From contig NZ_CALPBZ010000003.1 of assembly GCF_943181415.1 (NCBI RefSeq), forward strand, positions 62,001-126,000: a stretch of DNA of 64,000 nucleotides. Reading direction: 5' to 3'. Made by a program: the position numbers and the translations under genes. Shown here piece by piece: positions 1 to 64,000 of the stretch; position 1 is the stretch's first letter, and every line of letters starts with the position of its first letter. The notes under the pieces were generated by a model, which searched no databases, was not told the DNA's origin, and worked only from the letters and a program-made list of their open reading frames with translations. The stretch comes from Microbacterium sp. Marseille-Q6648 (GTDB taxonomy: Bacteria; Actinomycetota; Actinomycetes; Actinomycetales; Microbacteriaceae).

Positions 1-719
1 CGGTGACCCGACTCGCTCAGGTGAAGGGTCGCGTGGGGATGGTGCGCCTGGCGTTCGAGACGGCGCGTGAAGCGAATCCGTCCGCCCGGCTCGTGCTGAA
101 CGACTTCGACCTCAGCGCGGACTACGAGCGGCTGATCGAGGAATGCCTCGACGCCGGGGTGCAGATCGACGCCATCGGTCTGCAGACACATATGCACCAG
201 GGCTTCCGAGGCGAGGAGAACATCTGGAACATCCTCGAGCGATTCGCCCGCTTCGGCCTGCCGCTCCAGCTCACCGAGACGACATTGCTCTCGGGCGACC
301 TCATGCCGGCGGAGATCGTCGACCTGAACGACTATGTCATCGACTCATGGCCCTCCACGCCCGACGGTGAGGCCCGACAGGCCGACGAGCTCGTGCGGCA
401 CTACCGCACCGTCGTGGCGCACCCCGCCGTGGAGTCGCTCACCTATTGGGGGCTGACCGACGAGGGGTCATGGCTGGGGGCACCGTCGGGGCTCCTCCGT
501 TCCGACGCATCGCCCAAGCCGGCCTACGGTGCCCTGCGCGGCCTCATCCGCGGGGACTGGTGGCACGCTCCCCGGACGCTGCGTCCCGACGCGGACGGGC
601 TCGTCCGGGTGCGCGGGTTCGCGGGAGATTATCGCGTGACGACACCCCAGGGCTCCGCGCACTTCGCGGTTCCGGGCGCGGCCGACGGCTCTCCCGTGGA
701 GACTCGCCTGCGCGGCTGA
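1..719 (+). CDS. GH10 endo-1,4-beta-xylanase, C-terminal part (5' end outside window)
   Basis: Secreted or cell-associated glycoside hydrolase family 10 enzyme that cleaves beta-1,4-xylan. The visible part holds the last strands of the TIM barrel: the DAIGLQTHMHQ segment (beta-6/7 of GH10), LTETT carrying the presumed catalytic nucleophile glutamate (usually ITELD), and YWGLTDEGSWLG with the tryptophans that line the substrate cleft. After about residue 185 comes a short beta-rich tail (VRVRGFAGDYRVTTPQGSAHF) that may be a remnant accessory module. The reading frame is open to the window edge, so the GTG at position 3 is not a real start and the acid/base glutamate lies outside. LTETT instead of TELD is a small deviation common in distant GH10 members. 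Family call is confident; exact substrate is not. Confidence 0.85.
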   Translation, partial: VTRLAQVKGRVGMVRLAFETAREANPSARLVLNDFDLSADYERLIEECLDAGVQIDAIGLQTHMHQGFRGEENIWNILERFARFGLPLQLTETTLLSGDLMPAEIVDLNDYVIDSWPSTPDGEARQADELVRHYRTVVAHPAVESLTYWGLTDEGSWLGAPSGLLRSDASPKPAYGALRGLIRGDWWHAPRTLRPDADGLVRVRGFAGDYRVTTPQGSAHFAVPGAADGSPVETRLRG

Positions 720-749
720 CACGCCACGAGATCCGGCATACCGCGAGCC

Positions 750-793
750 GTCACGTGTGTCCGTCCGGATGCCGCCATGCGGACATCCGTGAC
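750..793 (+). terminator. imperfect stem-loop after the xylanase
   Basis: GTCACG at 750-755 pairs with CGTGAC at 788-793. Inside it TGTCCG pairs with CGGACA, separated from the outer stem by a 2-nt internal loop. It lies between the xylanase stop and the next promoter, as a terminator would. There is no T-run, so it may instead be a regulatory palindrome for the gene at 824. Confidence 0.35.
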
Positions 794-811
794 GTCTCGA
801 CGCCCGCGTGG

Positions 812-817
812 CACCAT
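812..817 (+). promoter_or_regulatory. -10 box CACCAT, leaderless start at 824
   Basis: CACCAT is followed by 6 nt and then the ATG at 824, with no Shine-Dalgarno sequence. It is a C-for-T variant of TANNNT; the same hexamer and spacing occur at 49733-49738. Confidence 0.45.
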
Positions 818-823
818 CGAGGC

Positions 824-1261
824 ATGAGCGAGAACACCGACGGATTCAGCGACGCCGAGCGCGCGGCCATGAAGCAGCGCGCGGCCGAGCTCCGGGCGCA
901 GAAGGGCGTCAAGGGCGCCGCGAAGAAGGAGAAGGAGCTCGCGGCCTGCCTCGAGGCCATCCAGGAGCTCACCGGGACGGATCGCACCATCGCCGAGCGG
1001 TTCCACGTCGTGGTGAGCGAGGAGGCGCCGCAGCTGGACCCGAAGACCTGGTACGGCTTCCCTTCCTACGCCCGCGACGGCAAGGTCGTGACCTTCGTGC
1101 AGCCGGCCGCGAAGTTCGACACCCGCTACGCCTCGATCGGCTTCAACGAAGATGCCCTCCTCGACGACGGGGCAATGTGGCCGACCGCGTTCGCCGTCGT
1201 GGAATGGACGGATGCGGTCGAGGCGACCCTCCGCGACGTCGTGCGCCGCGCCGCCGGCTGA
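824..1261 (+). CDS. DUF1801-family protein
   Basis: A 145-residue soluble protein. The N-terminal third (residues 8-45) is Lys/Ala/Glu-rich and helical. The rest is the DUF1801/YdhG-like domain with the recognisable PKTWYGFPSYARDGKVV and FNEDALLDDGAMWPT segments. Members have been annotated as iron chaperone-like by similarity to frataxin-type folds, but no activity can be read from the sequence. The start is the ATG at 824, six nt after a CACCAT box; upstream in-frame codons lie in the xylanase 3' region. It is transcribed alone and converges on the CPBP-like gene. Confidence 0.75.
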   Translation: MSENTDGFSDAERAAMKQRAAELRAQKGVKGAAKKEKELAACLEAIQELTGTDRTIAERFHVVVSEEAPQLDPKTWYGFPSYARDGKVVTFVQPAAKFDTRYASIGFNEDALLDDGAMWPTAFAVVEWTDAVEATLRDVVRRAAG

Positions 1262-1282
1262 CCCTCCCCGCTCACCCGCGCG

Positions 1283-2083
1283 TCACACCAGGAACAGCCC
1301 GTCCAGCACGCCGGGGTTGTGGGCGTGGACGAGAACCAGGAAGACCACGGCGTCGAACAGCAGGTGCACCGTCACGACGTAGGTGAGCGACCGGGTGCGC
1401 ATGAAGATGAAGCCCTGCAGCAGCGCGAACGGGATCGTCAGCAGCGGGCCCCAGGCCTGGTAGCCCAGCTCCCACAGGAACGACACGAACACGATCGCCT
1501 GCAGCAGATTGGCCTGCCAGAAGGGGAAGTGGCGCCGCAGCAGCGCCAGGCAGGTGCAGATGAAGAACAGCTCGTCCCAGATGCCCACGGCGCCGACGCC
1601 GACGAAGAGTCGCGCGATGAGGTCGGGGGTGTCCACGACCGGCCAGTTCTGATAGACCCCCGAGGTGATGAAGTAGAACGGCAGGATCAGCCACCCGAGC
1701 ACCAGCACGGCCACCAGCCACGTCCACTGGAAGGTCGTCCAGCGTCCTCCCCCGCGCCACGGGAACCGGATGGCGTGGTCGCGGTACACCCAGCGTGAGA
1801 TCGCGTAGGGCACGACGACCGCGCCGCCGAGGGCGAGGGCGAAGCGGAGGATGGCGAGGTTGTCGAGCTCGGCCTTCAGCGGGATGACGCTGACGATCAG
1901 CAGGCCGACCGCGACGAGCGAGAGGTCGCGTACGAGTGACGGGGCACGCCGCCCTGTCTCATCGGGGTCGGATGCGGGACGACCGCGCTCGATCAGCCAC
2001 GCGGTGACGAGGCCGGCCGCCAGCAGGCCCCAGCCGAGCCACGGCAGCAGCATGACGAAGAACGCGGGCGCGGCCAGGCACAC
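1283..2083 (-). CDS. CPBP-like multi-spanning membrane protein with degenerate active site
   Basis: About 266 residues with seven or eight hydrophobic segments. The C-terminal half resembles the CPBP (Abi/CAAX-type) intramembrane protease family: a WDELFFICTCLALL helix, then SFLWELGYQAWGPLL, then FMRTRSLTYVVTVHLLFD. Compared with the family motifs EExxxR, FxxxH and HxxxN/D, the first shows DE with no arginine, the second has Glu where His is expected, and only the third keeps HxxxD. Proteolytic function is therefore doubtful. The GTG at 2083 is the first plausible start, but the frame stays open upstream to the end of trmB, so the N terminus may be longer. It lies downstream of trmB in the same direction. 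Confidence 0.65.
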   Translation of the reverse strand: MCLAAPAFFVMLLPWLGWGLLAAGLVTAWLIERGRPASDPDETGRRAPSLVRDLSLVAVGLLIVSVIPLKAELDNLAILRFALALGGAVVVPYAISRWVYRDHAIRFPWRGGGRWTTFQWTWLVAVLVLGWLILPFYFITSGVYQNWPVVDTPDLIARLFVGVGAVGIWDELFFICTCLALLRRHFPFWQANLLQAIVFVSFLWELGYQAWGPLLTIPFALLQGFIFMRTRSLTYVVTVHLLFDAVVFLVLVHAHNPGVLDGLFLV

Positions 2084-2157
2084 CAGGATCGCGGGAGCGA
2101 GGTCCCACGACCACGCCGGGACGGTGCGGGTGGGAGCGAGGGCGGGGGGCGGGCATG

Positions 2158-2895
2158 TCAGGCCACCCGTCGGTAGGCGAGGTCGCGGATGTCACGGCCG
2201 GCGCGGGAGCCCTTTCGCTCGAAGGCCGTGAGCACGCGGCCGTCGAACCGCGGCGCCCAGTCCCCTTCGAACGCACGCTCGAACCCGTCCGCCTCGTCGA
2301 GCACGTCGCGCATCTGCAGCGCGTAGTCCTGCCAATCGGTCGCCAGGCGCAGTATCCCGCGCTCGCGCAGTGCCGTTCGGGCGGTTTCGGCGAACTCCGC
2401 CGTGACCAGACGGCGCTTGGTGTGCTTCTTCTTGTGCCACGGGTCGGGGAAGAAGACCCAGAGCTCGTCGAGGGATGCCGCCGGCAGAAGATGCTGCAGG
2501 ACTTCGGGCGCGTTGGCCTCGACCAGCCGCAGGTTGCCGACCCCCGCGCGCTCGGCATCGAGCATCGTCCGCGCCAGTCCCGCCCGGAAGACCTCGATGG
2601 CGAGGAAGTCGGTGTCGGGGGCGCCGGACGCGGCGTGCACGATGGCATGCCCCTGTCCCGATCCGATCTCGGCGATCAGCGGCGCGTGCCGACCCCACAC
2701 CTGGTGCGGGTCGATGGCTGCGCCCGGGCGGATGCTGGTGGCGGCGGCATCCCTCGGCGCAGCGATCACGAAGCGCGGGGCCAGCTCGCTCCACGCGCGC
2801 TCCTGCGCCTCGGACATGCGGCCGCTTCTGCGGACGAACGAGACGGGCCGCTCGCGAAAGCGGGGATGGGCCTCGCGGGCGGGAGTGTCGGTCAC
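2158..2895 (-). CDS. trmB: tRNA (guanine-N7-)-methyltransferase
   Basis: Adds a methyl group from S-adenosylmethionine to N7 of G46 in the variable loop of tRNA; cytosolic. The 245 residues show the Rossmann methyltransferase core: PLIAEIGSGQGHAIV (SAM-binding motif I, near residue 75) and the TrmB signature FFPDPWHKKKHTKRRL (near 150-165), followed by ATDWQDYALQM. The length matches actinobacterial TrmB, which carries a basic N-terminal extension. The start is the GTG at 2895, six nt after TAGCCT, with no ribosome binding site, so it is probably leaderless. Confidence 0.95.
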   Translation of the reverse strand: MTDTPAREAHPRFRERPVSFVRRSGRMSEAQERAWSELAPRFVIAAPRDAAATSIRPGAAIDPHQVWGRHAPLIAEIGSGQGHAIVHAASGAPDTDFLAIEVFRAGLARTMLDAERAGVGNLRLVEANAPEVLQHLLPAASLDELWVFFPDPWHKKKHTKRRLVTAEFAETARTALRERGILRLATDWQDYALQMRDVLDEADGFERAFEGDWAPRFDGRVLTAFERKGSRAGRDIRDLAYRRVA

Positions 2896-2901
2896 TCCCC
2901 C

Positions 2902-2907
2902 AGGCTA
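2902..2907 (-). promoter_or_regulatory. -10 box TAGCCT of trmB
   Basis: On the minus strand TAGCCT is followed by the 6-nt spacer GGGGGA and the GTG start at 2895. Confidence 0.55.
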
Positions 2908-2966
2908 CCCAGCCGCCGTCTTCTCCCGGCCCGGTCGAGGCCGTTCGGCCCGGTTCACGGCCCGGT

Positions 2967-3806
2967 TCACGGCTCGGTGACGAAGTCGATGAGCTCTTCC
3001 ACCCGGCCCAGAAGAGCAGGTTCCAGGTCGCGGTAGCTCTTCACGGACGCCAGGATCCGCTGCCATGCTCGTGCGAGGTCGGCCTGGTCGCGGGCCGGCC
3101 ACCCCAGGGCCCGGCACACCCCGGTCTTGTAGTCGATTCCCCGCGGCACGTCCGGCCACCGCGGGATCCCGACCGCGCGCGGTGTGACGCACTGCCAGAC
3201 ATCCACCCACGGGTGCCCCACGATCCGCACGTGCGCGCCGTGGGGCCCCCGGGCGACGGCATCGGAGATGCGCGACTCCTTGGACCCGGCGACGAGGTGG
3301 TCGACGAGCACACCGTAGCGGCGCTCCCGCGACGGGGGCTCGGCGTCGAGGGTCTCCGCGAGCAGGTCGATCCCCTGCAGGTACTCCACGACGACGCCTT
3401 CTGCCCGCAGATCGTCTCCCCACACCTTCTCGACGAGCTCGGCGTCGTGCCGCCCCTCGACGAGGATGCGGCTGGCGCGCGCCACCCGTGCGCGCGCGTC
3501 GGGCGCGGCGAACGAGCCCGAGGCGGTGCGTCTGGGGGCGGCGGGCGCGGCCCGCTTCTCGGGGGGATCGAGGATCACGTCGCGCCCGTCGATCAGGAAG
3601 CCGGGTCCGAGGGGGAACAATCGCCGCCTGCCGCGCCGGTCCTCGAGTTCGACCAGGCCCGCTGCGACGCCCACGACGGCGCCGCAGAAGCCGTCGTCGG
3701 CGACCTCAACGACCAGGTCGACGGATGCCGCAACCCGCGGCACCTGCTTCGCCGACCGCTCGCGCCACCCTGCTGCCAGCACGTCCGTTCCGTACCGATC
3801 GTCCAT
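2967..3806 (-). CDS. DUF3097-family protein (TOPRIM-like)
   Basis: 279 residues, a cytosolic protein of unknown function found widely in Actinobacteria. Residues 1-90 form a small beta-rich domain (VEVADDGFCGAVVGVAAGLVELEDRRGRRRLFPL). The second half begins with ASRILVEGRHDAELVEKVWGDD and contains YGVLVDHLVAGSKESRIS. The E...D/H and LVDH patterns resemble a TOPRIM fold, which would suggest nucleic-acid work, but this is only an inference. The gene starts at the ATG at 3806 behind a GGAGG ribosome binding site. It may be cotranscribed with trmB, although trmB has its own -10. Confidence 0.75.
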   Translation of the reverse strand: MDDRYGTDVLAAGWRERSAKQVPRVAASVDLVVEVADDGFCGAVVGVAAGLVELEDRRGRRRLFPLGPGFLIDGRDVILDPPEKRAAPAAPRRTASGSFAAPDARARVARASRILVEGRHDAELVEKVWGDDLRAEGVVVEYLQGIDLLAETLDAEPPSRERRYGVLVDHLVAGSKESRISDAVARGPHGAHVRIVGHPWVDVWQCVTPRAVGIPRWPDVPRGIDYKTGVCRALGWPARDQADLARAWQRILASVKSYRDLEPALLGRVEELIDFVTEP

Positions 3807-3820
3807 GTGTGCCTCCGGGT

Positions 3821-3832
3821 CGGAAAGGCTAC
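3821..3832 (-). promoter_or_regulatory. TAGCCT-type -10 region of the DUF3097 gene
   Basis: On the minus strand GGTAGCCT lies about 18 nt before the ATG at 3806, which would leave a short leader containing GGAGG. There is no recognisable -35. Confidence 0.35.
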
Positions 3833-3894
3833 CTTCCCGCCCCGGCCTGCCGGCGCAGACCCGCCGCCCCTACCCGTGGGCGACCGTGGCTGAA

Positions 3895-3900
3895 TAGACT
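3895..3900 (+). promoter_or_regulatory. -10 box TAGACT of the TPM-pspA operon
   Basis: TAGACT ends 35 nt before the ATG at 3936. The leader would be about 29 nt and contains the GGGGGAG ribosome binding site. No good -35 is visible. Confidence 0.45.
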
Positions 3901-3935
3901 CGCCAGGGGCGGGAACGCCGCGAAGGGGGAGACGG

Positions 3936-5984
3936 ATGCGCAAAGGGTGGACGACCGCGTTGACCCTGAGCGCGTGCGCGCTCATCGCGGGCGTCGGTGC
4001 AAGCGCGGCGGCGGCGACCGCACCCGTCCAGCTCGGCGCCGGGTACATCCTCGATGACGCCGGCGTCATGGACTCTTCGGGCGCGGCCGAGGCTCAGGAG
4101 CGCCTCGAGCAGCTGTACGCCGACACCGGCGTCGACCTCTACGCCGTGTTCGTCGACGAGTTCACCGACCCGGCTGACAGCGAGTCGTGGGCGAACACCG
4201 TGGCCGAGCAGAACGGGCTCGGTCCTTCCCAGTATCTGCTCGCGGTGGCCGTCGACTCCCGCCAGTACTACCTCTCGGCCGACAGCGCCGGTCCCCTCGC
4301 CGAGGACCAGGTCGTCCGGATCGAGGCGGACATCCGACCCGACCTGAGTGCGGAGGACTATTCGGGCGCCGTCATCGCCGCCGCCGACAGCATGTCGGCG
4401 GCGCTCGGAGACGACGCCGGAGCGCCCGGCGCGGCGCCGGGCGGGGGGTCCGGTTTCGGGACCGTCCTCATCCTCGCCGTGGTGCTCGGCGGCATCGCCC
4501 TCGTGGCATGGCTGTTCATCCGCCGTCGCCGGGCGAAGGCTGCTCCGGCCCCCGGCGGGCCCGGGCAGGCTCCTGTCGAGCAGGTGCCGACCGAGGAACT
4601 GCGTCGCCGCGCCGCGTCCGCCCTCGTCGAGACCGACGACGCCATCAAGACCAGCGAGCAGGAGCTCGGCTTCGCCCGCGCCCAGTTCGGCGACGAAGCC
4701 ACCGCCGCCTTCGTGGAGGCCCTGGCAGCCGCGCGGACCGACCTTGACGAGGCGTTCTCGCTGCAGCAGAAGCTCGATGACGGCGAGCCCGACACCGAGG
4801 AGCAGGTGCGGGCGTGGAACAGCCGCATCGTCGAGCTGTGCGAGCGCGCCAATACCCGCCTCGACGAGCGGGCCGCGGAGTTCGACGAGCTGCGCAAGCT
4901 CGAGCAGAACGCTCCCGAGGCCCTCGCGCGGGTCCAGGAGGCGCGGCAGCGAGCCGCGGCGACGGTCGAGCCGGCGCGCGAGCGCCTGGCGGGCCTGACG
5001 GAGCAGTACGCCCCGGAAGCGCTCGTCACCGTCGCCGACAACCCCGACCAGGCCGCCGACAGGCTGGAGTTCGCCGCCGCCGAACTCGCCGAGGCACAGC
5101 AGGCGCTCGGCGGTGGGGATGGCGGAGAGGCCGCCGTCAGCATCCGCGCGGCCGAGGATGCCGTCGCGCAGGCAGAGCAGCTGAGCGCTGCCGTCGACAC
5201 GCTGGCGGTCGATCTCGCTCTGGCCGAGAAGAACGCCACGGCGCTCATCGCCGAACTCGAGCAGGACGTCGCCGCCGCGAACGCGCTCCCCGACGCCGAC
5301 GGGCGGCTCGCCGCCGCGGTGACCGCCGCCCGCCAGCAGATCGACACCGCGCGCGGACAGCTCACCGGCGCCAAGCGGCCGCTCGCCGCACTCCAAGGTC
5401 TGGAAGCCGTCGACGACCAGATCGACGCCCTCATCCGCGCCGTGCGCGATGAGCAGTCCCAGGCTCAGCGAGCACGCCAGCTGCTCGCTCAGGTCATGAC
5501 CCAGGCCCACGCCCAGGTGCGCGCGGCGGAGGACTTCATCACCGCGCGCCGCGGTGCCGTCGGCGCCGAGGCCCGCACTCGGCTGGCCGAGGCCGGCGCG
5601 AGCCTGGTGCGCGCACGGCAGCTCGAGGCCTCCGACCCGCAGCAGGCGCTCGCACAGGCGCAGCGGGCCGAGCAGCTGGCCGCACAGGCGATCCAGTCCG
5701 CACAGAACGACGTCGGCGCCTTCGGAGGAATGGGAGGCGGCGGGATGTCCGGAGGAGGATCAGGCGGCATGCTGGGCGCGGTCTTCGGAGGCATCGTCTT
5801 GAACTCCGTCCTCGGCGGCGGCCGATCCTCCGGCGGAATGGGCGGGCTGGGCGGGCTCGGCGGGCTCGCGGGAGGCATGGGCGGGTTCGGCAGCACCGGC
5901 GGCGGTCGAAGCCGCGGCCGCATCAGCCCCGGCTCGTTCGGCGGCGGCGGCACGCGTGGCCGCCGCGGCGGCGGCAGGTTCTGA
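3936..5984 (+). CDS. TPM-domain membrane protein with long coiled coil and Gly-rich tail
   Basis: 682 residues. A signal peptide (residues 1-28, MRKGWTTALTLSACALIAGV then an Ala-rich end) leads to an extracytoplasmic TPM (YgcG/TPM_phosphatase) domain at about 33-155. Then come a Gly/Ala/Pro hinge and one transmembrane helix at about 172-196 (VLILAVVLGGIALVAWLF) capped by RRRR, so the rest is cytoplasmic. Residues 205-595 are almost wholly coiled coil; the last 85 are Gly/Ser/Arg-rich low complexity (GGMGGGGMSGGGSGG). It forms an operon with pspA 39 nt downstream, which suggests a role at the membrane in envelope stress. TPM domains elsewhere have been linked to photosystem repair and acid phosphatase activity; which applies here is unknown. 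Its cytoplasmic half is paralogous to the protein at 58159-59514. Confidence 0.85.
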   Translation: MRKGWTTALTLSACALIAGVGASAAAATAPVQLGAGYILDDAGVMDSSGAAEAQERLEQLYADTGVDLYAVFVDEFTDPADSESWANTVAEQNGLGPSQYLLAVAVDSRQYYLSADSAGPLAEDQVVRIEADIRPDLSAEDYSGAVIAAADSMSAALGDDAGAPGAAPGGGSGFGTVLILAVVLGGIALVAWLFIRRRRAKAAPAPGGPGQAPVEQVPTEELRRRAASALVETDDAIKTSEQELGFARAQFGDEATAAFVEALAAARTDLDEAFSLQQKLDDGEPDTEEQVRAWNSRIVELCERANTRLDERAAEFDELRKLEQNAPEALARVQEARQRAAATVEPARERLAGLTEQYAPEALVTVADNPDQAADRLEFAAAELAEAQQALGGGDGGEAAVSIRAAEDAVAQAEQLSAAVDTLAVDLALAEKNATALIAELEQDVAAANALPDADGRLAAAVTAARQQIDTARGQLTGAKRPLAALQGLEAVDDQIDALIRAVRDEQSQAQRARQLLAQVMTQAHAQVRAAEDFITARRGAVGAEARTRLAEAGASLVRARQLEASDPQQALAQAQRAEQLAAQAIQSAQNDVGAFGGMGGGGMSGGGSGGMLGAVFGGIVLNSVLGGGRSSGGMGGLGGLGGLAGGMGGFGSTGGGRSRGRISPGSFGGGGTRGRRGGGRF

Positions 5985-6023
5985 AACGGTCACAATCACT
6001 TCTCGGAAAGGAAGGGAAACCCG

Positions 6024-6764
6024 ATGGCAAAACAGTCCATCTTCGGTCGCATCTCCACACTCATCAAGGCGAACGTCAACGCCCTGATCGACCAAGCCGA
6101 AGACCCGCAGAAGATGCTCGACCAACTGGTTCGGGACTACACCAACAGCATCGCCGACGCCGAGGCGGCGATCGCCGAGACGATCGGCAACCTCCGCCTG
6201 CTCGAGCGGGACCACCAGGAGGACGTGCGTGCGGCCGCCGAGTGGGGCAACAAGGCGCTCGCCGCCAGCCGTCGCGCCGATCAGCTGCGCGCGTCCGGCG
6301 ACGCCGTCGACGCCGACAAGTTCGACAATCTCGCCAAGATCGCGCTGCAGCGTCAGATCAGCGAGGAGAACGAGGCGCGTGCGATTGCTCCGACGATCGC
6401 CACGCAGACCGAGGTCGTCGAGAAGCTCAAGGACGGCCTCAACGGCATGAAGCAGAAGCTCGAGCAGCTGCGTTCCAAGCGCAGCGAACTGCTCGCGCGC
6501 GCCAAGACCGCCGAAGCGCAGGTCAAGGTGCACGACGCGGTCAAGTCGATCGACGTCCTCGACCCCACGAGCGAACTCGGCCGTTTCGAAGACAAGGTCC
6601 GTCGCCAGGAGGCACTGGCCGCGGGCAAGCAGGAACTGGCCGCCTCCTCGCTGGATGCCCAGTTCAATCAGCTCGAGGACATGGGGGAGCTCACCGAGGT
6701 GGAGGCGCGCCTGGCCGCGCTGAAGTCCGGCGGCACCGGCTCCGCCGGGCAGCTGACGTCCTGA
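6024..6764 (+). CDS. pspA: PspA/IM30-family membrane-stress protein
   Basis: 246 residues, nearly all helical. PspA/Vipp1 proteins form ESCRT-III-like polymers that bind and repair stressed membranes. The N-terminal amphipathic start (MAKQSIFGRISTLIKANVNAL) and the DQAEDPQKMLDQLVRDY segment are diagnostic. Long heptad helices follow, and the C terminus is SLDAQFNQLEDMGELTEVEARLAAL. A ribosome binding site (GGAAAGGAAGGG) precedes the ATG. It lies 39 nt after the TPM gene, so translation from one message is likely. There is no pspF or pspBC nearby. The C-terminal extension beyond the PspA core is short. Confidence 0.93.
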   Translation: MAKQSIFGRISTLIKANVNALIDQAEDPQKMLDQLVRDYTNSIADAEAAIAETIGNLRLLERDHQEDVRAAAEWGNKALAASRRADQLRASGDAVDADKFDNLAKIALQRQISEENEARAIAPTIATQTEVVEKLKDGLNGMKQKLEQLRSKRSELLARAKTAEAQVKVHDAVKSIDVLDPTSELGRFEDKVRRQEALAAGKQELAASSLDAQFNQLEDMGELTEVEARLAALKSGGTGSAGQLTS

Positions 6765-6770
6765 TCCTGT

Positions 6771-6808
6771 CGACCTCCCGCGTCACGCTCGACGGGCGCG
6801 GGAGGTCG
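6771..6808 (+). terminator. terminator hairpin after pspA
   Basis: A 12-bp perfect stem: CGACCTCCCGCG (6771-6782) pairs with CGCGGGAGGTCG (6797-6808) around a 14-nt loop. It separates the TPM-pspA operon from the arginase gene. No T-tract follows, as is common in high-GC genomes. Confidence 0.65.
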
Positions 6809-6831
6809 CCGTCTGCCGAGAGGTGTCGCGC

Positions 6832-7653
6832 ATGACCCGGTTCATCGTCGTTCCGCAGTGGCAGGGGTCGCCCTCCTCCCGTGCGATGCAGCTGGTCGAC
6901 GGCGCCGAGGCGATCGCAGGCGATCTGCCCCGATCCGCCTGCACACGGGTCGCGGTTCCGCTCGAAGCCGGGGAATCCCTCGACACGCGCGTGAACCGAT
7001 ACAGCGCGCTTCGACGCACCAGCGAGCTGCTCGCGCTCGAACTGGCTCCGCCCGGCGAGCCGGCCCTCGTGGTGGGCGGCGACTGCGGTGTCGGCGTGGC
7101 CGCGGTCGCGCACTCCCTCGCCCGTGAACCCGACCTCGCGGTGGTGTGGCTCGACGCCCATCCCGACCTGCACACGCCGGACTCGAGCGAGTCCGGGGCG
7201 TTCGCGGGGATGGCCCTGCGAGCCGTGCTCGGCGAAGGTGCGCCTGGCCTGTCGCTGACCCCCGACGCCGTGCCGGCCGCACGGGTGGTCCTCGCCGGGG
7301 CGCGATCCTTCGACCCCGCTGAAGAGGGGGTCGTGGAGCAGCTGGGGATCACGTGGCTCACCATCGACGCGCTCGCAGACGTCGAGGCCCTGGCCGACGC
7401 GGTCGTCGCCACCGGCGCGGCGGGGGTGCACATCCACGTCGACCTCGACGTCCTCGACCCCAGCGCCCTCTCGCACGTCACCTCGGCGGAGCCGTTCGGC
7501 GTCGACGTGGCGTCACTGGTCTCCCTCATCGGGGCCGTGCGTGCACGGGTGCCTCTCGCCGGCGCGAGCCTTGCGGGCTTCGCCCCGTCATCCCCCGACG
7601 CCGCCGTGGACGACCTGGGCGCCATCCTGCGCATCATCGGCGCCCTCGCATGA
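6832..7653 (+). CDS. arginase/agmatinase/formiminoglutamase-family ureohydrolase
   Basis: 273 residues of the ureohydrolase fold, a binuclear Mn enzyme that hydrolyses a guanidino-type group. Metal-site motifs are present: GGDCG (82-86), WLDAHPDLH (107-114) and HVDLDVLDP (near 205). In classical arginase the first is GGDHS, so one metal-binding histidine is replaced by cysteine; some actinobacterial members share this. The substrate cannot be told. The start is taken as the ATG at 6832, since the GTG three codons upstream adds nothing conserved. The stop overlaps the next ATG (ATGA), so the pair is translationally coupled. Confidence 0.8.
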   Translation: MTRFIVVPQWQGSPSSRAMQLVDGAEAIAGDLPRSACTRVAVPLEAGESLDTRVNRYSALRRTSELLALELAPPGEPALVVGGDCGVGVAAVAHSLAREPDLAVVWLDAHPDLHTPDSSESGAFAGMALRAVLGEGAPGLSLTPDAVPAARVVLAGARSFDPAEEGVVEQLGITWLTIDALADVEALADAVVATGAAGVHIHVDLDVLDPSALSHVTSAEPFGVDVASLVSLIGAVRARVPLAGASLAGFAPSSPDAAVDDLGAILRIIGALA

Positions 7654-8108
7654 GGTCCGGCTCCTCAGGGCACCGCGAGACGGTCCCCGCCATCGGGGCG
7701 GCCGATCGGCTCGACCGTTTCATCCCCGGCATCCTCCTGGACTCCCCGGTGAGCCATGCGGGCTACCTGTACGGCACTGCCGTGGGCTGGGTATGGGGCT
7801 CGCTGTGGAGCACCGGCCGCATCGAACGACGACAGGGTCTGTGGGTCTTCCGCGGCATGCCGTCCTGGACGTATCCACGGGGCGGCGTGTGCGCCGGCGG
7901 CTGCTTCCTCACCGGCGACGGGGAGATCGACGACCGCCTGCTGCGCCATGAGGCCATCCATCGCCGGCAGTGGCGACGGTACGGCCTGCTCATGCCGATC
8001 CTGTACTGGGCCGCCGGACGCGACCCGCTCCGCAACCGCTTCGAGATCGAGGCCGGACTCGAAGACGGCAACTACCTGCCGCGCCGGCGGTCGCGCGCCC
8101 CGCGATGA
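7650..8108 (+). CDS. small HExxH zincin-like protein of unknown function
   Basis: 152 residues. A His-Glu-x-x-His motif (HEAIH, 100-104) lies in a helix followed by QWRRYGLLMPILYW, with acidic residues at FEIEAGLEDG (131-140) that could give the third metal ligand. This is the layout of small zinc metallopeptidase-like domains. Residues 37-52 (AGYLYGTAVGWVWGSL) and 111-121 are hydrophobic and could touch the membrane. Two cysteines (81 and 85) flank GG. No signal peptide. The ATG overlaps the arginase stop by 4 nt. Peptidase activity is an inference from the motif alone. Confidence 0.6.
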   Translation: MRSGSSGHRETVPAIGAADRLDRFIPGILLDSPVSHAGYLYGTAVGWVWGSLWSTGRIERRQGLWVFRGMPSWTYPRGGVCAGGCFLTGDGEIDDRLLRHEAIHRRQWRRYGLLMPILYWAAGRDPLRNRFEIEAGLEDGNYLPRRRSRAPR

Positions 8109-8115
8109 CGACGGG

Positions 8116-8580
8116 TCAGCGGGCGGAGGTGATGCCGAACCGCGTCGGGGCCTGGATGCGATCGGTCGCGACTCCGAGTCGCGATGCGAGGTGATCGACG
8201 ATGTCTGCGGTCCCGAGGTAGCCGCCCAGCAGGTGGATCCGCGTCTCGTCGTCGTCGGCGCAGAGCATCTCGTCCGCCCAGGCGGTCACCGCGCGCGACA
8301 GCGCCTGGCCCGGGGCGCACGCGCGTCCGGTGCCCGGATCGCCCGAGCGTGACGCGCGGTCGAGCCAGGTCAGCACCATGCGCGCCGGAATGCCGAGCTC
8401 GACGACCCACGTCGCGTCGGGAACTTCGATGAACACACGGCCGGTCGAGCAGATCGGAAGCGTCGCCAGCAGCGCCTCGAGGTCGGCGAGAGACGTCTCG
8501 TCGGCCGTGATCAGGTGCTGCACCCGCGTATGCCGCGAAGAGCGGCAGGCCGCCGCGTTGTGCTCGAGGGAAGTGCTCAT
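8116..8580 (-). CDS. standalone SIP (siderophore-interacting) C-terminal domain protein
   Basis: 154 residues resembling only the NAD(P)H-binding C-terminal domain of siderophore-interacting proteins, which reduce ferric siderophores. Typical features are HLITADETSLADLEALLATLP and VFIEVPDATWVVELGI, then a central LSRAVTAWADEMLCADDDETRIHLLGGYLGTADI. The FAD-binding N-terminal half of a full SIP is absent, so it may act with a partner or have another role. Start at the ATG at 8580, preceded by TATAGT at leaderless distance and a DtxR/IdeR-type box, which strongly suggests iron-repressed expression. The iron link supports the family call. Confidence 0.75.
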   Translation of the reverse strand: MSTSLEHNAAACRSSRHTRVQHLITADETSLADLEALLATLPICSTGRVFIEVPDATWVVELGIPARMVLTWLDRASRSGDPGTGRACAPGQALSRAVTAWADEMLCADDDETRIHLLGGYLGTADIVDHLASRLGVATDRIQAPTRFGITSAR

Positions 8581-8589
8581 GACGATCCC

Positions 8590-8595
8590 ACTATA
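8590..8595 (-). promoter_or_regulatory. -10 box TATAGT of the SIP-domain gene
   Basis: TATAGT on the minus strand, 9 nt before the ATG at 8580, so the transcript is leaderless or has a 1-3 nt leader. Confidence 0.6.
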
Positions 8596-8603
8596 CCTCG
8601 CAC

Positions 8604-8622
8604 CAAGGGTTGCCTAACCTCA
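8604..8622 (-). promoter_or_regulatory. IdeR/DtxR iron box
   Basis: Matches 14 of 19 positions of the consensus TTAGGTTAGCCTAACCTAA, including an unbroken GCCTAACCT at 8612-8620. It lies just upstream of the -10 and covers the -35 of the SIP-domain gene, where bound repressor would block RNA polymerase. It lies only 7 nt beyond the end of the phosphatase gene. Confidence 0.75.
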
Positions 8623-8628
8623 CTCCCG

Positions 8629-9351
8629 TCATTCGGGGGTGGTGAGGAGCACCCGCCGCAGCTCGGCGACCTCGTCGTCGGTCATGCCGTGCGCGAGGAG
8701 GTAGTCGGCAGCTGAGCCGTAACGGGCATCGACGTCGTCGAGCAGCTCCCGCATGACCGACGCGGGCGATCGGGTCGCGAGGTCCTCCAGATGCCGGGCC
8801 TCGGGGTGAAGCGACCGCAAGTAGGCGACGACCTGTCGATTCCGCTCGACCGGAAGAAGGCTCTCGGTGCGCGCGTAGTCGGCGACGACGGCATCGCGCT
8901 CCACACCCGCCGCGGCGAGCGCGACCGCGACCGTCACCCCCGTGCGGTCCTTGCCGACGGTGCAGTGGACGAGGACCGGCTGATCCGTGATCACGCCCCG
9001 CACCACGTCGACGAGACCGGCGGCAGAGTGCTCGATGATCCTGCGGTACATCTCTGCAAGTCCGATGTCCTCGGCGAAGAACGAGGCGACGGACCCGAGG
9101 AAGAGCGGCACCCGCGTGGTCCGCACCTGCGACGGGACCCGGCTGGGCTCGTGCATCACCTCGTCGTCGGCGCGCAGATCGATGATCCGCCGGATGCCGA
9201 GGGCGCTCAGTGCCGCCACGCCCGTGTCATCGAGCCGGGCCAGATTCCCGGATCGGTACAGCATGCCGGGCCGCGTCCGCGCCGCCCCGGCGAGAAGGCC
9301 ACCGGTATCGCGGAAGTTCAGCGCGCCCGGGACGAGCGGCGACCCGGTCAC
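8629..9351 (-). CDS. tyrosine-protein phosphatase (dual-specificity-like)
   Basis: 240 residues. The P-loop HCTVGKDRTG contains the catalytic Cys130 and Arg136 in the CX5R pattern. The N-terminal part, NFRDTGGL (12-19) and LYRSGNLARL (31-40), is typical of the bacterial Tyr/Ser phosphatase group that includes M. tuberculosis PtpB. It probably dephosphorylates phosphotyrosine or phosphoinositides; the substrate is unknown. There is no signal peptide. It starts at the ATG at 9351, overlapping the AhpD-like gene stop by 4 nt, so the two form a coupled pair. Confidence 0.88.
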   Translation of the reverse strand: MTGSPLVPGALNFRDTGGLLAGAARTRPGMLYRSGNLARLDDTGVAALSALGIRRIIDLRADDEVMHEPSRVPSQVRTTRVPLFLGSVASFFAEDIGLAEMYRRIIEHSAAGLVDVVRGVITDQPVLVHCTVGKDRTGVTVAVALAAAGVERDAVVADYARTESLLPVERNRQVVAYLRSLHPEARHLEDLATRSPASVMRELLDDVDARYGSAADYLLAHGMTDDEVAELRRVLLTTPE

Positions 9352-9836
9352 GCGCCGTCGCCCGCGTCCTCACCGGTGCGCGGCGGGACCGGGTAGCGCC
9401 CCGCGATGGCGACGCGGTTGAAGGCGTTGATGGACACGAGCACCCAGCTGAGTGCGACGTACTCCGCCTCGCTGAGGATGGCCCCCACGCGGTCGTACAC
9501 GTCGTCGGGTATGCCGTCCTCGTGGATGAAGGTGAAGCACTCCGCCAGTTCCAGGCCCGCGCGCTCGCGCTCGCTGAAGACGCCGGAGTCGCGCCACGTC
9601 GCCAGCTGCGCGATGGTGTCGGCGTCGATGCCCGCGGTCACCGCGCGGTCGACGTGGACGCGGACGCAGTAGGCGCAGCCGTTGAGCTGCGAGACGTGGA
9701 TCTGCACCAGCTCCTTGAGCCGGTCGTCGATTCCGGCCCCGTCCGAGATGCCGCCGACGGCCTTCGAGAACGCGGCGAGCGCCTGATACGCCGGCGGCGC
9801 CGACCGCGAGAGGTGGACGCGTCGTTCTTCGGTCAT
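9348..9836 (-). CDS. carboxymuconolactone decarboxylase/AhpD-family protein
   Basis: 162 residues with the AhpD-like signature CAYCVRVH (C54, C57, H61: CxxCxxxH). In AhpD this is a thiol redox centre supporting alkylhydroperoxide reduction. The flanks ELVQIHVSQLNGC and the later ECFTFIHEDGIPDDVYDRV and WVLVSINAFNRVAIAGRYPV match the family. It probably takes part in peroxide or thiol metabolism. The ATG at 9836 follows TACGCT by 7 nt. It is the first gene of a two-gene unit with the phosphatase and is divergent from the hydrolase, sharing a roughly 57-bp promoter region. Confidence 0.88.
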   Translation of the reverse strand: MTEERRVHLSRSAPPAYQALAAFSKAVGGISDGAGIDDRLKELVQIHVSQLNGCAYCVRVHVDRAVTAGIDADTIAQLATWRDSGVFSERERAGLELAECFTFIHEDGIPDDVYDRVGAILSEAEYVALSWVLVSINAFNRVAIAGRYPVPPRTGEDAGDGA

Positions 9837-9843
9837 GCGCTTC

Positions 9844-9849
9844 AGCGTA
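9844..9849 (-). promoter_or_regulatory. -10 box TACGCT of the AhpD-like gene
   Basis: Seven nt (GAAGCGC) separate it from the ATG at 9836 on the minus strand. Confidence 0.5.
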
Positions 9850-9881
9850 TCGAGTCGCCGGGCGCCCTCGATCGGATGCGT

Positions 9882-9887
9882 GAGAAT
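9882..9887 (+). promoter_or_regulatory. -10 box GAGAAT of the alpha/beta hydrolase gene
   Basis: GAGAAT, 6 nt, then the GTG at 9894. The same hexamer and spacing precede metX. Confidence 0.45.
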
Positions 9888-9893
9888 GGGCGC

Positions 9894-10826
9894 GTGAGCG
9901 ACATCACCGACGAGTTCTCGTTCCTTCCCGACCAGGCGGCCGACATCGGCGTCGAGGGCCCCCTCCCCCCGGTCGAACGCCTGCGGCTGCGGCTGGAGGA
10001 CGGTCGGACCGTGAGCGCGCTGCGCTACGGCGAGGGTGAGCCGCGGGTGACGTTCCTGCACGGAGCCGGGCTCAACGCCCACACATGGGACACCACCGTG
10101 CTCGCTCTGGGCCTGGATGCGCTCGCCGTCGACCTTCCCGGTCACGGCGAATCGTCCTGGCGGGACGACGCCGCCTACGTGGCACGGACCCTCGCCCCCG
10201 ACGTCCATGCGGCCATGGCCGCATGGACCGATCGCCCGCAGCTCCTCGTGGGGCAGTCTCTCGGCGGCCTGACGGCAGCGGCCGTCGCTGCCCGCGATCC
10301 GGACCTGGTCCACGCGCTCATCGTCATCGACATCACGCCGGGGATCGACCCCGCGGCCGGGCCCTCGCAGATCCGGGAGTTCTTCGCCGGCCCCACGCAC
10401 TGGGCCAGCCGCGACGAGATGGTCGATCGCGCCCTCGCCTTCGGTCTCGGCGGATCTCGGTCGGCCGCCGAGCGGGGGGTCTTCCTGAATTCGCGCGAGC
10501 GGCCCGACGGACGCTTCGAGTGGCGTCATCACTTCGCCCACCTCGCCGCCCGCGCCGCGGCCGCGCCGCCCGGATCGGGCGACGGCGACCGGGACGCGGT
10601 CTCGAGCGTGCTGGCCGCATCCGGCTGGGAGGACCTCGCAGCCGTGCGCGTCCCGGTGACCCTGGTGCGCGGCACGCGGGGTTATGTCACCCCCGGGGAT
10701 GCCGCAGATTTCACCCGCCGTCTGCCGGCGGCATCCGTGATCGAACTCGACAGCGGCCACAATGTGCACGAGGAGCAGCCCCGCGGGCTCGCCGAGCTCA
10801 TCCGCGCCCGCGCCGGGAACGATTGA
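9894..10826 (+). CDS. alpha/beta hydrolase
   Basis: 310 residues of the alpha/beta hydrolase fold. FLHGAGLNAHTWD forms the oxyanion region, DLPGHGES follows, and the nucleophile elbow GQSLGGL carries the catalytic serine. The C-terminal DSGHNVHEEQP supplies the histidine. A short cap domain lies at about 145-230. No signal peptide, so it is cytosolic; the substrate could be an ester or a similar small molecule. Start is set at the GTG at 9894 six nt after GAGAAT; an in-frame ATG at 9876 would add six residues but would overlap that box. Confidence 0.85.
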   Translation: MSDITDEFSFLPDQAADIGVEGPLPPVERLRLRLEDGRTVSALRYGEGEPRVTFLHGAGLNAHTWDTTVLALGLDALAVDLPGHGESSWRDDAAYVARTLAPDVHAAMAAWTDRPQLLVGQSLGGLTAAAVAARDPDLVHALIVIDITPGIDPAAGPSQIREFFAGPTHWASRDEMVDRALAFGLGGSRSAAERGVFLNSRERPDGRFEWRHHFAHLAARAAAAPPGSGDGDRDAVSSVLAASGWEDLAAVRVPVTLVRGTRGYVTPGDAADFTRRLPAASVIELDSGHNVHEEQPRGLAELIRARAGND

Positions 10827-10878
10827 CCACGCGACGACGTTGCAGACGGGGAGTTCGTCGCCGACCGCCCCGAATCTC

Positions 10879-10884
10879 TAGAGT
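10879..10884 (+). promoter_or_regulatory. candidate -10 (TAGAGT) of the ABC importer operon
   Basis: TAGAGT lies 76 nt before the ATG at 10961. A weak -35-like TTCGTC is 19 nt upstream. It is the best candidate in the 134-nt gap. Confidence 0.35.
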
Positions 10885-10960
10885 TGACTGCGCACCGGCC
10901 GATCGCATCCCCCCGCTTCCGGCCCGCGCGCGTGACGCGCCTCCCGCCGAAAGGACCCCC

Positions 10961-12472
10961 ATGCCCCGCCGCACCGCCCTCGCCGCGACCGCGCTGCTCG
11001 CCGCCGGCGTCCTCGCGCTGACGTCGTGCACCGCCGCTGATGCCCCCACCCCGACGGTCACCGGCGAACCGGACCCCGACGCCTCGGTGGGGATCCGGCT
11101 GGTGCTCGAGCCGGGCAACCTGGACATCCGCGAGACGGCGGGCGCCGCGCTGGATCAGATCCTCGTCGACAACGTCTATCAGGGGCTGATCTCGCGAACA
11201 GCCGAGCAGGACATCGAGCCGGCGCTCGCGAGCGACTACGACGTGTCGCCGGACGGGCTCACCTACACGTTCACCCTGCGGGAGGGCGTCGTCTTCCATG
11301 ACGGCCAGGAGCTCACCCCGGAAGACGTCGTGTGGTCGCTGCAGACCCGCAAGGACACCCCCGCGTGGCGCGATTCGGCCCGCCTCTCCGCCGTCGAGAC
11401 GATCGAGGCGGACGGCCAGACGATCACGCTCGGCCTCAGCCGGCCCGACTCCAGCCTGCTGTGGAATCTCACCGGCCGCGCCGGGATCATCCTCAAAGAG
11501 GACGACGGCGTGGACTACGCCACCGCGGCCAACGGCACAGGACCGTTCGTGCTGTCCGACTGGCGTCAGGGCGACAGCATCCTCTTCACGCGTTTCGACG
11601 ACTACTGGGGCGATCCCGCTCAGGTCGCCGAGGTGGTCTTCTCGTACATCCCCGACAACCAGGCCGCACTCGGCGCGGCCCTCGCCGGCGAAGTCGACGT
11701 GCTGACGGGATTCGACGCGAACCTGCAGGAGCAGGTCGAGGCCGGCGGCGACTTCGCCCTCGTCCTCGGCGAATCGACCGACAAGGGCACTCTGGCGTTC
11801 AACCAGAACGAGGGAAGCCCCCTTGCCGACGAGCGCGTGCGACAGGCGATCCGGCAGGCGATCGATCACCAGGCCTTCATCGACGCCGCCTCCTCGGGCC
11901 AGACCCAGTACGGCCCGATCCCCTCGCTCGACCCCGGCTACGAGGACCTGTCCGATGTCGCCCCGTACGACCCCGAAGCGGCGCGGGCGCTCCTGGAGGA
12001 GGCCGGCGCCGACGACCTCGAGCTGACCCTCACCATTCCGAGCTTCTACTCCACCACGATCCCGCAGATCCTGGTGTCGGACCTCAACGAGGTCGGCATC
12101 TCGCTCGAGGTCGAGTCCGTGGACTTCTCGACCTGGCTGAACGACGTCTACGTCAACCAGGACTACGAGCTGAGCTTCGTGCTGCACACCGAGGCGCGGG
12201 ACTTCGAGAACTGGGCTGATCCGGAGTACTACTTCACCTACGACAACCCCGAGGTGCAGGAGCTCCACCAGCAGGCTCTCGCCGCCACCGACGAGGATGC
12301 CGCCGCCGAACTGCTGGCCGAGGCCGCCCGCATCGTCTCCGAAGACCACGCCGCGGACTGGCTCTACAACGGCGCTTCCGTGCTGGCGGTCGCCACGAGC
12401 GTCACGGGGATGCCGTCGGTCAACGTCAACGAACGTCTCGACCTCGCCGAGCTGGCCAAGAGCGACGGGTGA
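10961..12472 (+). CDS. ABC transporter substrate-binding lipoprotein, peptide/nickel family (family 5)
   Basis: 503 residues. The lipoprotein signal peptide ends in LTSC (C23 would be diacylated), so the protein is anchored outside the membrane. The SBP_bac_5 fold is shown by NVYQGLISRTAEQDIEPALASDYDVSPDGLTYTFTLREGVVFHDG at about 72-115, TGPFVLSDW at 190-198, and NEGSPLADERVRQAIRQAIDHQAF near 285-307. It binds oligopeptides, nickel chelates or sugars for the importer encoded just downstream. An AAAGGA ribosome binding site precedes the ATG. The stop overlaps the next GTG by 4 nt. Confidence 0.92.
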   Translation: MPRRTALAATALLAAGVLALTSCTAADAPTPTVTGEPDPDASVGIRLVLEPGNLDIRETAGAALDQILVDNVYQGLISRTAEQDIEPALASDYDVSPDGLTYTFTLREGVVFHDGQELTPEDVVWSLQTRKDTPAWRDSARLSAVETIEADGQTITLGLSRPDSSLLWNLTGRAGIILKEDDGVDYATAANGTGPFVLSDWRQGDSILFTRFDDYWGDPAQVAEVVFSYIPDNQAALGAALAGEVDVLTGFDANLQEQVEAGGDFALVLGESTDKGTLAFNQNEGSPLADERVRQAIRQAIDHQAFIDAASSGQTQYGPIPSLDPGYEDLSDVAPYDPEAARALLEEAGADDLELTLTIPSFYSTTIPQILVSDLNEVGISLEVESVDFSTWLNDVYVNQDYELSFVLHTEARDFENWADPEYYFTYDNPEVQELHQQALAATDEDAAAELLAEAARIVSEDHAADWLYNGASVLAVATSVTGMPSVNVNERLDLAELAKSDG

Positions 12473-13419
12473 TCCGGTACGCGCTGACGCGACTGGCCCT
12501 GCTGCTGCTCGGCCTGTTCGTCGCCAGTGCGCTCATCTTCGTCACACTCCGGGTGCTCCCCGGCGACGTCGCGCAGCTGATCGCGGGAGTCAACTCCACC
12601 CCCGCACAGGTCGCGGCCATCCGGGAGCGCCTCGGCTTGGACCAGCCGCTGCCGGCGCAGTACGCCGAGTGGATCGGGGGCGTCCTCCGCGGCGATCTCG
12701 GATCCTCGCTGCTGACCGGATCCACGGTCGCCTCGGAACTTGCCGAGAAGGCCGAGGTCACGATCCCGCTCGGGCTGATGTCGCTCACGATCGCCATCGT
12801 GCTGAGCGTTCCGCTCGGGGTGCTGTCGGCACTTCGCCGCGGCCGAGCGGACGGCACCGCCCTGAACGTGGGCGCGCAGGCGCTCGCCGCCGTCCCGGTG
12901 GTCTGGGCGGGCATGATGCTGGTCGTCGTGTTCGCCGTGTGGCTGGGCTGGCTGCCCGCGCAGGGTTTCCCGCGGGCGGGCTGGGGCGATCCCGGGGCCG
13001 CCTTCCGCGCCCTCCTCCTCCCCGCTCTCACGATCGGCGTCGTGGAGGGCGCGATGCTGCTGCGGTTCGTCCGCAGCGCGACCCTGCAGGCGGTGGGTCA
13101 GGACTACGTCCGCACCGCGGCGGCGAAGGGCCTCACCCGCACCGCCGCCCTCATCCGCCACGGTCTCCCCAACGTCGGGCTGTCCGTCATCACCGTGCTG
13201 GGGCTCCAGGTCGCGGGCATCATCGTCGGCGCGGTCGTGATCGAGCAGCTGTTCACCCTGCCGGGCATCGGCCGGATGCTGGTGGCCGACGTGGGCGCCC
13301 GGGATCTGCCGAAGGTGCAGGGCGAACTCCTGGTGCTGACCGGCTTCGTCCTCATCGTCGGATTCGTCGTCGACCTCGTCCACCGGGTCATCGATCCGCG
13401 GCAGAGGGAGGCGTCGTGA
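12469..13419 (+). CDS. ABC transporter permease, DppB-type
   Basis: 316 residues, six transmembrane helices. The N-terminal MIRYALTRLALLLLGLFVASALIFVTLRVLPGD is the hallmark of DppB/OppB permeases. The EAA loop is at YVRTAAAKGLTRTAALIRHGLPN (about 207-229), which contacts the ATPases. It forms the channel with the next permease. Start is a GTG that overlaps the stop of the binding-protein gene (GTGA). Confidence 0.92.
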   Translation: MIRYALTRLALLLLGLFVASALIFVTLRVLPGDVAQLIAGVNSTPAQVAAIRERLGLDQPLPAQYAEWIGGVLRGDLGSSLLTGSTVASELAEKAEVTIPLGLMSLTIAIVLSVPLGVLSALRRGRADGTALNVGAQALAAVPVVWAGMMLVVVFAVWLGWLPAQGFPRAGWGDPGAAFRALLLPALTIGVVEGAMLLRFVRSATLQAVGQDYVRTAAAKGLTRTAALIRHGLPNVGLSVITVLGLQVAGIIVGAVVIEQLFTLPGIGRMLVADVGARDLPKVQGELLVLTGFVLIVGFVVDLVHRVIDPRQREAS

Positions 13420-14303
13420 GCCGGCGGGGCACGTGGCTGCGACGCCTGTGGCAGCTGTCGACGGGACGCTTCGGGGTCATCGTGGTGATCGTCGTGCTCA
13501 CGACCGCCCTGGTGTCGATCGTGTGGACGCCGTTCGACCCCCGACAGGTCGAGATCTCGCAGCGCTGGGCACCTCCGGGCTGGCCGCACGTCCTCGGCAC
13601 CGACGGCTCGGGGCGCGACATCCTCTCTCTTGTCATGGCGGGGGCGCGCACGACCGTGCTCGTCGCCGTCGGGGCCGGCGTCGTGGCGACCGCGGTCGGC
13701 ATCCTCCTGGCGTCCCTCGGCGCCCTGACAGCGCGCTGGGTGCGCGAGTCGGTCGCGGTGCTGGTGGACATCCTCATCGCCTTCCCCGTGCTCATCATCG
13801 CCATGATGATCTCGGCGGTGTGGGGCGGTTCGCTGTGGGTGGTGATCTGGTCGGTGGGCATCGGCTTCGGCGTCAACATCGCCCGCGTCGCGCGGCCGGA
13901 GCTCAGGCGGGTGCTGCACAGCGACTTCGTGCTGGCCGGCCGCGCGTACGGACTCACCCCCGCGCAGAACCTGTGGCGCCACCTGCTGCCCAACGTCGCC
14001 CCCGTCTTCATCGTGCAGCTGTCGTGGGGCATGGCGGTGGCGGTCCTCGCCGAAGCGGGTCTGTCGTATCTCGGGTTCGGGGCGCCGGTGACCGAGCCGT
14101 CGTGGGGGCTGGTGCTGGACGAGCTGCAGCAGTTCATCACGGTGCATCCGCTGTCGGTGCTGTGGCCCGGGCTGGCCATCACCCTCACCGTCCTCGGCCT
14201 GAACCTCCTCGGCGACGCGTTGCGCGAGGCGACCGATCCGACACTCGGCCGTCGTGCCCGCAGCGCCCCGGCCCGCACGCACGTGCCCGAGGTCGTCGCA
14301 TGA
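13416..14303 (+). CDS. ABC transporter permease, DppC-type
   Basis: 295 residues. A cytoplasmic N terminus and first helix (FGVIVVIVVLTTALVSIVW) are followed by HVLGTDGSGRDILSLVMAGARTTVLVAV, the conserved entry to the DppC domain. The EAA loop is FVLAGRAYGLTPAQNLWRHLLPN. Four or five further helices follow. It pairs with the upstream permease. The start GTG overlaps the previous stop; the stop overlaps the next ATG. Confidence 0.92.
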   Translation: MSRRGTWLRRLWQLSTGRFGVIVVIVVLTTALVSIVWTPFDPRQVEISQRWAPPGWPHVLGTDGSGRDILSLVMAGARTTVLVAVGAGVVATAVGILLASLGALTARWVRESVAVLVDILIAFPVLIIAMMISAVWGGSLWVVIWSVGIGFGVNIARVARPELRRVLHSDFVLAGRAYGLTPAQNLWRHLLPNVAPVFIVQLSWGMAVAVLAEAGLSYLGFGAPVTEPSWGLVLDELQQFITVHPLSVLWPGLAITLTVLGLNLLGDALREATDPTLGRRARSAPARTHVPEVVA

Positions 14304-15088
14304 GCCTGGTGGTGCGCGACCTCGTCGTCGAGATCGCCGGACGCCGGGTGGTGGACGGCGTGTCGTTCGACGTGCCGGACGGCGCCCGCGTCGGACTCAT
14401 CGGCGAGTCCGGGTCGGGAAAGTCGCTCACGGCCCTGGCCGTCCTCGGACTCCTCCCGGACGGCGCCACCGCGACCGGCAGCATCCGGTGGGACGACCGC
14501 GAACTCGTCGGTATGGACGACCGCGAGCTGGCTCGACTGCGCGGCGACGAGATCGGCATCGTCTTCCAGGAGCCCCGCACCGCGCTCAACCCCATCCGCA
14601 CCGTCGGCCGGCAGATCGCCGAATCGATCCGCATCCACCAGACCGCGACCAGGAAGGATGCCGCTCACCGCGCCGTCGAAGAGGCGCGCCGCGTCTCGCT
14701 TCCCGACCCCGAGTTCATCGTCGATCGCTACCCGCACCAGCTCTCCGGCGGCCAGCGTCAGCGCGTGGCCATCGCGATGGCGCTGGCCTGCCGCCCCCGC
14801 CTGCTGATCGCCGATGAGCCCACGACGGCCCTGGACGTCACGATCCAGGCCGAGATCCTGGCGCTGCTGCGCGCGCTGGTGCAGGACGCCGGCATGGGCC
14901 TGGTCTTCATCACCCACGACCTGGCGGTGCTCTCGCAGATCGCCACCCACGGGATCGTGCTCGAAGGCGGTCGCGTCGTCGAGCAGGCACCCGTCCCCAC
15001 ACTGCTGACATCGCCGGCGTCGCCCGTGACGCGGGGACTGCTGCGCGACGCGACGGCGACCCTCTGGCGGCCGGGTGGTGACGAGTGA
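14300..15088 (+). CDS. ABC transporter ATP-binding protein, DppD-type
   Basis: 262 residues. Walker A is GESGSGKS (near 36-43), the Q-loop [10 protein letters not shown], the signature [15 protein letters not shown], Walker [14 protein letters not shown] and the H-loop ITHDLAVL. This is the complete set for an active nucleotide-binding domain of the peptide/nickel import class. It is shorter than typical DppD (about 330), lacking most of the C-terminal oligopeptide/dipeptide tail with its iron-sulfur cysteines. ATGA overlaps on both sides couple it to its neighbours. Confidence 0.92.
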
Positions 15089-15888
15089 GCGACGTGCTGC
15101 TGAGCGGTCGCGGTCTCGGACGCCGCTTCCCGATGCCCCGACGGACCCTCTTCGAGCGAGCGGGCCACACCGTGGCGCTCGACGACGTCGACGTCGACGT
15201 GCGCGAGGGCAGCGCGCTGGGCATCATCGGCGAGTCCGGTTCGGGCAAGTCGACCCTCGTTCGCCTGCTGCTGGCACTGGATGCCCCGACGTCGGGGACG
15301 GTCGAGTTCGCGGGCCGCGGGGTGGACGCGCGGGCGTCCGCCCGCGACCTGCACTGGCTGCGCCGCGAGACGGGCATCGTCTTCCAGGACCCGTATGCAT
15401 CGCTGGACCCCCGCATGAGCGTGGGGCGCATCGTGGGCGAGCCGCTGTGGGCGCTGGGGGTCGATGGGGATCGCCGCGCGCGGGTGCGGGAGGTGCTCGC
15501 CGAGGTCGGGCTGGAGCCGGACATGGCCGAGCGCTTCCCGCACGAGTTCTCGGGCGGTCAGCGCCAGCGGATCGCCCTGGCACGGGCGATCGTGCATCGT
15601 CCGCGGCTGCTGGTCGGCGACGAGCCGCTGTCGGCGCTCGATGTGACCGTCCGTTCCCAGATCCTCGAACTGCTGACCACCCTGCGCGCGCGCGACGGTC
15701 TCACGCTCGTGATGGTCTCGCATGACATCGGCGTGGTGCAGAACCTGTGCGACGAGGTCGTGGTGATGAAGGACGGCCGCATCGTCGAGGAGGGGCCGAC
15801 GGAGAAGGTGCTGCAGCAGCCGCAGGTGGCCTACACCCGCCGGCTGCTCGCCTCGATCCCGGCGATCGACCCCGACACGAGCCGATGA
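15085..15888 (+). CDS. ABC transporter ATP-binding protein, DppF-type
   Basis: 267 residues, partner ATPase of the preceding protein. GESGSGKST (Walker A), [12 protein letters not shown] (Q-loop), [15 protein letters not shown] (signature), [13 protein letters not shown] (Walker B, with Gly-Asp instead of Ala-Asp) and VSHDIGVV (H-loop). The N-terminal [21 protein letters not shown] resembles DppF, which often carries such a linker. Last gene of the five-gene unit; no clear terminator follows before the protease promoter. Confidence 0.92.
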
Positions 15889-15930
15889 CGCCCCGGCCGT
15901 GACCTCCCCCCGGGTGTCCCGGGCGGGCGT

Positions 15931-15936
15931 TAGCCT
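15931..15936 (+). promoter_or_regulatory. -10 box TAGCCT of the M4 protease gene
   Basis: TAGCCT is 22 nt before the ATG at 15959, leaving a leader of about 15 nt with a GAGGAG ribosome binding site. Confidence 0.45.
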
Positions 15937-15958
15937 CGGAGTCCGACCGAGGAGACCC

Positions 15959-17032
15959 ATGGCCCACGCGATCATCCCCCCGTACCTGCTGGCACGCATC
16001 GCCTCCGTGCAGGAGCCCGCGTGGGCGCGCGCGGCGCATGCGGCCCGCGCCACCCTCGCCGCACCACGCGACTACCGCCCGGGGCGGACCCGCATCCGCC
16101 TGTCCGTGGAGGAGTCCGGCACCCTCGTGGCCGAGTCGGCCCCCGGTCCCGAACGGATCGTGTGGGACGCCCAGCAGCGCGAGGAGCTGCCGGGGATGCG
16201 CGTCCGCGGCGAAGACGACGCGGTGACCGGCGACGCCGCCGTGGACGAGGCGTTCGACGGGCTGGGGGTGACGTTCGACTTCCTGTGGGACGCCTTCGGC
16301 CGGACGTCGCTGGACGGCGCCGGCGGCGAGCTCCGGGCGACGGTGCATTACGGGCTGGACTACGACAACGCCTTCTGGAACGGCGAGCGCATGGTCTTCG
16401 GCGATGGCGACGGCGAGATCTTCACCGGTTTCACGCGCTCGCTCAGTGTCATCGCCCATGAGCTCGCCCACGGGGTCATCGAAGACGAGGGCGGCTTGGT
16501 CTACCGCGACCAGTCCGGGGCCCTGAACGAGTCGATCGCCGACGTGCTGGGCGCGCTGGCCGAGCAGCACCACCTCGGACAGCGCGCCGACGAGGCGTCA
16601 TGGCTCATCGGCGAGGGCATCTTCACCGATCAGGTGCAGGGCTCGGCGCTGCGGTCGCTCGAGGCTCCCGGCACGGCCTACGACGACGACGTGCTCGGCC
16701 GCGATCCGCAACCGGCGCACATGCGCGACTTCGTGCGCACGATCGACGACAACGGCGGAGTGCACATCAACTCCGGCATCCCCAATCACGCGTTCTACCT
16801 GGTCGCGACCGCCCTGGGCGGCCGCGCTTGGGAGCGCGCCGGCCTCATCTGGTACCGCACCCTCACCGCCGGGACGCTGTCGCCCACCGCGGATTTCGCC
16901 GCGTTCGCACGGGCGACGCGCTTCGCCGCCGAGTCGGAGTACGGTGAGGGATCGGAGGAGGTCGCCGCGGTCCGCTCCGCATGGGAGGGCGTCGGCGTGC
17001 ACGAGGATGGACGCGAACGACCCGGGGCCTGA
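15959..17032 (+). CDS. M4 family metallopeptidase (protealysin-like)
   Basis: 357 residues of thermolysin-type zinc protease. The zinc site is IAHELAHGV with the third ligand in [27 protein letters not shown] holds the substrate-binding histidine region. The N terminus ([18 protein letters not shown]) matches the short protealysin propeptide type rather than a signal peptide, so the protein would be cytosolic or exported by an unusual route. It has a GAGGAG ribosome binding site. The next gene overlaps its last 26 nt and looks like its inhibitor. Confidence 0.9.
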
Positions 17033-17372
17033 CGTCCCCGTCCCACCCCCGTCCGCTGCGCCCCCGCGGGTGGAAGTGGCGGTCATCCGCTCCGGCGGGT
17101 TCGCCGGCCTGCAGCGCGAGTGGCGGGTCGAACCGGATCCCGTCGACGTCCCGCACTGGACCGAACTCATCGAGAAGTGCCCGTGGGACGAGCCGGTCGA
17201 CGGACGGGCGCCGGAGGCGGACCGCTTCACCTGGCGCATCCGCGCCCGCTGCGAGCCGGGACCGACCCGCCGGGCGGAGCTGCCCGAGAGCAGTCTCATC
17301 GGCGCCTGGCGCCGGCTGGTCGACGAGGCCCGCGCGTGGAGCCCGCCGGCATCCGACGACGTCAGCGGGTGA
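17007..17372 (+). CDS. putative protealysin inhibitor, emfourin-like
   Basis: 121 residues, small and soluble. After a Pro-rich start (residues 1-20) comes VEVAVIRSGGFAGLQREWRV, the type of opening found in emfourin, the intracellular inhibitor encoded next to protealysin in Serratia. The later FTWRIRARCEPGP and LPESSLIGAWRRLVDEA fit the same small fold. Its ATG lies inside the protease gene with a 26-nt overlap in another frame, so translation is coupled and the inhibitor would be made with the enzyme. Its 3' end overlaps the convergent GNAT gene by 11 nt. The call relies on neighbourhood as well as a short motif. Confidence 0.7.
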   Translation: MDANDPGPDVPVPPPSAAPPRVEVAVIRSGGFAGLQREWRVEPDPVDVPHWTELIEKCPWDEPVDGRAPEADRFTWRIRARCEPGPTRRAELPESSLIGAWRRLVDEARAWSPPASDDVSG

Positions 17373-17979
17373 AGAGCCCGCGCTTGGCCTTCTTGGCCGG
17401 TTTCAGCGACTTCTGCAGGTAGATCGTCCCGAGCCAGCGTCCGAACTTGAACCCGACCCGCCCCATGCGTCCGACCTCGGTGAAGCCGAGCTTCTCGTGG
17501 AGGGCGACCGAGGACTCGGCGCCCTTGTCGCTGATCACCGCGACGATCTCGCGGATGCCCTTCTCCTCGCACGCGGCGATGAGCGCTTCGAGCAGAGCGC
17601 GCCCCAGCCCTTTGCCGGCGGCTGCTTGCCCGAGGTAGATGGAGTTCTCGACGGTGTAGCGGTAGCTGGACTTGCCCGACCACGGCGACACGTACGCGTA
17701 GCCGAGCACCTGCCCGCTCGGAGACTCCGCGACCAGGAACGGCAGGTCGAGCTTCCGCAGGTGGGCGAGCTTGTCACGCCACTGCGCGACGGTCCACTTC
17801 TTCTCGTCGAAGGTCACCACCGAGTTGGTGACGTAGTAGTTGTAGATCTCGCGGATGTCGGGGACGTCCCGCTCCTCGACCGGGCGGATGGAGTACGAGA
17901 ACGGCCGCTCCGGCTCGGGACGCCGCCGCAGATGACGCGGCAGACGCCGGCGGTCGCGGTCGTACTCCTCCTCCAGCAT
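17362..17979 (-). CDS. GNAT N-acetyltransferase, phosphinothricin/methionine-sulfoximine acetyltransferase-like
   Basis: 205 residues. After a basic 28-residue extension, YSIRPVEERDVPDIREIYNYYVTNSVVTFDE is the characteristic start of the PAT/MddA group of GNATs. The acetyl-CoA loop is GQAAAGKGLGRALLEALI (Q/RxxGxG/A-like), followed by ISDKGAESSVALHEKLGFTEVG. It probably N-acetylates a small amine or amino-acid analogue. The C terminus (SLKPAKKAKRGLFTR) is basic. The ATG at 17979 follows TAGGCT by 6 nt; it is 23 nt downstream of ung but has its own promoter. Confidence 0.85.
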   Translation of the reverse strand: MLEEEYDRDRRRLPRHLRRRPEPERPFSYSIRPVEERDVPDIREIYNYYVTNSVVTFDEKKWTVAQWRDKLAHLRKLDLPFLVAESPSGQVLGYAYVSPWSGKSSYRYTVENSIYLGQAAAGKGLGRALLEALIAACEEKGIREIVAVISDKGAESSVALHEKLGFTEVGRMGRVGFKFGRWLGTIYLQKSLKPAKKAKRGLFTR

Positions 17980-17985
17980 GCGCCC

Positions 17986-17991
17986 AGCCTA
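17986..17991 (-). promoter_or_regulatory. -10 box TAGGCT of the GNAT gene
   Basis: On the minus strand, spacer GGGCGC (6 nt), then the ATG at 17979. It falls in the 23-nt gap after the ung stop codon. Confidence 0.55.
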
Positions 17992-18002
17992 GAGGCTGAT
18001 GA

Positions 18003-18704
18003 TCACCCCGCTTCCGGCACGCGCCAGTCCACGGGCGCGGCGCCCTGCGCGCGCAGCAGGTCGTTCGTGCGCGAGAAGGGGCGGGATCCGAAGAACCCCC
18101 TGGCGGCCGACAACGGCGACGGATGCGGCGACGCCACGACGGGCGTGTCGCCGAGCAGCGGCGCAAGGCCCGCGGCGTCCTTGCCCCACAGCACGGCGAC
18201 CAGCGGCCGGCCGCGGGCGGCCAGCACGCGGATCGCGTGCTCGGTGACCGTTTCCCAGCCCCAGCGCCGATGCGAGCCGGGCACGCCGGGCGCGACGGTG
18301 AGGACGCGGTTGAGCAGCATCACGCCCTGTGCGGCCCACGCCGACAGATCGCCGTGAGCGACGGGCTCGAAGCCGAGGTCGGTCTCGAGCTCGCGGTAGA
18401 TGTTCGCCAGGCTTCGGGGCAGCGGGCGCACGTGCGCGTCCACGGCGAAGGACAGTCCGATCGGATGCCCCGGGGTCGGGTAGGGGTCCTGTCCCACGAT
18501 CAGCACGCGCACCTCATCGAGAGGGCGTGCGAAGGCGCGGAGGACCAGCTCGCCGGCGGGAAGGTAGCCCCGACCGGCGGCCGTCTCGTGACGGAGGCGC
18601 TCCCCCAGCCGGGCGATGTCGTCGGCCACGGGCTCCAGCGCCACGGCCCACCCCGGGTCCAGGCGGCCGGTGGCGGCGAGCTCGGGCAGCGACAGCGGGC
18701 TCAT
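18003..18704 (-). CDS. ung: uracil-DNA glycosylase
   Basis: 233 residues of UDG family 1, which removes uracil from DNA at the start of base-excision repair. [11 protein letters not shown] contains the water-activating Asp73, and HPSPLS contains catalytic His194. GLSFAVD, and [10 protein letters not shown] in the middle, also fit. Start is set at the ATG at 18704, where it overlaps the stop of the phosphoribosyltransferase gene by 4 nt; upstream in-frame codons would only read back into that gene. Confidence 0.95.
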
Positions 18705-19210
18705 GCGCTCGGTGCCAGCCCCGAGTCCTGCTCGATGACCGAGCCCTGCGCCGACCACGGGAAATCGATCCACAGGTCGGTGTCCTTGAACGCGTAGTCC
18801 GGCTGGATGATGGTCGTCGGCTTGGTGTAGATGGTTGCCGAGCGGACGTCCGCGCCCCGGTCCCGCAGCAGTGCGACAGCCAGCGCGAGCGTGCGGCCGC
18901 TGTCGGCGACGTCGTCGACCAGCAGCACACGGCGGCCGTCGAGGTAGGTCATGTCGAGCTCGGGAGGAAGCACGGCCGGAGCGTCCAGGACCGTGCCGAC
19001 TCCGGTGTAGAACTCGACGTTGATCGCGCCGCAGTTCTTCACGCCCAGACCGTATGCGATGGCCCCCGCGGGCAGCAGCCCGCCGCGCGCGATCGCCACG
19101 ACCACCTCGGGGACGAACCCGTCCGCCAGGACGGCGCGGGCTATCTCGCGCGATGCCTCACCGAACCCGTCCCACGTGAGAGTCTCCCGCCGACCGCCCG
19201 CATCGCCCAC
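18701..19210 (-). CDS. purine-type phosphoribosyltransferase
   Basis: 169 residues. The PRPP-binding motif is [18 protein letters not shown], and [20 protein letters not shown] gives the PPi loop of type I phosphoribosyltransferases. Overall it looks like the xanthine/hypoxanthine phosphoribosyltransferase (Gpt-like) group of purine salvage; the base cannot be fixed. Start is taken as the GTG at 19210, five nt after AAGGAGG, rather than a longer form lacking a ribosome binding site. Coupled with ung by ATGA; divergent from the MFS gene. Confidence 0.82.
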
Positions 19211-19261
19211 GGCGCCTCCTTCTGCTCGGGAATCCACCCTACGGGCGCGAGCGTGCGCCTG

Positions 19262-19267
19262 TAGTCT
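19262..19267 (+). promoter_or_regulatory. -10 box TAGTCT of the MFS gene
   Basis: TAGTCT, 6-nt spacer CACCAC, then the GTG at 19274. Confidence 0.55.
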
Positions 19268-19273
19268 CACCAC

Positions 19274-20767
19274 GTGTCACGCCTCTCCTCCGGCCGTCGG
19301 CGCCTGAGCGGCTCCGCGATGGGAATCACCGCCGGCCTCATCGGGTGGTTCGTCCTGGTCGAGGTCGCCAGCGGCATCCTGCAGGGGTACTACGTCCCCC
19401 TGTTCAGCGACATCGTCGAGCACCTCGGCATCCGCGACGCCGACGTCAACTGGTTCGAGGCGGCCCAGCTGCTGCTGTCGTCCCTCGTGGTGCCGGTCCT
19501 CGCGAAGCTCGGCGACATGTACGGCCACAAGCGCATCCTGCTGATCGCCGCCGTCCTCACCGCGGGCGCCAGCTGGTGGCTGGCTTTCGCGGGATCGTTC
19601 TGGACCTTCCTGCTGGCATGGGCGCTGCAGGGCTTCTACGTGGTGTGGCTCCCTCTCGAGATCGCCCTCATCTTCGAGCGCGGTCGCCGGCAGAACCGGG
19701 GCGTGTCGACCACGCGGCGCGCGGCCGGCCTTCTGGTCGTCGGGTTGCAGGTCGGCGCCATCGCCGGCGCGCTCGCAGCCGGACGGATCTTCGCCGCCAC
19801 CGGCGGCGATCTGACCCTCACGCTGATCGTCCCGGCGATCGCCGTGTCGCTCGTGGCCGTGGTCATCTGGCTCGCCGTTCCCGAGTCCGAGCCGACACCC
19901 GACCGCTCTCTCGACACGGGAGGCTTCGTGATCCTGGCGCTGGGGCTGCTGCTGGTCACCAGCGCGCTGACCTTCCTGCGGCTGAACGGGCCGGACTTCG
20001 TCGTGGTCTGGCTGCTGCTGTCGCTCGGCGTGGGCGCGTTCGCGTGGTTCGTCCGCTACGAGCTCGGCCAGGACGATCCCGCGATCGACATCCGGGTGCT
20101 CCGCCGGCCCGAGATGTGGCCGGTCCAGGCGACCGCTTTTCTGATCGGGATCAGTCTTCTGGGTGCCCAGGGGCCGCTGTCCACCTACGCCGGCACCGAC
20201 ACGTCGCTGGGGTACGGCCTCGGCCTCGACGCGACCGGAAGGTCCAATGTCATCGGGGTCTACCTCGTGTCCCTCATCGTCGGGGCGGTGCTCTTCGCCG
20301 TCACGAGTCGCCGGGCGCCTCCTCGCGCGATCCTGATCGTCGCCGCAGGACTGGTCGGGGTGGGATACGCCCTGTTCGTGCCGTTCCACCAGGAGCTCTG
20401 GCAGGTGCTCCTCAACCTCTCGATCGCAGGCCTCGGCTCCGGCGCCCTCGTAGGTGCCATGCCGGCGGCGGCTGCCGCCGCAGCCCCCCGGGGCCAGACG
20501 GGAGTCGCCTCGGCGCTGACCAACACCACGAAGACCATCGGCGGCACGTTCGCCTCGGCGCTGTTCGGCGTCGTGCTGGCGGTCGGGGCAGGCACGCTCG
20601 CCAGCGAGACGGCCGCATCGCTCGGCGGCTACCAGCTGGTGTGGGCGGTGTGCGCGGCCGGCGGCTTCCTCGCGGCGGCGCTCCTGTTCGTCGTGCCGAA
20701 GGTCGCCTTCGCGGACGACGCGCCCGCGCCGGCGGACGCGGCCGCAGGAGAGTCTCAGATCATCTGA
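19274..20767 (+). CDS. MFS transporter, 14-helix drug/proton-antiporter-like
   Basis: 497 residues with 13-14 hydrophobic segments. The MFS motif A is seen as GDMYGHKRILL after helix 2; the ATYPICAL length and long middle part (helices 7-8) point to the DHA2-like group. Charged loops such as SEPTPDRSLD separate the halves. Exporter of unknown substrate. Starts at GTG 19274 without ribosome binding site. Its last 8 nt overlap the convergent SDR gene, so no terminator separates them. Confidence 0.85.
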   Translation: MSRLSSGRRRLSGSAMGITAGLIGWFVLVEVASGILQGYYVPLFSDIVEHLGIRDADVNWFEAAQLLLSSLVVPVLAKLGDMYGHKRILLIAAVLTAGASWWLAFAGSFWTFLLAWALQGFYVVWLPLEIALIFERGRRQNRGVSTTRRAAGLLVVGLQVGAIAGALAAGRIFAATGGDLTLTLIVPAIAVSLVAVVIWLAVPESEPTPDRSLDTGGFVILALGLLLVTSALTFLRLNGPDFVVVWLLLSLGVGAFAWFVRYELGQDDPAIDIRVLRRPEMWPVQATAFLIGISLLGAQGPLSTYAGTDTSLGYGLGLDATGRSNVIGVYLVSLIVGAVLFAVTSRRAPPRAILIVAAGLVGVGYALFVPFHQELWQVLLNLSIAGLGSGALVGAMPAAAAAAAPRGQTGVASALTNTTKTIGGTFASALFGVVLAVGAGTLASETAASLGGYQLVWAVCAAGGFLAAALLFVVPKVAFADDAPAPADAAAGESQII

Positions 20768-21554
20768 CGGGGCCGTCGAGCACGCGCGCCCGCAGCGGTC
20801 CGCGCGCGAGCAGATGCTGTGCCGACTGCGCCACCGGGCGCATCGTGACCAGGTCGAGGTTGACGTGTCCGGGCGCGTCCAGCGCGTAGGCGATCACGTC
20901 CGCGACATCCTCAGCGACCAGCGGTGCCGGCACATCGTCGTAGACCCGCTCGGCGGCGTTGCGGTCCCCGCCCAGCCGGTTGAGGGTGAACTCCTCGGTG
21001 TGCACCATTCCGGGAGCGATCTCGACCACCCGGATCGGCTCGCCGTTGAGCTCCAGCCGCAGCGCGTGCGCCAGCATCGCCTCGCCCGCTTTGGCGGCGT
21101 TGTATCCCGCGCCGCCCGGGTAGGCCGTCTGGGCTGCGGTCGAGGTGACGAACAGGGTGTCGGCGTGGCCGTCCACGGCGGCGGCTTCGCGGAGCAGCGG
21201 CAGCAGCGCGGCGACGAGACGCTGGCCCGACAGGACGTTGACCTCGAACATCCAGCGCCAGTCCTCCGGATCGCCGTCCTCCACGCGATCGGCACCGCGC
21301 GCGCCTCCGGCGACATGGACGAGGGCATGGACAGGCCCGGTCTCGGCGAGCCACTCGGCGAGGGCATCGACGTCGACGCCGCTCGTCAGGTCGGCGGCGT
21401 AGGCCACCGCGCCCGTCTCGGCCTGCAGCTGCTCCAGCCGTGCGGCGCGCCGAGCTACGGCGACGACCCCCCAGCCGCGCTGTCGCAGCAGCCGCACCGT
21501 CGCCGCTCCGATCCCCGAGCTCGCACCTGTCACCACTGCACGCCGCGTCGTCAT
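20760..21554 (-). CDS. SDR-family oxidoreductase
   Basis: 264 residues. Classical short-chain dehydrogenase: TGASSGIGAAT (NAD(P) loop, 8-18), an arginine pair at the end of beta-2 (ARRAARL) suggesting NADP, FEVNVLSGQ, and the YxxxK active site in GYNAAKAGE preceded by the serine of FVTSTAAQTAYPG. The substrate is unknown; the family resembles YdfG-type serine/3-hydroxy acid dehydrogenases. Start chosen at the ATG at 21554, seven nt after TAGCGT; the GTG three codons upstream would overlap that box. Confidence 0.88.
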   Translation of the reverse strand: MTTRRAVVTGASSGIGAATVRLLRQRGWGVVAVARRAARLEQLQAETGAVAYAADLTSGVDVDALAEWLAETGPVHALVHVAGGARGADRVEDGDPEDWRWMFEVNVLSGQRLVAALLPLLREAAAVDGHADTLFVTSTAAQTAYPGGAGYNAAKAGEAMLAHALRLELNGEPIRVVEIAPGMVHTEEFTLNRLGGDRNAAERVYDDVPAPLVAEDVADVIAYALDAPGHVNLDLVTMRPVAQSAQHLLARGPLRARVLDGPVR

Positions 21555-21561
21555 GAGCTCC

Positions 21562-21567
21562 ACGCTA
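21562..21567 (-). promoter_or_regulatory. -10 box TAGCGT of the SDR gene
   Basis: Spacer GGAGCTC (7 nt) to the ATG at 21554. The spacer itself resembles a ribosome binding site, so a leadered transcript from elsewhere is not excluded. Confidence 0.45.
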
Positions 21568-21580
21568 CCCCCGCGAACAC

Positions 21581-21594
21581 GTTACGCCGCGTGT
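21581..21594 (+). promoter_or_regulatory. possible operator upstream of metY (GTTACGC, CGTGT)
   Basis: AACACGTTACGC then CGCGTGT: ACACG (21578-21582) and CGTGT (21590-21594) form an inverted repeat with 7 nt between. The core GTTACGC recurs, in opposite orientation, upstream of metX (23843-23849). Confidence 0.3.
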
Positions 21595-21602
21595 CCCCGT
21601 CG

Positions 21603-21631
21603 TTGAGCGGAAGAGGGGGTGTCCGTAGCCT
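21603..21631 (+). promoter_or_regulatory. metY promoter (TTGAGC-17-TAGCCT)
   Basis: A two-element promoter with ideal 17-nt spacing: -35 TTGAGC at 21603-21608 and -10 TAGCCT at 21626-21631. The leader of about 45 nt ends in an AGGAG ribosome binding site before the ATG at 21683. Confidence 0.6.
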
Positions 21632-21682
21632 CGAACCGGCCGGTCGCATTCGCTCCGGCCCGAAGACCCACAGGAGTGAGCC

Positions 21683-23005
21683 ATGTCCGCACCCGAGAAC
21701 TGGCGTTTCGAGACCAAGCAGGTCCATTCGGGCGCCCAGCCCGACCCGGTCACCAAGGCCCGTGCGACGCCGATCTATCAGACGACGTCCTACGTCTTCG
21801 ACAGCACGACCCACGCGGCGAACCTGTTCGCCCTGTCGGAGTTCGGCAACATCTACACCCGCATCCAGAACCCCACCCAGGATGTCCTCGAACAGCGCAT
21901 AGCGGCGCTCGAGGGCGGCACGGGGGCACTCGTGGTCGCCAGTGGCCAGGCGGCCGAGACGTTCGCGGTGCTCAACATCGCGCAAGCCGGCGACCACATC
22001 GTGTCGTCGAGCTCGATCTACGGCGGCACCTACAACCTCTTCAAGTACACGCTCGCCAAGCTCGGCATCGAAACCACGTTCGTCGAGAACCAGGACGACG
22101 CCGACGAGTGGCGCGCCGCGGTCCGCCCGAACACCAAGCTGTTCTTCGCCGAGACGATCGGCAACCCCAAGATCAACGTGCTCGACATCCGCACGGTCGC
22201 CGACGTCGCCCACGATTCCGGAGTCCCGCTCATCGTCGACAACACCATCGCGACGCCCTACCTCATCCGCCCGTTCGAGCACGGCGCCGACATCGTCATC
22301 CACTCCGCCACGAAGTTCCTCGGCGGCCACGGCACGACCATCGGCGGCGTGATCGTCGACGGCGGCTCGTTCGCGTGGTCGAAGAACGTCGACCGCTTCC
22401 CCGGCCTCACCGAGCCCGACCCCTCGTACCACGGTGCGAGCTACACGACCGCGGTCGGCGACGGGCTCGCCTACATCATCAAGGCGCGCGTCCAGCTGCT
22501 CCGCGACCTCGGCTCGGCCATCTCGCCGCAGAGCGCGTGGCTGCTCATCCAGGGCGTCGAGACGCTCTCGCTGCGCATGGAGCGTCACGTTCAGAACGCA
22601 CAGGAGATCGCGGAGTGGCTCGAGAACCACGATGACGTCGCCGCCGTCAACTACTCGGGACTGCCCACCTCGCCGTGGTACGCCGCCGCCAACACCTACG
22701 CGCCGAAGGGCGTGGGAGCCGTGCTCTCGTTCGAGCTGAAGGGCGGAGTCGAGGCAGGACGCGAGTTCGTCAACTCGCTCGCCCTCTTCAGCCACCTCGC
22801 CAACATCGGCGACGTCCGCTCGCTGGTCATCCACCCGGCCTCCACGACGCACTCGCAGCTGACCCCCGAGCAGCAGCTGACCGCGGGCGTCACGCCCGGC
22901 CTGGTGCGCCTCTCGGTGGGTATCGAGAACGTCGACGACCTCAAGGGCGACCTCGCCCAGGCTCTGGCCGCCGCGCGTCGCGTCTCGGAGGCCGCCCGCG
23001 CCTGA
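21683..23005 (+). CDS. metY: O-acetylhomoserine (thiol)-lyase / O-acetylserine sulfhydrylase
   Basis: 440 residues, PLP enzyme of the Cys/Met metabolism family that makes homocysteine from O-acetylhomoserine and sulfide. The length (440 rather than about 390) and the N-terminal FETKQVHSGAQPDPVTKARATPIYQTTSYVF mark MetY rather than MetB. The PLP lysine lies in HSATKFLGGHGT; ASGQAAETFAVLN and IVDNTIATPYL are further family motifs. It works directly after MetX, encoded about 0.9 kb downstream. It is expressed from its own promoter and ends in a strong hairpin. Confidence 0.95.
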   Translation: MSAPENWRFETKQVHSGAQPDPVTKARATPIYQTTSYVFDSTTHAANLFALSEFGNIYTRIQNPTQDVLEQRIAALEGGTGALVVASGQAAETFAVLNIAQAGDHIVSSSSIYGGTYNLFKYTLAKLGIETTFVENQDDADEWRAAVRPNTKLFFAETIGNPKINVLDIRTVADVAHDSGVPLIVDNTIATPYLIRPFEHGADIVIHSATKFLGGHGTTIGGVIVDGGSFAWSKNVDRFPGLTEPDPSYHGASYTTAVGDGLAYIIKARVQLLRDLGSAISPQSAWLLIQGVETLSLRMERHVQNAQEIAEWLENHDDVAAVNYSGLPTSPWYAAANTYAPKGVGAVLSFELKGGVEAGREFVNSLALFSHLANIGDVRSLVIHPASTTHSQLTPEQQLTAGVTPGLVRLSVGIENVDDLKGDLAQALAAARRVSEAARA

Positions 23006-23028
23006 TCGACCTCGTGCAAGGGGAAAGC

Positions 23029-23058
23029 GATGCCCCCGGCCGCATGGCCGGGGGCATC
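23029..23058. terminator. bidirectional terminator hairpin, metY / SDR
   Basis: A perfect 13-bp stem (GATGCCCCCGGCC at 23029-23041 with GGCCGGGGGCATC at 23046-23058) closes on a GCAT loop between two convergent genes. No T-run on either side. Confidence 0.75.
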
Positions 23059-23077
23059 CGTCGTCATCGGGAGCCGA

Positions 23078-23776
23078 TCAGCCGCGCGCCTTCGGACGGA
23101 CGTGACCGAGACCGCCGTCGACTCCGAGCACCTGCCCGGTGATCCAATCGTTCTCGGGGTCGAGGAGGAAGGCGACCGCGCGGGCGACGTCGTCGGGCTC
23201 CCCCAGCCGGCCGAGGGCGTGCATCGACTCCGACACCTTCCGCGACGTCTCGGAGGCTGTGAGCGATGCCGTCAGCGGCGTGCGCGTCAGGCCCGGGGCC
23301 ACGGCATTGACACGCAGGTTCTGCGAGGCGTAGCTCGCGGCGGCGGAGAGGGTCAGCCCGATCACGCCGGCCTTGGCCGCGGCGATCGCGTCGTGATTCG
23401 ACAGCCCGGCGAGGGCCGCTGCGGAGGACACGAGCACCACCGACCCGCCGCGGCGCATGTGTCGCCCGGCGGCGCGCACCGTCGCGAAGGCTGTCGTCAG
23501 CGACGCGGCGATGACGTCGTCGAACTGCTCGCGCGAGGTGAGGTGCGCGGGTTTGAGGAGCATCGACCCGGCGAACGCCGCGACCCCGTCGAGATCGCCC
23601 GCCTGCGAGAAGACCTGATCGACCGCTGCGAAGTCCGTCGCATCGAGAGAGAAGTCCGTGCCGCCCGCAGCATCGCGGCGCCCGGTCGTCACGACCTCGT
23701 GACCGGCGGCCCGCAAGCGCGAGGTCGTCGCCGCGCCGATCGCACTGGTTGCCGCGATCACCAGGTATCTCGCCAT
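23078..23776 (-). CDS. SDR-family oxidoreductase
   Basis: 232 residues. The nucleotide loop is degenerate: IAATSAIGAATTSRL instead of TGxxxGxG, so cofactor binding is atypical. LVSSAAALAGLSNHDAIAAAKAGVIGL contains the catalytic serine and lysine, but the usual YxxxK tyrosine is histidine (HDAIAAAK). The C-terminal WITGQVLGVDGGLGHV is standard. Function may thus be non-classical. Start at the ATG at 23776 (MARYLVIAATSAIG), seven nt after CACAAT; ATG 23785 would add three residues. Confidence 0.82.
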   Translation of the reverse strand: MARYLVIAATSAIGAATTSRLRAAGHEVVTTGRRDAAGGTDFSLDATDFAAVDQVFSQAGDLDGVAAFAGSMLLKPAHLTSREQFDDVIAASLTTAFATVRAAGRHMRRGGSVVLVSSAAALAGLSNHDAIAAAKAGVIGLTLSAAASYASQNLRVNAVAPGLTRTPLTASLTASETSRKVSESMHALGRLGEPDDVARAVAFLLDPENDWITGQVLGVDGGLGHVRPKARG

Positions 23777-23783
23777 GCGCACC

Positions 23784-23789
23784 ATTGTG
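23784..23789 (-). promoter_or_regulatory. -10 box CACAAT of the second SDR gene
   Basis: CACAAT, spacer GGTGCGC (7 nt), ATG 23776. The alternative ATG at 23785 would overlap this box. Confidence 0.4.
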
Positions 23790-23842
23790 GCCCCGGCAAC
23801 CCGAGGTGAGGGCCGTCCTGGCGAGCTTTCCGGCGAGACAGC

Positions 23843-23854
23843 GCGTAACACGCG
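23843..23854 (+). promoter_or_regulatory. possible operator at the metX -35 (GCGTAACACGCG)
   Basis: It lies just upstream of where the -35 would be for the -10 at 23878-23883. GCGTAAC is the reverse complement of GTTACGC found upstream of metY. Confidence 0.3.
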
Positions 23855-23877
23855 TCCGCATCCCTCACCGGGATGGA

Positions 23878-23883
23878 GAGAAT
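23878..23883 (+). promoter_or_regulatory. -10 box GAGAAT of metX
   Basis: Six nt (GGTCCG) before the ATG at 23890. Confidence 0.5.
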
Positions 23884-23889
23884 GGTCCG

Positions 23890-25095
23890 ATGGACTGGCA
23901 GACCTCCGAAGACACCGTGCCCTCGGCACCGGTGACGGAGGCCGACGCGCGCCTGCTGCTCGGCCGCCCGCCCGCCACCGGCGGATGGCGCGACGGAGAT
24001 CCGGTCGGAGAACGGCACTTCGCCGCGTTCGGCGCCTTCCACACCGAGGGTGGGCGGGAGCTTCCCGGCTACCGCCTGGCGTACGAGACGTGGGGCGAGC
24101 TGAATCCGGCGCGCGACAACGCCGTCCTGATCCTCCACGCCCTCACCGGCGACAGCCACGTCCGCGGTCCCGCGGGCCCCGGGCACCCGACGTCGGGTTG
24201 GTGGGACGACATCGTCGGGCCCGGCGCTCCCATCGACACCGACCGCTGGTTCGTGATCGCCCCCAACATGCTCGGCGGCTGCCAGGGCTCGACGGGCCCG
24301 GCGAGCATCGGACCCGACGGATACGAATGGGCATCCCGTTTCCCCTACCTCACGATCCGCGATCAGGTGGCCGCCCAGGTCCGCCTCGCCGACGCACTCG
24401 GGATCGATGTGTGGGCCGCTGTCGTCGGCGGCTCGATGGGCGGTATGCATGCACTGGAGTGGGCGGTCGGGTTCCCCGAGAGGGTGGCCCGTGTGGGCAT
24501 CCTGTCCTCACCGCCCACCAACACCGCCGACCAGATCGCCCTCAACTCGGTGCAGATAGAAGCGATCCGCATCGATCCGCGCTTCGCCGGCGGCGAGTAC
24601 TACGACGCGCCGGACGGCGACGGTCCCACGCGCGGTCTCGCCCTCGCACGGCGCATGGCCCTGCTGAACTACCGCTCCCCCACCGAGCTGAACCAGCGCT
24701 TCCAGCGCTCATGGCAGTCGGGTGTGAGCCCCCTCGGCCGCGGCGGACGCTTCGCGGTGGAGTCGTATCTGGACTTCCACGGCAACAAGTTCACGCGGCG
24801 CTTCGACGCCAACAGCTACATCGCCCTGGTCGAGGCGATGAACTCCCACGACGTGGGCCGCGACCGCGGCGGTGTCGAGGAGGCGCTCCGGCGGGTCTCG
24901 GCGACGGCGCTCGTCCTCGGCGTCGACAGCGACCGCCTGTTCCCCATCGACGGCCAGCACCGTATCGCCCGCAGCATCCCGACGACGCTCGACGGAGACC
25001 GCGCAGTCGTGCTCTCGAGCGACTTCGGGCATGACGGATTCCTCATCGAGACCGCCGTCGTCGGCGGGCACGTGCGCCGTCTGCTGGAGACCTGA
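23890..25095 (+). CDS. metX: homoserine O-acetyltransferase
   Basis: 401 residues. Transfers acetyl from acetyl-CoA to homoserine, the first committed step of methionine synthesis by direct sulfhydrylation. Alpha/beta hydrolase fold: LILHALTGDSHVRG (oxyanion side), GGSMGGMHALEW (nucleophile Ser), VLGVDSDRLFP (Asp) and SDFGHDGFLIE (His). The long N terminus before LPGYRLAYETWG is normal in Actinobacteria. Supplies MetY. The stop lies 1 nt from the convergent NUDIX stop. Confidence 0.95.
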   Translation: MDWQTSEDTVPSAPVTEADARLLLGRPPATGGWRDGDPVGERHFAAFGAFHTEGGRELPGYRLAYETWGELNPARDNAVLILHALTGDSHVRGPAGPGHPTSGWWDDIVGPGAPIDTDRWFVIAPNMLGGCQGSTGPASIGPDGYEWASRFPYLTIRDQVAAQVRLADALGIDVWAAVVGGSMGGMHALEWAVGFPERVARVGILSSPPTNTADQIALNSVQIEAIRIDPRFAGGEYYDAPDGDGPTRGLALARRMALLNYRSPTELNQRFQRSWQSGVSPLGRGGRFAVESYLDFHGNKFTRRFDANSYIALVEAMNSHDVGRDRGGVEEALRRVSATALVLGVDSDRLFPIDGQHRIARSIPTTLDGDRAVVLSSDFGHDGFLIETAVVGGHVRRLLET

Positions 25096-25096
25096 C

Positions 25097-25837
25097 TCAG
25101 AACTCCCGCTCGTAGACCCACGGCAGCGCGCCCGTGCGGAGGCGATGGCGACGACCGTCGCTGCCCGCGTCGTCGGCCCGCGCAGCTGCCGCGACCCCGG
25201 CATCCGCGCCATAGTCCGCGTCCTCGCGCCACAGCATGACCGGGCCCCCGGCACCCGCCAGCACGCGTGTCTCGAAGAGCTCGACGCCGCGCCGATCGGC
25301 GAACGCGAGAAGAGAGCGCGCGTCGCTGTGACCGCGGAGGCCGTGGAGGGTCACCCACGTCGGCGGGAACAGCGTCCGCTCGCCGCGACCGTGCTCGGCC
25401 AGTGCCTGCGCGGGCGTCCGCCACTGCGCGGCCGCGATCTCGTCGGGCGCGAGCACCAGGTCGCCCCGGGGCGCCGGGGCCAGGAAGAACCACGTCCGGA
25501 TACGCACGGGGATTCCGGGCGGCGGGTGCCATCGCGACAGCGCGACGAGCGCACGCGGGTCCACGGCGAGCCCGGTCTCCTCCGACGTCTCGCGCACCGC
25601 CGCCCGGCGCGCGGCGCGCTCCTCATCCTCGGCGGGCGCACCGTCGACGGGCTCGAGCCTGCCGCCGGGGAAGACCCACGCGCCCGGGAACGAGCCCGTC
25701 TTGGGCCGCTCGACCAGTAGCACCTCGGGACCGGGGGTCCCGTCGCGGACCAGGACGACCGTCGCCGCGATCGGGAGGCCCTCGTCCGTGTGCTCCGCAG
25801 GGGGCGGATCGTCGCGGGCGGCGGTGCGGTCGGACAC
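25097..25837 (-). CDS. NUDIX hydrolase
   Basis: 246 residues. The NUDIX box ends RETSEETGL, matching the REUxEExGU core, but it is preceded by a long insert (GGRLEPVDGAPAEDEERAARRAAV) as in the NUDT19/CoA-diphosphatase-like subgroup. AATVVLVRDG and FPGAWVFPGG frame the fold. It hydrolyses a nucleoside-diphosphate-linked compound of unknown identity. The C-terminal 60 residues are Ala/Gly/Asp-rich and may form an extra domain. Start GTG 25837, six nt after TAGGCT. Confidence 0.85.
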   Translation of the reverse strand: MSDRTAARDDPPPAEHTDEGLPIAATVVLVRDGTPGPEVLLVERPKTGSFPGAWVFPGGRLEPVDGAPAEDEERAARRAAVRETSEETGLAVDPRALVALSRWHPPPGIPVRIRTWFFLAPAPRGDLVLAPDEIAAAQWRTPAQALAEHGRGERTLFPPTWVTLHGLRGHSDARSLLAFADRRGVELFETRVLAGAGGPVMLWREDADYGADAGVAAAARADDAGSDGRRHRLRTGALPWVYEREF

Positions 25838-25843
25838 CCCGCC

Positions 25844-25849
25844 AGCCTA
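25844..25849 (-). promoter_or_regulatory. -10 box TAGGCT of the NUDIX gene, overlapping the upstream stop codon
   Basis: TAGGCT, spacer GGCGGG, GTG 25837. Its TAG is the stop codon of the MFS gene at 25847-25849. Confidence 0.6.
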
Positions 25850-27112
25850 GGCGGCGGACACCTCTTGCGGCTCGCGCGCGGCCGGGGCGTCCGCGGCGTC
25901 CGCCCGGGAAGTCCGGCGCCGCTCGAGTGCGAGGCTGGCTCCGGCGATCGCCAGGCCGGCGAGGGCGAGCGCGACTCCCGCCCACGCGGGCGCGACGAAT
26001 CCCCATCCGGCGGCGATGACGGCACCTCCCAGGATCGCCCCGACGCTGTTGCCGATGTTCAGGGCCGAGTGGTTCAGCGCTGCGGCGATGGACTGGTTGT
26101 CACCCGCGACGTCCATCAGCCGGGTCTGGATCGTGGGGCTCAGCACCGACGCGACGACGCCGGTGGCGAAGACGAGGAGCGCGAGGGCCCACACCGACGC
26201 CGCGGTCACGGCGAGCAGGGCGAGGACGCCGGCGAGCGCGATCAACCCGCCGATGAGGGTGCGTCGCAGGTCGAGGTCGGCGAGGTAGCCGCCGGCGATG
26301 TTCCCCGCGGTCATTCCGACACCCATCACGACGAGGACGATCGGCACCGCCCAGGCGGGGCTTCCGGCGACCTCGGTGACCATCGGGGCGACATAGCTGT
26401 ACACCGCGAAGAATCCGCCGAAACCGACCGCTCCGATGCCGAGGGTCAGCCACACCTGGCCGATGCGGAAGACCGCGAGTTCGGCACGGAGGGTGCGCCC
26501 GGCGTCGCCGGGATGGGCGGGCACCGACGTGAAGATCGCCAGCGCCGCCAGGGCGAAGATCCCGACCACGACGAGGTACGCGGCGCGCCAGCCGAACTGC
26601 TGCCCGAGGAAGGTGCCGAGCGGCACGCCGATCACGTTGGCGATGGTGAGGCCGGTGAGGACGAAGGCGACGCCCTTCGCGCGCTTGCCCGGCCCGAGCA
26701 CGTCGGCGGCGACGAGGGCGCCGATGCCGAAGTAGGCCCCGTGCGGCAGTCCGGCCAGCAGCCGCGACAGCGCGACCGTCTCGAACGTGGGCATGACCAG
26801 GGTGAGCGCGTTGAAGAGGGTCAGCGCCAGGGCGAGGGCGACCATCACGCGGTGCCGCGGGAATCGGGCGACCGCGCCGGCGATCGTCGGTGCGCCGATC
26901 ACGACGCCCAGCGCGTACAAGCTGATGAGCCAGCCCGCCTGGGCGATGGCGTCCTCGGGCCTGGTCGCCCAGGCCTGCGGCAGCAGGTCCTGTGCGATGT
27001 CGGGGAGCAGGCCCATGACGACGAACTCGGTCATGCCGATGCCGAAGCTGCCGATGGCGAGCGAGAGGAGCGCCCTCATCGCCGCACCCCTCGACGAGGT
27101 CGAGGTGGTCAC
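25847..27112 (-). CDS. MFS transporter, AraJ/DHA1-like
   Basis: 421 residues, twelve transmembrane segments, of the small DHA1 type: ALLSLAIGSFGIGMTEFVVMGLLPDIA is the AraJ/YdhP-like opening, and LLAGLPHGAYFGIGALVAADV the helix-4 motif. It likely exports sugars or drugs; the substrate is unknown. A GTG at 27112 is supported by TAGCAT six nt upstream; a start at MRALLSL (27079) would be shorter by 11 residues. It ends in TAG, which doubles as part of the next promoter. Confidence 0.85.
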   Translation of the reverse strand: MTTSTSSRGAAMRALLSLAIGSFGIGMTEFVVMGLLPDIAQDLLPQAWATRPEDAIAQAGWLISLYALGVVIGAPTIAGAVARFPRHRVMVALALALTLFNALTLVMPTFETVALSRLLAGLPHGAYFGIGALVAADVLGPGKRAKGVAFVLTGLTIANVIGVPLGTFLGQQFGWRAAYLVVVGIFALAALAIFTSVPAHPGDAGRTLRAELAVFRIGQVWLTLGIGAVGFGGFFAVYSYVAPMVTEVAGSPAWAVPIVLVVMGVGMTAGNIAGGYLADLDLRRTLIGGLIALAGVLALLAVTAASVWALALLVFATGVVASVLSPTIQTRLMDVAGDNQSIAAALNHSALNIGNSVGAILGGAVIAAGWGFVAPAWAGVALALAGLAIAGASLALERRRTSRADAADAPAAREPQEVSAA

Positions 27113-27118
27113 GCGGTC

Positions 27119-27124
27119 ATGCTA
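27119..27124 (-). promoter_or_regulatory. -10 box TAGCAT of the DHA1 transporter gene
   Basis: TAGCAT, spacer GACCGC (6 nt), GTG 27112. Confidence 0.55.
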
Positions 27125-27173
27125 GCGCGCGGCGCGGCATCCGTCGAATCGATTCGGATGCCGCGACCGCGCC

Positions 27174-27503
27174 TCACGCCGGATCGGCCTCGTCGACCGC
27201 ACCCTCGCCGAGGGCCGACTCGAGCCGGTCGATCTTCGCTTCCAGTTCGCCGGTGTAGCCGGGCCGGATGTCAGCCTTCAGCACGAGCGAGACTCGGGAC
27301 CCGAAGGGCATGACCGCCTCGGTGGCGCGGCGGACGACGTCGAAGACCTCGTCCCACTCCCCCTCGATCTCGGTGAACATCGAGGTGGTGCGGTGCGGCA
27401 GTCCGCTGTCGCGGACGATGCGCACAGCGGCGGCGACGGCGTCGTGGACCGAGCCGTCCGAACGGCCGGTGCCGCTGGGAGCGACGGAGAAGGCGACGAG
27501 CAT
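27174..27503 (-). CDS. MTH1187-family thiamine-binding protein
   Basis: 109 residues. The DUF77/MTH1187 fold, a ferredoxin-like tetramer: MLVAFSVAPSG (strand 1), VHDAVAAAVRIVRDSGLPHRTTSMFTEIEGEWDEVFDVVRRATEAV and SRVSLVLKADIRPG. Family members such as YkoF relatives bind thiamine or its precursor in the cytosol. The gene begins 25 nt downstream of the GT87 gene with no separate promoter visible, so it is probably cotranscribed. A 47-bp gap separates it from the MFS promoter. Confidence 0.85.
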   Translation of the reverse strand: MLVAFSVAPSGTGRSDGSVHDAVAAAVRIVRDSGLPHRTTSMFTEIEGEWDEVFDVVRRATEAVMPFGSRVSLVLKADIRPGYTGELEAKIDRLESALGEGAVDEADPA

Positions 27504-27528
27504 GGAACCCTCCAGTGGTAGGTGCGGA

Positions 27529-28767
27529 TCAGGGTGTCGAGGGGTCGACGAGGGAAGGACGAAGGCGGCGCGCAGACCGGCGCGCGCCGGCGCGGGCGAC
27601 GCCGACGAGGCGGACGACGGCCCACAGCAGCAGGGCGGCCAGGGCCGCGTTGCGCAGCGTCAGGACGACGACCATCGCCGGCGAAAGCGCGAGCAGAGCG
27701 TCGTAGAACCAGGGGAAGATCACCTGCGTCGTCGCCAGCAGCACGGCGACCACGATCGCCGGTGTCCGCCACCGCCGGCGATCGACGACCAGGCCGACCA
27801 CCACGGGCGGGATGAGCCACGTCATGTACTGCGGCGACCCCACCTTGTTGAGGACGACGAACGCCAGCACGAGGGCCAGTGACAGCATCGGGAAGAGGCG
27901 GACGAACCCCGCGGCCCGCCACGCGGCGACGGCCCCCACCCCGGCGATGACCGCCATCGCGACGGCCATGAGCGGCGTCATCGCCGCGATCACGGTGTCG
28001 ACCCCAGGGCCTGTGACCTGGAACGTGATCATGTCCTGGTCGTAGTAGACCCACGCGTCGGGATCTCCGAGGACGGCGAGCCAGAGGTACACCGTGCTGA
28101 CGGGGGCTTCGATCTGGAGCCCCCGTGCGGTCTGGTCGCCGACGAACGAAAACAGATACGCGCCGCCGCCGAGCGCGATGACCGCCAGCATTATCACGAG
28201 CGAGACGCCCACCGCTCCCCCGACCACCGCCCAGCGCCGGCGGACCGCGACGAAAGCGGCCACCAGCATGGCGGCGGGCCACACCTTGAGCCACGCGGCG
28301 GCGGCCAGGAGCCCGGCGCCCAGCCACGGGCGTCCCACCAGCCACAGTCCGCCGGCGATCCCCGCCGGCACGGTGAGCGCGTCGAGTCGGAACATCCCCA
28401 CACCGCCGAGCGCGGCCGCACCGGCCAGCCAGAACCAGGCTGCGGCCAGGCGGCCTCGCGATCGGCCCCGGCCCAGGAGCATGGCGAACGCGAGCGCGTC
28501 GACGGCGGTGACCAGCAGTCCCCACGACAGGGTGTAGTCGACGAACGGGATGACGCGCGCGAGAAGCATCGGCACGAGAGCGAAGGCCGGGTACACCCAC
28601 TCCTGGGTGACTCCGGGCACGCCGGCACCCACGATGACGGTGTCGGCCCACCACCGGTACATCTGATCCACATCCCACGATGCGGCTTTGCCGAAGACGA
28701 ACTCCCCCGCGATCAGCAGCACATGGACGACGACGAACGCGACCCACGACCACGCCCGCTTCGACAC
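27529..28767 (-). CDS. GT87-family polyprenyl-phosphate mannosyltransferase-like membrane protein
   Basis: 412 residues with about ten or eleven transmembrane helices. GT87 (DUF2029) enzymes of Actinobacteria use polyprenyl-phosphate mannose to extend cell-envelope glycolipids, with the active site outside the membrane. The motif region QMYRWWADTVIVGAGVPGVTQEWVYPAFALVPM, with the acidic pair of DVD at 32-34, and LVLAFVVLNKVGSPQYMTWL near the C terminus are characteristic. The tail (ARAGARRSARRLRPSL) is basic, so cytoplasmic. It starts at the GTG at 28767. Acceptor not predictable. Confidence 0.82.
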   Translation of the reverse strand: MSKRAWSWVAFVVVHVLLIAGEFVFGKAASWDVDQMYRWWADTVIVGAGVPGVTQEWVYPAFALVPMLLARVIPFVDYTLSWGLLVTAVDALAFAMLLGRGRSRGRLAAAWFWLAGAAALGGVGMFRLDALTVPAGIAGGLWLVGRPWLGAGLLAAAAWLKVWPAAMLVAAFVAVRRRWAVVGGAVGVSLVIMLAVIALGGGAYLFSFVGDQTARGLQIEAPVSTVYLWLAVLGDPDAWVYYDQDMITFQVTGPGVDTVIAAMTPLMAVAMAVIAGVGAVAAWRAAGFVRLFPMLSLALVLAFVVLNKVGSPQYMTWLIPPVVVGLVVDRRRWRTPAIVVAVLLATTQVIFPWFYDALLALSPAMVVVLTLRNAALAALLLWAVVRLVGVARAGARRSARRLRPSLVDPSTP

Positions 28768-28773
28768 GGTCCC

Positions 28774-28779
28774 ATGCTA
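28774..28779 (-). promoter_or_regulatory. -10 box TAGCAT of the GT87 gene, overlapping the nnrD stop codon
   Basis: TAGCAT, spacer GGGACC, GTG 28767. The TAG is the stop codon of nnrD (28777-28779). Confidence 0.6.
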
Positions 28780-29625
28780 GGTGCGCGCGGCCGATGCGAC
28801 CGCGCCGGCGACAGCGTGGGGCAGGGCGGCGGCCACATCCATCGCCGTGATGGGCCCGCCGGCGGCTCCGAGGTCGCCGGCGGCGAGCGAGGCCGCACGC
28901 CCGTGCAGCCAGACGCCCGTCGCGACCGCGTGGGCCAGGGGCGCGCCGTGTTCGGCGGTCGCCGCCACCACGGCCCCGATGGCGCCCGCCAGCACATCGC
29001 CCGTGCCCGCCGTCGCCAACCACGGCGTGCCCGAGCCGACCTGCGCACACCACCCGTCGGGGGCGGCGACGATCGTCGGCGAGCCCTTGAGCACGACGAC
29101 GCCGCCGAGGGCGCGCGCCGTCTCGGCTGCGGCGGCCGAACGGGCCTCGACATCGGTGAGCTCGGCGACCGGCGCCAGCCGCAGCAGGCTTCGCAGACGG
29201 TCGTGCTCACGGGCGTGCGGGGTCACCACCAGCCGAGCGGCGGCTCCGTGGACCAGGTCGAGGGCGCCGGCGTCCACGACGACGGGATGATCCCCCGACA
29301 GCACTTCGCGCAGCGCCGCGGTCTCGGCATCCGATCGATCGGACGGGTCCGTACCCGAGCCGATCACCCACGCCTGCACCCGACCCGCCGCGGCGACGGT
29401 TTCGGGGCGTGCCGCGAGGACCAGCGCGGTGGGGCGATCGTCGCCGACGTAGCGCACCATGCCGATGCCGGTGCGCCACGCCGCCTCGACGCCCAGCACC
29501 GCCGCCCCGGGGTACCGATCGGACCCCGTGCGCATCCCGACGACACCGCGGGAATACTTGTCGTCGGCGGCGGTTGGCACCCGCAGGACACCCAAGGCGT
29601 CCGCCGCCGTCCATGTCACCGGCAT
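28777..29625 (-). CDS. nnrD: ADP-dependent NAD(P)H-hydrate dehydratase
   Basis: 282 residues. Repairs hydrated NADH and NADPH using ADP. The ribokinase-like fold shows SRGVVGMRTGSDRYPGAAVL near 27-46, VVDAGALDL, VVTPHAREHDRL, VVLKGSPTIVAAPDG and the catalytic GTGDVLAGAIGAVV. Only the NnrD half is present; an epimerase (NnrE) domain is fused in many bacteria but missing here. Starts at the ATG at 29625 after TAGGGT. Divergent from the OYE gene with only 35 bp between start codons. Confidence 0.93.
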   Translation of the reverse strand: MPVTWTAADALGVLRVPTAADDKYSRGVVGMRTGSDRYPGAAVLGVEAAWRTGIGMVRYVGDDRPTALVLAARPETVAAAGRVQAWVIGSGTDPSDRSDAETAALREVLSGDHPVVVDAGALDLVHGAAARLVVTPHAREHDRLRSLLRLAPVAELTDVEARSAAAAETARALGGVVVLKGSPTIVAAPDGWCAQVGSGTPWLATAGTGDVLAGAIGAVVAATAEHGAPLAHAVATGVWLHGRAASLAAGDLGAAGGPITAMDVAAALPHAVAGAVASAART

Positions 29626-29631
29626 GGCGCC

Positions 29632-29637
29632 ACCCTA
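29632..29637 (-). promoter_or_regulatory. -10 box TAGGGT of nnrD
   Basis: Spacer GGCGCC (6 nt), ATG 29625. It lies in the 35-bp region shared with the divergent OYE gene, so the two promoters must overlap. Confidence 0.6.
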
Positions 29638-29660
29638 TCCGTCAGGAGCGACACCACACG

Positions 29661-30737
29661 ATGAGCCTGCTGTTCGAACCCCTGTCCATCCGCGGGATCA
29701 CCGCCCGGAACCGGCTGTGGGTGGCGCCGATGTGCCAGTACAGCGCCGTCGACGGCGTGCCGCAGGAGTGGCACCACACGCATCTGGCGCAGTTCGCGTC
29801 CGGTGGCGCGGGCATCGTCATCGCCGAGGCGACCGCGGTCACTCCCGAGGGACGGATCTCGCCCGAGGACACGGGCCTGTGGAACGACGCCCAGCGCGAC
29901 GCGTGGAGTCCGATCGTCGCCGCCGTCCACGCGCGCGGAGCCCTCGCGGGGGTGCAGCTCGCGCATGCCGGACGCAAGGCGTCGACGTGGTCGCCGCTCA
30001 CCGGGCGACGCGGGTCGGTGCCGCACGACCGGGGCGGGTGGACGACCGTCGCCCCGTCGGCGGTGGCGTTCGACGGGTTCGCCGATCCGGTCGCCTTGGA
30101 CACCCCCGGCATCGAGCGCACCGTGTCGGCCTTCGCCGACGCGGCCGTCCGCGCCGTCGCGGCCGGCTTCGACGTCCTCGAGGTGCACGCCGCGCACGGG
30201 TATCTGCTGCACCAGTTCCTCTCGCCGCTGTCGAACCGACGCGACGACGAGTACGGCGGTGAGCTCGAAGGCCGCGCGCGCCTGCTGCTGCGCGTCGTGA
30301 CGGCGATCCGGGATGCCGCGCCCGACACCGCGGTCTTCGTGCGCTTCTCGGCCACAGACTGGGCCGACGGCGGGCTGAGCGTCGACAAGGTGGCCACGGT
30401 CGCCGCCTGGGCCGCCGAGCGCGGCGCCGACCTCTTCGACATCTCCAGCGGCGGGCTCGTCGCGCACCAGTCGATCACGGTGGGTCCGGGCTACCAGGTC
30501 CCGCTCGCCGCCCACGTACGCCGCACCACCGGGGCGCTCGTCAACGCCGTGGGGATGATCGACGACGCCGCACAGGCCGAGGCGGTCCTGGCCGACGGCG
30601 CCGCCGACGCCGTCATGGCCGGGCGCGAGTGGCTGCGCGACCCGCACTACGCGTTGCGGGCGGCGTGGGAGCTCGGCCACGACATCGACTACTGGCCGGC
30701 GCAGTACGTCCGGGCGCGGCCGCACGCCCGCAGCTGA
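29661..30737 (+). CDS. NADH:flavin oxidoreductase, Old Yellow Enzyme (YqjM-like)
   Basis: 358 residues, FMN-containing ene-reductase. LFEPLSIRGITARNRLWVAPMCQYSAVDGVPQEWH is the YqjM-type start with the cysteine of MCQYSA that tunes the flavin. GVQLAHAGRKAS, VLEVHAAHGYLLHQFLSPLSNRRDDEYGG (with HAAH) and the late DAVMAGREWLRDPHY are the conserved flavin and substrate segments. It reduces activated C=C bonds with NADPH; a stress role is likely. AGGAG lies 13 nt before the ATG, further than ideal. It ends at a strong terminator. Confidence 0.93.
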   Translation: MSLLFEPLSIRGITARNRLWVAPMCQYSAVDGVPQEWHHTHLAQFASGGAGIVIAEATAVTPEGRISPEDTGLWNDAQRDAWSPIVAAVHARGALAGVQLAHAGRKASTWSPLTGRRGSVPHDRGGWTTVAPSAVAFDGFADPVALDTPGIERTVSAFADAAVRAVAAGFDVLEVHAAHGYLLHQFLSPLSNRRDDEYGGELEGRARLLLRVVTAIRDAAPDTAVFVRFSATDWADGGLSVDKVATVAAWAAERGADLFDISSGGLVAHQSITVGPGYQVPLAAHVRRTTGALVNAVGMIDDAAQAEAVLADGAADAVMAGREWLRDPHYALRAAWELGHDIDYWPAQYVRARPHARS

Positions 30738-30738
30738 G

Positions 30739-30776
30739 CACCAGGGGGTGCGCCCGATCGGGCGCACCCCCTGGTG
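30739..30776. terminator. bidirectional terminator: 38-nt perfect palindrome
   Basis: A 17-bp stem, CACCAGGGGGTGCGCCC at 30739-30755 and its exact complement at 30760-30776, closed by GATC. It sits between the convergent OYE and CNNM genes, 1 nt after the OYE stop codon. TCTT follows on the plus side. Confidence 0.85.
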
Positions 30777-30796
30777 TCTTGGGCTCTGTGTCCTCC

Positions 30797-31894
30797 TCAG
30801 CGCAGACCGCGTCGGGTGGCGTCCTGCACCTCGCCGACGAGCTCCTCGAGGATGTCCTCGAGGAACAGCACCGCCGTGACCCGGCCGGTCTCGTCGCGCA
30901 CCTGCGCGAGGTGCCGGCCGGCGCGGCGCATGAGCGCAAGCGCGTCCTCGAGGTCGGTCGTCTCCTGCACGGGCACCATGTGGTGGATGCGCTTGGCGGC
31001 GATGCGACGCGACCACACCGGCTCGACCGGCGCGCCACCGCTTCCCGCCGCGGCCGCCGCATCGGCATCCGGGTCCTCCGCCGCGCGCAGCACGTCCTTC
31101 AGGTGGACGTAACCGGCTGGGAGGCCCTCGTCGTCGACGATCACGTACCGCGAGAAGCCGTGCTTCGCGACGGCGCGCTCGATGCGGTGCGGCGTGGTCG
31201 TGGCGGGCAGGGTCACCAGGTCGGCGAGCGGCACGGCGATGTCGGCCGCCTTCTTGTCGGTGAACTCCATCACCGCCGCCACCGTTCCGGCGCTGTCGTC
31301 CAGCACGCCCTCGATGCGAGACTGGTTCACGATCGTCGCCACCTCTTCGAGGGTGAACGTCGACGCGGCCTCATCCTTCGGCTCCACGCGGAACAGACGG
31401 ACGATGTGGTTCGCGATCCAGTTGAGCGTCACGATCACCGGGTGGAACAGCTTCGACACCCATACCAGCGGCGTGGCGAGCATGAGCACCGAGCGGTCGG
31501 GGAGCGAGAACGCCAGGTTCTTCGGCACCATCTCGCCGAACACCACGTGCAGGTACGACACGATCAGCAGCGCGATGACGAAGGCGATCGTGTCGACCGC
31601 TCCCTCGCCGAGTCCGGTCAGCTTGAGCGGCTCGGCGAGCAGGTGGTGGATCGCCGGCTCCGAGACGTTCAGGATCAGCAGCGAGCAGATCGTGATGCCC
31701 AGCTGCGAGGTCGCGAGCATGAGCGTGGCGTGCTCCATGGCGTACAGCGCCGTCTTGGCCGACTTCATCCCCCGTTCCGCCAGGGGCTCGATCTGAGATC
31801 GGCGAGCCGAGATCACGGCGAACTCGGCGCCGACGAAGAATGCGTTCGCGACGAGGAGCACGAACAGCCAGGCCAGTCCTGCCCAATCGTTCAT
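30797..31894 (-). CDS. CNNM/HlyC-type membrane protein with CBS domains
   Basis: 365 residues. The DUF21 (CNNM) membrane domain (1-190; NAFFVGAEFAVISARRSQIEPLAERG and TSQLGITICSLLILNVSEPA) is followed by two CBS motifs (about 215-345). The family is tied to Mg2+ or Co2+ transport and resistance (CorC/MpfA), although many are called hemolysins. The C-terminal CorC_HlyC transporter domain seen in the upstream paralogue is missing, so it is the short form. Its ATG overlaps the stop of that paralogue (ATGA), and the two may form a heteromer. Confidence 0.9.
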   Translation of the reverse strand: MNDWAGLAWLFVLLVANAFFVGAEFAVISARRSQIEPLAERGMKSAKTALYAMEHATLMLATSQLGITICSLLILNVSEPAIHHLLAEPLKLTGLGEGAVDTIAFVIALLIVSYLHVVFGEMVPKNLAFSLPDRSVLMLATPLVWVSKLFHPVIVTLNWIANHIVRLFRVEPKDEAASTFTLEEVATIVNQSRIEGVLDDSAGTVAAVMEFTDKKAADIAVPLADLVTLPATTTPHRIERAVAKHGFSRYVIVDDEGLPAGYVHLKDVLRAAEDPDADAAAAAGSGGAPVEPVWSRRIAAKRIHHMVPVQETTDLEDALALMRRAGRHLAQVRDETGRVTAVLFLEDILEELVGEVQDATRRGLR

Positions 31895-33225
31895 CGCGCA
31901 CCCCCCTTCTGAGCGGCGGCCGCGTCGTCCTGGTGCACCATCGTCGGAGTGAATCGGACGCGGTCGACGCGGCGACCGTCCATGCGCTGGACTTCGATGG
32001 TGCCGTCCTCGATCTCGACGGTGTCGCCCACCACGGGGATGCGCTCGAGCACGCTCATGACGAATCCGCCCACCGTGTCGTACACCTCGTCTTCGGGGAT
32101 GCGGATGCCGGTGCGGTCGCGCACCTCGTCCGGGCGCAGGTCGCCGGGGAACAGCACGCTGTCCTGCGCGCGCACGATTCCCGCGCGACGCCGGTCGTGC
32201 TCGTCGAGCACCTCGCCGACGATCTCCTCGACGAGGTCTTCGAGCGTCACCACGCCTGCGGTCCCGCCGTACTCGTCGACGACGACCGCCATCTGGTAGC
32301 CGCGAGCGCGCAGCTCCTCCATGAGCGAGTCGAGGTGGACCGCCTCGGGGAACCGCAGAGGCTCGGTCGCGAGGGCTCCGGCCGGAACGTCGGCGCGACG
32401 GTTGCGGGGAACACTGACGGCGGCTTTGAGGTGGACGATGCCGGTTATGTCGTCCATCGACTCGTCGTAGACGGGGAACCGGCTGTGTCCGGTGCGCCGT
32501 GCGAGCTGGATGACGTCCTCGGCGCTGTCGGACGCGGCGAGCGCGTGCACGCTCGGGCGCGGCGTCATGACATCGGCGGCGGTGAGGCGTGAGAACGTGA
32601 GGCTGCGATCGAGCAGCGACGCGGTGTCCTTCTCCAGAACGCCCGCGCTGGCGGAGCGGCGGACCAGGCTCGACAGCTCCTCGGCCGTGCGGGCGCCAGA
32701 GAGCTCCTCCTTAGGCTCGACGCCCATCGCCCGCAGCACGCCGTTGGCGCTGCCGTTGAGCACCGAGATGGCGGGGCGGAAGACGGTGGTGAACGCGACC
32801 TGGAAGGGCATGACGAGCTTGGCGGTCTGGCGGGGCACCGCGAGGGCGAAGTTCTTGGGCACGAGTTCGCCCAGGATCATCGAGAAGATCGTGGCGACGG
32901 TGATGCCGATGACGGCCGACACCGGAGAAACCAGCCCTGTCGGCATCCCCCACCCCTCGAACACCGGACGCAGCAGGTTCGAGATGGCCGGCTCCATCGT
33001 GTAGCCGGTGAGGAGCGTGGTCAGGGTGATGCCCAGCTGCGCGCTCGAGAGGTGGGTCGAGGTGATGCGCAGCGCGCTGATGGTGAGGGACAGCCGCGAT
33101 TCGCCCGCGGCCATCCGCGATTCCAGGTCGGCCCGGTCCAGGTTCACCAGCGCGAACTCGCTGGCGACGAACAGGCCGGTGCCGATCGTGAGCAGAAGCC
33201 CCACGCCCAACATGACGTAATCCAT
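31891..33225 (-). CDS. CNNM/HlyC-type membrane protein with CBS and CorC-HlyC domains
   Basis: 444 residues, the full form: DUF21 domain ([27 protein letters not shown]..., 1-190), CBS pair (about 205-330, with VHLKAAVSV and [28 protein letters not shown]), and the CorC_HlyC tail ([44 protein letters not shown]). It resembles the M. tuberculosis Rv2366c/Rv1842c type. Start is the ATG at 33225 or the GTG immediately before it; a G-rich sequence (GGGGG) lies about 10 nt upstream. First gene of the two-gene operon. Confidence 0.9.
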
Positions 33226-33306
33226 CACACGTCACCCCCGATCACACGGGAGGAGGGTCGGTGGGGCGAGCGTCTGCAACTGGGAGGGTCGTCCATCGTG
33301 CGAAAC

Positions 33307-33312
33307 AGTGTA
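33307..33312 (-). promoter_or_regulatory. candidate -10 (TACACT) of the CNNM operon
   Basis: TACACT on the minus strand about 80 nt upstream of the start, leaving a leader of some 75 nt. No -35 is evident, so the assignment is weak. Confidence 0.3.
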
Positions 33313-33402
33313 CGGCAGGCGGCCTCGCGCGCGGCCGTGGGCCCTGTCCCGAGAGCCCGCTTGGTCCGACCCGGGGTCCCTGTCGCCCTACCGCGCCATG
33401 TC

Positions 33403-33675
33403 GCGGCATCCGCGCCAGGTTGCGGCATCCGCGCCACCTTCCGATACAGCGGATGCCGGAACGGGCCGCGGTCCGACACGTTCGCCCCACCACCGCACCA
33501 CCTCGCGGCATCCGCGCCACCGGTCGATACAGCGGATGCCGGAACGTGCCGCGGTCCGACACGTTCGCCCCACCACCGCGCCACCTCGCGGCATCCGCGC
33601 CACCCTCCGACACGTTCGCCACACCACCGCGCCATGTCGCGGCATCCGCGCCGTCAATCGGTACAGCGGATGCCG
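33403..33675. repeat. modular palindromic repeat cluster A
   Basis: Five copies of GCGGCATCCGCGCC start at 33403, 33422, 33505, 33588 and 33639, a spacing of 19, 83, 83 and 51. Three of them (33422, 33505, 33639) carry the inverted partner GCGGATGCCG beginning exactly 26 nt after the arm CGGCATCCGC, giving 10-bp stems with 16-nt loops. The 83-nt units also contain GGAACGTGCCGCGG and TCCGACACGTTCGCC segments. The 51 and 19 steps look like the unit with modules missing. This fills most of the 589-nt gap between the CNNM operon and the gene at 33815; the remainder shows only short hairpins. Confidence 0.8.
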
Positions 33676-33802
33676 GAACGTGCCGCGGCGGAGTGACGGG
33701 ACCGCCCTCCGGCCCTTGCACGCCGGCTCCTCCCCAGGAGGGATGCCTGGGGCAACCACCCACCGACCGGTCACCGAGCGCACAACACGGCCGTGTCGCG
33801 GC

Positions 33803-33808
33803 GAGAGT
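33803..33808 (+). promoter_or_regulatory. -10-like GAGAGT of the orphan winged-helix gene
   Basis: GAGAGT, 6 nt, GTG 33815. Confidence 0.4.
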
Positions 33809-33814
33809 GTCGGG

Positions 33815-34768
33815 GTGGCCCCGAACGACGCCCTTCCCCTCGAGGTGATCCGCCGATGCGAGCGCGACGATCCGATCGACGACCGAAGGCTCCGTGCGCT
33901 TCTGGCGGCCGGCGCGTGGGCGAAGATCGCGCCCGGATCGTTCGCCGTCTCGAGCGACTGGGACGGGCTGGCGCCGATCGAGCAACACCGGGTCCGGGTG
34001 CTCGAGGCGTGCCGGCGCATGCGACCCGGTGCCGTGGTCTCGCATCTCGCCGCCGCTGCCGTCTGGGGGATGGACATCCTCGGCGCGTGGCCGTCGACGG
34101 TGGATGTGACCGTCGCCCCCGCCCGGGGAGGGCGTTCGAGTGGACTGATCCGGCGCCATCCCGCATCGTCCGTGACGCCGCACACCGTGGATCTCGGCGC
34201 ACACCGCATCACCACGCCTGCGCAGACGGCCCTCGATCTCGCGCGTGTGCTCCCTTTCGCTCAGGGCGTCGCGGTCGTGGACCAGGCGATCTGGCAGGAC
34301 CGCGACGGCGGTCGGCTGACCACGCGCGACGACATCCTGGCCCGGCTGGACGGCCCCGGACATCGACGCGACCCTCGCGCGCTCCGCGCCATCGGGTTCG
34401 CCGGTGGCCGGTCGGAGAACCCCCGCGAGTCGCAGAGCCTCGTTGTGCTCGTCCGGCTCGGCTTCCCGCGCCCCCGCCAGCAGGAGCGCCGGGTCCTCCG
34501 GAGCGGCCGCCTCGTCTTCGGGGACTTCTACTTCCCCGAGCACGACCACTGGTGCGAGCTCGACGGAAGGGGGAAGTACCTGAGCCCGCAGTTCGGCACG
34601 GACCGCACGGCGGCCGAGATCGTCATCGACGAGAAGAACCGCGAGAACGAGATTCGCCGCGAGGTGCGCGGCTTCTCGCGCTGGGAGCCGGCCGACGCCG
34701 ACCACCCGCGACGCCTCTACGACATCCTGACCTCGGACGGCCTGCCCAGTTCTCTCCCCCGTCCGTAG
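33815..34768 (+). CDS. AbiEi-like winged-helix protein with PD-(D/E)xK-like C-terminal domain
   Basis: 317 residues. The N-terminal half resembles the antitoxin-type AbiEi domain of Actinobacteria: a short winged helix (ALLAAGAWAKIAPGSFAV) then RRMRPGAVVSHLAAAAVWGM and TTPAQTALDLARVLPFAQGVAVVDQAI. The C-terminal 110 residues have FGDFYFPEHDHWCELDGRGKY, where D, E-x-D and K fall as in DUF559/Vsr-like endonuclease folds, followed by EKNRENEIRREVRGFSRWEP. No AbiEii-type toxin gene is next to it, so it is an orphan. Repeat clusters flank it on both sides. Start GTG 33815. Function unknown; nuclease activity is inferred from motif layout only. Confidence 0.65.
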   Translation: MAPNDALPLEVIRRCERDDPIDDRRLRALLAAGAWAKIAPGSFAVSSDWDGLAPIEQHRVRVLEACRRMRPGAVVSHLAAAAVWGMDILGAWPSTVDVTVAPARGGRSSGLIRRHPASSVTPHTVDLGAHRITTPAQTALDLARVLPFAQGVAVVDQAIWQDRDGGRLTTRDDILARLDGPGHRRDPRALRAIGFAGGRSENPRESQSLVVLVRLGFPRPRQQERRVLRSGRLVFGDFYFPEHDHWCELDGRGKYLSPQFGTDRTAAEIVIDEKNRENEIRREVRGFSRWEPADADHPRRLYDILTSDGLPSSLPRP

Positions 34769-34806
34769 CCACCCTCGACGCCGCCGTCGCCCTCCCGCGG
34801 CAGATC

Positions 34807-35046
34807 GCGGTGTCCGCGCCAGGTCGCGGCATCCGCGCCACCTTCCGACGCGTTCACCACATGGCCGCGCCACCTTCCGACGTTCGTCGCCCATCCGCGC
34901 CAGCTCGCGGCATCCGCGCCACCTTCCGACGCGTTCACCACATGGCCGCGCCACGTTTGCGGCATCCGCGCCACCTTCCGACGCGTTCGCCACACTGCCG
35001 CGCCAGGTTGCGGCATCCGCGGCGCCGATCGATACCGCGGATGCCG
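34807..35046. repeat. modular palindromic repeat cluster B
   Basis: The same 14-mer (first copy with two changes) begins at 34807, 34826, 34907, 34959 and 35010, a spacing of 19, 81, 52 and 51, echoing cluster A. The last copy has its inverted partner at 35037-35046, again 26 nt after the arm, and here the stem extends to 13 bp (GCGGCATCCGCGG with CCGCGGATGCCGC). Units carry TTCCGACGCGTTCACC instead of the ACACGTTCGCC of cluster A. It fills the gap between the orphan gene and guaB1 and has the same orientation as cluster A. Confidence 0.8.
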
Positions 35047-35079
35047 CGATGTGCCGCGCCGGTGTGAAACCGCCACGGG

Positions 35080-36546
35080 TCACCAGCTGACGGGGAGCGC
35101 CTTCCCCTCCTCGTAGCCGGCGGCCGACTGAAGTCCGACGCGGGCGCGCTCGCGGAACTCGGGCACGGACGCGGCCCCGGCGTAGGTGAACGACGAGCGG
35201 ACGCCCGAGGTGATCATGTCGATCAGGTCCTCGATGCCGGGGCGCAGCGGGTCGAGGTAGATGCGCGACGACGAGATCCCCTCGGCGAACAGCTCTTTGC
35301 GGGCCAGCTCGTACGGGTCGAGGCGCCCGAACCGGTCGTGCACCGCCTTCGTCGAGGCCATCCCCCACGACTCCTTGTATGCCCGGCCGTCCGCGTCGAG
35401 CTGCAGCTCGCCGGGAGCTTCGATGGTTCCGGCGAACCACGACCCGATCATGACGGATGCCGCACCCGCCGCCAGGGCCAGAGCGACGTCGCGGGGGTAG
35501 CGGACTCCCCCGTCCGCCCAGACGTGCGCACCATGGCCGCGCGCGGCCTCGGCGGTCTCGAGGACGGCGGAGAACTGGGGACGCCCGACAGCCGTCATCA
35601 TGCGGGTCGTGCACATCGCGCCCGGGCCCACACCGACCTTGAGGATGCCGGCCCCGGCGGCCACGAGGTCGTCGACGCCGTCGGCGGTGACGATGTTGCC
35701 CGCGGCGACGGGTATGTCCAGGCCCGCGCCGGCGACGGCCTGGAGCGCGCGCAGCATCCCCTCCTGGTGACCGTGCGCGGTGTCGACCACGAGGACATCG
35801 ACGCCGGCCGCGGCGAGCGCGGTCGCCTTGGCCGCGACATCGCCGTTGATCCCGACCGCAGCGGCGACGATGAGGCGACCCGACGCGTCGACCGCGGGCC
35901 GGTAGAGGGTGGAGCGCAGGGCGCTGCGGCGCGAGAGCGTGCCGACGAGGTGGCCGCGGTGGAGCACGCACACGGTGTCGGCGCCGGTGGCGACGATGAG
36001 GTCGAATGCCGTGCGCGCACTGTCGACGTCGTCGGCGTCGATCGAGGCCGACCTGCCGCGGGCGAGATCCCCGAGGCGGGCGTCGGGGAGTGCTGTGCCG
36101 AGGCGCAGCGCGGGGACGATGCCGAGGATGTCGTCGACGGCGATGCCCTCGGCGGGTGCGTGCGACGCGTCGGCGACGACGATGCCGTGCCCCTCCGTGG
36201 CGGGCAGGAGGCGGGCGGCGTCGGCCACCGTCGCCTCGGGAGGAAGCACGAGGGCGGTGTCCCATGTGACGGGCTGGGACTTGACCCATCGGATGGCCGC
36301 ATCGAGCTCTTGGAGGGGCATGTCCTGCGGCAGCACGCCGAGTCCGCCGCGTCGGGCGAGGGTGGCGGCGAGCCGCGCCCCGGTGACCGAGTTCATGTTC
36401 GCCGAGACCAGCGGGATCGTCGCCGCCGTGCCGTCTCGAGGCGACAGGTCGACGTCCAGGCGGCTGGCGACGCCGGAGCGTCGCGGCACCAGGAAGACGT
36501 CCGAGTAGGTCAGGTCGACGACGGGCCGCTCTCCGTAGAACTCCAC
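35080..36546 (-). CDS. guaB1: GuaB1-family IMP dehydrogenase-related protein (probable GMP reductase)
   Basis: 488 residues of the IMPDH/GMPR barrel. The catalytic cysteine loop GVGPGAMCTTRMMTAVGRPQ (near 305-325) and GIVVADAS plus the VDDVD region show the barrel with an inserted CBS pair (about 95-205). Mycobacterial GuaB1 is reported to be a GMP reductase, converting GMP to IMP in purine salvage; the same is likely here but the sequence alone does not prove it. The GTG start follows TAATCT by 6 nt; an ATG at 36550 is out of frame. Divergent from kgd. Confidence 0.88.
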   Translation of the reverse strand: MEFYGERPVVDLTYSDVFLVPRRSGVASRLDVDLSPRDGTAATIPLVSANMNSVTGARLAATLARRGGLGVLPQDMPLQELDAAIRWVKSQPVTWDTALVLPPEATVADAARLLPATEGHGIVVADASHAPAEGIAVDDILGIVPALRLGTALPDARLGDLARGRSASIDADDVDSARTAFDLIVATGADTVCVLHRGHLVGTLSRRSALRSTLYRPAVDASGRLIVAAAVGINGDVAAKATALAAAGVDVLVVDTAHGHQEGMLRALQAVAGAGLDIPVAAGNIVTADGVDDLVAAGAGILKVGVGPGAMCTTRMMTAVGRPQFSAVLETAEAARGHGAHVWADGGVRYPRDVALALAAGAASVMIGSWFAGTIEAPGELQLDADGRAYKESWGMASTKAVHDRFGRLDPYELARKELFAEGISSSRIYLDPLRPGIEDLIDMITSGVRSSFTYAGAASVPEFRERARVGLQSAAGYEEGKALPVSW

Positions 36547-36552
36547 CCATCA

Positions 36553-36558
36553 AGATTA
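36553..36558 (-). promoter_or_regulatory. -10 box TAATCT of guaB1
   Basis: Spacer TGATGG (6 nt), then GTG 36546. Confidence 0.55.
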
Positions 36559-36641
36559 GTGATTCTTTCCCCCACGGATGATGATGGCGATCCGACGGCT
36601 CGCGGCCCCGCGTTTCCGAAACCCCGAGACGCAGTCTGGGA

Positions 36642-36647
36642 TACGCT
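36642..36647 (+). promoter_or_regulatory. candidate -10 (TACGCT) of kgd
   Basis: TACGCT lies 73 nt upstream of the GTG at 36721. It is the best AT-containing hexamer of the divergent region on this strand; no -35 is clear. Confidence 0.35.
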
Positions 36648-36720
36648 TAACCTTCGTGCGTGCCGGCGCGAAGCGCCCCGCACTTTCTTGATCTTCACCG
36701 ATGAAAGCAGGCGATCGAGC

Positions 36721-39700
36721 GTGTCGAGCCAGGTGACGGGCGTCGGGGTTTCGAACGAAGGCGAGTTCGGAGCGAACGAGTGGCTCGTCGACGAGTTGTA
36801 CGAGCAGTTCCAGAAAGACAAGAACTCCGTCGACAAGGCGTGGTGGCCGATCCTCGAGTCCTACCACCCGGTGGACTCGTCGGCTTCGCGCGTGCCGTCG
36901 GCTCCGACGCAGCCCGCGTCCGAGGCCGCGAAGCCCAGCGCCGCGGCGCCGGCGACGCGGATGCCCGCAGTGCCCGCCGCTGACGCGCCCGCGGCGGCCG
37001 CCCCCGCAGCCGGGGCCGCCCCGGCATCCGCCCCGACGACCGATCCCAACGGGAACGGCAACGGCTCGCAGCCCGTGGCTCGAACGACGGCGCGCCCGGC
37101 GTCGCCGCAGCCCATCCCCGCGCAGGCGCCCAAGGTCGCTCCGCCGACGTCCGAGGAGGCCGCGGAGGACAAGGTCACGGTCCTCAAGGGCATGACGAAG
37201 GCCCTCGCGGCGAACATGGACGAGTCGCTCACGGTGCCCACCGCGACGAGCGTTCGCACCGTCCCGGCGAAGCTCATGATCGACAACCGCATCGTGGTCA
37301 ACAACCACATGTCGCGCACGCGCGGCGGCAAGGTGAGCTTCACCCACCTCATCGGGTGGGCGATCATCCGGGCGCTCAAGGAGTTCCCGAGCCAGAACGT
37401 CTTCTACGCCGAGATGGACGGCAAGCCGTCCGTCGTGGCACCGGCCCACGTGAACCTGGGCATCGCCATCGACCTCCCGAAGCCCGACGGCACCCGGGCG
37501 CTCATGGTCCCCAGCATCAAGCGCGCCGACACGCTCAGCTTCGGCGAGTACCTCGCCGCGTACGAGGATCTCGTCACCCGCGCCCGCGGCGGCAAGCTGA
37601 CCGCCACGGACTTCCAGGGCACGACCATCTCGCTGACCAACCCCGGCGGCATCGGCACGGTCCACTCCGTGCCCCGTCTCATGAAGGGGCAGGGCTGCAT
37701 CGTCGGAGCGGGGGCGCTGGAGTACCCGGCGGAGTTCCAGGGCGCGAGCGACAAGACCCTGCACGAGCTGGCGATCGGCAAGACGATCACCCTCACCAGC
37801 ACCTACGACCACCGCGTCATCCAGGGTGCGGGCTCGGGCGAGTTCCTCAAGAAGGTCCACGAGCTCCTCATCGGCGAGCGCGGCTTCTACGACGACATCT
37901 TCTCGGCGCTGCGCATTCCGTACGCCCCGATCCACTGGGCCAACGACATCAACGTCGATCTGGCAGAGCGCGTCGACAAGACCGCTCGCGTCCAGGAGCT
38001 CATCAACTCGTTCCGCGTCCGCGGGCACCTGATGGCCGACACCGATCCGCTGGAGTACATGCAGCGGACGCATCCCGACCTCGAGATCGAGAACCACGGC
38101 CTGTCGTTCTGGGACCTCGACCGCGAATTCGTCACCGGCGGGTTCGGGGGCAAGCGCCTGATGAAGCTGCGCGACATCCTGGGCGTCCTGCGCGACTCGT
38201 ACTGCCGCACGATCGGCATCGAGTACATGCACATCCAGGACCCGGGCCAGCGCGCCTGGTTCCAGCAGAACGTCGAGGTCAAGTACCAGAAGCCCAGCCA
38301 CGACGAGCAGCTGCGGATCCTCGAGAAGCTCAACCAGGCCGAGGCGTTCGAGACCTTCCTGCAGACCAAGTACGTGGGCCAGAAGCGATTCAGCCTGGAA
38401 GGCGGAGAATCGCTGATCCCGCTCCTCGACGAGATCCTGCAGGGCGCAGCGGAGGCCGGTCTCGACGGCGCCGCGATCGGCATGGCCCACCGCGGGCGCC
38501 TCAACGTGCTGACCAACATCGCCGGGAAGACGTACGGACAGGTCTTCCGCGAGTTCGAGGGATCCGTCGCCATCGGATCGAAGAGCGGGTCCGGCGACGT
38601 GAAGTACCACCTCGGCACCGAGGGCACCTTCATCGCCGACGGCGGCGAAGAGCTGCCGGTCTACCTCGCCGCCAACCCCTCCCACCTCGAGACCGTCGAC
38701 GGCGTGCTCGAGGGGATCGTGCGCGCCAAGCAGGATCGGATGCCGATCGGCTCGTTCTCGTGGCTGCCGGTCCTGGTGCACGGCGACGCCGCGTTCGCCG
38801 GCCAGGGGGTCGTCGTCGAGACCCTCCAGATGTCGCAGCTGCGCGGCTACCGCACCGGCGGCACGGTCCACGTGGTGGTCAACAACCAGGTCGGCTTCAC
38901 CACGACGCCGCAGGACGGCCGCTCGTCGGTGTACGCCACCGATGTCGCCAAGACCATCCAGGCGCCGATCTTCCACGTCAACGGCGACGACCCCGAAGCG
39001 GTGACCCGGGTCGCGCAGCTGGCTTTCGCCTACCGCGAGCGCTTCCACCGCGATGTCGTGATCGACCTGATCTGCTACCGCCGTCGCGGTCACAACGAGG
39101 GCGACGACCCGTCGATGACGCAGCCGCTCATGACCAACCTCATCGAGGCGAAGCGATCGGTGCGCCGGCTCTACACGGAGGCCCTCGTCGGTCGCGGCGA
39201 CATCACCGAGGAAGAGTACGAGCAGGCCAAACGCGACTTCCAGGACCGCCTCGAGATCGCCTTCGCCGAGACGCACGCCGCCGAGACCGGTGCGTCGGCG
39301 GTCGTGGAGCCCGACGACGACGCGGCCGAGCCCGCCGTCGGCGAGCCCGAGACCACCGGCGTGTCCCGCGACGTCGTCGAGGCCATCGGCGACGCCTTCG
39401 TCAACAAGCCCGAGGGCTTCACCGTCCACACCAAGCTCCAGCAGCTGCTCGACAAGCGGCATGACATGAGCCGTAAGGGCGGTATCGACTGGGCGTTCGG
39501 CGAGCTGCTGGCGTTCGGATCGCTCCTCCTCGAGAAGACCAACGTCCGCCTCGCCGGGCAGGACTCCCGGCGCGGCACCTTCGTGCAGCGCCACTCGGTG
39601 CTGCACGATCGCGCGAACGGCCAGGAGTGGATCCCGCTCACCAACCTCAGCGAGGATCAGGGCCGCTTCTGGGTCTACGACTCGCTGCTGAGCGAGTACG

Positions 39701-40506
39701 CGACCATGGCCTTCGAGTACGGGTACTCGGTCGAGCGGCCCGACGCCCTCGTGCTGTGGGAGGCGCAGTTCGGCGACTTCGCCAACGGCGCCCAGTCGGT
39801 GGTGGACGAGTTCATCTCCTCCGCGGAACAGAAGTGGAGCCAGCAGTCCAGCCTCACGCTCCTGCTCCCCCACGGCTACGAAGGCCAGGGGCCGGACCAC
39901 TCCTCGGCCCGCATCGAGCGATACCTGCAGATGTGCGCGCAGGACAACATGACCGTCGCGCGTCCTTCCACGCCCGCGTCGTACTTCCACCTGCTGCGCC
40001 GTCAGGCCTACCAGCGCCCGCGGCGACCGCTCATCGTCTTCACGCCCAAGGCCATGCTGCGCCTGCGCGGTGCGACGAGCCCCGTCGAGGACTTCGTCGA
40101 GGGCCGGTTCCAGCCGGTGCTCGATGACACGCGATCGCTCGACAGGAACGCGGTGAAGCGGGTGCTGCTGCACTCCGGCAAGATTCACTGGGATCTGAAG
40201 GCGGAGCTGGAGAAGAACCCGAACCCCGAGGTCGCGCTGGTCCGGGTGGAGCAGTTCTACCCCGCGCCGATCGACGAGCTCAACGCCGTGATCGACACCT
40301 ACCCGAACGCACACCTGGTCTGGGTTCAGGACGAGCCCGAGAACCAGGGCGCCTGGCCGTTCATCGCGCTCGAGGTCGTCAAGCACCTGCACGGGCGCAC
40401 GATCCGCCGCGTCTCGCGCCCGGCTGCCGCGTCCACAGCCACGGGCTCGCCCAAGGTGCACGCGCTGGAGCAGGCCACCATCATGCAGAAGGCCCTCACG
40501 CTGTAA
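36721..40506 (+). CDS. kgd: multifunctional 2-oxoglutarate decarboxylase/dehydrogenase E1-E2 (Kgd/OdhA type)
   Basis: 1261 residues. Single-chain TCA-cycle enzyme of Actinobacteria. Residues about 14-43 (GANEWLVDELYEQFQKDKNSVDKAWWPILE) are the E1 docking helix. 45-135 is an Ala/Pro/Thr-rich linker. 140-375 is the succinyltransferase core with DHRVIQGAGS (His near 364). From about 400 comes the thiamine-diphosphate E1 domain with MAHRGRLNVLTNIAGK (near 587) and HVNGDDPEAV (near 753) plus CYRRRGHNEGDDP. There is no lipoyl domain, as expected for the family. In relatives, FHA protein GarA/OdhI inhibits it; that gene is not in this window. GTG start, with AGG nine to ten nt before it. Confidence 0.96.
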   Translation: MSSQVTGVGVSNEGEFGANEWLVDELYEQFQKDKNSVDKAWWPILESYHPVDSSASRVPSAPTQPASEAAKPSAAAPATRMPAVPAADAPAAAAPAAGAAPASAPTTDPNGNGNGSQPVARTTARPASPQPIPAQAPKVAPPTSEEAAEDKVTVLKGMTKALAANMDESLTVPTATSVRTVPAKLMIDNRIVVNNHMSRTRGGKVSFTHLIGWAIIRALKEFPSQNVFYAEMDGKPSVVAPAHVNLGIAIDLPKPDGTRALMVPSIKRADTLSFGEYLAAYEDLVTRARGGKLTATDFQGTTISLTNPGGIGTVHSVPRLMKGQGCIVGAGALEYPAEFQGASDKTLHELAIGKTITLTSTYDHRVIQGAGSGEFLKKVHELLIGERGFYDDIFSALRIPYAPIHWANDINVDLAERVDKTARVQELINSFRVRGHLMADTDPLEYMQRTHPDLEIENHGLSFWDLDREFVTGGFGGKRLMKLRDILGVLRDSYCRTIGIEYMHIQDPGQRAWFQQNVEVKYQKPSHDEQLRILEKLNQAEAFETFLQTKYVGQKRFSLEGGESLIPLLDEILQGAAEAGLDGAAIGMAHRGRLNVLTNIAGKTYGQVFREFEGSVAIGSKSGSGDVKYHLGTEGTFIADGGEELPVYLAANPSHLETVDGVLEGIVRAKQDRMPIGSFSWLPVLVHGDAAFAGQGVVVETLQMSQLRGYRTGGTVHVVVNNQVGFTTTPQDGRSSVYATDVAKTIQAPIFHVNGDDPEAVTRVAQLAFAYRERFHRDVVIDLICYRRRGHNEGDDPSMTQPLMTNLIEAKRSVRRLYTEALVGRGDITEEEYEQAKRDFQDRLEIAFAETHAAETGASAVVEPDDDAAEPAVGEPETTGVSRDVVEAIGDAFVNKPEGFTVHTKLQQLLDKRHDMSRKGGIDWAFGELLAFGSLLLEKTNVRLAGQDSRRGTFVQRHSVLHDRANGQEWIPLTNLSEDQGRFWVYDSLLSEYATMAFEYGYSVERPDALVLWEAQFGDFANGAQSVVDEFISSAEQKWSQQSSLTLLLPHGYEGQGPDHSSARIERYLQMCAQDNMTVARPSTPASYFHLLRRQAYQRPRRPLIVFTPKAMLRLRGATSPVEDFVEGRFQPVLDDTRSLDRNAVKRVLLHSGKIHWDLKAELEKNPNPEVALVRVEQFYPAPIDELNAVIDTYPNAHLVWVQDEPENQGAWPFIALEVVKHLHGRTIRRVSRPAAASTATGSPKVHALEQATIMQKALTL

Positions 40507-40521
40507 TCTCGGACCACGACA

Positions 40522-40561
40522 GCGCGATGGCGGCGGGGCTCCGGCTCCGCCGCCATCGCGC
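40522..40561 (+). terminator. terminator hairpin after kgd
   Basis: A 15-bp stem, GCGCGATGGCGGCGG (40522-40536) with its complement at 40547-40561, loop of 10 nt, followed by the pyrimidine-rich TTCCTCCCTTT. Confidence 0.8.
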
Positions 40562-40588
40562 TTCCTCCCTTTCGCGAACGGAGCGCGC

Positions 40589-41506
40589 GTGGATCTGCTG
40601 CTGCTGGTCAACCCGACCGCCCGCTCCGGGACCGCCCGCCAGATCGCCGCACACGCGGCGCGGCTGCTCCGCGAGCGCGGCGTCGCCACCAGGGTGGTCG
40701 CAGGCGGGGACGCCGACGAGTCCCGCGCCCTCTTGCGCGAGGCTCTCTCCTCCGGCGCGGACGCCATCGCCGTGTGCGGTGGCGACGGCACGGTGCGGCT
40801 GGCGATCGAGCAGATGGCCGGCAGCGGCATCCCTCTCGGGATCATCCCCGCAGGGACCGGCAACGATGTCGCGGCCTGCCTCGGAATCCCCCACCGGGAT
40901 GCCGCAGCCGCCGTCTCGGCGATCGTCGACGGCACCACCCGGCACATCGATCTCGGCGTCGTGACGTCCACGCCGGCCGGGAGCGACCGGGTGTCGCGGA
41001 CGCTGTACGCGAGCGTCCTGGCCTGCGGCTTCGATGCGCGGGTCAACGACCGCGCGAATCGCATGCGGTGGCCGAGGGGACCCGCTCGCTACACCCTGGC
41101 GATCCTCCGCGAGTTCCTGACGCTGCGCGCCACGCGGTTCGCCCTCGACCTCGAACTGCCCGACGGCACGTGGGAACGCCGGGAAGAGGAGCTGCTGATG
41201 GCGACCGTCGCGAACGGTCCGACGTACGGAGGCGGCATCCCCATCTGCCCGGTCGCCGATGTCGGCGACGGGCTGCTGGACGTCGTGCTGATCCGTCCGA
41301 TGACGAGGATCCGGCTGCTGCGACTGCTTCCCCGCCTGTACGCCGGAAGACACCTCGATGCGCCCGAGGTGCGGATGACGCGTGTGCGCTCGGTTCGCGT
41401 GTCCGCCGAGGGCCAGCGCGCCTATGCCGACGGTGACATCGCCGGTGAGCTGCCGGTCACCGTGACCGCGATGCCGAGGGCGGTGGAGGTCTTCGTCGCG
41501 ACGTGA
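40589..41506 (+). CDS. diacylglycerol/lipid kinase family protein
   Basis: 305 residues of the DagK/YegS-type lipid kinase fold. AVCGGDGTVRLAIEQM is the GGDGT nucleotide motif and IIPAGTGNDVAACLGI the second glycine-rich loop; NGPTYGGGIPICPVADVGDGLLDVVLI is the C-terminal beta-sandwich. The substrate is probably a membrane diacylglycerol or a related lipid. Start GTG 40589 with GGAG about 6 nt upstream. It lies after a terminator, so it needs its own weak promoter or read-through. Confidence 0.9.
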   Translation: MDLLLLVNPTARSGTARQIAAHAARLLRERGVATRVVAGGDADESRALLREALSSGADAIAVCGGDGTVRLAIEQMAGSGIPLGIIPAGTGNDVAACLGIPHRDAAAAVSAIVDGTTRHIDLGVVTSTPAGSDRVSRTLYASVLACGFDARVNDRANRMRWPRGPARYTLAILREFLTLRATRFALDLELPDGTWERREEELLMATVANGPTYGGGIPICPVADVGDGLLDVVLIRPMTRIRLLRLLPRLYAGRHLDAPEVRMTRVRSVRVSAEGQRAYADGDIAGELPVTVTAMPRAVEVFVAT

Positions 41507-41518
41507 CGCCCGCGCCGA

Positions 41519-41761
41519 TCAGTGGGCGGGGTGCGCCTCGCGCAGCTTCGCGAGCACCTGTGCGCGCAGCTCTTCGGGAGCCGTCTCTTTGCACGCGCGC
41601 GCCAGCACGTCGGTCAGCGTGCGGGCCACGAGCGCCTCGTCACGGCATCCCGGACAGTTGTCCAGGTGCTCGGTGATGTCGGAGTGCTTCGTCTTGCAGA
41701 CCTCGTCGCGCAGGTACTCCTCGAGGTCGCGGCGCGCCTTCTCACAGCCGCAGTCGGTCAT
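41519..41761 (-). CDS. rsrA: zinc-binding anti-sigma factor, RsrA/RshA type
   Basis: 80 residues. The ZAS motif HLDNCPGC (His32-x3-Cys36-x2-Cys39) with Cys4 and Cys6 upstream and Cys22 match RsrA, the redox-sensitive anti-sigma of the mycothiol system. Oxidation forms a disulfide, releases zinc and frees SigR. Its ATG overlaps the sigR stop by 4 nt, giving the stoichiometric pair seen in Streptomyces and Mycobacterium. Confidence 0.92.
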
Positions 41762-42354
41762 TTCTTGCTCCTCGTGGCGGCGGTGAAGCCGCGCTCAGTG
41801 GCGTAATCGGCGAGCAGTTCGCGAAGCATCCGTCTGCCGCGGTGCAGCCGGCTCATCACGGTGCCGATCGGGGTTTTCATGATGTCGGCGATCTCCTGGT
41901 ACGCGAAGCCCTCCACGTCCGCCAGGTACACCGCCAGACGGAAGTCCTCGGGGATCGCCTGGAGGGCGTCCTTCACTGCGGATGCCGGCATGTGGTCGAT
42001 CGCCTCGGCCTCAGCGGAACGGCTGCTCGAAGCGGTCGTGGACTCCGCCCCGCCCAGCTGCCAGTCCTCGAGCTCGTCGATCGTGCCCTGGAAGGGCTCG
42101 CGCTGCTTCTTGCGGTACGTGTTGATGTAGGTGTTGGTGAGGATCCGGTACAGCCACGCCTTCAGATTCGTCCCCTGCGTGAAGGTCGCCCATGAGGCGA
42201 ACGCCTTCACGAACGTCTCCTGGACGAGGTCGGCGGCGTCGGCGGGGTTGCGGGTCATGCGCATCGCCGCGGCGTACAGCTGGTCCATGAAGGGCAGAGC
42301 CTGCTCTTCGAACTGCGCGCTCGCGTCCTGCTCCTGCTGGGGCTGCTCGATCAT
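41758..42354 (-). CDS. sigR: ECF RNA polymerase sigma factor SigR/SigH (thiol-oxidative stress)
   Basis: 198 residues. Sigma region 2 ([34 protein letters not shown] and [20 protein letters not shown]) and region 4 ([51 protein letters not shown]) fit the SigR/SigH group of oxidative and thiol stress. The start is placed at the ATG at 42354 ([11 protein letters not shown]); an immediately preceding GTG is also possible. Longer versions would read through the promoter. Coupled to rsrA. No perfect GGAAT/GTT auto-regulated promoter was found by eye. Confidence 0.92.
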
Positions 42355-42362
42355 CACGCGCC

Positions 42363-42368
42363 AGTCTA
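42363..42368 (-). promoter_or_regulatory. -10 box TAGACT of sigR
   Basis: TAGACT lies 8 nt before the ATG at 42354 and 5 nt before the in-frame GTG at 42357. A GGGTAT is found about 16 nt upstream where a SigR-type -35 would be, but is not GGAAT. Confidence 0.45.
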
Positions 42369-42487
42369 CGGCGGGCTGTGTCGAATACCCGAGGACGGGA
42401 TCGTCGACGGTGTTGGCACGCTCCAGGGTGGCGATCATGCGGCTCCGTTCACGGCGAGTATGCGAGGGCCCGGACTTCCGGGTTCAG

Positions 42488-42493
42488 TAGGGT
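42488..42493 (+). promoter_or_regulatory. -10 box TAGGGT of aroA
   Basis: TAGGGT, 8 nt, ATG 42502. It lies between the short inverted repeats GGTTC (42481-42485) and GAACC (42496-42500). Confidence 0.5.
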
Positions 42494-42501
42494 AGGAACC
42501 G

Positions 42502-43872
42502 ATGACAGTCAACGGGTATTCCCCCGCACGCGCACACGACTCGCGCCCGGCGTGGCGTGCGCCGCGCGCGGAGCGTCCGGTGCACGCCACCGTGACCGTC
42601 CCCGGCTCGAAGTCGCTCACGAATCGCGAGCTGATCCTGGCGGCGCTGGCCGACGGTCCGAGCCGGCTGACCGCTCCCCTCCACTCCGACGATTCCGCGC
42701 GGATGCTGGCCGCCCTGAAGGCACTGGGCGTCGAGATCACCCGCGAACCCGGCTCCGGCCCGTTCGGCGACGACCTCCACATCACCCCGCACTTCCCGCT
42801 CCGCGGCTCGACCGAGGTCGACTGCGGTCAGGCCGGAACGGTCATGCGCTTCGTCGCCGCCCTGGGCGGCTTCGCCGCGGGCGATGTGACCCTGACCGCT
42901 CACGAGAGCGCCCTGCACCGCCCCATGGGTGCGATGATCTCGGCGCTGCGGGATGTCGGTGTCGACATCGACGACGGCGGGCACTGGTCGCTGCCGTTCA
43001 CGGTGCGCGGGCACGGTCATGTCCGTGGCGGCGAGGTCACGATCGACGCCAGCGCGTCGAGCCAGTTCGTCTCCGGCCTCCTCCTCGCGGCACCGCGCTT
43101 CGACGTGGGGCTGCACCTGGTGCACCGGGGCGCACGACTGCCCAGCATGCCGCACATCGACATGACCGTCGAGGCCCTCGCCCACCGGGGCGTGCACGTG
43201 GAGCGGCCGCGGGTCGGGGAATGGATCGTCCCGGCCGGGCCCCTCCGAGGCAAGGACGTCGCGATCGAACCCGATCTGTCCAACGCCGCGCCGTTCCTGG
43301 CGGCGGCCATGGTCACCGGCGGCGCCGTGACCGTGACAGGCTGGCCGGCCCGCTCGACCCAGCCGGGGGCGATGCTCAGCGACATCCTCTCGCTCATGGG
43401 CGCCAAGGTCTCCCGGCGCGGCGGCGCCCTCACCGTCACGGCGGGTTCCGGCATCCACGGGGTGGATCTCGATCTCTCGGCGGCGGGCGAGCTCACGCCG
43501 ACGATCTTCGCGCTGGCCGCTCTGGCGGACGCCCCGACCACGCTCTACGGCATCGGTCACATCCGCGGTCACGAGACCGACCGGATCGCCGCGCTCGCGG
43601 GCGAGCTGCGGCGTCTGGGCGGCGAGGCGCACGAGCTCGAGGACGGCATCCGGATCGTTCCCCGCGACCTGAGCGGCGGACTCTGGCGCGCCCACCACGA
43701 TCACCGCATGGCCACCACCGGGGCGCTGCTCGGACTCGTCGTCCCGGACATCCTCGTCGACGACATCGGCACGACCGCCAAGACGATGCCCGAGTTCCCC
43801 CAGCTGTGGCAGGCCATGCTCGACGGCTCCCCCGAACACGGCCCGGCGCCGGAGGCCCTGCACGCATCGTGA
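42502..43872 (+). CDS. aroA: 3-phosphoshikimate 1-carboxyvinyltransferase (EPSP synthase)
   Basis: 456 residues. Catalyses the sixth step of the shikimate pathway, joining phosphoenolpyruvate to shikimate-3-phosphate. Two-lobed fold: VTVPGSKSLTNRELILAALA (Lys37), the PEP-site loop CGQAGTVMRFV (with Phe instead of the Pro of E. coli; normal in Actinobacteria), LSNAAPFLAAAMVTGG, GIGHIRGHETDRIAALAGEL and HHDHRMATTGALLGL. Its stop overlaps the rsgA GTG (GTGA). Confidence 0.96.
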   Translation: MTVNGYSPARAHDSRPAWRAPRAERPVHATVTVPGSKSLTNRELILAALADGPSRLTAPLHSDDSARMLAALKALGVEITREPGSGPFGDDLHITPHFPLRGSTEVDCGQAGTVMRFVAALGGFAAGDVTLTAHESALHRPMGAMISALRDVGVDIDDGGHWSLPFTVRGHGHVRGGEVTIDASASSQFVSGLLLAAPRFDVGLHLVHRGARLPSMPHIDMTVEALAHRGVHVERPRVGEWIVPAGPLRGKDVAIEPDLSNAAPFLAAAMVTGGAVTVTGWPARSTQPGAMLSDILSLMGAKVSRRGGALTVTAGSGIHGVDLDLSAAGELTPTIFALAALADAPTTLYGIGHIRGHETDRIAALAGELRRLGGEAHELEDGIRIVPRDLSGGLWRAHHDHRMATTGALLGLVVPDILVDDIGTTAKTMPEFPQLWQAMLDGSPEHGPAPEALHAS

Positions 43873-44936
43873 GCTGGCTCGACGATCTGGACGACGACGA
43901 CGAACCCGAGTTCGACGAGGCCGACGTGCGGGTGAGACCCAATCCGAAGGCGAACCGCCCGCGCACCAAGCGGCGCCCCGCACACGCCGACGCCCGCACG
44001 GCCCGCGTCCTGGGCGTGGACCGCGGCCGCTACACCGTGCTGGTCGACGAGGACGGCCCCGACGAGCACTCGGTGCTGGCGGTCCGTGCGAGAGAGCTGC
44101 GGAAGATGCCCATCGTGACGGGCGACCGGGCCCGCGTCGTCGGCGACTCCTCCGGCGACCAGGGCACCCTCGCTCGACTTATCGGCATCGAGGATCGCAC
44201 GTCGCTGCTGCGCCGCAGCGCCGACGACACCGATCAGGTCGAGCGCATCGTCGTCGCCAACGCCGATCAGATGCTCGTGGTCGTCGCCGCTGCGGACCCC
44301 GAGCCGAGGGCGCGGCTCGTCGACCGCTATCTCATCGCCGCCCTGGATGCCGGCATCCGCCCCCTCCTCGTGGTGACCAAGACCGACCTCGCCGACCCGG
44401 CACGCTTCCTCACCCACTTCGAGGGCCTCGATCTCCAGGTGTTCACCAGTGCCCGCGAAGACATGCCCGTCGATCGCATCGGCGCCGCCCTGGTCGGTCA
44501 CTCCACCGTCTTCGTCGGCCACTCCGGCGTCGGCAAGTCCACCCTCGTCAACGCCCTCGTCCCGAGCGCGCAGCGCGCGACAGGCCACGTCAACGTCGTC
44601 ACGGGCCGCGGGCGCCACACGTCCAGCTCGACGGTTTCGCTGCGCTACCACGGTCACGGGGGCCGCGGATGGGTGATCGACACGCCCGGCGTGCGCTCGT
44701 TCGGTCTCGGTCACGTCGACCCGGCGAACATCCTTCGCGCGTACACGGACCTCGCCGAGATCGCCGAGGAGTGCCCGCGCGGCTGCACGCACCTGCCGGA
44801 CGCGCCGGACTGCGCGATCGCCGACGCACTCCAGCAGGGGCGCCTGGGCCCGCGCGGAGCCGAGCGGCTGGACTCGCTCCAGCGACTGCTCGGGACCTTC
44901 GCCGACCGCCCCGCAACCCGCGGATCGGACACGTGA
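43869..44936 (+). CDS. rsgA: ribosome small-subunit-dependent GTPase A
   Basis: 355 residues. Late 30S assembly GTPase. Circularly permuted G motifs: TKTDL (G4) precedes GHSGVGKSTLVNAL (G1), TSSSTVSLRYH (G2) and DTPGVRSFG (G3). The zinc knuckle CPRGCTHLPDAPDC is near the C terminus. An acidic N-terminal stretch (MSWLDDLDDDDEPEFDEADV) is an actinobacterial feature. The OB domain lies at about 45-110. GTG start overlaps the aroA stop, as in the conserved aroA-rsgA pair. Confidence 0.95.
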   Translation: MSWLDDLDDDDEPEFDEADVRVRPNPKANRPRTKRRPAHADARTARVLGVDRGRYTVLVDEDGPDEHSVLAVRARELRKMPIVTGDRARVVGDSSGDQGTLARLIGIEDRTSLLRRSADDTDQVERIVVANADQMLVVVAAADPEPRARLVDRYLIAALDAGIRPLLVVTKTDLADPARFLTHFEGLDLQVFTSAREDMPVDRIGAALVGHSTVFVGHSGVGKSTLVNALVPSAQRATGHVNVVTGRGRHTSSSTVSLRYHGHGGRGWVIDTPGVRSFGLGHVDPANILRAYTDLAEIAEECPRGCTHLPDAPDCAIADALQQGRLGPRGAERLDSLQRLLGTFADRPATRGSDT

Positions 44937-44944
44937 CCGGCCGT

Positions 44945-44950
44945 TAGGGT
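44945..44950 (+). promoter_or_regulatory. -10 box TAGGGT of bcp
   Basis: Spacer GGTCGG (6 nt), ATG 44957, no ribosome binding site. Confidence 0.6.
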
Positions 44951-44956
44951 GGTCGG

Positions 44957-45433
44957 ATGAGCGATGTGAAACTCGAGCCCGGCGACACCGCCCCCGCCTT
45001 CTCTCTGCGCAACCAGGACGATCAGCTCGTCGAGCTGTCGTCGTTGCGCGGACGGAACGTCATCGTCTTCTTCTACCCTGCGGCGATGACCCCGGGGTGC
45101 ACGACCGAAGCGTGCGACTTCCGGGACAGCCTCGCCCCGCTGCAGTCCGCCGGGTACGAGGTCGTCGGCATCTCGCGAGACGACACCGCGAAGCTGCGCG
45201 AGTTCCGCGAGCGCGACGCGCTCACCTACGACCTGCTGAGCGACCCCGACCACGCCGTCCACGACGCGTACGGCGCGTGGGGCGAGAAGACCAACTACGG
45301 CAAGGTGGTCGAGGGCGTCCTGCGTTCGACCTTCGTCATCGACGGTGACGGCCGCGTGGCCCACGCGCTGTACAACGTCAAGGCCACCGGGCACGTCGCG
45401 CGCATCCGCAAGCTCGTCGGACTGGACGCCTGA
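44957..45433 (+). CDS. bcp: thioredoxin-dependent peroxiredoxin, Bcp/PrxQ type
   Basis: 158 residues. Reduces hydrogen and organic peroxides. The peroxidatic Cys48 lies in YPAAMTPGCTTEACDFRD and the resolving Cys53 five residues later, the PrxQ pattern. GVLRSTFVIDGDGRVAHALYNVKATGHVARI is the C-terminal half. It is encoded next to the aroA-rsgA pair and about 2.5 kb from sigR-rsrA, which fits an oxidative-stress neighbourhood. Confidence 0.95.
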   Translation: MSDVKLEPGDTAPAFSLRNQDDQLVELSSLRGRNVIVFFYPAAMTPGCTTEACDFRDSLAPLQSAGYEVVGISRDDTAKLREFRERDALTYDLLSDPDHAVHDAYGAWGEKTNYGKVVEGVLRSTFVIDGDGRVAHALYNVKATGHVARIRKLVGLDA

Positions 45434-45440
45434 CGCGGGC

Positions 45441-45839
45441 TCAGCCGTCGGCGCTTGGGCGCTCGCGCGCCGGAGCGGCACGTCGGACGGCGAGCACCAG
45501 CAGAGCCAGGACGACGAGGGCGGGCACGGCGAGGGCCACCGCTGTCGTCGGGGCCGCGTAGGCGCCTGTCGCAGCCCCGAGCGCGACCGCCAGGATCAGC
45601 AGCTGCGTCACGATCCCGCCCGATCTCCCCCACGAGAGTCCGCGCCACACCGCGACAGCGAAGGCGAGGATCGCCACCCCTCCCAGGGCGGTGAGCACGA
45701 GCAACGCGATCGCGCTGCTGAGCGACCCGGTGTCACCGGCCGCCAGCGCGGCGATCTCCCACGCCGCCAGTCCCAGCACTCCCAGGCCTTCGGCGGCGAG
45801 GAGCACCGCTGCCAGCCGGCTGACGACATCCGTGGCCAT
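45441..45839 (-). CDS. small membrane protein, four predicted helices
   Basis: 132 residues, unknown function. Hydrophobic segments at about 5-32, 40-66, 74-92 and 97-117, with a basic C terminus (VRRAAPARERPSADG). No motif recognised. It resembles proteins annotated only as hypothetical membrane proteins in related bacteria. The ATG at 45839 is used. Convergent with bcp (7 nt between stops) and divergent from whiB1 with a 240-nt gap. Confidence 0.65.
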   Translation of the reverse strand: MATDVVSRLAAVLLAAEGLGVLGLAAWEIAALAAGDTGSLSSAIALLVLTALGGVAILAFAVAVWRGLSWGRSGGIVTQLLILAVALGAATGAYAAPTTAVALAVPALVVLALLVLAVRRAAPARERPSADG

Positions 45840-45930
45840 CGATCACCGATCCCTTTCGTTCCAGGCCCGATCGCGTCTCGGCGCGGGGGCGGAAGCACGC
45901 GAATCCCGCACGCGAGTGGCGATTCGCCCT

Positions 45931-45959
45931 TGATCCAGGTAAACGGCTGTGGGACGATG
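45931..45959 (+). promoter_or_regulatory. candidate whiB1 promoter (TTGATC-17-GACGAT)
   Basis: -35 TTGATC at 45931-45936 and -10 GACGAT at 45954-45959 with 17-nt spacing. The leader would be about 115 nt, ending in AAGGAG before the ATG at 46080. An 8-bp inverted repeat, CTGTGGGA (45948-45955) with TCCCACAG (45975-45982), straddles the likely transcription start. Confidence 0.45.
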
Positions 45960-46079
45960 GGTGAAGCCGTGTGCTCCCACAGTGCCGTGGGGCGAGCAGA
46001 AGCTCGCACATCCCACCAGGGTATCGGACCCGAACCGGGCCCTCGACACTCGATCATCATCGTCACAAGGAGCATCACC

Positions 46080-46328
46080 ATGGATTGGCGCGACAAGGCA
46101 GCCTGCCTGACCGTCGACCCGGAACTCTTCTTCCCCGTGGGGAATACAGGGCCGGCCGTCGACCAGATCGAGAAGGCGAAGGCCGTGTGCGCCACGTGCA
46201 CCGTCACCGAGGTCTGCTTGCAGTACGCCCTGGAGTCCGGTCAGGATTCGGGCGTGTGGGGCGGCCTGTCCGAGGACGAGCGCCGCGCGCTCAAGCGTCG
46301 CGCAGCCCGCGCACGCCGCGCTTCCTGA
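46080..46328 (+). CDS. whiB1: WhiB1-like iron-sulfur transcriptional regulator
   Basis: 82 residues. The four cysteines (C9, C37, C40, C46) would bind a [4Fe-4S] cluster, and GVWGG (58-62) with EDERRALKRRAARARR form the turn and DNA-binding tail. MDWRDKAACLTVDPELFFPVGNTGPA matches WhiB1 closely over most of its length. WhiB1 of M. tuberculosis is essential and nitric-oxide-sensitive, acting with the primary sigma factor. Gene context (next to pdtaS) also matches. RBS AAGGAG. Confidence 0.95.
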   Translation: MDWRDKAACLTVDPELFFPVGNTGPAVDQIEKAKAVCATCTVTEVCLQYALESGQDSGVWGGLSEDERRALKRRAARARRAS

Positions 46329-46339
46329 GCATCGCCGAC

Positions 46340-46391
46340 GAAGCCTGAGCGGATGCCGGGGCCCGAGGCCCCGTCGATCCGCTCAGGCTTC
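46340..46391. terminator. bidirectional terminator between whiB1 and pdtaS
   Basis: GAAGCCTGAGCGGAT (46340-46354) pairs with ATCCGCTCAGGCTTC (46377-46391) over 15 bp. An inner GGGGCC/GGCCCC stem is nested inside. The pdtaS stop codon (46383-46385) lies within the right arm. Confidence 0.75.
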
Positions 46392-47870
46392 TCCGCGTCC
46401 GATGTAGCGCATCGGGATCTCGATCGTCACTTCTGTTCCGCTGCCCATGATGGTGTGCCAGTCGATGGTGCCGCCCAGTTCACCCTGGATGAGCGTCCGG
46501 ACGATCTGGGTGCCCAGGCCCCGGCCCACCTGCCCTTCGGGCAGACCCGAGCCGGTGTCGCGCACGCGCACCTCGAGGCGCTCGTCGGAGCGGTCGGCGA
46601 CGATCTCGACGTCCCCCTCCTGACCCGCCAGGCCGTGTTCGACGGCATTGGTGACGAGTTCGGTCAGGGCGAGCGCGAGAGGCGTCGCGTACTCGCTCGG
46701 GAGGGTGCCGAAGCGCCCGGTCGAGCGCGTTCGCGCGCGGGTGTTGGGAGCGGCCGCGACCTCGGCGACGAGCTTGAGCACGCGGGCGAAGACGTCGTCG
46801 AAGTCGACGTTCTGCGCCAGTCCCTCCGACAGGGTGTCGTGGACGACGGCGATGGCCGACACGCGTCGCATCGCCTGGGTCAGCGCCTCACGCGCCTCGT
46901 CGGAGTGGGAGCGCCGCGCCTGGATGCGCAGCAGCGACGCCACCGTCTGCAGATTGTTCTTGACGCGATGGTGGATCTCGCGGATCGTGGCGTCCTTGGT
47001 GATGAGCTCCTGCTCCTGATGGCGGATCTCCGTCACGTCGCGGCAGAGCACGAGCGCACCGATGCGGCGACCGTGATCGCGCAGGGGGATGGTGCGCAGC
47101 GACACCGTGACGCCGCGGGACTCCAGATCGGCCCGCCAGGGCGCACGTCCGGTGACGACGACGGGAAGCGACTCGTCGAACTGGCGTTTGACGGGGAGGA
47201 TCGAGGTCACCACCTCGACCAGGGACTCCCCCTCGAGCTCGTCCTCGAATCCCAGGCGGTTGAACGCCGAGAGCGCGTTGGGGCTGGCGAACGTCGCCAC
47301 GCCGTCGACGTCCAGCCGGATGAGACCGTCCGACGCGCGCGGCGCACCCCTTCGAGGAGACGTCGGTGCGGTCATGTCCGGGAACTCCCCCGACGCCATC
47401 ATCGCGAACAGATCGTCGGCGCACTCGTTGAAGGTCGTCTGCTGACGGGAGGGGATGCGGGCCTCGCCGAGATTGGTGTGACGGGTCACGACACCGATCG
47501 TCTGGGAGGCCTCGCCGTTGCCGGATCGGACGATCGGCACCGCGCGCACCCGAGTGGGGGTCTCTTCGAACCAGTCCGGCGACGCCGAGTCCACGATGCG
47601 GGCCGACATGAACGCGTCCCGCACCTGGGTCCGCCACTGCGGACGCACCCGATCGCCGACGATGTCGCGATAGAACAGCGTGGCGGCGCCGCTGGGCCGG
47701 GTGTGTGCGATCGCGATGAAGGAGTCGTCCTCCGTCGGCACCCAGATGACGATGTCGGCGAAGGCCAGATCGGCCAGGAGCTGGCCGTCCCCCGCGAGGC
47801 GGTGGAGCCATTCCACATCGGCCGCGCTGGAGCGGCCCTGGGCGTAGACGAGATCGCTGAGGGTCGACAC
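46383..47870 (-). CDS. pdtaS: sensor histidine kinase PdtaS (HisKA_2 family)
   Basis: 495 residues, soluble. A GAF domain (about 30-150) and PAS domain (about 185-290) precede the HisKA_2 dimerisation helix IREIHHRVKNNLQTVASLLRIQARR with the phosphorylated His, then an HATPase_c domain (ALTELVTNAVEHG, VRDTGSGLPEG, GLGTQIVRTLIQGEL). In mycobacteria PdtaS signals to the RNA-binding antiterminator PdtaR, which is encoded elsewhere. GTG start at 47870, six nt after TAGCCT. Confidence 0.94.
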   Translation of the reverse strand: MSTLSDLVYAQGRSSAADVEWLHRLAGDGQLLADLAFADIVIWVPTEDDSFIAIAHTRPSGAATLFYRDIVGDRVRPQWRTQVRDAFMSARIVDSASPDWFEETPTRVRAVPIVRSGNGEASQTIGVVTRHTNLGEARIPSRQQTTFNECADDLFAMMASGEFPDMTAPTSPRRGAPRASDGLIRLDVDGVATFASPNALSAFNRLGFEDELEGESLVEVVTSILPVKRQFDESLPVVVTGRAPWRADLESRGVTVSLRTIPLRDHGRRIGALVLCRDVTEIRHQEQELITKDATIREIHHRVKNNLQTVASLLRIQARRSHSDEAREALTQAMRRVSAIAVVHDTLSEGLAQNVDFDDVFARVLKLVAEVAAAPNTRARTRSTGRFGTLPSEYATPLALALTELVTNAVEHGLAGQEGDVEIVADRSDERLEVRVRDTGSGLPEGQVGRGLGTQIVRTLIQGELGGTIDWHTIMGSGTEVTIEIPMRYIGRGEA

Positions 47871-47876
47871 CCGTCA

Positions 47877-47882
47877 AGGCTA
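47877..47882 (-). promoter_or_regulatory. -10 box TAGCCT of pdtaS, overlapping the upstream stop codon
   Basis: Spacer TGACGG (6 nt), GTG 47870. The TAG is the stop codon of the CpaE-like gene (47880-47882). Confidence 0.6.
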
Positions 47883-49100
47883 GCGGCGTGACGGGACGGG
47901 AACGACCGCGTCGCCGACGAACCGCCGCACCGCGGTCGTCAGCGCGGACCGCGGTGCGACGTCCGCGACCGGGCGGGCCGCCAGCAGCGCGGCGTCCACG
48001 GCCCGCAGATCGTGGGGCACGAACCAGACGTCCTCGATCCCCCCGAACCGGTCGAGCGTGCGTCGGATCTGGCCGCGTGCGTCGATGCCCAGGGAGCCGG
48101 GACGGAGCGAGTTGGCCACGACCGCCACGGGGGTGGAGCCGATGGTCGCACGAAGCTCGGGGTAGGCGCGCAGGAACCTGCTCACCCCGAGCGGGTCCGC
48201 CCGCACGACGGCGACCACGAGCTCCGCCGAGCGCAGGGCGGCCAGCGTCGCGGCGTTGCGTCGCGGACCGGCGAGGTCGCTGACGATCTCCTCATCCCGT
48301 TCGAGGGATGCCGCCACGTCGACGACGGTGTAGTCGACCCACTCCCGGCACACCTCGAGCGCCGCTCCGACGCGGGCGTCGGAGAGCTCGGGCCACCGCG
48401 ACGGGCGGTTGAGACCGGTCAGCACGTCCACACCGGTGCGGGCCAGCGGCAGGCTGATGCGGTGGAGCTCGCGCACGTCCAGGCCGCCGAGTTCGGCCTG
48501 CCGGCAGGCGGCGGCGAAGCCCGGCCCCTCGTCGGGGAGCCCGAGCGCCAGCGCGATCGACGGCGCGTGCGTGTCGGCATCGACGAGTCCGACGTGGCGT
48601 CCGCCTCGGGCCAGCTCCACGGCGAGCTCGACGGCGACGGTGGAACGGCCGGGCGAGCCCTGCGCGCCCCACACCGCGATCGTGCGCGGGCCGAGACCCT
48701 CGGGCGCGAGCGGTGCGGCCATCGGGCGGGGCGGCTCGGCGAGTACTTCCACGATGCGCCAGGGCTCGGTTCCGTCGGCCAGCGGCCGCTCGAGCCCGAA
48801 CGACGCCGCCAGGCGCACGTCCTCGGGCGTCGACGCCCACGGCACGATGCGCGCACCCGCTCGGTCGCACAGCGCCACAGCGGACGCCGTGAGCGACGAC
48901 CGCGAGACCCCGAGGACGACGGCATCGCTCTCGATCAGCGCACGCACCACGAGGTCGGCGTCGTCTCCCGGCACGTCGTCCGCTGCCGCGGCGGCGATCG
49001 CGTCCGGGGCGATGACCGCGGGCACGACGACACCCTCGCGCTCGAGACCGGCCGCGACGGACGTCGCACGTGCGCCCTCCAGTGCGACGACGACGTTCAT
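47880..49100 (-). CDS. CpaE/TadZ-like ParA-family P-loop ATPase
   Basis: 406 residues. The N-terminal 130 residues resemble a receiver-like domain without obvious phosphorylation aspartate, as in CpaE/TadZ. The MinD/ParA ATPase starts at about 143 with WGAQGSPGRSTVAVELAVELA, where Walker A is SPGRST rather than KGGVGKT (the deviant signature lysine is replaced). LVDADTHAPSIALALG, VDYTVVDVAASLERDEE and VAVVRADPLGVSRFLRAY follow. CpaE localises pilus or secretion machinery, but no flp, cpaF or tad genes adjoin. ATGA overlap with the SAF gene upstream. Confidence 0.8.
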   Translation of the reverse strand: MNVVVALEGARATSVAAGLEREGVVVPAVIAPDAIAAAAADDVPGDDADLVVRALIESDAVVLGVSRSSLTASAVALCDRAGARIVPWASTPEDVRLAASFGLERPLADGTEPWRIVEVLAEPPRPMAAPLAPEGLGPRTIAVWGAQGSPGRSTVAVELAVELARGGRHVGLVDADTHAPSIALALGLPDEGPGFAAACRQAELGGLDVRELHRISLPLARTGVDVLTGLNRPSRWPELSDARVGAALEVCREWVDYTVVDVAASLERDEEIVSDLAGPRRNAATLAALRSAELVVAVVRADPLGVSRFLRAYPELRATIGSTPVAVVANSLRPGSLGIDARGQIRRTLDRFGGIEDVWFVPHDLRAVDAALLAARPVADVAPRSALTTAVRRFVGDAVVPVPSRR

Positions 49101-49726
49101 CGGCCGGACCCCGCGGCAGGAACCACCGACAGCGCTGAGCCGTCGGCCATGGCCGCCAGCGTCGCGGCGACATCGGCCCGCGGAATGACGATCTCGAGCG
49201 CCGCCGCTCCCCCGCCCATCATCGTGTCGTCGCGCTCCACCGCGACGACCGTCGCGTCTGCGACCAGGATGCGCGGTGCGTCGTACTCGCCGGCTTCGAT
49301 GAGCGGCGCCGACCACACCTCCACCACGGCGCCGGCTCCCACCGACGCCGGCACGTCGATGGAGCTGCGCACGACCAACGTGGTCGTGCGCACCTTGCGA
49401 TCGTCCCCGAGTGCGCTCCGGGCGACGAGCTCCCCGGCCTCGATGGTGCGGGTCGCCACCGCGCCCGACTCCAGCTCATCGGCGGCGAGGTACACCTCGG
49501 CGACGGTCCCGAGCCCGACGTCCACCGTTCGCAGGTCGGCGGCGGTCACGGCCTCGCCCGGGACGATCGTGCGGGAAGCGGCGTAGACCGGCTCGGTCTG
49601 CCGCGATGCGGCGACGACGAGCCACACGCCGGCGACCGACCCGACCACGAGCGCGATGCCGAGGAGGAACCGGAGGTCGCCCCAGAACGGACGGCGGGAG
49701 GAGCGGACGGCGGCGGAGGCGGTCAT
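49097..49726 (-). CDS. SAF-domain protein, CpaB/RcpC-like
   Basis: 209 residues. One N-terminal membrane anchor (LRFLLGIALVVGSVAGVWLVVAASR, about 19-43), then an extracytoplasmic SAF domain with ASRTIVPGEAVTAADLRTVDV and VATRTIEAGELVARSAL, typical of Flp-pilus protein CpaB. The C-terminal beta-part ends at SALSVVPAAGSGR. It forms a coupled pair with the CpaE-like gene. Start at the ATG at 49726 (MTASAAVRSS), six nt after CACCAT. Confidence 0.82.
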   Translation of the reverse strand: MTASAAVRSSRRPFWGDLRFLLGIALVVGSVAGVWLVVAASRQTEPVYAASRTIVPGEAVTAADLRTVDVGLGTVAEVYLAADELESGAVATRTIEAGELVARSALGDDRKVRTTTLVVRSSIDVPASVGAGAVVEVWSAPLIEAGEYDAPRILVADATVVAVERDDTMMGGGAAALEIVIPRADVAATLAAMADGSALSVVPAAGSGR

Positions 49727-49732
49727 GCCACC

Positions 49733-49738
49733 ATGGTG
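49733..49738 (-). promoter_or_regulatory. -10 box CACCAT of the SAF gene
   Basis: Spacer GGTGGC, ATG 49726; identical hexamer to that before the DUF1801 gene. Confidence 0.45.
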
Positions 49739-49765
49739 GCGCACGGCGCGCGAGGCCTCCGTTCG

Positions 49766-49774
49766 TTATCCACA
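49766..49774 (+). promoter_or_regulatory. DnaA box (perfect TTATCCACA)
   Basis: An exact match to the 9-nt DnaA binding consensus in the 100-bp divergent region between the SAF gene and the HTH gene. It is in the same orientation as the copy at 50767-50775. Confidence 0.6.
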
Positions 49775-49813
49775 GCACGCCGCGCGCCCCGCGCGACACC
49801 GCCCACCCGGGTC

Positions 49814-49819
49814 GATAAT
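49814..49819 (+). promoter_or_regulatory. -10 box GATAAT of the HTH gene
   Basis: The closest match to TATAAT in the region; 7 nt before the ATG at 49827. Confidence 0.55.
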
Positions 49820-49826
49820 GGAGTCC

Positions 49827-50108
49827 ATGCCCGATTCCCCGACGTCGGACCTCCGGCTCCTCGCACCCTCCCAGGTGGGTGAGATCCTCGGCGTGAGCGT
49901 CGACGAGGTCATGAGCCTGGTCGGCGAGGGGCGCCTTCGCGGCGTGCGAGTGGGATCCCCGGCATCCTGGCGGGTGGACGAGGCGAGTGTGGCCGACTAC
50001 TTGGACGATCAGGCCGAAGAGGCGCGGCGCATGGCGCTGTGGCGTCAGTCGAACGCCGCCAGCTTCCCGGAGCTGTGGGGCACCGGGGTCGTTCGCCGAC
50101 CCGATTGA
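49827..50108 (+). CDS. helix-turn-helix (excisionase/MerR-like) DNA-binding protein
   Basis: 93 residues. LLAPSQVGEILGVSVDEVMSLVGEGRLRGVRVGSPASWRVDEASVADYLDDQ is the excisionase-type winged HTH. The 40-residue tail (AEEARRMALWRQSNAASFPELWG) is helical. No integrase or phage gene is nearby, and conserved relatives sit in this same chromosomal block, so it is more likely a housekeeping regulator than a mobile-element excisionase. Leaderless start. Confidence 0.85.
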   Translation: MPDSPTSDLRLLAPSQVGEILGVSVDEVMSLVGEGRLRGVRVGSPASWRVDEASVADYLDDQAEEARRMALWRQSNAASFPELWGTGVVRRPD

Positions 50109-50120
50109 CCGATCCTGGTC

Positions 50121-50726
50121 TCACAGGACCGGCGGACGACCGTCCACACGGATGCGGGAGACGGCGGCGAACGCGATGACCCGGTACCCCGAGACCGCTT
50201 CCGCCCGACGGGGCGCACCCTGCTCGTGGACGGCCAGATCGAAGTGGTCGGCGCCGGCTCGATCGATCGTCCCCGACAGCGCGCGTCCGTTCGAGAGGTG
50301 CACCATCACCGGAGAGCGGCGCCGCACGAGGTCGCGCAGGGCGAATCCGAACGTCAGACGCTCGGCCAGGGGCGACCGCGCGGGAGCAGGGCGAGCACTC
50401 CGCAGCAGATCGGCGTGCGGCATCCCCACCCCGGCGATGCCGGTGAAGGGCGCGACGACGGCGGCCCGAGGCTGCGACGGCGCGTCGAGGGCCACCCAGT
50501 CGGCCCCGACACCGGTCACCTCCGCGGCGAGCGTGCCGCCGTCGGTGAAGTCGAACGTCGGCGCGGACATCCCCCGTTCGCGCTCGGCGAGCATGAGGAG
50601 CCGCTCGCGCAGCGACACCCTCGACAGGCGCAGTCGCTCCGCCTCGGTGTCGAGTGCGGCGCGCTCGGCCTCCCACTCGGACGCGAGCTGATCTTCGAGA
50701 TCGTCGAAGAACCGTTCCCACCGCAT
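50121..50726 (-). CDS. conserved actinobacterial protein of unknown function
   Basis: 201 residues. An acidic helical N terminus (MRWERFFDDLEDQLASEWEAERAALDTEAERLRLSRVSLRERLLML, coiled-coil like) precedes a beta-rich central part. Near the C terminus RRRSPVMVHLSNGRALSGTIDRAGADHFDLAVHE reads like the first strands of an Sm/LSm-type barrel, which is only an impression. No transmembrane segment. Convergent with the HTH gene and divergent from the Rv3235-like gene. Start ATG 50726, six nt after TACGCT. Confidence 0.7.
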   Translation of the reverse strand: MRWERFFDDLEDQLASEWEAERAALDTEAERLRLSRVSLRERLLMLAERERGMSAPTFDFTDGGTLAAEVTGVGADWVALDAPSQPRAAVVAPFTGIAGVGMPHADLLRSARPAPARSPLAERLTFGFALRDLVRRRSPVMVHLSNGRALSGTIDRAGADHFDLAVHEQGAPRRAEAVSGYRVIAFAAVSRIRVDGRPPVL

Positions 50727-50732
50727 CCCGCG

Positions 50733-50738
50733 AGCGTA
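50733..50738 (-). promoter_or_regulatory. -10 box TACGCT of the 201-residue protein gene
   Basis: Spacer CGCGGG (6 nt), ATG 50726. Confidence 0.5.
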
Positions 50739-50766
50739 GGACATGGGTGCCGTCCGTCCGGCGAAC

Positions 50767-50775
50767 TTATCCACA
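50767..50775 (+). promoter_or_regulatory. DnaA box (perfect TTATCCACA)
   Basis: The second exact copy, in the 128-bp divergent region between the unknown gene and the Rv3235-like gene, 1,001 bp from the first. Confidence 0.6.
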
Positions 50776-50854
50776 GTCCGCGGAGCGGCTTCTCCTGGGA
50801 GTTGGCTGTGTGCTGTACTGGCAGGAGGAAGACACCTACCAGAGAGGGCTCCTC

Positions 50855-51298
50855 ATGGCAGCGAAGCCCGCGGGCGCGACCCGCGCGTATTCCTCGGCGA
50901 TCGAGGCGGAAGAGGAGCTGTCGGCGCTCTTCGCGCCTCAGCGGACCTCCTCCCACGCGCTGCCGGACCCCGAGCCGCTGCTGCGCAACCTCACCCTCGG
51001 CGTGCTGGAGGTCTTCGCCGGCGTCCGCGAGGTCGATCAACTCGCACGATGGCTCACCGAGGAGCCGTACCGCAAGCTGGTGGTCCGCGCCAATCTGGCC
51101 GCCCGGGCGCGCAGCGCCCGCGGACTCCCCGCCAAGCGACCGGTCCACGCCATCCTGTCGCTGCGTCACTCGTCACCTGCGGACGGCGTCGTCGAGGGGG
51201 TCGTCGTGGTGCAGGGCCCGGCCCGCACCCGCGCGATCGCGCTCCGACTCGAAGGCATGGACGGACGGTGGCGCGCGACGTCGCTCGCGTTGCTCTGA
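50855..51298 (+). CDS. Rv3235-family protein
   Basis: 147 residues. A short variable N terminus, then LPDPEPLLRNLTLGVLEVFAGVREVDQLARWLTEEPYRKLVVRANLAARAR, the helical core of the Rv3235 family, and a beta C terminus (VVVQGPARTRAIALRLEGMDGRWRATSLALL). Function unknown. In mycobacteria it lies close to secA1, as here. Preceded by AGAGGG and a leader that contains a second GGAGG. Confidence 0.85.
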   Translation: MAAKPAGATRAYSSAIEAEEELSALFAPQRTSSHALPDPEPLLRNLTLGVLEVFAGVREVDQLARWLTEEPYRKLVVRANLAARARSARGLPAKRPVHAILSLRHSSPADGVVEGVVVVQGPARTRAIALRLEGMDGRWRATSLALL

Positions 51299-51320
51299 CC
51301 CACCTCGCCTCACCAGGCTC

Positions 51321-51348
51321 GGGCCGTCCCCGACGATGTGGTCGGCCC
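51321..51348. terminator. weak hairpin between the Rv3235-like gene and alaA
   Basis: GGGCCG (51321-51326) with CGGCCC (51343-51348). It sits between convergent genes. The 16-nt loop and short stem make it uncertain. Confidence 0.35.
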
Positions 51349-51364
51349 GATCAACCCACCGGCG

Positions 51365-52591
51365 TCACTGCGAATACGACGCCAGGAAGTTGCCGAGCCG
51401 CTCGACCGCCTCGGACAGAACGCGCGCTTCGGGCAGGGTCACGATACGCACGTGATCGGGCGTCGCCCAGTTGAACCCGGTCCCCTGCACGAGCAGCACG
51501 TGCTCGGCCACGAGGAAGTCGTACACGAACTTCGCGTCGTCCCGGATGTCGTACACCTCGGGATCGAACCGGGGGAAGGCGTAGAGCGCGCCCGCCGGCT
51601 TGACACACGTCACCCCGGGGATCGCCAGCAGACCCTCCCATGCGGCGTCCCGCTGCTCGTGCAGGCGACCCGCGGGGCCGATGAGGGCGTCGATGGACTG
51701 CACACCCGACAGCGCCGCCTGCACCGCGTGCTGCGCGGGGACGTTCGGGCACAGCCGCGTCGAGGCCAGGAGCGTGATGCCCTCGAGGAAGCCCGAGGCG
51801 TGCGACTTCGGGCCGGTGATCACGAGCCACCCGGACCGGTAGCCGGCCACCCGATAGGTCTTCGACAGCCCGTTGAAGGTCAGGCACAGCAGGTCGGGGG
51901 CGACCGAGGCCATCGGGATGTGCTGCGCGTCGTCGAACAGGATGCGGTCGTAGATCTCGTCGGAGAGCAGCAGCAGCGAGTGCTCGCGCGCGATCGCGGC
52001 GATCCCCTCGAGCACGTCGCGCGAATAGACCGCGCCGGTGGGGTTGTTCGGGTTGATCACGACGATCGCCTTGGTGCGCGGAGTCACCTTCGCCCGGATG
52101 TCCTCGAGGTCGGGCTGCCATCCGTTCTGCTCGTCGCACACGTAGTGCACGGGCGTCCCGCCGCCGAGGCTGGTCATCGCCGTCCACAGCGGGTAGTCGG
52201 GAGCGGGGATCAGCACTTCGTCGCCGTCGTCGAGCAGAGCCTGCATCACCATCGTGATGAGCTCGGACACTCCGTTGCCGAGGTAGACGTCGTCCGGCTC
52301 GAACGCGGGGAACGACTCGTCCTGCTCGTACCGGTAGACCACGGCGCGACGGGCCGACATGATGCCGCGGCTGTCGCTGTAGCCGTGGGCGTGCGGCACC
52401 GCCTCGATCATGTCCCGCACGATCTGATACGGAGCCTCGAATCCGAACGCGGCGGGGTTGCCGGTGTTGAGCTTCAGGATCGTGTGACCCTCGGCCTCGA
52501 GCCGATCGGCCTCGACGAGTGCCTTCCCCCGGATCTCGTAGAGGACGTCCTTCAGCTTCGTGGACTGGTCGAGGGGGCGCAGCGGGCTCAT
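51365..52591 (-). CDS. alaA: PLP-dependent aminotransferase (AlaA-like)
   Basis: 408 residues, class I/II aminotransferase. ILKLNTGNPAAFGFEAP is the AlaA/YfdZ-like start; IVVINPNNPTGAVYS, LLLSDEIYDRILFDD and FNGLSKTYRVAGYRSGW (PLP Lys in SKTY) are all present. Converts pyruvate and glutamate to alanine and 2-oxoglutarate, probably. Start at the ATG at 52591 (MSPLRPLDQSTK), six nt after TATCCT; the frame is open to 52624 but the upstream part is not conserved-looking. Confidence 0.92.
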   Translation of the reverse strand: MSPLRPLDQSTKLKDVLYEIRGKALVEADRLEAEGHTILKLNTGNPAAFGFEAPYQIVRDMIEAVPHAHGYSDSRGIMSARRAVVYRYEQDESFPAFEPDDVYLGNGVSELITMVMQALLDDGDEVLIPAPDYPLWTAMTSLGGGTPVHYVCDEQNGWQPDLEDIRAKVTPRTKAIVVINPNNPTGAVYSRDVLEGIAAIAREHSLLLLSDEIYDRILFDDAQHIPMASVAPDLLCLTFNGLSKTYRVAGYRSGWLVITGPKSHASGFLEGITLLASTRLCPNVPAQHAVQAALSGVQSIDALIGPAGRLHEQRDAAWEGLLAIPGVTCVKPAGALYAFPRFDPEVYDIRDDAKFVYDFLVAEHVLLVQGTGFNWATPDHVRIVTLPEARVLSEAVERLGNFLASYSQ

Positions 52592-52597
52592 CGGATC

Positions 52598-52603
52598 AGG
52601 ATA
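52598..52603 (-). promoter_or_regulatory. -10 box TATCCT of alaA
   Basis: Spacer GATCCG (6 nt), ATG 52591. Lies in the 89-nt gap after secA. Confidence 0.55.
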
Positions 52604-52680
52604 TCCGGGGGTCGGCAGAGCCAATGGCGCATGCGTGGCCCGCTACCGCCCGACTGCGCATCCCGACGCGCTCGTCGGCG

Positions 52681-55482
<2,802 letters not shown>

Positions 55483-55560
55483 GAAGTGTCTCCATCTGTC
55501 GGATCCGGCGCGGGCCGCGCCGCCGCGCACGGGCGACCTGCGCCCGGGCATACCTGCCCC

Positions 55561-55566
55561 ATGTTA
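55561..55566 (-). promoter_or_regulatory. candidate -10 (TAACAT) of secA
   Basis: GATAACAT on the minus strand about 79 nt before the GTG at 55482. Confidence 0.4.
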
Positions 55567-55651
55567 TCGGGCTGTGACCTCGGCGTGCGCTGGGTGGGAT
55601 GCTGCGACGTGCGGATCGGACACGCCGAGAGTCGGCATCCGAGGGCCCCTG

Positions 55652-55692
55652 CCGGGTATGCATATGCTCGGAATCCACATACCGGGTATGCA
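55652..55692 (+). promoter_or_regulatory. candidate PadR operator (repeated CCGGGTATGCA)
   Basis: CCGGGTATGCA occurs at 55652-55662 and 55682-55692, exactly 30 bp (about three helical turns) apart. GGTATG (55655-55660) and CATACC (55678-55683) also form an inverted repeat with 17 nt between. Just upstream of the padR ribosome binding site, so an autoregulatory site is likely. Confidence 0.5.
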
Positions 55693-55711
55693 GAAACAGG
55701 GCGGAGAGCAC

Positions 55712-56332
55712 ATGTCGGTGAGGCAGAGCCTGCTGGCCATCCTCGACCAGGGGCCGTGCTACGGCTACCAGCTCCGGGCGGAATTCGAGCGTCGCACAGG
55801 CTCGACCTGGCCGCTGAACGTCGGCCAGATCTACAACACGCTCGACCGGCTGGAGCGAGACGGGCTCGTCGTGAAGGGTGCGACCGACGACCACGGTCAC
55901 GTCTATTACGAGATCACGGATGCCGGGACCGCGGAGGCCCGGCGCTGGCTCGCCTCCCCCGTGGACCGACCGTCCGGCACCCGGGACGAGCTCGCGATCA
56001 AGCTCGCCCTCGCCGCCACTCTTCCCGGAGCCGATGCGGGCGCCATCCTCTCGGCACAACGCCGCGCAGGCACCGAGCGACTGGCGCGGCTGCGCGCGTC
56101 GGCTCCGATGGACCCCGAGGGGCCCGAGGCCCTCGCCCGGGCCATCGTGATCGACGGCCTGGTGCTTGCCGCCGAGTCGGAGCTGCGGTGGCTCGATCGG
56201 ATCGCCGAACGCCTGTCGCGGCATCCGGGTGAGCGCTCCGGGCTCGAGCTCTCGGCGGCGCGGCCGCGCCGCGGACGCCCCGCCCGGGCGCGGGGCGCTC
56301 TGGCTCCTCCCAGCCCCGTCGCACTACCCTGA
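55712..56332 (+). CDS. PadR-family transcriptional regulator
   Basis: 206 residues. SVRQSLLAILDQGPCYGYQLRAEFERRTGSTWPLNVGQIYNTLDRLERDGLV is the winged HTH with the PadR signature GYQL...IYNTLDRL. The C-terminal half (about 100-190) is helical and mediates dimerisation (Vir_act_alpha_C). Usually a repressor of a nearby exporter, but here the next gene is a helicase, so its target is not obvious. Start ATG 55712 with GGAG; an upstream in-frame ATG would overlap the operator-like repeats. Confidence 0.92.
   Translation: MSVRQSLLAILDQGPCYGYQLRAEFERRTGSTWPLNVGQIYNTLDRLERDGLVVKGATDDHGHVYYEITDAGTAEARRWLASPVDRPSGTRDELAIKLALAATLPGADAGAILSAQRRAGTERLARLRASAPMDPEGPEALARAIVIDGLVLAAESELRWLDRIAERLSRHPGERSGLELSAARPRRGRPARARGALAPPSPVALP
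56325..56330 (+). promoter_or_regulatory. -10 box TACCCT of the DEAD helicase gene
   Basis: Five nt before the GTG at 56336. Its last T is also the first base of the padR stop codon (TGA, 56330-56332). Confidence 0.45.
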
Positions 56333-56335
56333 ACT

Positions 56336-58120
56336 GTGTCCACTGACGAGAACCCGATCGAGGCCGAGGCTCCCGCCGAGCCCGCCGCGATGACATTCGC
56401 CGACCTGGGGCTGGGCGACGCCGTCCTGAAGGCCCTGCGCGACGTCGGATACGAGACCCCGTCGGCGATCCAGGCCGCCACCATCCCGACCCTCCTCCAG
56501 GGGCGCGACGTCGTCGGCCTGGCGCAGACCGGAACGGGCAAGACCGCAGCCTTCGCCCTGCCGATCCTCGACCGGCTGGACGTGTCGCAGAAGACGCCGC
56601 AGGCCCTCGTGCTCGCCCCCACGCGCGAGCTCGCGCTTCAGGTGTGCGAGGCCTTCGAGAAGTACGCCTCCCACGTCAAGGGCGTCCACGTCCTGCCCGT
56701 GTACGGCGGCCAGGGCTACGGCGTCCAGCTGTCGGCGCTGCGGCGCGGCGTCCACATCGTCGTGGGAACCCCCGGCCGCATCATGGACCATCTCGACAAG
56801 GGCACGCTCGATCTGTCTCAGCTGACGTACCTCGTGCTGGACGAGGCCGACGAGATGCTGAAGATGGGCTTCGCAGAGGACGTCGAGACGATCCTCGCCG
56901 AGACGCCCGACACCAAGCAGGTCGCCCTCTTCTCAGCAACCATGCCGGCCGCGATCCGCCGGATGTCGCAGCAGTACCTGCACGACCCCGAAGAGATCAC
57001 CGTCAAGACCAAGACGACCACGTCGGCCACGATCACCCAGCGCTACCTGATCGTGTCGTTCCAGCAGAAGATGGACGCCCTGACCCGCATCCTCGAGGTC
57101 GAGAACTTCGACGGGATGATCGTGTTCGGTCGCACCAAGAGCGTGACCGAGGAGATCGCCGAGAAGCTGCGCGCCCGGGGTTACTCGGCCGCGGCCATCA
57201 ACGGCGACGTCGCCCAGCCCGTCCGCGAGAAGACCGTGAACCAGCTGAAGTCCGGCAAGCTCGACATCCTCGTCGCGACCGACGTCGCCGCGCGGGGCCT
57301 GGATGTCGAGCGGATCTCGCACGTGGTCAACTTCGACATCCCCACCGACACCGAGTCCTACGTCCACCGCATCGGCCGCACCGGCCGGGCCGGCCGCAGC
57401 GGCGACGCGATCAGCTTCGTCACCCCCCGCGAGCGCGGCCTCGTCCGCGCGATCGAACGGGCGACGCGCCAGGATCTCACCGAGATGCGCCTGCCGAGCG
57501 TCGACGAGGTGAACGTGACGCGCCTCTCGCGCTTCGACGACCGCATCACCGCCGCACTGGCCGAGACGGAGCGCATCGACGGCTTCCGCGACATCGTCGC
57601 CCACTACGTGCGCAACCACGACGTGCCCGAGGTCGACGTCGCTGCCGCTCTCGCGGTCGTCGCCCAGGGCGAGTCGCCGCTGCTGCTGGAGCCCGAGCCC
57701 GAACGTCCCGTCCGCGAGCACCGCGACCGTGACGACCGCGACCGCGGCCGCGACGACCGGGGCACGCGACCGGAGCGTCGCCCGCGCGAGGGCATGGCCA
57801 CGTATCGCATCGCTGTCGGCAAGCGCCATCGCGTCGAGCCCCGGCAGATCGTGGGAGCCCTCGCCAACGAGGGGGGCCTGCGCCGCGACGACTTCGGTGC
57901 GATCCAGATCCGCCCCGACTTCTCGCTCGTCGAGCTGCCCGCAGACCTGCCGCGCGGCACGATGGAGCGCCTCTCGGACACGCGCATCTCGGGACGCCTC
58001 ATCGAACTGCGACCGGACACCGGCGGACCGGGCAGACGACGCGAGAGCGACCGCGGACCCCGCGAGGAGCGCCCCGCACGAGATGCGCGACGGCCGCGCC
58101 ATTCGCGCGGCGACGGCTGA
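56336..58120 (+). CDS. deaD: DEAD-box RNA helicase, DeaD/CsdA type
   Basis: 594 residues. Two RecA lobes: TFADLGLGDAVLKALRDVGYETPSAIQ (Q motif), AQTGTGKTAAFALP (Walker A), VLDEADEML, FSATMP, VATDVAARGLDVERI and HRIGRTGRAGRSG. Residues about 450-475 are a run of Arg/Asp repeats, then MATYRIAVGKRHRVEPRQIVGALANEGG is a DbpA/CsdA-type RNA-binding domain. It unwinds RNA in ribosome assembly or cold shock. An Arg-rich tail ends the protein. Possibly leaderless GTG start, or co-transcribed with padR (3-nt gap). Confidence 0.95.
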   Translation: MSTDENPIEAEAPAEPAAMTFADLGLGDAVLKALRDVGYETPSAIQAATIPTLLQGRDVVGLAQTGTGKTAAFALPILDRLDVSQKTPQALVLAPTRELALQVCEAFEKYASHVKGVHVLPVYGGQGYGVQLSALRRGVHIVVGTPGRIMDHLDKGTLDLSQLTYLVLDEADEMLKMGFAEDVETILAETPDTKQVALFSATMPAAIRRMSQQYLHDPEEITVKTKTTTSATITQRYLIVSFQQKMDALTRILEVENFDGMIVFGRTKSVTEEIAEKLRARGYSAAAINGDVAQPVREKTVNQLKSGKLDILVATDVAARGLDVERISHVVNFDIPTDTESYVHRIGRTGRAGRSGDAISFVTPRERGLVRAIERATRQDLTEMRLPSVDEVNVTRLSRFDDRITAALAETERIDGFRDIVAHYVRNHDVPEVDVAAALAVVAQGESPLLLEPEPERPVREHRDRDDRDRGRDDRGTRPERRPREGMATYRIAVGKRHRVEPRQIVGALANEGGLRRDDFGAIQIRPDFSLVELPADLPRGTMERLSDTRISGRLIELRPDTGGPGRRRESDRGPREERPARDARRPRHSRGDG

Positions 58121-58146
58121 CGCGGTCCTCGGGCGGAGTCGACGCA

Positions 58147-58152
58147 TAGGAT
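58147..58152 (+). promoter_or_regulatory. -10 box TAGGAT of the coiled-coil protein gene
   Basis: Spacer CGGTTC (6 nt), ATG 58159. Confidence 0.55.
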
Positions 58153-58158
58153 CGGTTC

Positions 58159-59514
58159 ATGGCCGGTTTCTGGGGCAAGCGCAAGCGCGACGATGAACAG
58201 CTGCAGGCGCAGGACGCCGATCTGGCGCGTCGTGCGCGGACGGCGCTGGTCGCGGCCGATGAGCGCATCCGACTGACCACGGACGAGCTCGCGTTCGCCG
58301 AGGCGGAGCTCGGCTCCGGCGCAACCGGCGACCTGCGCGAGGCACTGGACGCCGTCCGCACGCACCTCGCCGAGGCGTTCCACCTCCATCAGCTGAACCA
58401 CGACGAGATCCCCGACACCCCCGAAGAGCTGCGCACCCGCAACGCGCGCATCGTGCAGCTGTGCGAGTGGGCCGAAGACCTGCTCGACGACCGCACGTCG
58501 ACCCTCGCCGAGGCCATCGAACGCGCACGGCGCGCACCCGAGATCATCGCCGGCGTCCGACGCGATGCCGACCTGCTGCGGTCGCGTCTGCCCCAGGCTC
58601 GTGAGACCGTGCAGCGCCTCGCAGCCCGGTACTCGCCGCACGCCCTGTCGCAGATCGAGTCCAATCCGGGCGAAGCCGACCAGCTGCTCGGCTTCGCCGA
58701 GCACAGCGCCGGGATCGCGGAACGGCGACGGGACGCCGGTCACCGCGAGCAGGCGAACCTCGCCCTCGAAGCCGCGACGGAATCCGTGCGGCGCGCCGAG
58801 ACGCTCATCGACGCCGTCGAGACGTTCGAGATCGAGGCCCTGCGCGCCGAGTCGACGCTGGCCGCCGTCGTCGAGGACTCGCGCGACGATCTCGTGGTCG
58901 CGCTGCGCGAGCCCCACACCCCTGCCGTCAGCGCCGCGATCGCAGACCTGCAGCACGCGCTGGCCGCCCTTCCCGCCGCGGGGGTCAACACCGATCCTTT
59001 CGCGCAGCTCACACGGCTGCGCGAGGCCAACGCCGCACTGGATGCCGCGATCGCCAAGGCGCGGGAACGAGCGGCGCGCCCGATCCCCGACCTCGCGCAC
59101 GTCCGGCACGCGATAGACGACGCCGACCGGCAGCTCGCCGTCGCGCGGGACGTCATCGCCGGACACCGCGGGTGGATCGGCGCCGACGCCCGCACGCGTC
59201 TGGCCGAGGCCGAGCGGACGCGCCTGGACATCGACCGCTACGTGGGCACCTCGGCTGCCGCGGCGGCGACGATCGAGGAGGACCATCGCGAGCAGGTGTT
59301 CGCCCTCGCCCGCCGCGCCGCCTTCCTCGCCAGCGAAGCGCTGCAGCTCGCGCAGCGCGACATCGACCGCTCCCGCCCGCAGGGCGGACCTGATCAGTGG
59401 GGCGGCCCGCAGCAGGGCTGGGGCGGCGGACGACGCGGCGGCGGCGGCGATGTCATGGGCGGCATCCTCGGTGGCCTCGTCATCGGCGGCCTCCTCGACG
59501 GCATGTTCGACTGA
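58159..59514 (+). CDS. coiled-coil protein, paralogue of the TPM protein's cytoplasmic half
   Basis: 451 residues, almost all heptad helix, ending in a Gly-rich tail (GGGRRGGGGDVMGGILGGLVIGG). No signal peptide or TPM domain. Aligned by eye with residues about 205-600 of the TPM protein: RRARTALVAADERI / RRAASALVETDDAI, TRNARIVQLCE / AWNSRIVELCE, GADARTRLAEAE / GAEARTRLAEAG, in the same order and spacing. Probably a cytosolic partner or scaffold of that system. It lies alone between the helicase and hpf and has a leaderless-type start. Confidence 0.8.
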   Translation: MAGFWGKRKRDDEQLQAQDADLARRARTALVAADERIRLTTDELAFAEAELGSGATGDLREALDAVRTHLAEAFHLHQLNHDEIPDTPEELRTRNARIVQLCEWAEDLLDDRTSTLAEAIERARRAPEIIAGVRRDADLLRSRLPQARETVQRLAARYSPHALSQIESNPGEADQLLGFAEHSAGIAERRRDAGHREQANLALEAATESVRRAETLIDAVETFEIEALRAESTLAAVVEDSRDDLVVALREPHTPAVSAAIADLQHALAALPAAGVNTDPFAQLTRLREANAALDAAIAKARERAARPIPDLAHVRHAIDDADRQLAVARDVIAGHRGWIGADARTRLAEAERTRLDIDRYVGTSAAAAATIEEDHREQVFALARRAAFLASEALQLAQRDIDRSRPQGGPDQWGGPQQGWGGGRRGGGGDVMGGILGGLVIGGLLDGMFD

Positions 59515-59528
59515 CGTCTCGCTCCGAC

Positions 59529-59570
59529 GACGACGATGCCCCGGATCCGCGGATCCGGGGCATCGTCGTC
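59529..59570. terminator. bidirectional terminator: 42-nt perfect palindrome
   Basis: The 20-nt arm 59529-59548 is perfectly complementary to 59551-59570, separated by GC. It sits between the convergent coiled-coil and hpf genes. AATT follows on the plus side; there is no long T-run. Confidence 0.8.
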
Positions 59571-59576
59571 AATTCG

Positions 59577-60236
59577 TCAGGAAGCCAGCTCGGCGGGGGC
59601 CGCCTGGGTCGTCAGGGAGATGACACCGTAGTCCCACCCCTTGCGCCGGTAGACGACGCTCGGGTGATCGGTGCGCGCGTCCACGAAGAGGAAGAAGTCG
59701 TGCCCGACCAGCTCCATGCGGTCGACCGCCTCCTCGACGGTCATCCATTCGGGATCGAACTCCTTCGTGCGGATGACGACGGGGGTGTAATCCTCCTCCT
59801 CATCCGCGGCGGAGACGATCGGCACCTCGCCCGTGGCCAGTGCACGCAGCACCTCGACCGAAGCCGGCTCGACGTCGATGCCCTCGAGCGTGCCCTTCTC
59901 CTTCTCGAACTTCGCCCCCCGCGGGTGATTGCGGGCGTCGACGCGCTTGTCCTTCGCCCTGCGGAGCTGCTCGCACAGCTTGTCGACGGCGAGGTCGAGC
60001 GCGGTGAACTTGTCACCGTCCGTGGCCTCGGCCCGCACGATGGGGCCCTTGCCGTTGACGGTCAGTTCGACGGTCTCGTCCTCCATGCGACCGTTGTGGT
60101 AGGTGCGATGCGTCACCTTCACGTCGACCCGCTGCGCGCGCGGGGCGAGGTGCTCGATGCGAATGGCCTTCTCTTCGACAACCGAGCGGAATCGATCGGT
60201 GATCCCCACTCCCACGCCGACGATGCTGGTTTCCAT
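59577..60236 (-). CDS. hpf: ribosome hibernation-promoting factor, long form
   Basis: 219 residues. The N-terminal S30AE domain (1-100; VGVGVGITDRFRSVVEEKAIRIEHLAPRAQRVDVKVTHR) binds the 30S decoding site. A charged linker leads to the C-terminal dimerisation domain (about 160-215; VVIRTKEFDPEWMTVEEAVDRMELVGHDFFLFVDARTDHPSVVYRRKGWDYGVISL) that joins two ribosomes into 100S particles. Long HPF is the norm in Actinobacteria. AAGGAGG precedes the ATG. The control region has a promoter with palindrome and a leader hairpin. Confidence 0.95.
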   Translation of the reverse strand: METSIVGVGVGITDRFRSVVEEKAIRIEHLAPRAQRVDVKVTHRTYHNGRMEDETVELTVNGKGPIVRAEATDGDKFTALDLAVDKLCEQLRRAKDKRVDARNHPRGAKFEKEKGTLEGIDVEPASVEVLRALATGEVPIVSAADEEEDYTPVVIRTKEFDPEWMTVEEAVDRMELVGHDFFLFVDARTDHPSVVYRRKGWDYGVISLTTQAAPAELAS

Positions 60237-60254
60237 CCTTGACCTCCTTGTTCC

Positions 60255-60278
60255 GGTCCGCCCGGTCAAGGGCGGACC
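60255..60278 (-). promoter_or_regulatory. leader hairpin of hpf
   Basis: A 9-bp stem (GGTCCGCCC with GGGCGGACC) and 6-nt loop in the 5' leader, just before the AAGGAGG ribosome binding site (60243-60249). It could modulate translation or act as an attenuator. Confidence 0.45.
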
Positions 60279-60298
60279 ATCAGTCGCCTTGTACCCCC

Positions 60299-60328
60299 CA
60301 CGCTAGCCCGGTGACAGACGCCTGTCAC
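60299..60328 (-). promoter_or_regulatory. hpf promoter with palindrome (GTGACA-17-TAGCGT)
   Basis: -35 GTGACA and -10 TAGCGT (60299-60304) on the minus strand at ideal 17-nt spacing. The -35 lies inside the perfect inverted repeat GTGACAG-N4-CTGTCAC at 60311-60328, which looks like a dimeric regulator site. The palindrome overlaps the comF stop codon. Confidence 0.55.
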
Positions 60329-61026
60329 GCATGAAAACGGGTTGTGTCCGGCGGGTGTACGCTGTGCGCGAAGCGACGCCCGGTCGCGGCGATCGTGACC
60401 GCTCCGACGACCTCCGCGCCACCCTCACGCAGGGCGCGTGCCGCTTCCGCGAGGGTGGCCCCGGTGGTCACCACGTCATCCAGGAGGAGCACCCGCAGCC
60501 CTTGGGCGCGGGACGCGCGCATGCTCCCCGCGACGTTGCGCCGTCTGCCGTCGCGATCGAGCCCGCGCTGGTCGGCCGTACGTCGCGTGAGCCGCAGCAG
60601 CCGTGCGACCGGGATGCCGGCGCGAGCCGCCACCGTCTCGGGAACGCGGTACCCGCGGCGCCGGTAGGCCGCCCGAGAGGTGGGCACCGGCACGACGACC
60701 GCGCCGCTGTGCCCGAACGCCGCGACGGCAGCGGTCAGCGCGGGGGCCAGCGCGTTCGCCAGTGAGGTGCGGCCGTCCTCCTTCAGGGCGCGGATCACGC
60801 GCGCGGCGACTCCGTCGAAGTCCAGCCCGCTGACGATGACGATGTCGTCCGTCATCGTCCGTCGCGGACGCGGGCGCAGCGCGCTCCGGCAGGACGCGCA
60901 CAACGCGCGGTCGGGTTCATCGCACCCGGCGCAGGCCACCGGAAGAAGCAGCGCCACCGCGTCTGCGAGGGCGTCGGCGACACGCTCTCGGATCCAGCGG
61001 GGCCAGGGCACGGAGGAGGCGCTCAT
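60325..61026 (-). CDS. ComF-family phosphoribosyltransferase-like protein
   Basis: 233 residues. CAGCDEPDRALCASCRSAL is the N-terminal zinc-finger pair of ComFC-type proteins; the second half is a type I phosphoribosyltransferase fold with VVPVPTSRAAYRRRGYRV and LRVLLLDDVVTTGATLAEAARAL. Needed for DNA uptake in some bacteria, otherwise of unknown role. The lpqB-comF-hpf order is conserved in Actinobacteria. ATG 61026, after a CACGCT box by 6 nt. Confidence 0.9.
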   Translation of the reverse strand: MSASSVPWPRWIRERVADALADAVALLLPVACAGCDEPDRALCASCRSALRPRPRRTMTDDIVIVSGLDFDGVAARVIRALKEDGRTSLANALAPALTAAVAAFGHSGAVVVPVPTSRAAYRRRGYRVPETVAARAGIPVARLLRLTRRTADQRGLDRDGRRRNVAGSMRASRAQGLRVLLLDDVVTTGATLAEAARALREGGAEVVGAVTIAATGRRFAHSVHPPDTTRFHA

Positions 61027-61032
61027 GTCGTC

Positions 61033-61038
61033 AGCGTG
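61033..61038 (-). promoter_or_regulatory. -10-like CACGCT of comF
   Basis: Spacer GACGAC (6 nt), ATG 61026. One base from TACGCT. comF might also be read through from lpqB, 87 nt upstream. Confidence 0.35.
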
Positions 61039-61113
61039 CCGGACGCCCGGTCACCGGCGCCGTCGCGCGGCCCGGCTGTGGACCGTTGCGACGGGGCGAC
61101 GGGGTGGGGAGGG

Positions 61114-62781
61114 CTACTGCGGAGCGCCCTGCTGCGTGGCCAGCACGGCGATCCCGGTCGCCGACTCCTGCCAGTTCGCGCCACGACGGACCAGGAGGGT
61201 GCCGTCCTCGGTTCGGAGGCGGACATTGGACACCGTGGCTCCCCCGGCGATGTCGGCGACGTCGACCGGCGCCGAGGTGGTCGACGCCGGCCCCCCGACG
61301 ACCTGCTCGTAGACCGTGCTCGCATCGTCCTCGGCGGTGAGGACGCCGACAGCGGCCTCGTCGAGCCACGCGAGTCCGCCGGGCACGCCGGTCACGGCGC
61401 CGAGGATGCGCGGCTCGGCCAGCCGGACGGGTATCCCCTCGTCGCGGACGACACCGGCTGCCCAGATCTCGAATCGCGCACCGGTCGTCACGACGGCCGC
61501 CATCCGGGTGCCGTCCCTCGACACCGACAGGGCGGCGATGCGGCTCGCACCGGGGAACGCATCGGCGACCTGCGCGACCGCGCCGTCGGGCATCACCGCC
61601 ACCAGCGCCGAAGGATCGGTGGCCGGGACGCTCCATACCGCCCCGTACCCGTCGATCGTGGGATCCACCAGTCGGTCCCGCTCGTCGACCGGAACGGCGG
61701 TGTCGTCCGCCACCCGGTAGACCCTGCCGTCGTCCGCGTGCACGGCGGCGGCGTCGCGGTCGGGGCCCACCTGCACGGCCCGCGGCGCGAGTGCGGGGAT
61801 GACCGACGACAGCCCCTCCAGGGCGGTGAGCTCGTCGCCGCTGAGGAAGCCGAAGCCCTCTTCGACGAGGACGAGCGGCGGTCCCGACACCCGGGCGGAG
61901 CGTGTGGAGACGGCATCCGCGTCGATCGGCGCCTGCGCGACCGACATCTCCACGCGCGTCACCCCGGCGGTGGCGAGACTCGCCTGGAGCTGGGTGTACA
62001 TGCGGTCGAGGGTGTCGGCGTCCACGTCGAGCGCCTCGGCGCTCAGTTCAACCTGGGCGATCCCCGACTCGACGGGGACGGCGGCGCGAACGGTCACCTC
62101 CTCCGGGAAGGACGTGACGACGGAATCAGCCAGCCATTCGGCCACGGGCCGGTTCACGAGGGCGTCGGCCACGCGGGTGGCGGCGTTCGTCGTCGGGAAC
62201 CACCGCAGATCCGGGACGAGGTACTGCCACGTCGGGTCGAAGTAGGCGACCGAGTACCGCTGGTACACGCTCGGGAAGACGTCGCGGTCCAGCACGATCC
62301 CGTCGGGCGCGTCGGTGATGCGCCACTCGCCGTCGGACTGCTGAGCCAGCCGGTACGACAGCACGGTGGTGCCGGCCGCCACCGGCTCGTAGGCCCCACC
62401 GTCATCGACCGTCGCGATCGCGACGACCGACAGGGTCACGGTGCCGTCCTCCCCCACGTCGTAGATGCGGTCTCCCGGAAGGACCACGGTGACGCCCGCC
62501 TCGGGACGCCAGTCGGTGAACTCGGGTGCAAGGAACTCTCGGGCTCGCGCCCAGCTGTCGGTGGGCCCGGAACCGGCGCGGATGAATCCCTCCACGATGT
62601 CCTCGGGCGCAGCGCCGGGCTGCGGACGATCGGGCAGGAAGATCGTGTCCTGCGGGGCACCGGTGTCCTCCGCCTCCTGGCCCGGATAGACCGGACCGCT
62701 CGTGGGCAGGCCGGCGCATGCGGCGAGCGCGACTGCGAGGATCATGGCGAGCAGGGCGGCGAGGCCGCGACGAACCGTCAT
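61114..62781 (-). CDS. lpqB: lipoprotein LpqB, accessory to the MtrAB system
   Basis: 555 residues. Lipoprotein signal with LAAC (C22), then a GerMN-type domain (about 200-320; RVADALVNRPVAEWLADSVVTSFP) and a C-terminal beta-propeller-like part (GFLSGDELTALEG, ALSVSRDGTRMAAVV, LAWLDEAAVGVL). In mycobacteria LpqB interacts with MtrB and tunes cell-wall signalling. The ATG overlaps the mtrB stop by 4 nt. ATG at 62781 is chosen because earlier in-frame residues read back into mtrB. Confidence 0.94.
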   Translation of the reverse strand: MTVRRGLAALLAMILAVALAACAGLPTSGPVYPGQEAEDTGAPQDTIFLPDRPQPGAAPEDIVEGFIRAGSGPTDSWARAREFLAPEFTDWRPEAGVTVVLPGDRIYDVGEDGTVTLSVVAIATVDDGGAYEPVAAGTTVLSYRLAQQSDGEWRITDAPDGIVLDRDVFPSVYQRYSVAYFDPTWQYLVPDLRWFPTTNAATRVADALVNRPVAEWLADSVVTSFPEEVTVRAAVPVESGIAQVELSAEALDVDADTLDRMYTQLQASLATAGVTRVEMSVAQAPIDADAVSTRSARVSGPPLVLVEEGFGFLSGDELTALEGLSSVIPALAPRAVQVGPDRDAAAVHADDGRVYRVADDTAVPVDERDRLVDPTIDGYGAVWSVPATDPSALVAVMPDGAVAQVADAFPGASRIAALSVSRDGTRMAAVVTTGARFEIWAAGVVRDEGIPVRLAEPRILGAVTGVPGGLAWLDEAAVGVLTAEDDASTVYEQVVGGPASTTSAPVDVADIAGGATVSNVRLRTEDGTLLVRRGANWQESATGIAVLATQQGAPQ

Positions 62782-64000
62782 GCGGAGCCTCCTGCCGGGG
62801 CGGCCCGGCGCGCGTCCTGAGCGAGATCGGCCGGCGGCACCTCGATCGGCTGGGTCAGTCCGAGGGCGTCGATCCCGGCGGCGGCGTCGTCGGCGGGATG
62901 CACGTCGATGGGGGACGTCACCTCGCCTGTGCCGCTTCCTCTCGGGAGCGTCAGGACGAAATGGGTGCCGCGGCCGGGTTCGCTCCACACCGCCAGCTCG
63001 CCGCCGTGCAGGCGCGCGTCGCCGAGGGCGATGGACAGTCCGAGCCCGGTGCCGCCGATCGTTCTGGTGCGTGACGGGTCCGCACGCCAGAAGCGGTCGA
63101 ACACCCGCTCAGCGTCCTCCGGTCGCATCCCCAGACCGTAGTCCCGCACGCCGATAGCGACGGCCTGCTGGCTGCTGTCGACCGTGACCACGATCGGTCG
63201 TCCCTCGCCGTGCTCGATGGCGTTGCCCAGCAGATTGCGCACGATCCGCCGCACGCGCCGCGGGTCCATGTCGACCGGAGAATACCCGCCCGGGGCCACC
63301 AATCTCACGTCCGTGCCGTGCTGCTCGGCGAGCTGGTGCATCGAGGCGATGACATCCTCGGCGAGGTGGGCGAGGCTCGTCGGCTCGAGCTCGAGCTGCA
63401 CCGAGCCGGCGTCGTAGCGGCTGATCTCCAACAGGTCGGTCAGCAGGGTCTCGAATCGCTGCACCTGCGCGTTGAGGAGTTCCGCGGCGCGTCCGGTGGT
63501 CGGATCGAAGTCCTCGCGCTGGTCGTAGATCATGTCGGCGGCGAGGCGGATCGTGGTCAACGGGGTGCGCAGCTCGTGCGACACGTCCGACACGAAGCGC
63601 TGCTGGACGAGCGACAGGTCCGCAAGTTCTTTGATCTGCGACTCGATGCTGTCGGCCATGGCGTTGAAGGATCGACCGAGGGTGGCCAGCTCATCCTCTC
63701 CCCGCACCGGGAGACGGACGCCCAGACGACCCGCGGCGAGCTTCGCGCTCGTCTCCGCCGCCTCGGCGATCGGGATCGTCACCGAGCGCAGCACGAACCA
63801 CGAGATGCCGCCGATGAGAACGACCAGGGCGATACCCGAGAACCACAGCGTGCCGTGCACGAAGCCGAGCGTCTGAGCGGCGCCGGCCAGGTCGTAGGCG
63901 AAGTACAGCTCGTACGGACCCACATCCGGCACCTGCAGCTGCTGCCCGATCATGATGCCCGGCACCTCGCCGCCCTCGGCGGGGAGGGCGACGGACTGCC
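62778..64000 (-). CDS. mtrB: sensor histidine kinase MtrB (5' part outside window)
   Basis: The last 407 residues of the kinase. Visible parts: end of the extracytoplasmic sensor, a transmembrane helix (TLWFSGIALVVLIGGISWFVL), HAMP (VTIPIAEAAETSAKLAAGRLGVRLPVRGEDEL), HisKA with FVSDVSHELRTPLTTIRLAADM, and HATPase_c with RIVRNLLGNAIEHGEG, RDYGLGMRPEDAERVFDRFWRAD and GGTGLGLSI. With MtrA it controls cell-wall and osmotic genes. A GTG at 63965 is internal; the frame is open to the edge. An Ala/Pro/Asp-rich tail of about 50 residues follows the kinase. Confidence 0.95.
   Translation of the reverse strand, partial: QSVALPAEGGEVPGIMIGQQLQVPDVGPYELYFAYDLAGAAQTLGFVHGTLWFSGIALVVLIGGISWFVLRSVTIPIAEAAETSAKLAAGRLGVRLPVRGEDELATLGRSFNAMADSIESQIKELADLSLVQQRFVSDVSHELRTPLTTIRLAADMIYDQREDFDPTTGRAAELLNAQVQRFETLLTDLLEISRYDAGSVQLELEPTSLAHLAEDVIASMHQLAEQHGTDVRLVAPGGYSPVDMDPRRVRRIVRNLLGNAIEHGEGRPIVVTVDSSQQAVAIGVRDYGLGMRPEDAERVFDRFWRADPSRTRTIGGTGLGLSIALGDARLHGGELAVWSEPGRGTHFVLTLPRGSGTGEVTSPIDVHPADDAAAGIDALGLTQPIEVPPADLAQDARRAAPAGGSA

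What the first reader, a model, noticed from the sequence alone, without database searches (positions are those of the whole stretch)
33403..35046. A modular REP-like repeat family in two clusters around one orphan gene
Seen directly: ten copies of GCGGCATCCGCGCC (one with two changes) in two clusters, with copy-to-copy steps of 19, 83, 83, 51 and 19, 81, 52, 51. Four copies carry an inverted partner placed exactly 26 nt after the first arm, each a 10-bp stem with a 16-nt loop, while the loop centres differ. The repeated steps suggest units built from interchangeable modules, some lost. Both clusters have the same orientation and lie outside genes. REP/BIME elements mobilised by a RAYT transposase look similar, but no transposase is in this window. 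It could also be a protein or RNA binding array tied to the gene between the clusters.
Basis: seen in the sequence. Interest (0 to 1): 0.7.

Follow-up and report, generated by a model that had tools for sequence, protein, structure and literature searches.

The report
Bacterial genome-wide signal word in arrays
The repeats are arrays of an intergenic palindrome whose arms, in this Microbacterium-like bacterium, carry an eight-letter DNA word found thousands of times across its genome, and related species use spelling variants of that word, as if it were a label on their own DNA.

Summary
The clusters are arrays of a real repeat family: a ~78-nt near-perfect palindrome plus ~51-nt tandem half-units. 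I found 12 full copies in about eight arrays of this genome; the model matched 18 of 59 same-genus genomes. It is REP-like, but no Y1/RAYT transposase was detected, and it is not tied to the gene between the clusters.

The larger result lies outside the coordinates. The arm word, GGATGCCG/CGGCATCC, occurs 3,466 times in 3.49 Mb (reversed word: 185), on both strands alike, often through rare synonymous codons, and is kept between species. High density (0.8 per kb or more) was seen only in this family; 184 other genomes of the order stayed below 0.3. Some relatives use dialects: GGATGCGG, GGATGCCG with GGATGCTG, GGATCCG, GCGGATC.

Density, strand balance and dialects resemble the DNA uptake sequences of Neisseriaceae. 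Chi, KOPS and HIP1 each fail a tested feature. Against it: no uptake test or receptor, ComEC also in word-poor genomes, and in relatives most palindromes lack the genome's word in their arms (21 of 31). The uptake-like reading is best at about 0.42. Ten literature searches showed no report of the word.

The parts
33395..33698 (+). Cluster 1: five heads (33403, 33422, 33505, 33588, 33639) and three inverted tails (33449, 33532, 33666); divergent spacer upstream of the AbiEi-like gene
33410..33472 (+). Palindrome copy 1, cut short (head 33422, tail 33449)
   Evidence: 66.4 bits, model positions 13-75
33481..33578 (+). Palindrome copy 2 (head 33505, tail 33532)
   Evidence: 84.6 bits
33615..33712 (+). 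Palindrome copy 3 (head 33639, tail 33666), closes cluster 1
   Evidence: 95.4 bits; DNA fold z -3.6
33815..34768 (+). Gene between the clusters, 317 aa, weak AbiEi_1-like match (below cut-off); absent with both clusters from relative G310
34797..35067 (+). Cluster 2: five heads (34807 degenerate, 34826, 34907, 34959, 35010) and one tail (35037); spacer between convergent genes
34986..35083 (+). Palindrome copy 4 (head 35010, tail 35037), closes cluster 2
   Evidence: 98.5 bits; DNA fold z -3.7
27101..27184 (-). Divergent single palindrome with the same arm word and another loop
   Evidence: (34.4 bits)
35080..36546 (-). IMPDH-like gene convergent to cluster 2; anchor for the synteny comparison (name recognised by eye, no family search made)

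Best explanation
Shown: the clusters are arrays of a Microbacterium-type intergenic palindrome (full form about 78 nt; tandem half-units of about 51 nt closed by a full palindrome). In this genome the arm core is the genome's signal word GGATGCCG. That word is present at about 1 per kb on both strands, is favoured at the DNA level inside genes, is shared by most sampled genomes of the genus, and is replaced in some lineages by spelling variants (dialects). Inferred: the word works like the DNA uptake sequences of Neisseriaceae and Pasteurellaceae. A receptor or a recombination step favours DNA bearing the self word, so the word spreads by repeated transformation among kin. The palindromes, found most often between convergent genes, act as two-way transcription ends; in this genome they also hold inverted pairs of the word. 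The arrays grew by slippage or unequal recombination between half-units.
For: Own genome: 1773 + 1693 copies against 102 + 83 for the reversed word. Changes at positions 2-9 of CGGATGCCG give counts near expectation, except C8T (10 against 3.3). First-ranked 8-mer by z in the own and G106 samples. No leading/lagging bias in 460 kb of closed G106: 303 to 332, p = 0.27. Genes: 348 copies against 65 expected; spacers: 55 (13 of them in the two clusters) against 10.7. Ala GCA 60 of 79 in word context, 6% elsewhere; Asp GAT 125 of 189, 16% elsewhere; His CAT 12 of 16, 15% elsewhere. The codon effect moves with the dialect: GAT before GCC/GCG 0.66/0.36 in G000, 0.46/0.93 in G332. Intact at 22 of 44 sites aligned with G310, against 20% for words of the same composition. 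Dialects. Palindromes in convergent spacers 15 of 30, against 16% of spacer length, p = 1.6e-5. Microbacterium reported as transformed by a free plasmid in mixed culture (PMC10257627, abstract and passages).
Against: ComEC is in 12 of 12 genomes tried, word-poor ones included, so it does not track the word. Close pairs of the plain word show no orientation preference, unlike inverted DUS pairs. In 17 relatives, 21 of 31 examined palindromes carry the genome's word in neither arm, 3 in one and 7 in both (one of the 7 lies inside a called gene); so the word in the arms is not a rule of the family. Word density is the same in genomes with and without the palindrome (medians 0.99 and 1.04 per kb). 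No T tract after the stems (sequence). Paired positions show no compensatory excess. In some other families of the order the word exceeds its reversed control several-fold (G400: 534 against 67), so low-level excess is not unique. No receptor is known, and no uptake test was possible.
Confidence: 0.42

Rival explanations
1. Chi-like recombination signal: the word stops an AddAB-, AdnAB- or RecBCD-type nuclease at double-strand ends and promotes RecA loading. Dialects follow changes in the nuclease.
For: An 8-mer at about 1 per kb, thinner in three atypical low-GC blocks (6, 5 and 4 copies in 20 kb each). Chi words also differ between bacteria (PMC8022716, passages).
Against: No leading-strand polarity: 303 to 332 in G106. 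RecC (PF04257) found in 0 of 12 genomes. AddAB and AdnAB were not searched.
Confidence: 0.25
2. A DNA-binding, methylation or repair system keeps the word frequent (HIP1-like, or a nucleoid-protein site), with no role in transfer.
For: HIP1 in cyanobacteria is a high-frequency octamer linked with methyltransferases (PMC4390886, start of abstract). G164 and both g35 genomes use palindromic CGGATCCG forms.
Against: GGATGCCG is not a palindrome. A short methylation site inside the word would not by itself hold all eight positions (inference). No methylome was available.
Confidence: 0.2
3. The arrays are an orphan REP/REPIN-type family whose transposase was lost or never existed here; the genome-wide word is a separate matter that entered its arms in some species. 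This can be true together with any reading of the word.
For: Palindromes matched in 18 of 59 genomes with variable arms. In relatives 21 of 31 elements lack the genome's word in both arms. Word density does not depend on the palindrome.
Against: No Y1 transposase in the genome. In G000 the word is in both arms of 9 of 12 full copies and in one arm of the other 3. In G332, whose word is GGATGCGG, both examined elements carry that spelling in both arms. A second, unrelated 104-nt repeat of this genome carries the word once per unit.
Confidence: 0.38
4. The array is a local regulator (protein or RNA binding array) of the gene between the clusters.
For: Both clusters flank the gene in one orientation; a second locus (L028) has the same layout around an SDR-like gene.
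Against: The other four arrays of the genome do not have this layout; a homologue in L102 lacks the array; no promoter-like site and no Rfam family over its threshold.
Confidence: 0.05
5. Composition or codon bias alone produces the excess of the word.
For: High-GC genome; GGC-ATC (Gly-Ile) codons are common, and 124 copies sit in that phase with no codon signal to read.
Against: Excess over order-3 and order-4 models; rare codons in word context; dialects swap one base between related species and the codon effect moves with them.
Confidence: 0.02

Closest known systems
DNA uptake sequences (DUS) of Neisseriaceae and USS of Pasteurellaceae
   Same: Short exact word, highly over-represented, in genes and spacers, family-restricted at high density; dialects with a shared core; inverted pairs at gene ends are described for DUS (PMC3630211, passages). 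The density of about 1 per kb for DUS is recalled.
   Different: High-GC Gram-positive family; no receptor or uptake test; a deletion dialect (GGATCCG) as well as substitutions; close pairs of the plain word show no inverted preference
REP/REPIN elements
   Same: Short intergenic palindromes, singly and in arrays, with species-specific variants
   Different: No Y1/RAYT transposase detected; arrays are direct half-units closed by one palindrome; in this genome the arms hold a word that exists mostly outside the element
Chi sites
   Same: Over-represented octamer that varies between lineages
   Different: No strand polarity here; no RecC in 12 genomes
HIP1 of cyanobacteria
   Same: High-frequency octamer over the whole genome
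   Different: HIP1 (GCGATCGC) is palindromic; GGATGCCG is not

Membership tests
REP/REPIN-RAYT | Y1/RAYT transposase in the genome | tested here: not met
   PF01797 in 0 of 1 genome; rings in 5 of 14 controls
REP/REPIN-RAYT | short intergenic palindromes in multiple copies | tested here: met
   12 full copies, one arm-to-arm span of 34 nt
DUS/USS | exact short word greatly over-represented genome-wide | tested here: met
   3466 against 185; most single-base variants near chance
DUS/USS | no replication-strand bias (recalled as a DUS trait) | tested here: met
   303 to 332, p = 0.27 in G106
DUS/USS | lineage dialects sharing a core | tested here: met
   GGATGCCG, GGATGCGG, GGATGCTG, GGATCCG, GCGGATC
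DUS/USS | inverted pairs at transcription ends | tested here: inconclusive
   palindromes favour convergent spacers, 15 of 30, but in relatives most lack the word in their arms, and plain close pairs show no preference
DUS/USS | DNA uptake machinery present | tested here: inconclusive
   ComEC in 12 of 12, word-poor genomes included
DUS/USS | word raises DNA uptake or transformation | not testable with these tools
   needs an experiment
DUS/USS | word-specific receptor (ComP-like) | not tested
   no candidate was sought
Chi | polarity on the leading strand | tested here: not met
   feature from PMC8022716 passages
Chi | RecBCD present | tested here: not met
   RecC PF04257 in 0 of 12 genomes; AddAB and AdnAB not tested
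KOPS | strong strand skew towards the terminus (recalled) | tested here: not met
HIP1-type | word is a palindrome | tested here: not met
   GGATGCCG is not a palindrome; the dialect CGGATCCG is
intrinsic terminator | stem followed by T tract | tested here: not met
   no T tract after the stems; the scan, which allows loops of 3-8 only, found one unrelated site at 34510

The most novel reading that the evidence does not exclude
A Gram-positive bacterial family marks its own DNA with a self-recognition word and lineage dialects, analogous to the neisserial uptake language but of independent origin. In this species the palindromic arrays are one place where the word accumulates. Dialect switches, including a one-base deletion, would set barriers to gene exchange between neighbouring Microbacterium species.
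Probability: 0.4. Interest if true: 0.93.

Novelty: new variant of a known kind. Interest (0 to 1): 0.77.

Why it matters
Uptake words are described for naturally competent Pasteurellaceae and Neisseriaceae (PMC7811141, start of abstract). A third case, in an actinobacterial family with several dialects within one genus, would allow direct tests of how such words arise, spread and isolate species. Either way the word may serve as a marker of self and foreign DNA in this family.

Tried and rejected
The first search for relatives of the gene between the clusters used the wrong reading frame and found nothing; the frame was then corrected to start at 33815. Plasmid collection: no match. Covariation in the palindrome: no excess (3 pairs changed on both sides against 5.8 in shuffles), so no RNA-structure claim is made. 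Rfam: four microRNA matches below their gathering scores, taken as chance. Even spacing of the word: variance/mean per 2 kb 1.14 (G106) and 0.90 (own, three low-GC blocks left out), so random-like. CRISPR: rejected, because the stretches between arms are themselves repeated. Palindrome presence against word density: no link.

Rows dropped or selected. The arm pattern also hit L050:12723 in the own genome, with a span of 28 instead of 34 and inside a called gene; I do not count it as a copy. Loci were picked by a pattern that contains the word, so they were left out of the context and arm tests. The end of C2/start of C6 and C3:366.9k were left out because a neighbour gene is not in view, and two relatives' elements because one lies at a locus end and one in a called gene. 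The covariance model was built from own copies that carry the word, so it favours such copies. The search used stricter filters and can miss weak copies. The script had a wrong pattern and was redone. Expected counts part c were made on joined stretches, so a few false words at joins are possible. Sizes of most G genomes are rounded by the tool, so densities are approximate. Not done: a species tree for the dialects, a search for a receptor, AddAB/AdnAB or methyltransferases.

Full report
WHAT IS IN THE WINDOW. The window is contig C3:62001-126000 of a 3.49-Mb genome in 8 contigs. Of 39 named stretches with the exact hairpin pattern, 20 are Microbacterium, 6 other Microbacteriaceae (two Agromyces; Leifsonia, Okibacterium, Cryobacterium and an unnamed member) and 13 scattered elsewhere; so I read the host as Microbacterium and the family as Microbacteriaceae (inference). 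Cluster 1 lies between divergent genes; cluster 2 between the convergent AbiEi-like and IMPDH-like genes. The match of the gene between them to AbiEi_1 is weak (E 0.036, below cut-off).

THE ELEMENT. The same units recur in this genome at C1:858.8k (L026), twice in C2:444-445k (L028), at the end of C2 and the start of C6 (L029, L031; probably one array cut by the contig break, an inference), at C3:332.0k (L030) and C3:366.9k (L269). The full form is a near-perfect palindrome of about 78 nt. I found 12 full copies, all with one span: 9-nt arms with 16 nt between; one more hit of the same search, with a span of 28, lies inside a gene and is not counted. The tandem form repeats the left half every 51-52 nt, in several arrays straight after a stop codon, and a full palindrome closes the array. 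Pairing reflects conserved sequence; there is no compensatory excess. A covariance model of ten copies matches 18 of 59 same-genus genomes, with 27 hits in the own genome counted on both strands. In other species the outer frame and, in many, a CGATCGATG-like centre persist while the arm core changes. Of 30 spacers that hold an element found without the word pattern, 15 are convergent, 10 tandem and 5 divergent; convergent spacers make up 16% of spacer length in this genome's sample (p = 1.6e-5; relatives alone 12 of 24, p = 1e-4; genes by my own finder).

PRESENCE AND ABSENCE. In the relative G310 (81% identity over 52.6 kb aligned) the alignment jumps from 33319 to 35079 with about 50 bases in between: both clusters and the gene are absent together. 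A homologue of the gene sits beside the IMPDH gene in L102 without an array in the part shown, and one palindrome without such a gene sits there in L105. Gene and array are therefore separable.

THE WORD. Outside the clusters the arm core is itself in excess: 99 GGATGCCG in 88 kb against 15 expected; genome-wide 1773 + 1693 against 102 + 83 for the reversed word. Substitutions at positions 2-9 of CGGATGCCG give counts near expectation, with one exception (CGGATGCTG, 10 against 3.3); position 1 is nearly free. It is the top 8-mer by z of the own sample (405 against 77, 464 kb) and of G106 (635 against 99, 460 kb). Strands are balanced along contig C1 and, in the closed genome G106, between leading and lagging strands (303 to 332, p = 0.27; the record begins with a gene that I recognise as dnaA by eye, and the terminus is taken at mid-length). 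Of 405 copies in the own sample, 348 are in called genes, 55 in spacers and 2 at edges; 13 of the 55 are in the two clusters.

DNA-LEVEL FORCE. Where amino acids allow the word, rare codons are chosen: Ala GCA 60 of 79 (39 of 197 before TCC without the CG, 1102 of 17827 elsewhere); Asp GAT 125 of 189 (64 of 339 in near contexts, 1286 of 7931 elsewhere); His CAT 12 of 16 (373 of 2545 elsewhere). Between the window and G310, 22 of 44 aligned copies are intact, against 22% for all 8-mers and 20% for words of the same composition; the rate is the highest of 109 frequent words, tied with GCCGAGGC. Three atypical low-GC blocks of the C1 sample hold 6, 5 and 4 copies per 20 kb (1.5-2.3 expected locally); the other 17 blocks hold 11 to 27 (2.1-3.0 expected).

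DIALECTS. In 299 genomes of the family, copies run from 14 to 4831. Taking one genome for each of 85 genera, 9 have at least 0.8 per kb, 16 have 0.5-0.8, 13 have 0.3-0.5 and 47 less. In 198 genomes of the order, the 184 from other families stay at or below about 0.29 per kb by my reading of the table; some of these still exceed the reversed control several-fold (G400: 534 against 67). In 59 same-genus genomes, 40 have at least 0.8 per kb, 7 have 0.5-0.8, 5 have 0.3-0.5 and 7 less. Two of the 59, G332 and G535, instead have GGATGCGG at 1.31 and 1.14 per kb; the next highest is 0.35. G535 is mixed (in 100 kb GGATGCGG 79 against 12, GGATGCCG 45 against 16, GGATGCTG 23 against 8). G331 has GGATGCCG 70 against 19 and GGATGCTG 63 against 15 in 100 kb. 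G164 has GGATCCG 618 against 225 in 400 kb and GGATGCCG at chance (55 against 52). G051, of another genus, has GCGGATC 107 against 19 in 280 kb. The two genomes drawn from genus g35 hold 1510 and 1635 CGGATCCG; 141 of the 150 genomes searched hold fewer than 400. The codon effect follows the spelling: GAT before GCC/GCG is 0.66/0.36 in G000, 0.46/0.93 in G332, 0.57/0.89 in G535 and 0.27/0.34 in G164, whose background is 0.26. This is hard to explain by composition.

LINK BETWEEN WORD AND PALINDROME. In the own genome 9 of 12 full copies carry the word in both arms and 3 in one arm. In G332 both examined elements carry that genome's own spelling, GGATGCGG, in both arms, and a single arm beside its IMPDH gene does too (L107). 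But over 17 relatives, of 31 examined elements only 7 carry the genome's word in both arms (G328, G311 twice, G332 twice, G334, and one in G526 that lies in a called gene), 3 in one arm and 21 in neither (G528 0 of 5, G535 0 of 3, G331 0 of 2, G301 0 of 2, G316 0 of 2, and others). Word density is the same with and without palindromes. A second, unrelated repeat of about 104 nt at C1:197.8-198.2k carries the word once per unit. So the word does not come from the palindrome, and the palindrome does not need the word; in this genome they have met.

FUNCTION. Several features of DNA uptake sequences are met (exact word, strand balance, dialects), one is in doubt (inverted pairs), and the machinery test is uninformative (ComEC in 12 of 12). 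Chi is weakened by the absence of polarity and of RecC (0 of 12); PMC8022716 gives polarity as a Chi feature in E. coli (passages). KOPS needs skew (recalled); HIP1 is a palindrome. Microbacterium is reported as transformed by a free plasmid in a mixed culture (PMC10257627, abstract and passages), and the actinobacterium Micrococcus luteus takes up DNA with Flp pili and has comEA and comEC homologues (PMC6370729, passages). The uptake-like reading is the best one, not a shown one.

PRINT. No paper on this word was seen in ten searches (listings of at most 20 papers each, in an open-access library that lacks most subscription journals). For PMC3630211, PMC8022716, PMC6370729 and PMC10257627 I saw passages; for PMC4390886 the start of the abstract in listings and a find call without hits; for PMC7811141 the start of the abstract.

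Noticed in passing
L268 (G000:C1:197400-198600), about 350-870: A different tandem hairpin repeat of about 104 nt in an intergenic region, with GGATGCCG once per unit.
   Followed up: partly
L028:3480-5030: A second pair of array clusters flanking one gene (SDR-like, named by eye) in the same orientation, the same layout as in the window.
   Followed up: partly
L042, L049, L051 (contig C1 near 560, 1120 and 1280 kb): Low-GC blocks with few genes by the host codon model and few copies of the word; perhaps acquired islands.
   Followed up: no
G538, and G330, G324, G335, G531: Same-genus genomes poor in GGATGCCG (0.15-0.29 per kb) and not rich in GGATGCGG; they may hold further dialects.
   Followed up: no
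G126: Holds both many GGATGCCG (3363) and many CGGATCCG (1154): a possible mixed or changing dialect.
   Followed up: no
L177 (G528:C1 near 1794 kb): Five palindromes in tandem at steps of about 166 nt in one convergent spacer.
   Followed up: no
G063 sample, L156-L165: Over-represented GAGCCTGTC and GGTTTCGAC words, which may be another dispersed repeat.
   Followed up: no
L183 (G301), L185 (G533), L189 (G315): Palindromes of the same outer frame with arm cores built on CGCTCGCAG or a relative of it instead of the genome-wide word.
   Followed up: partly
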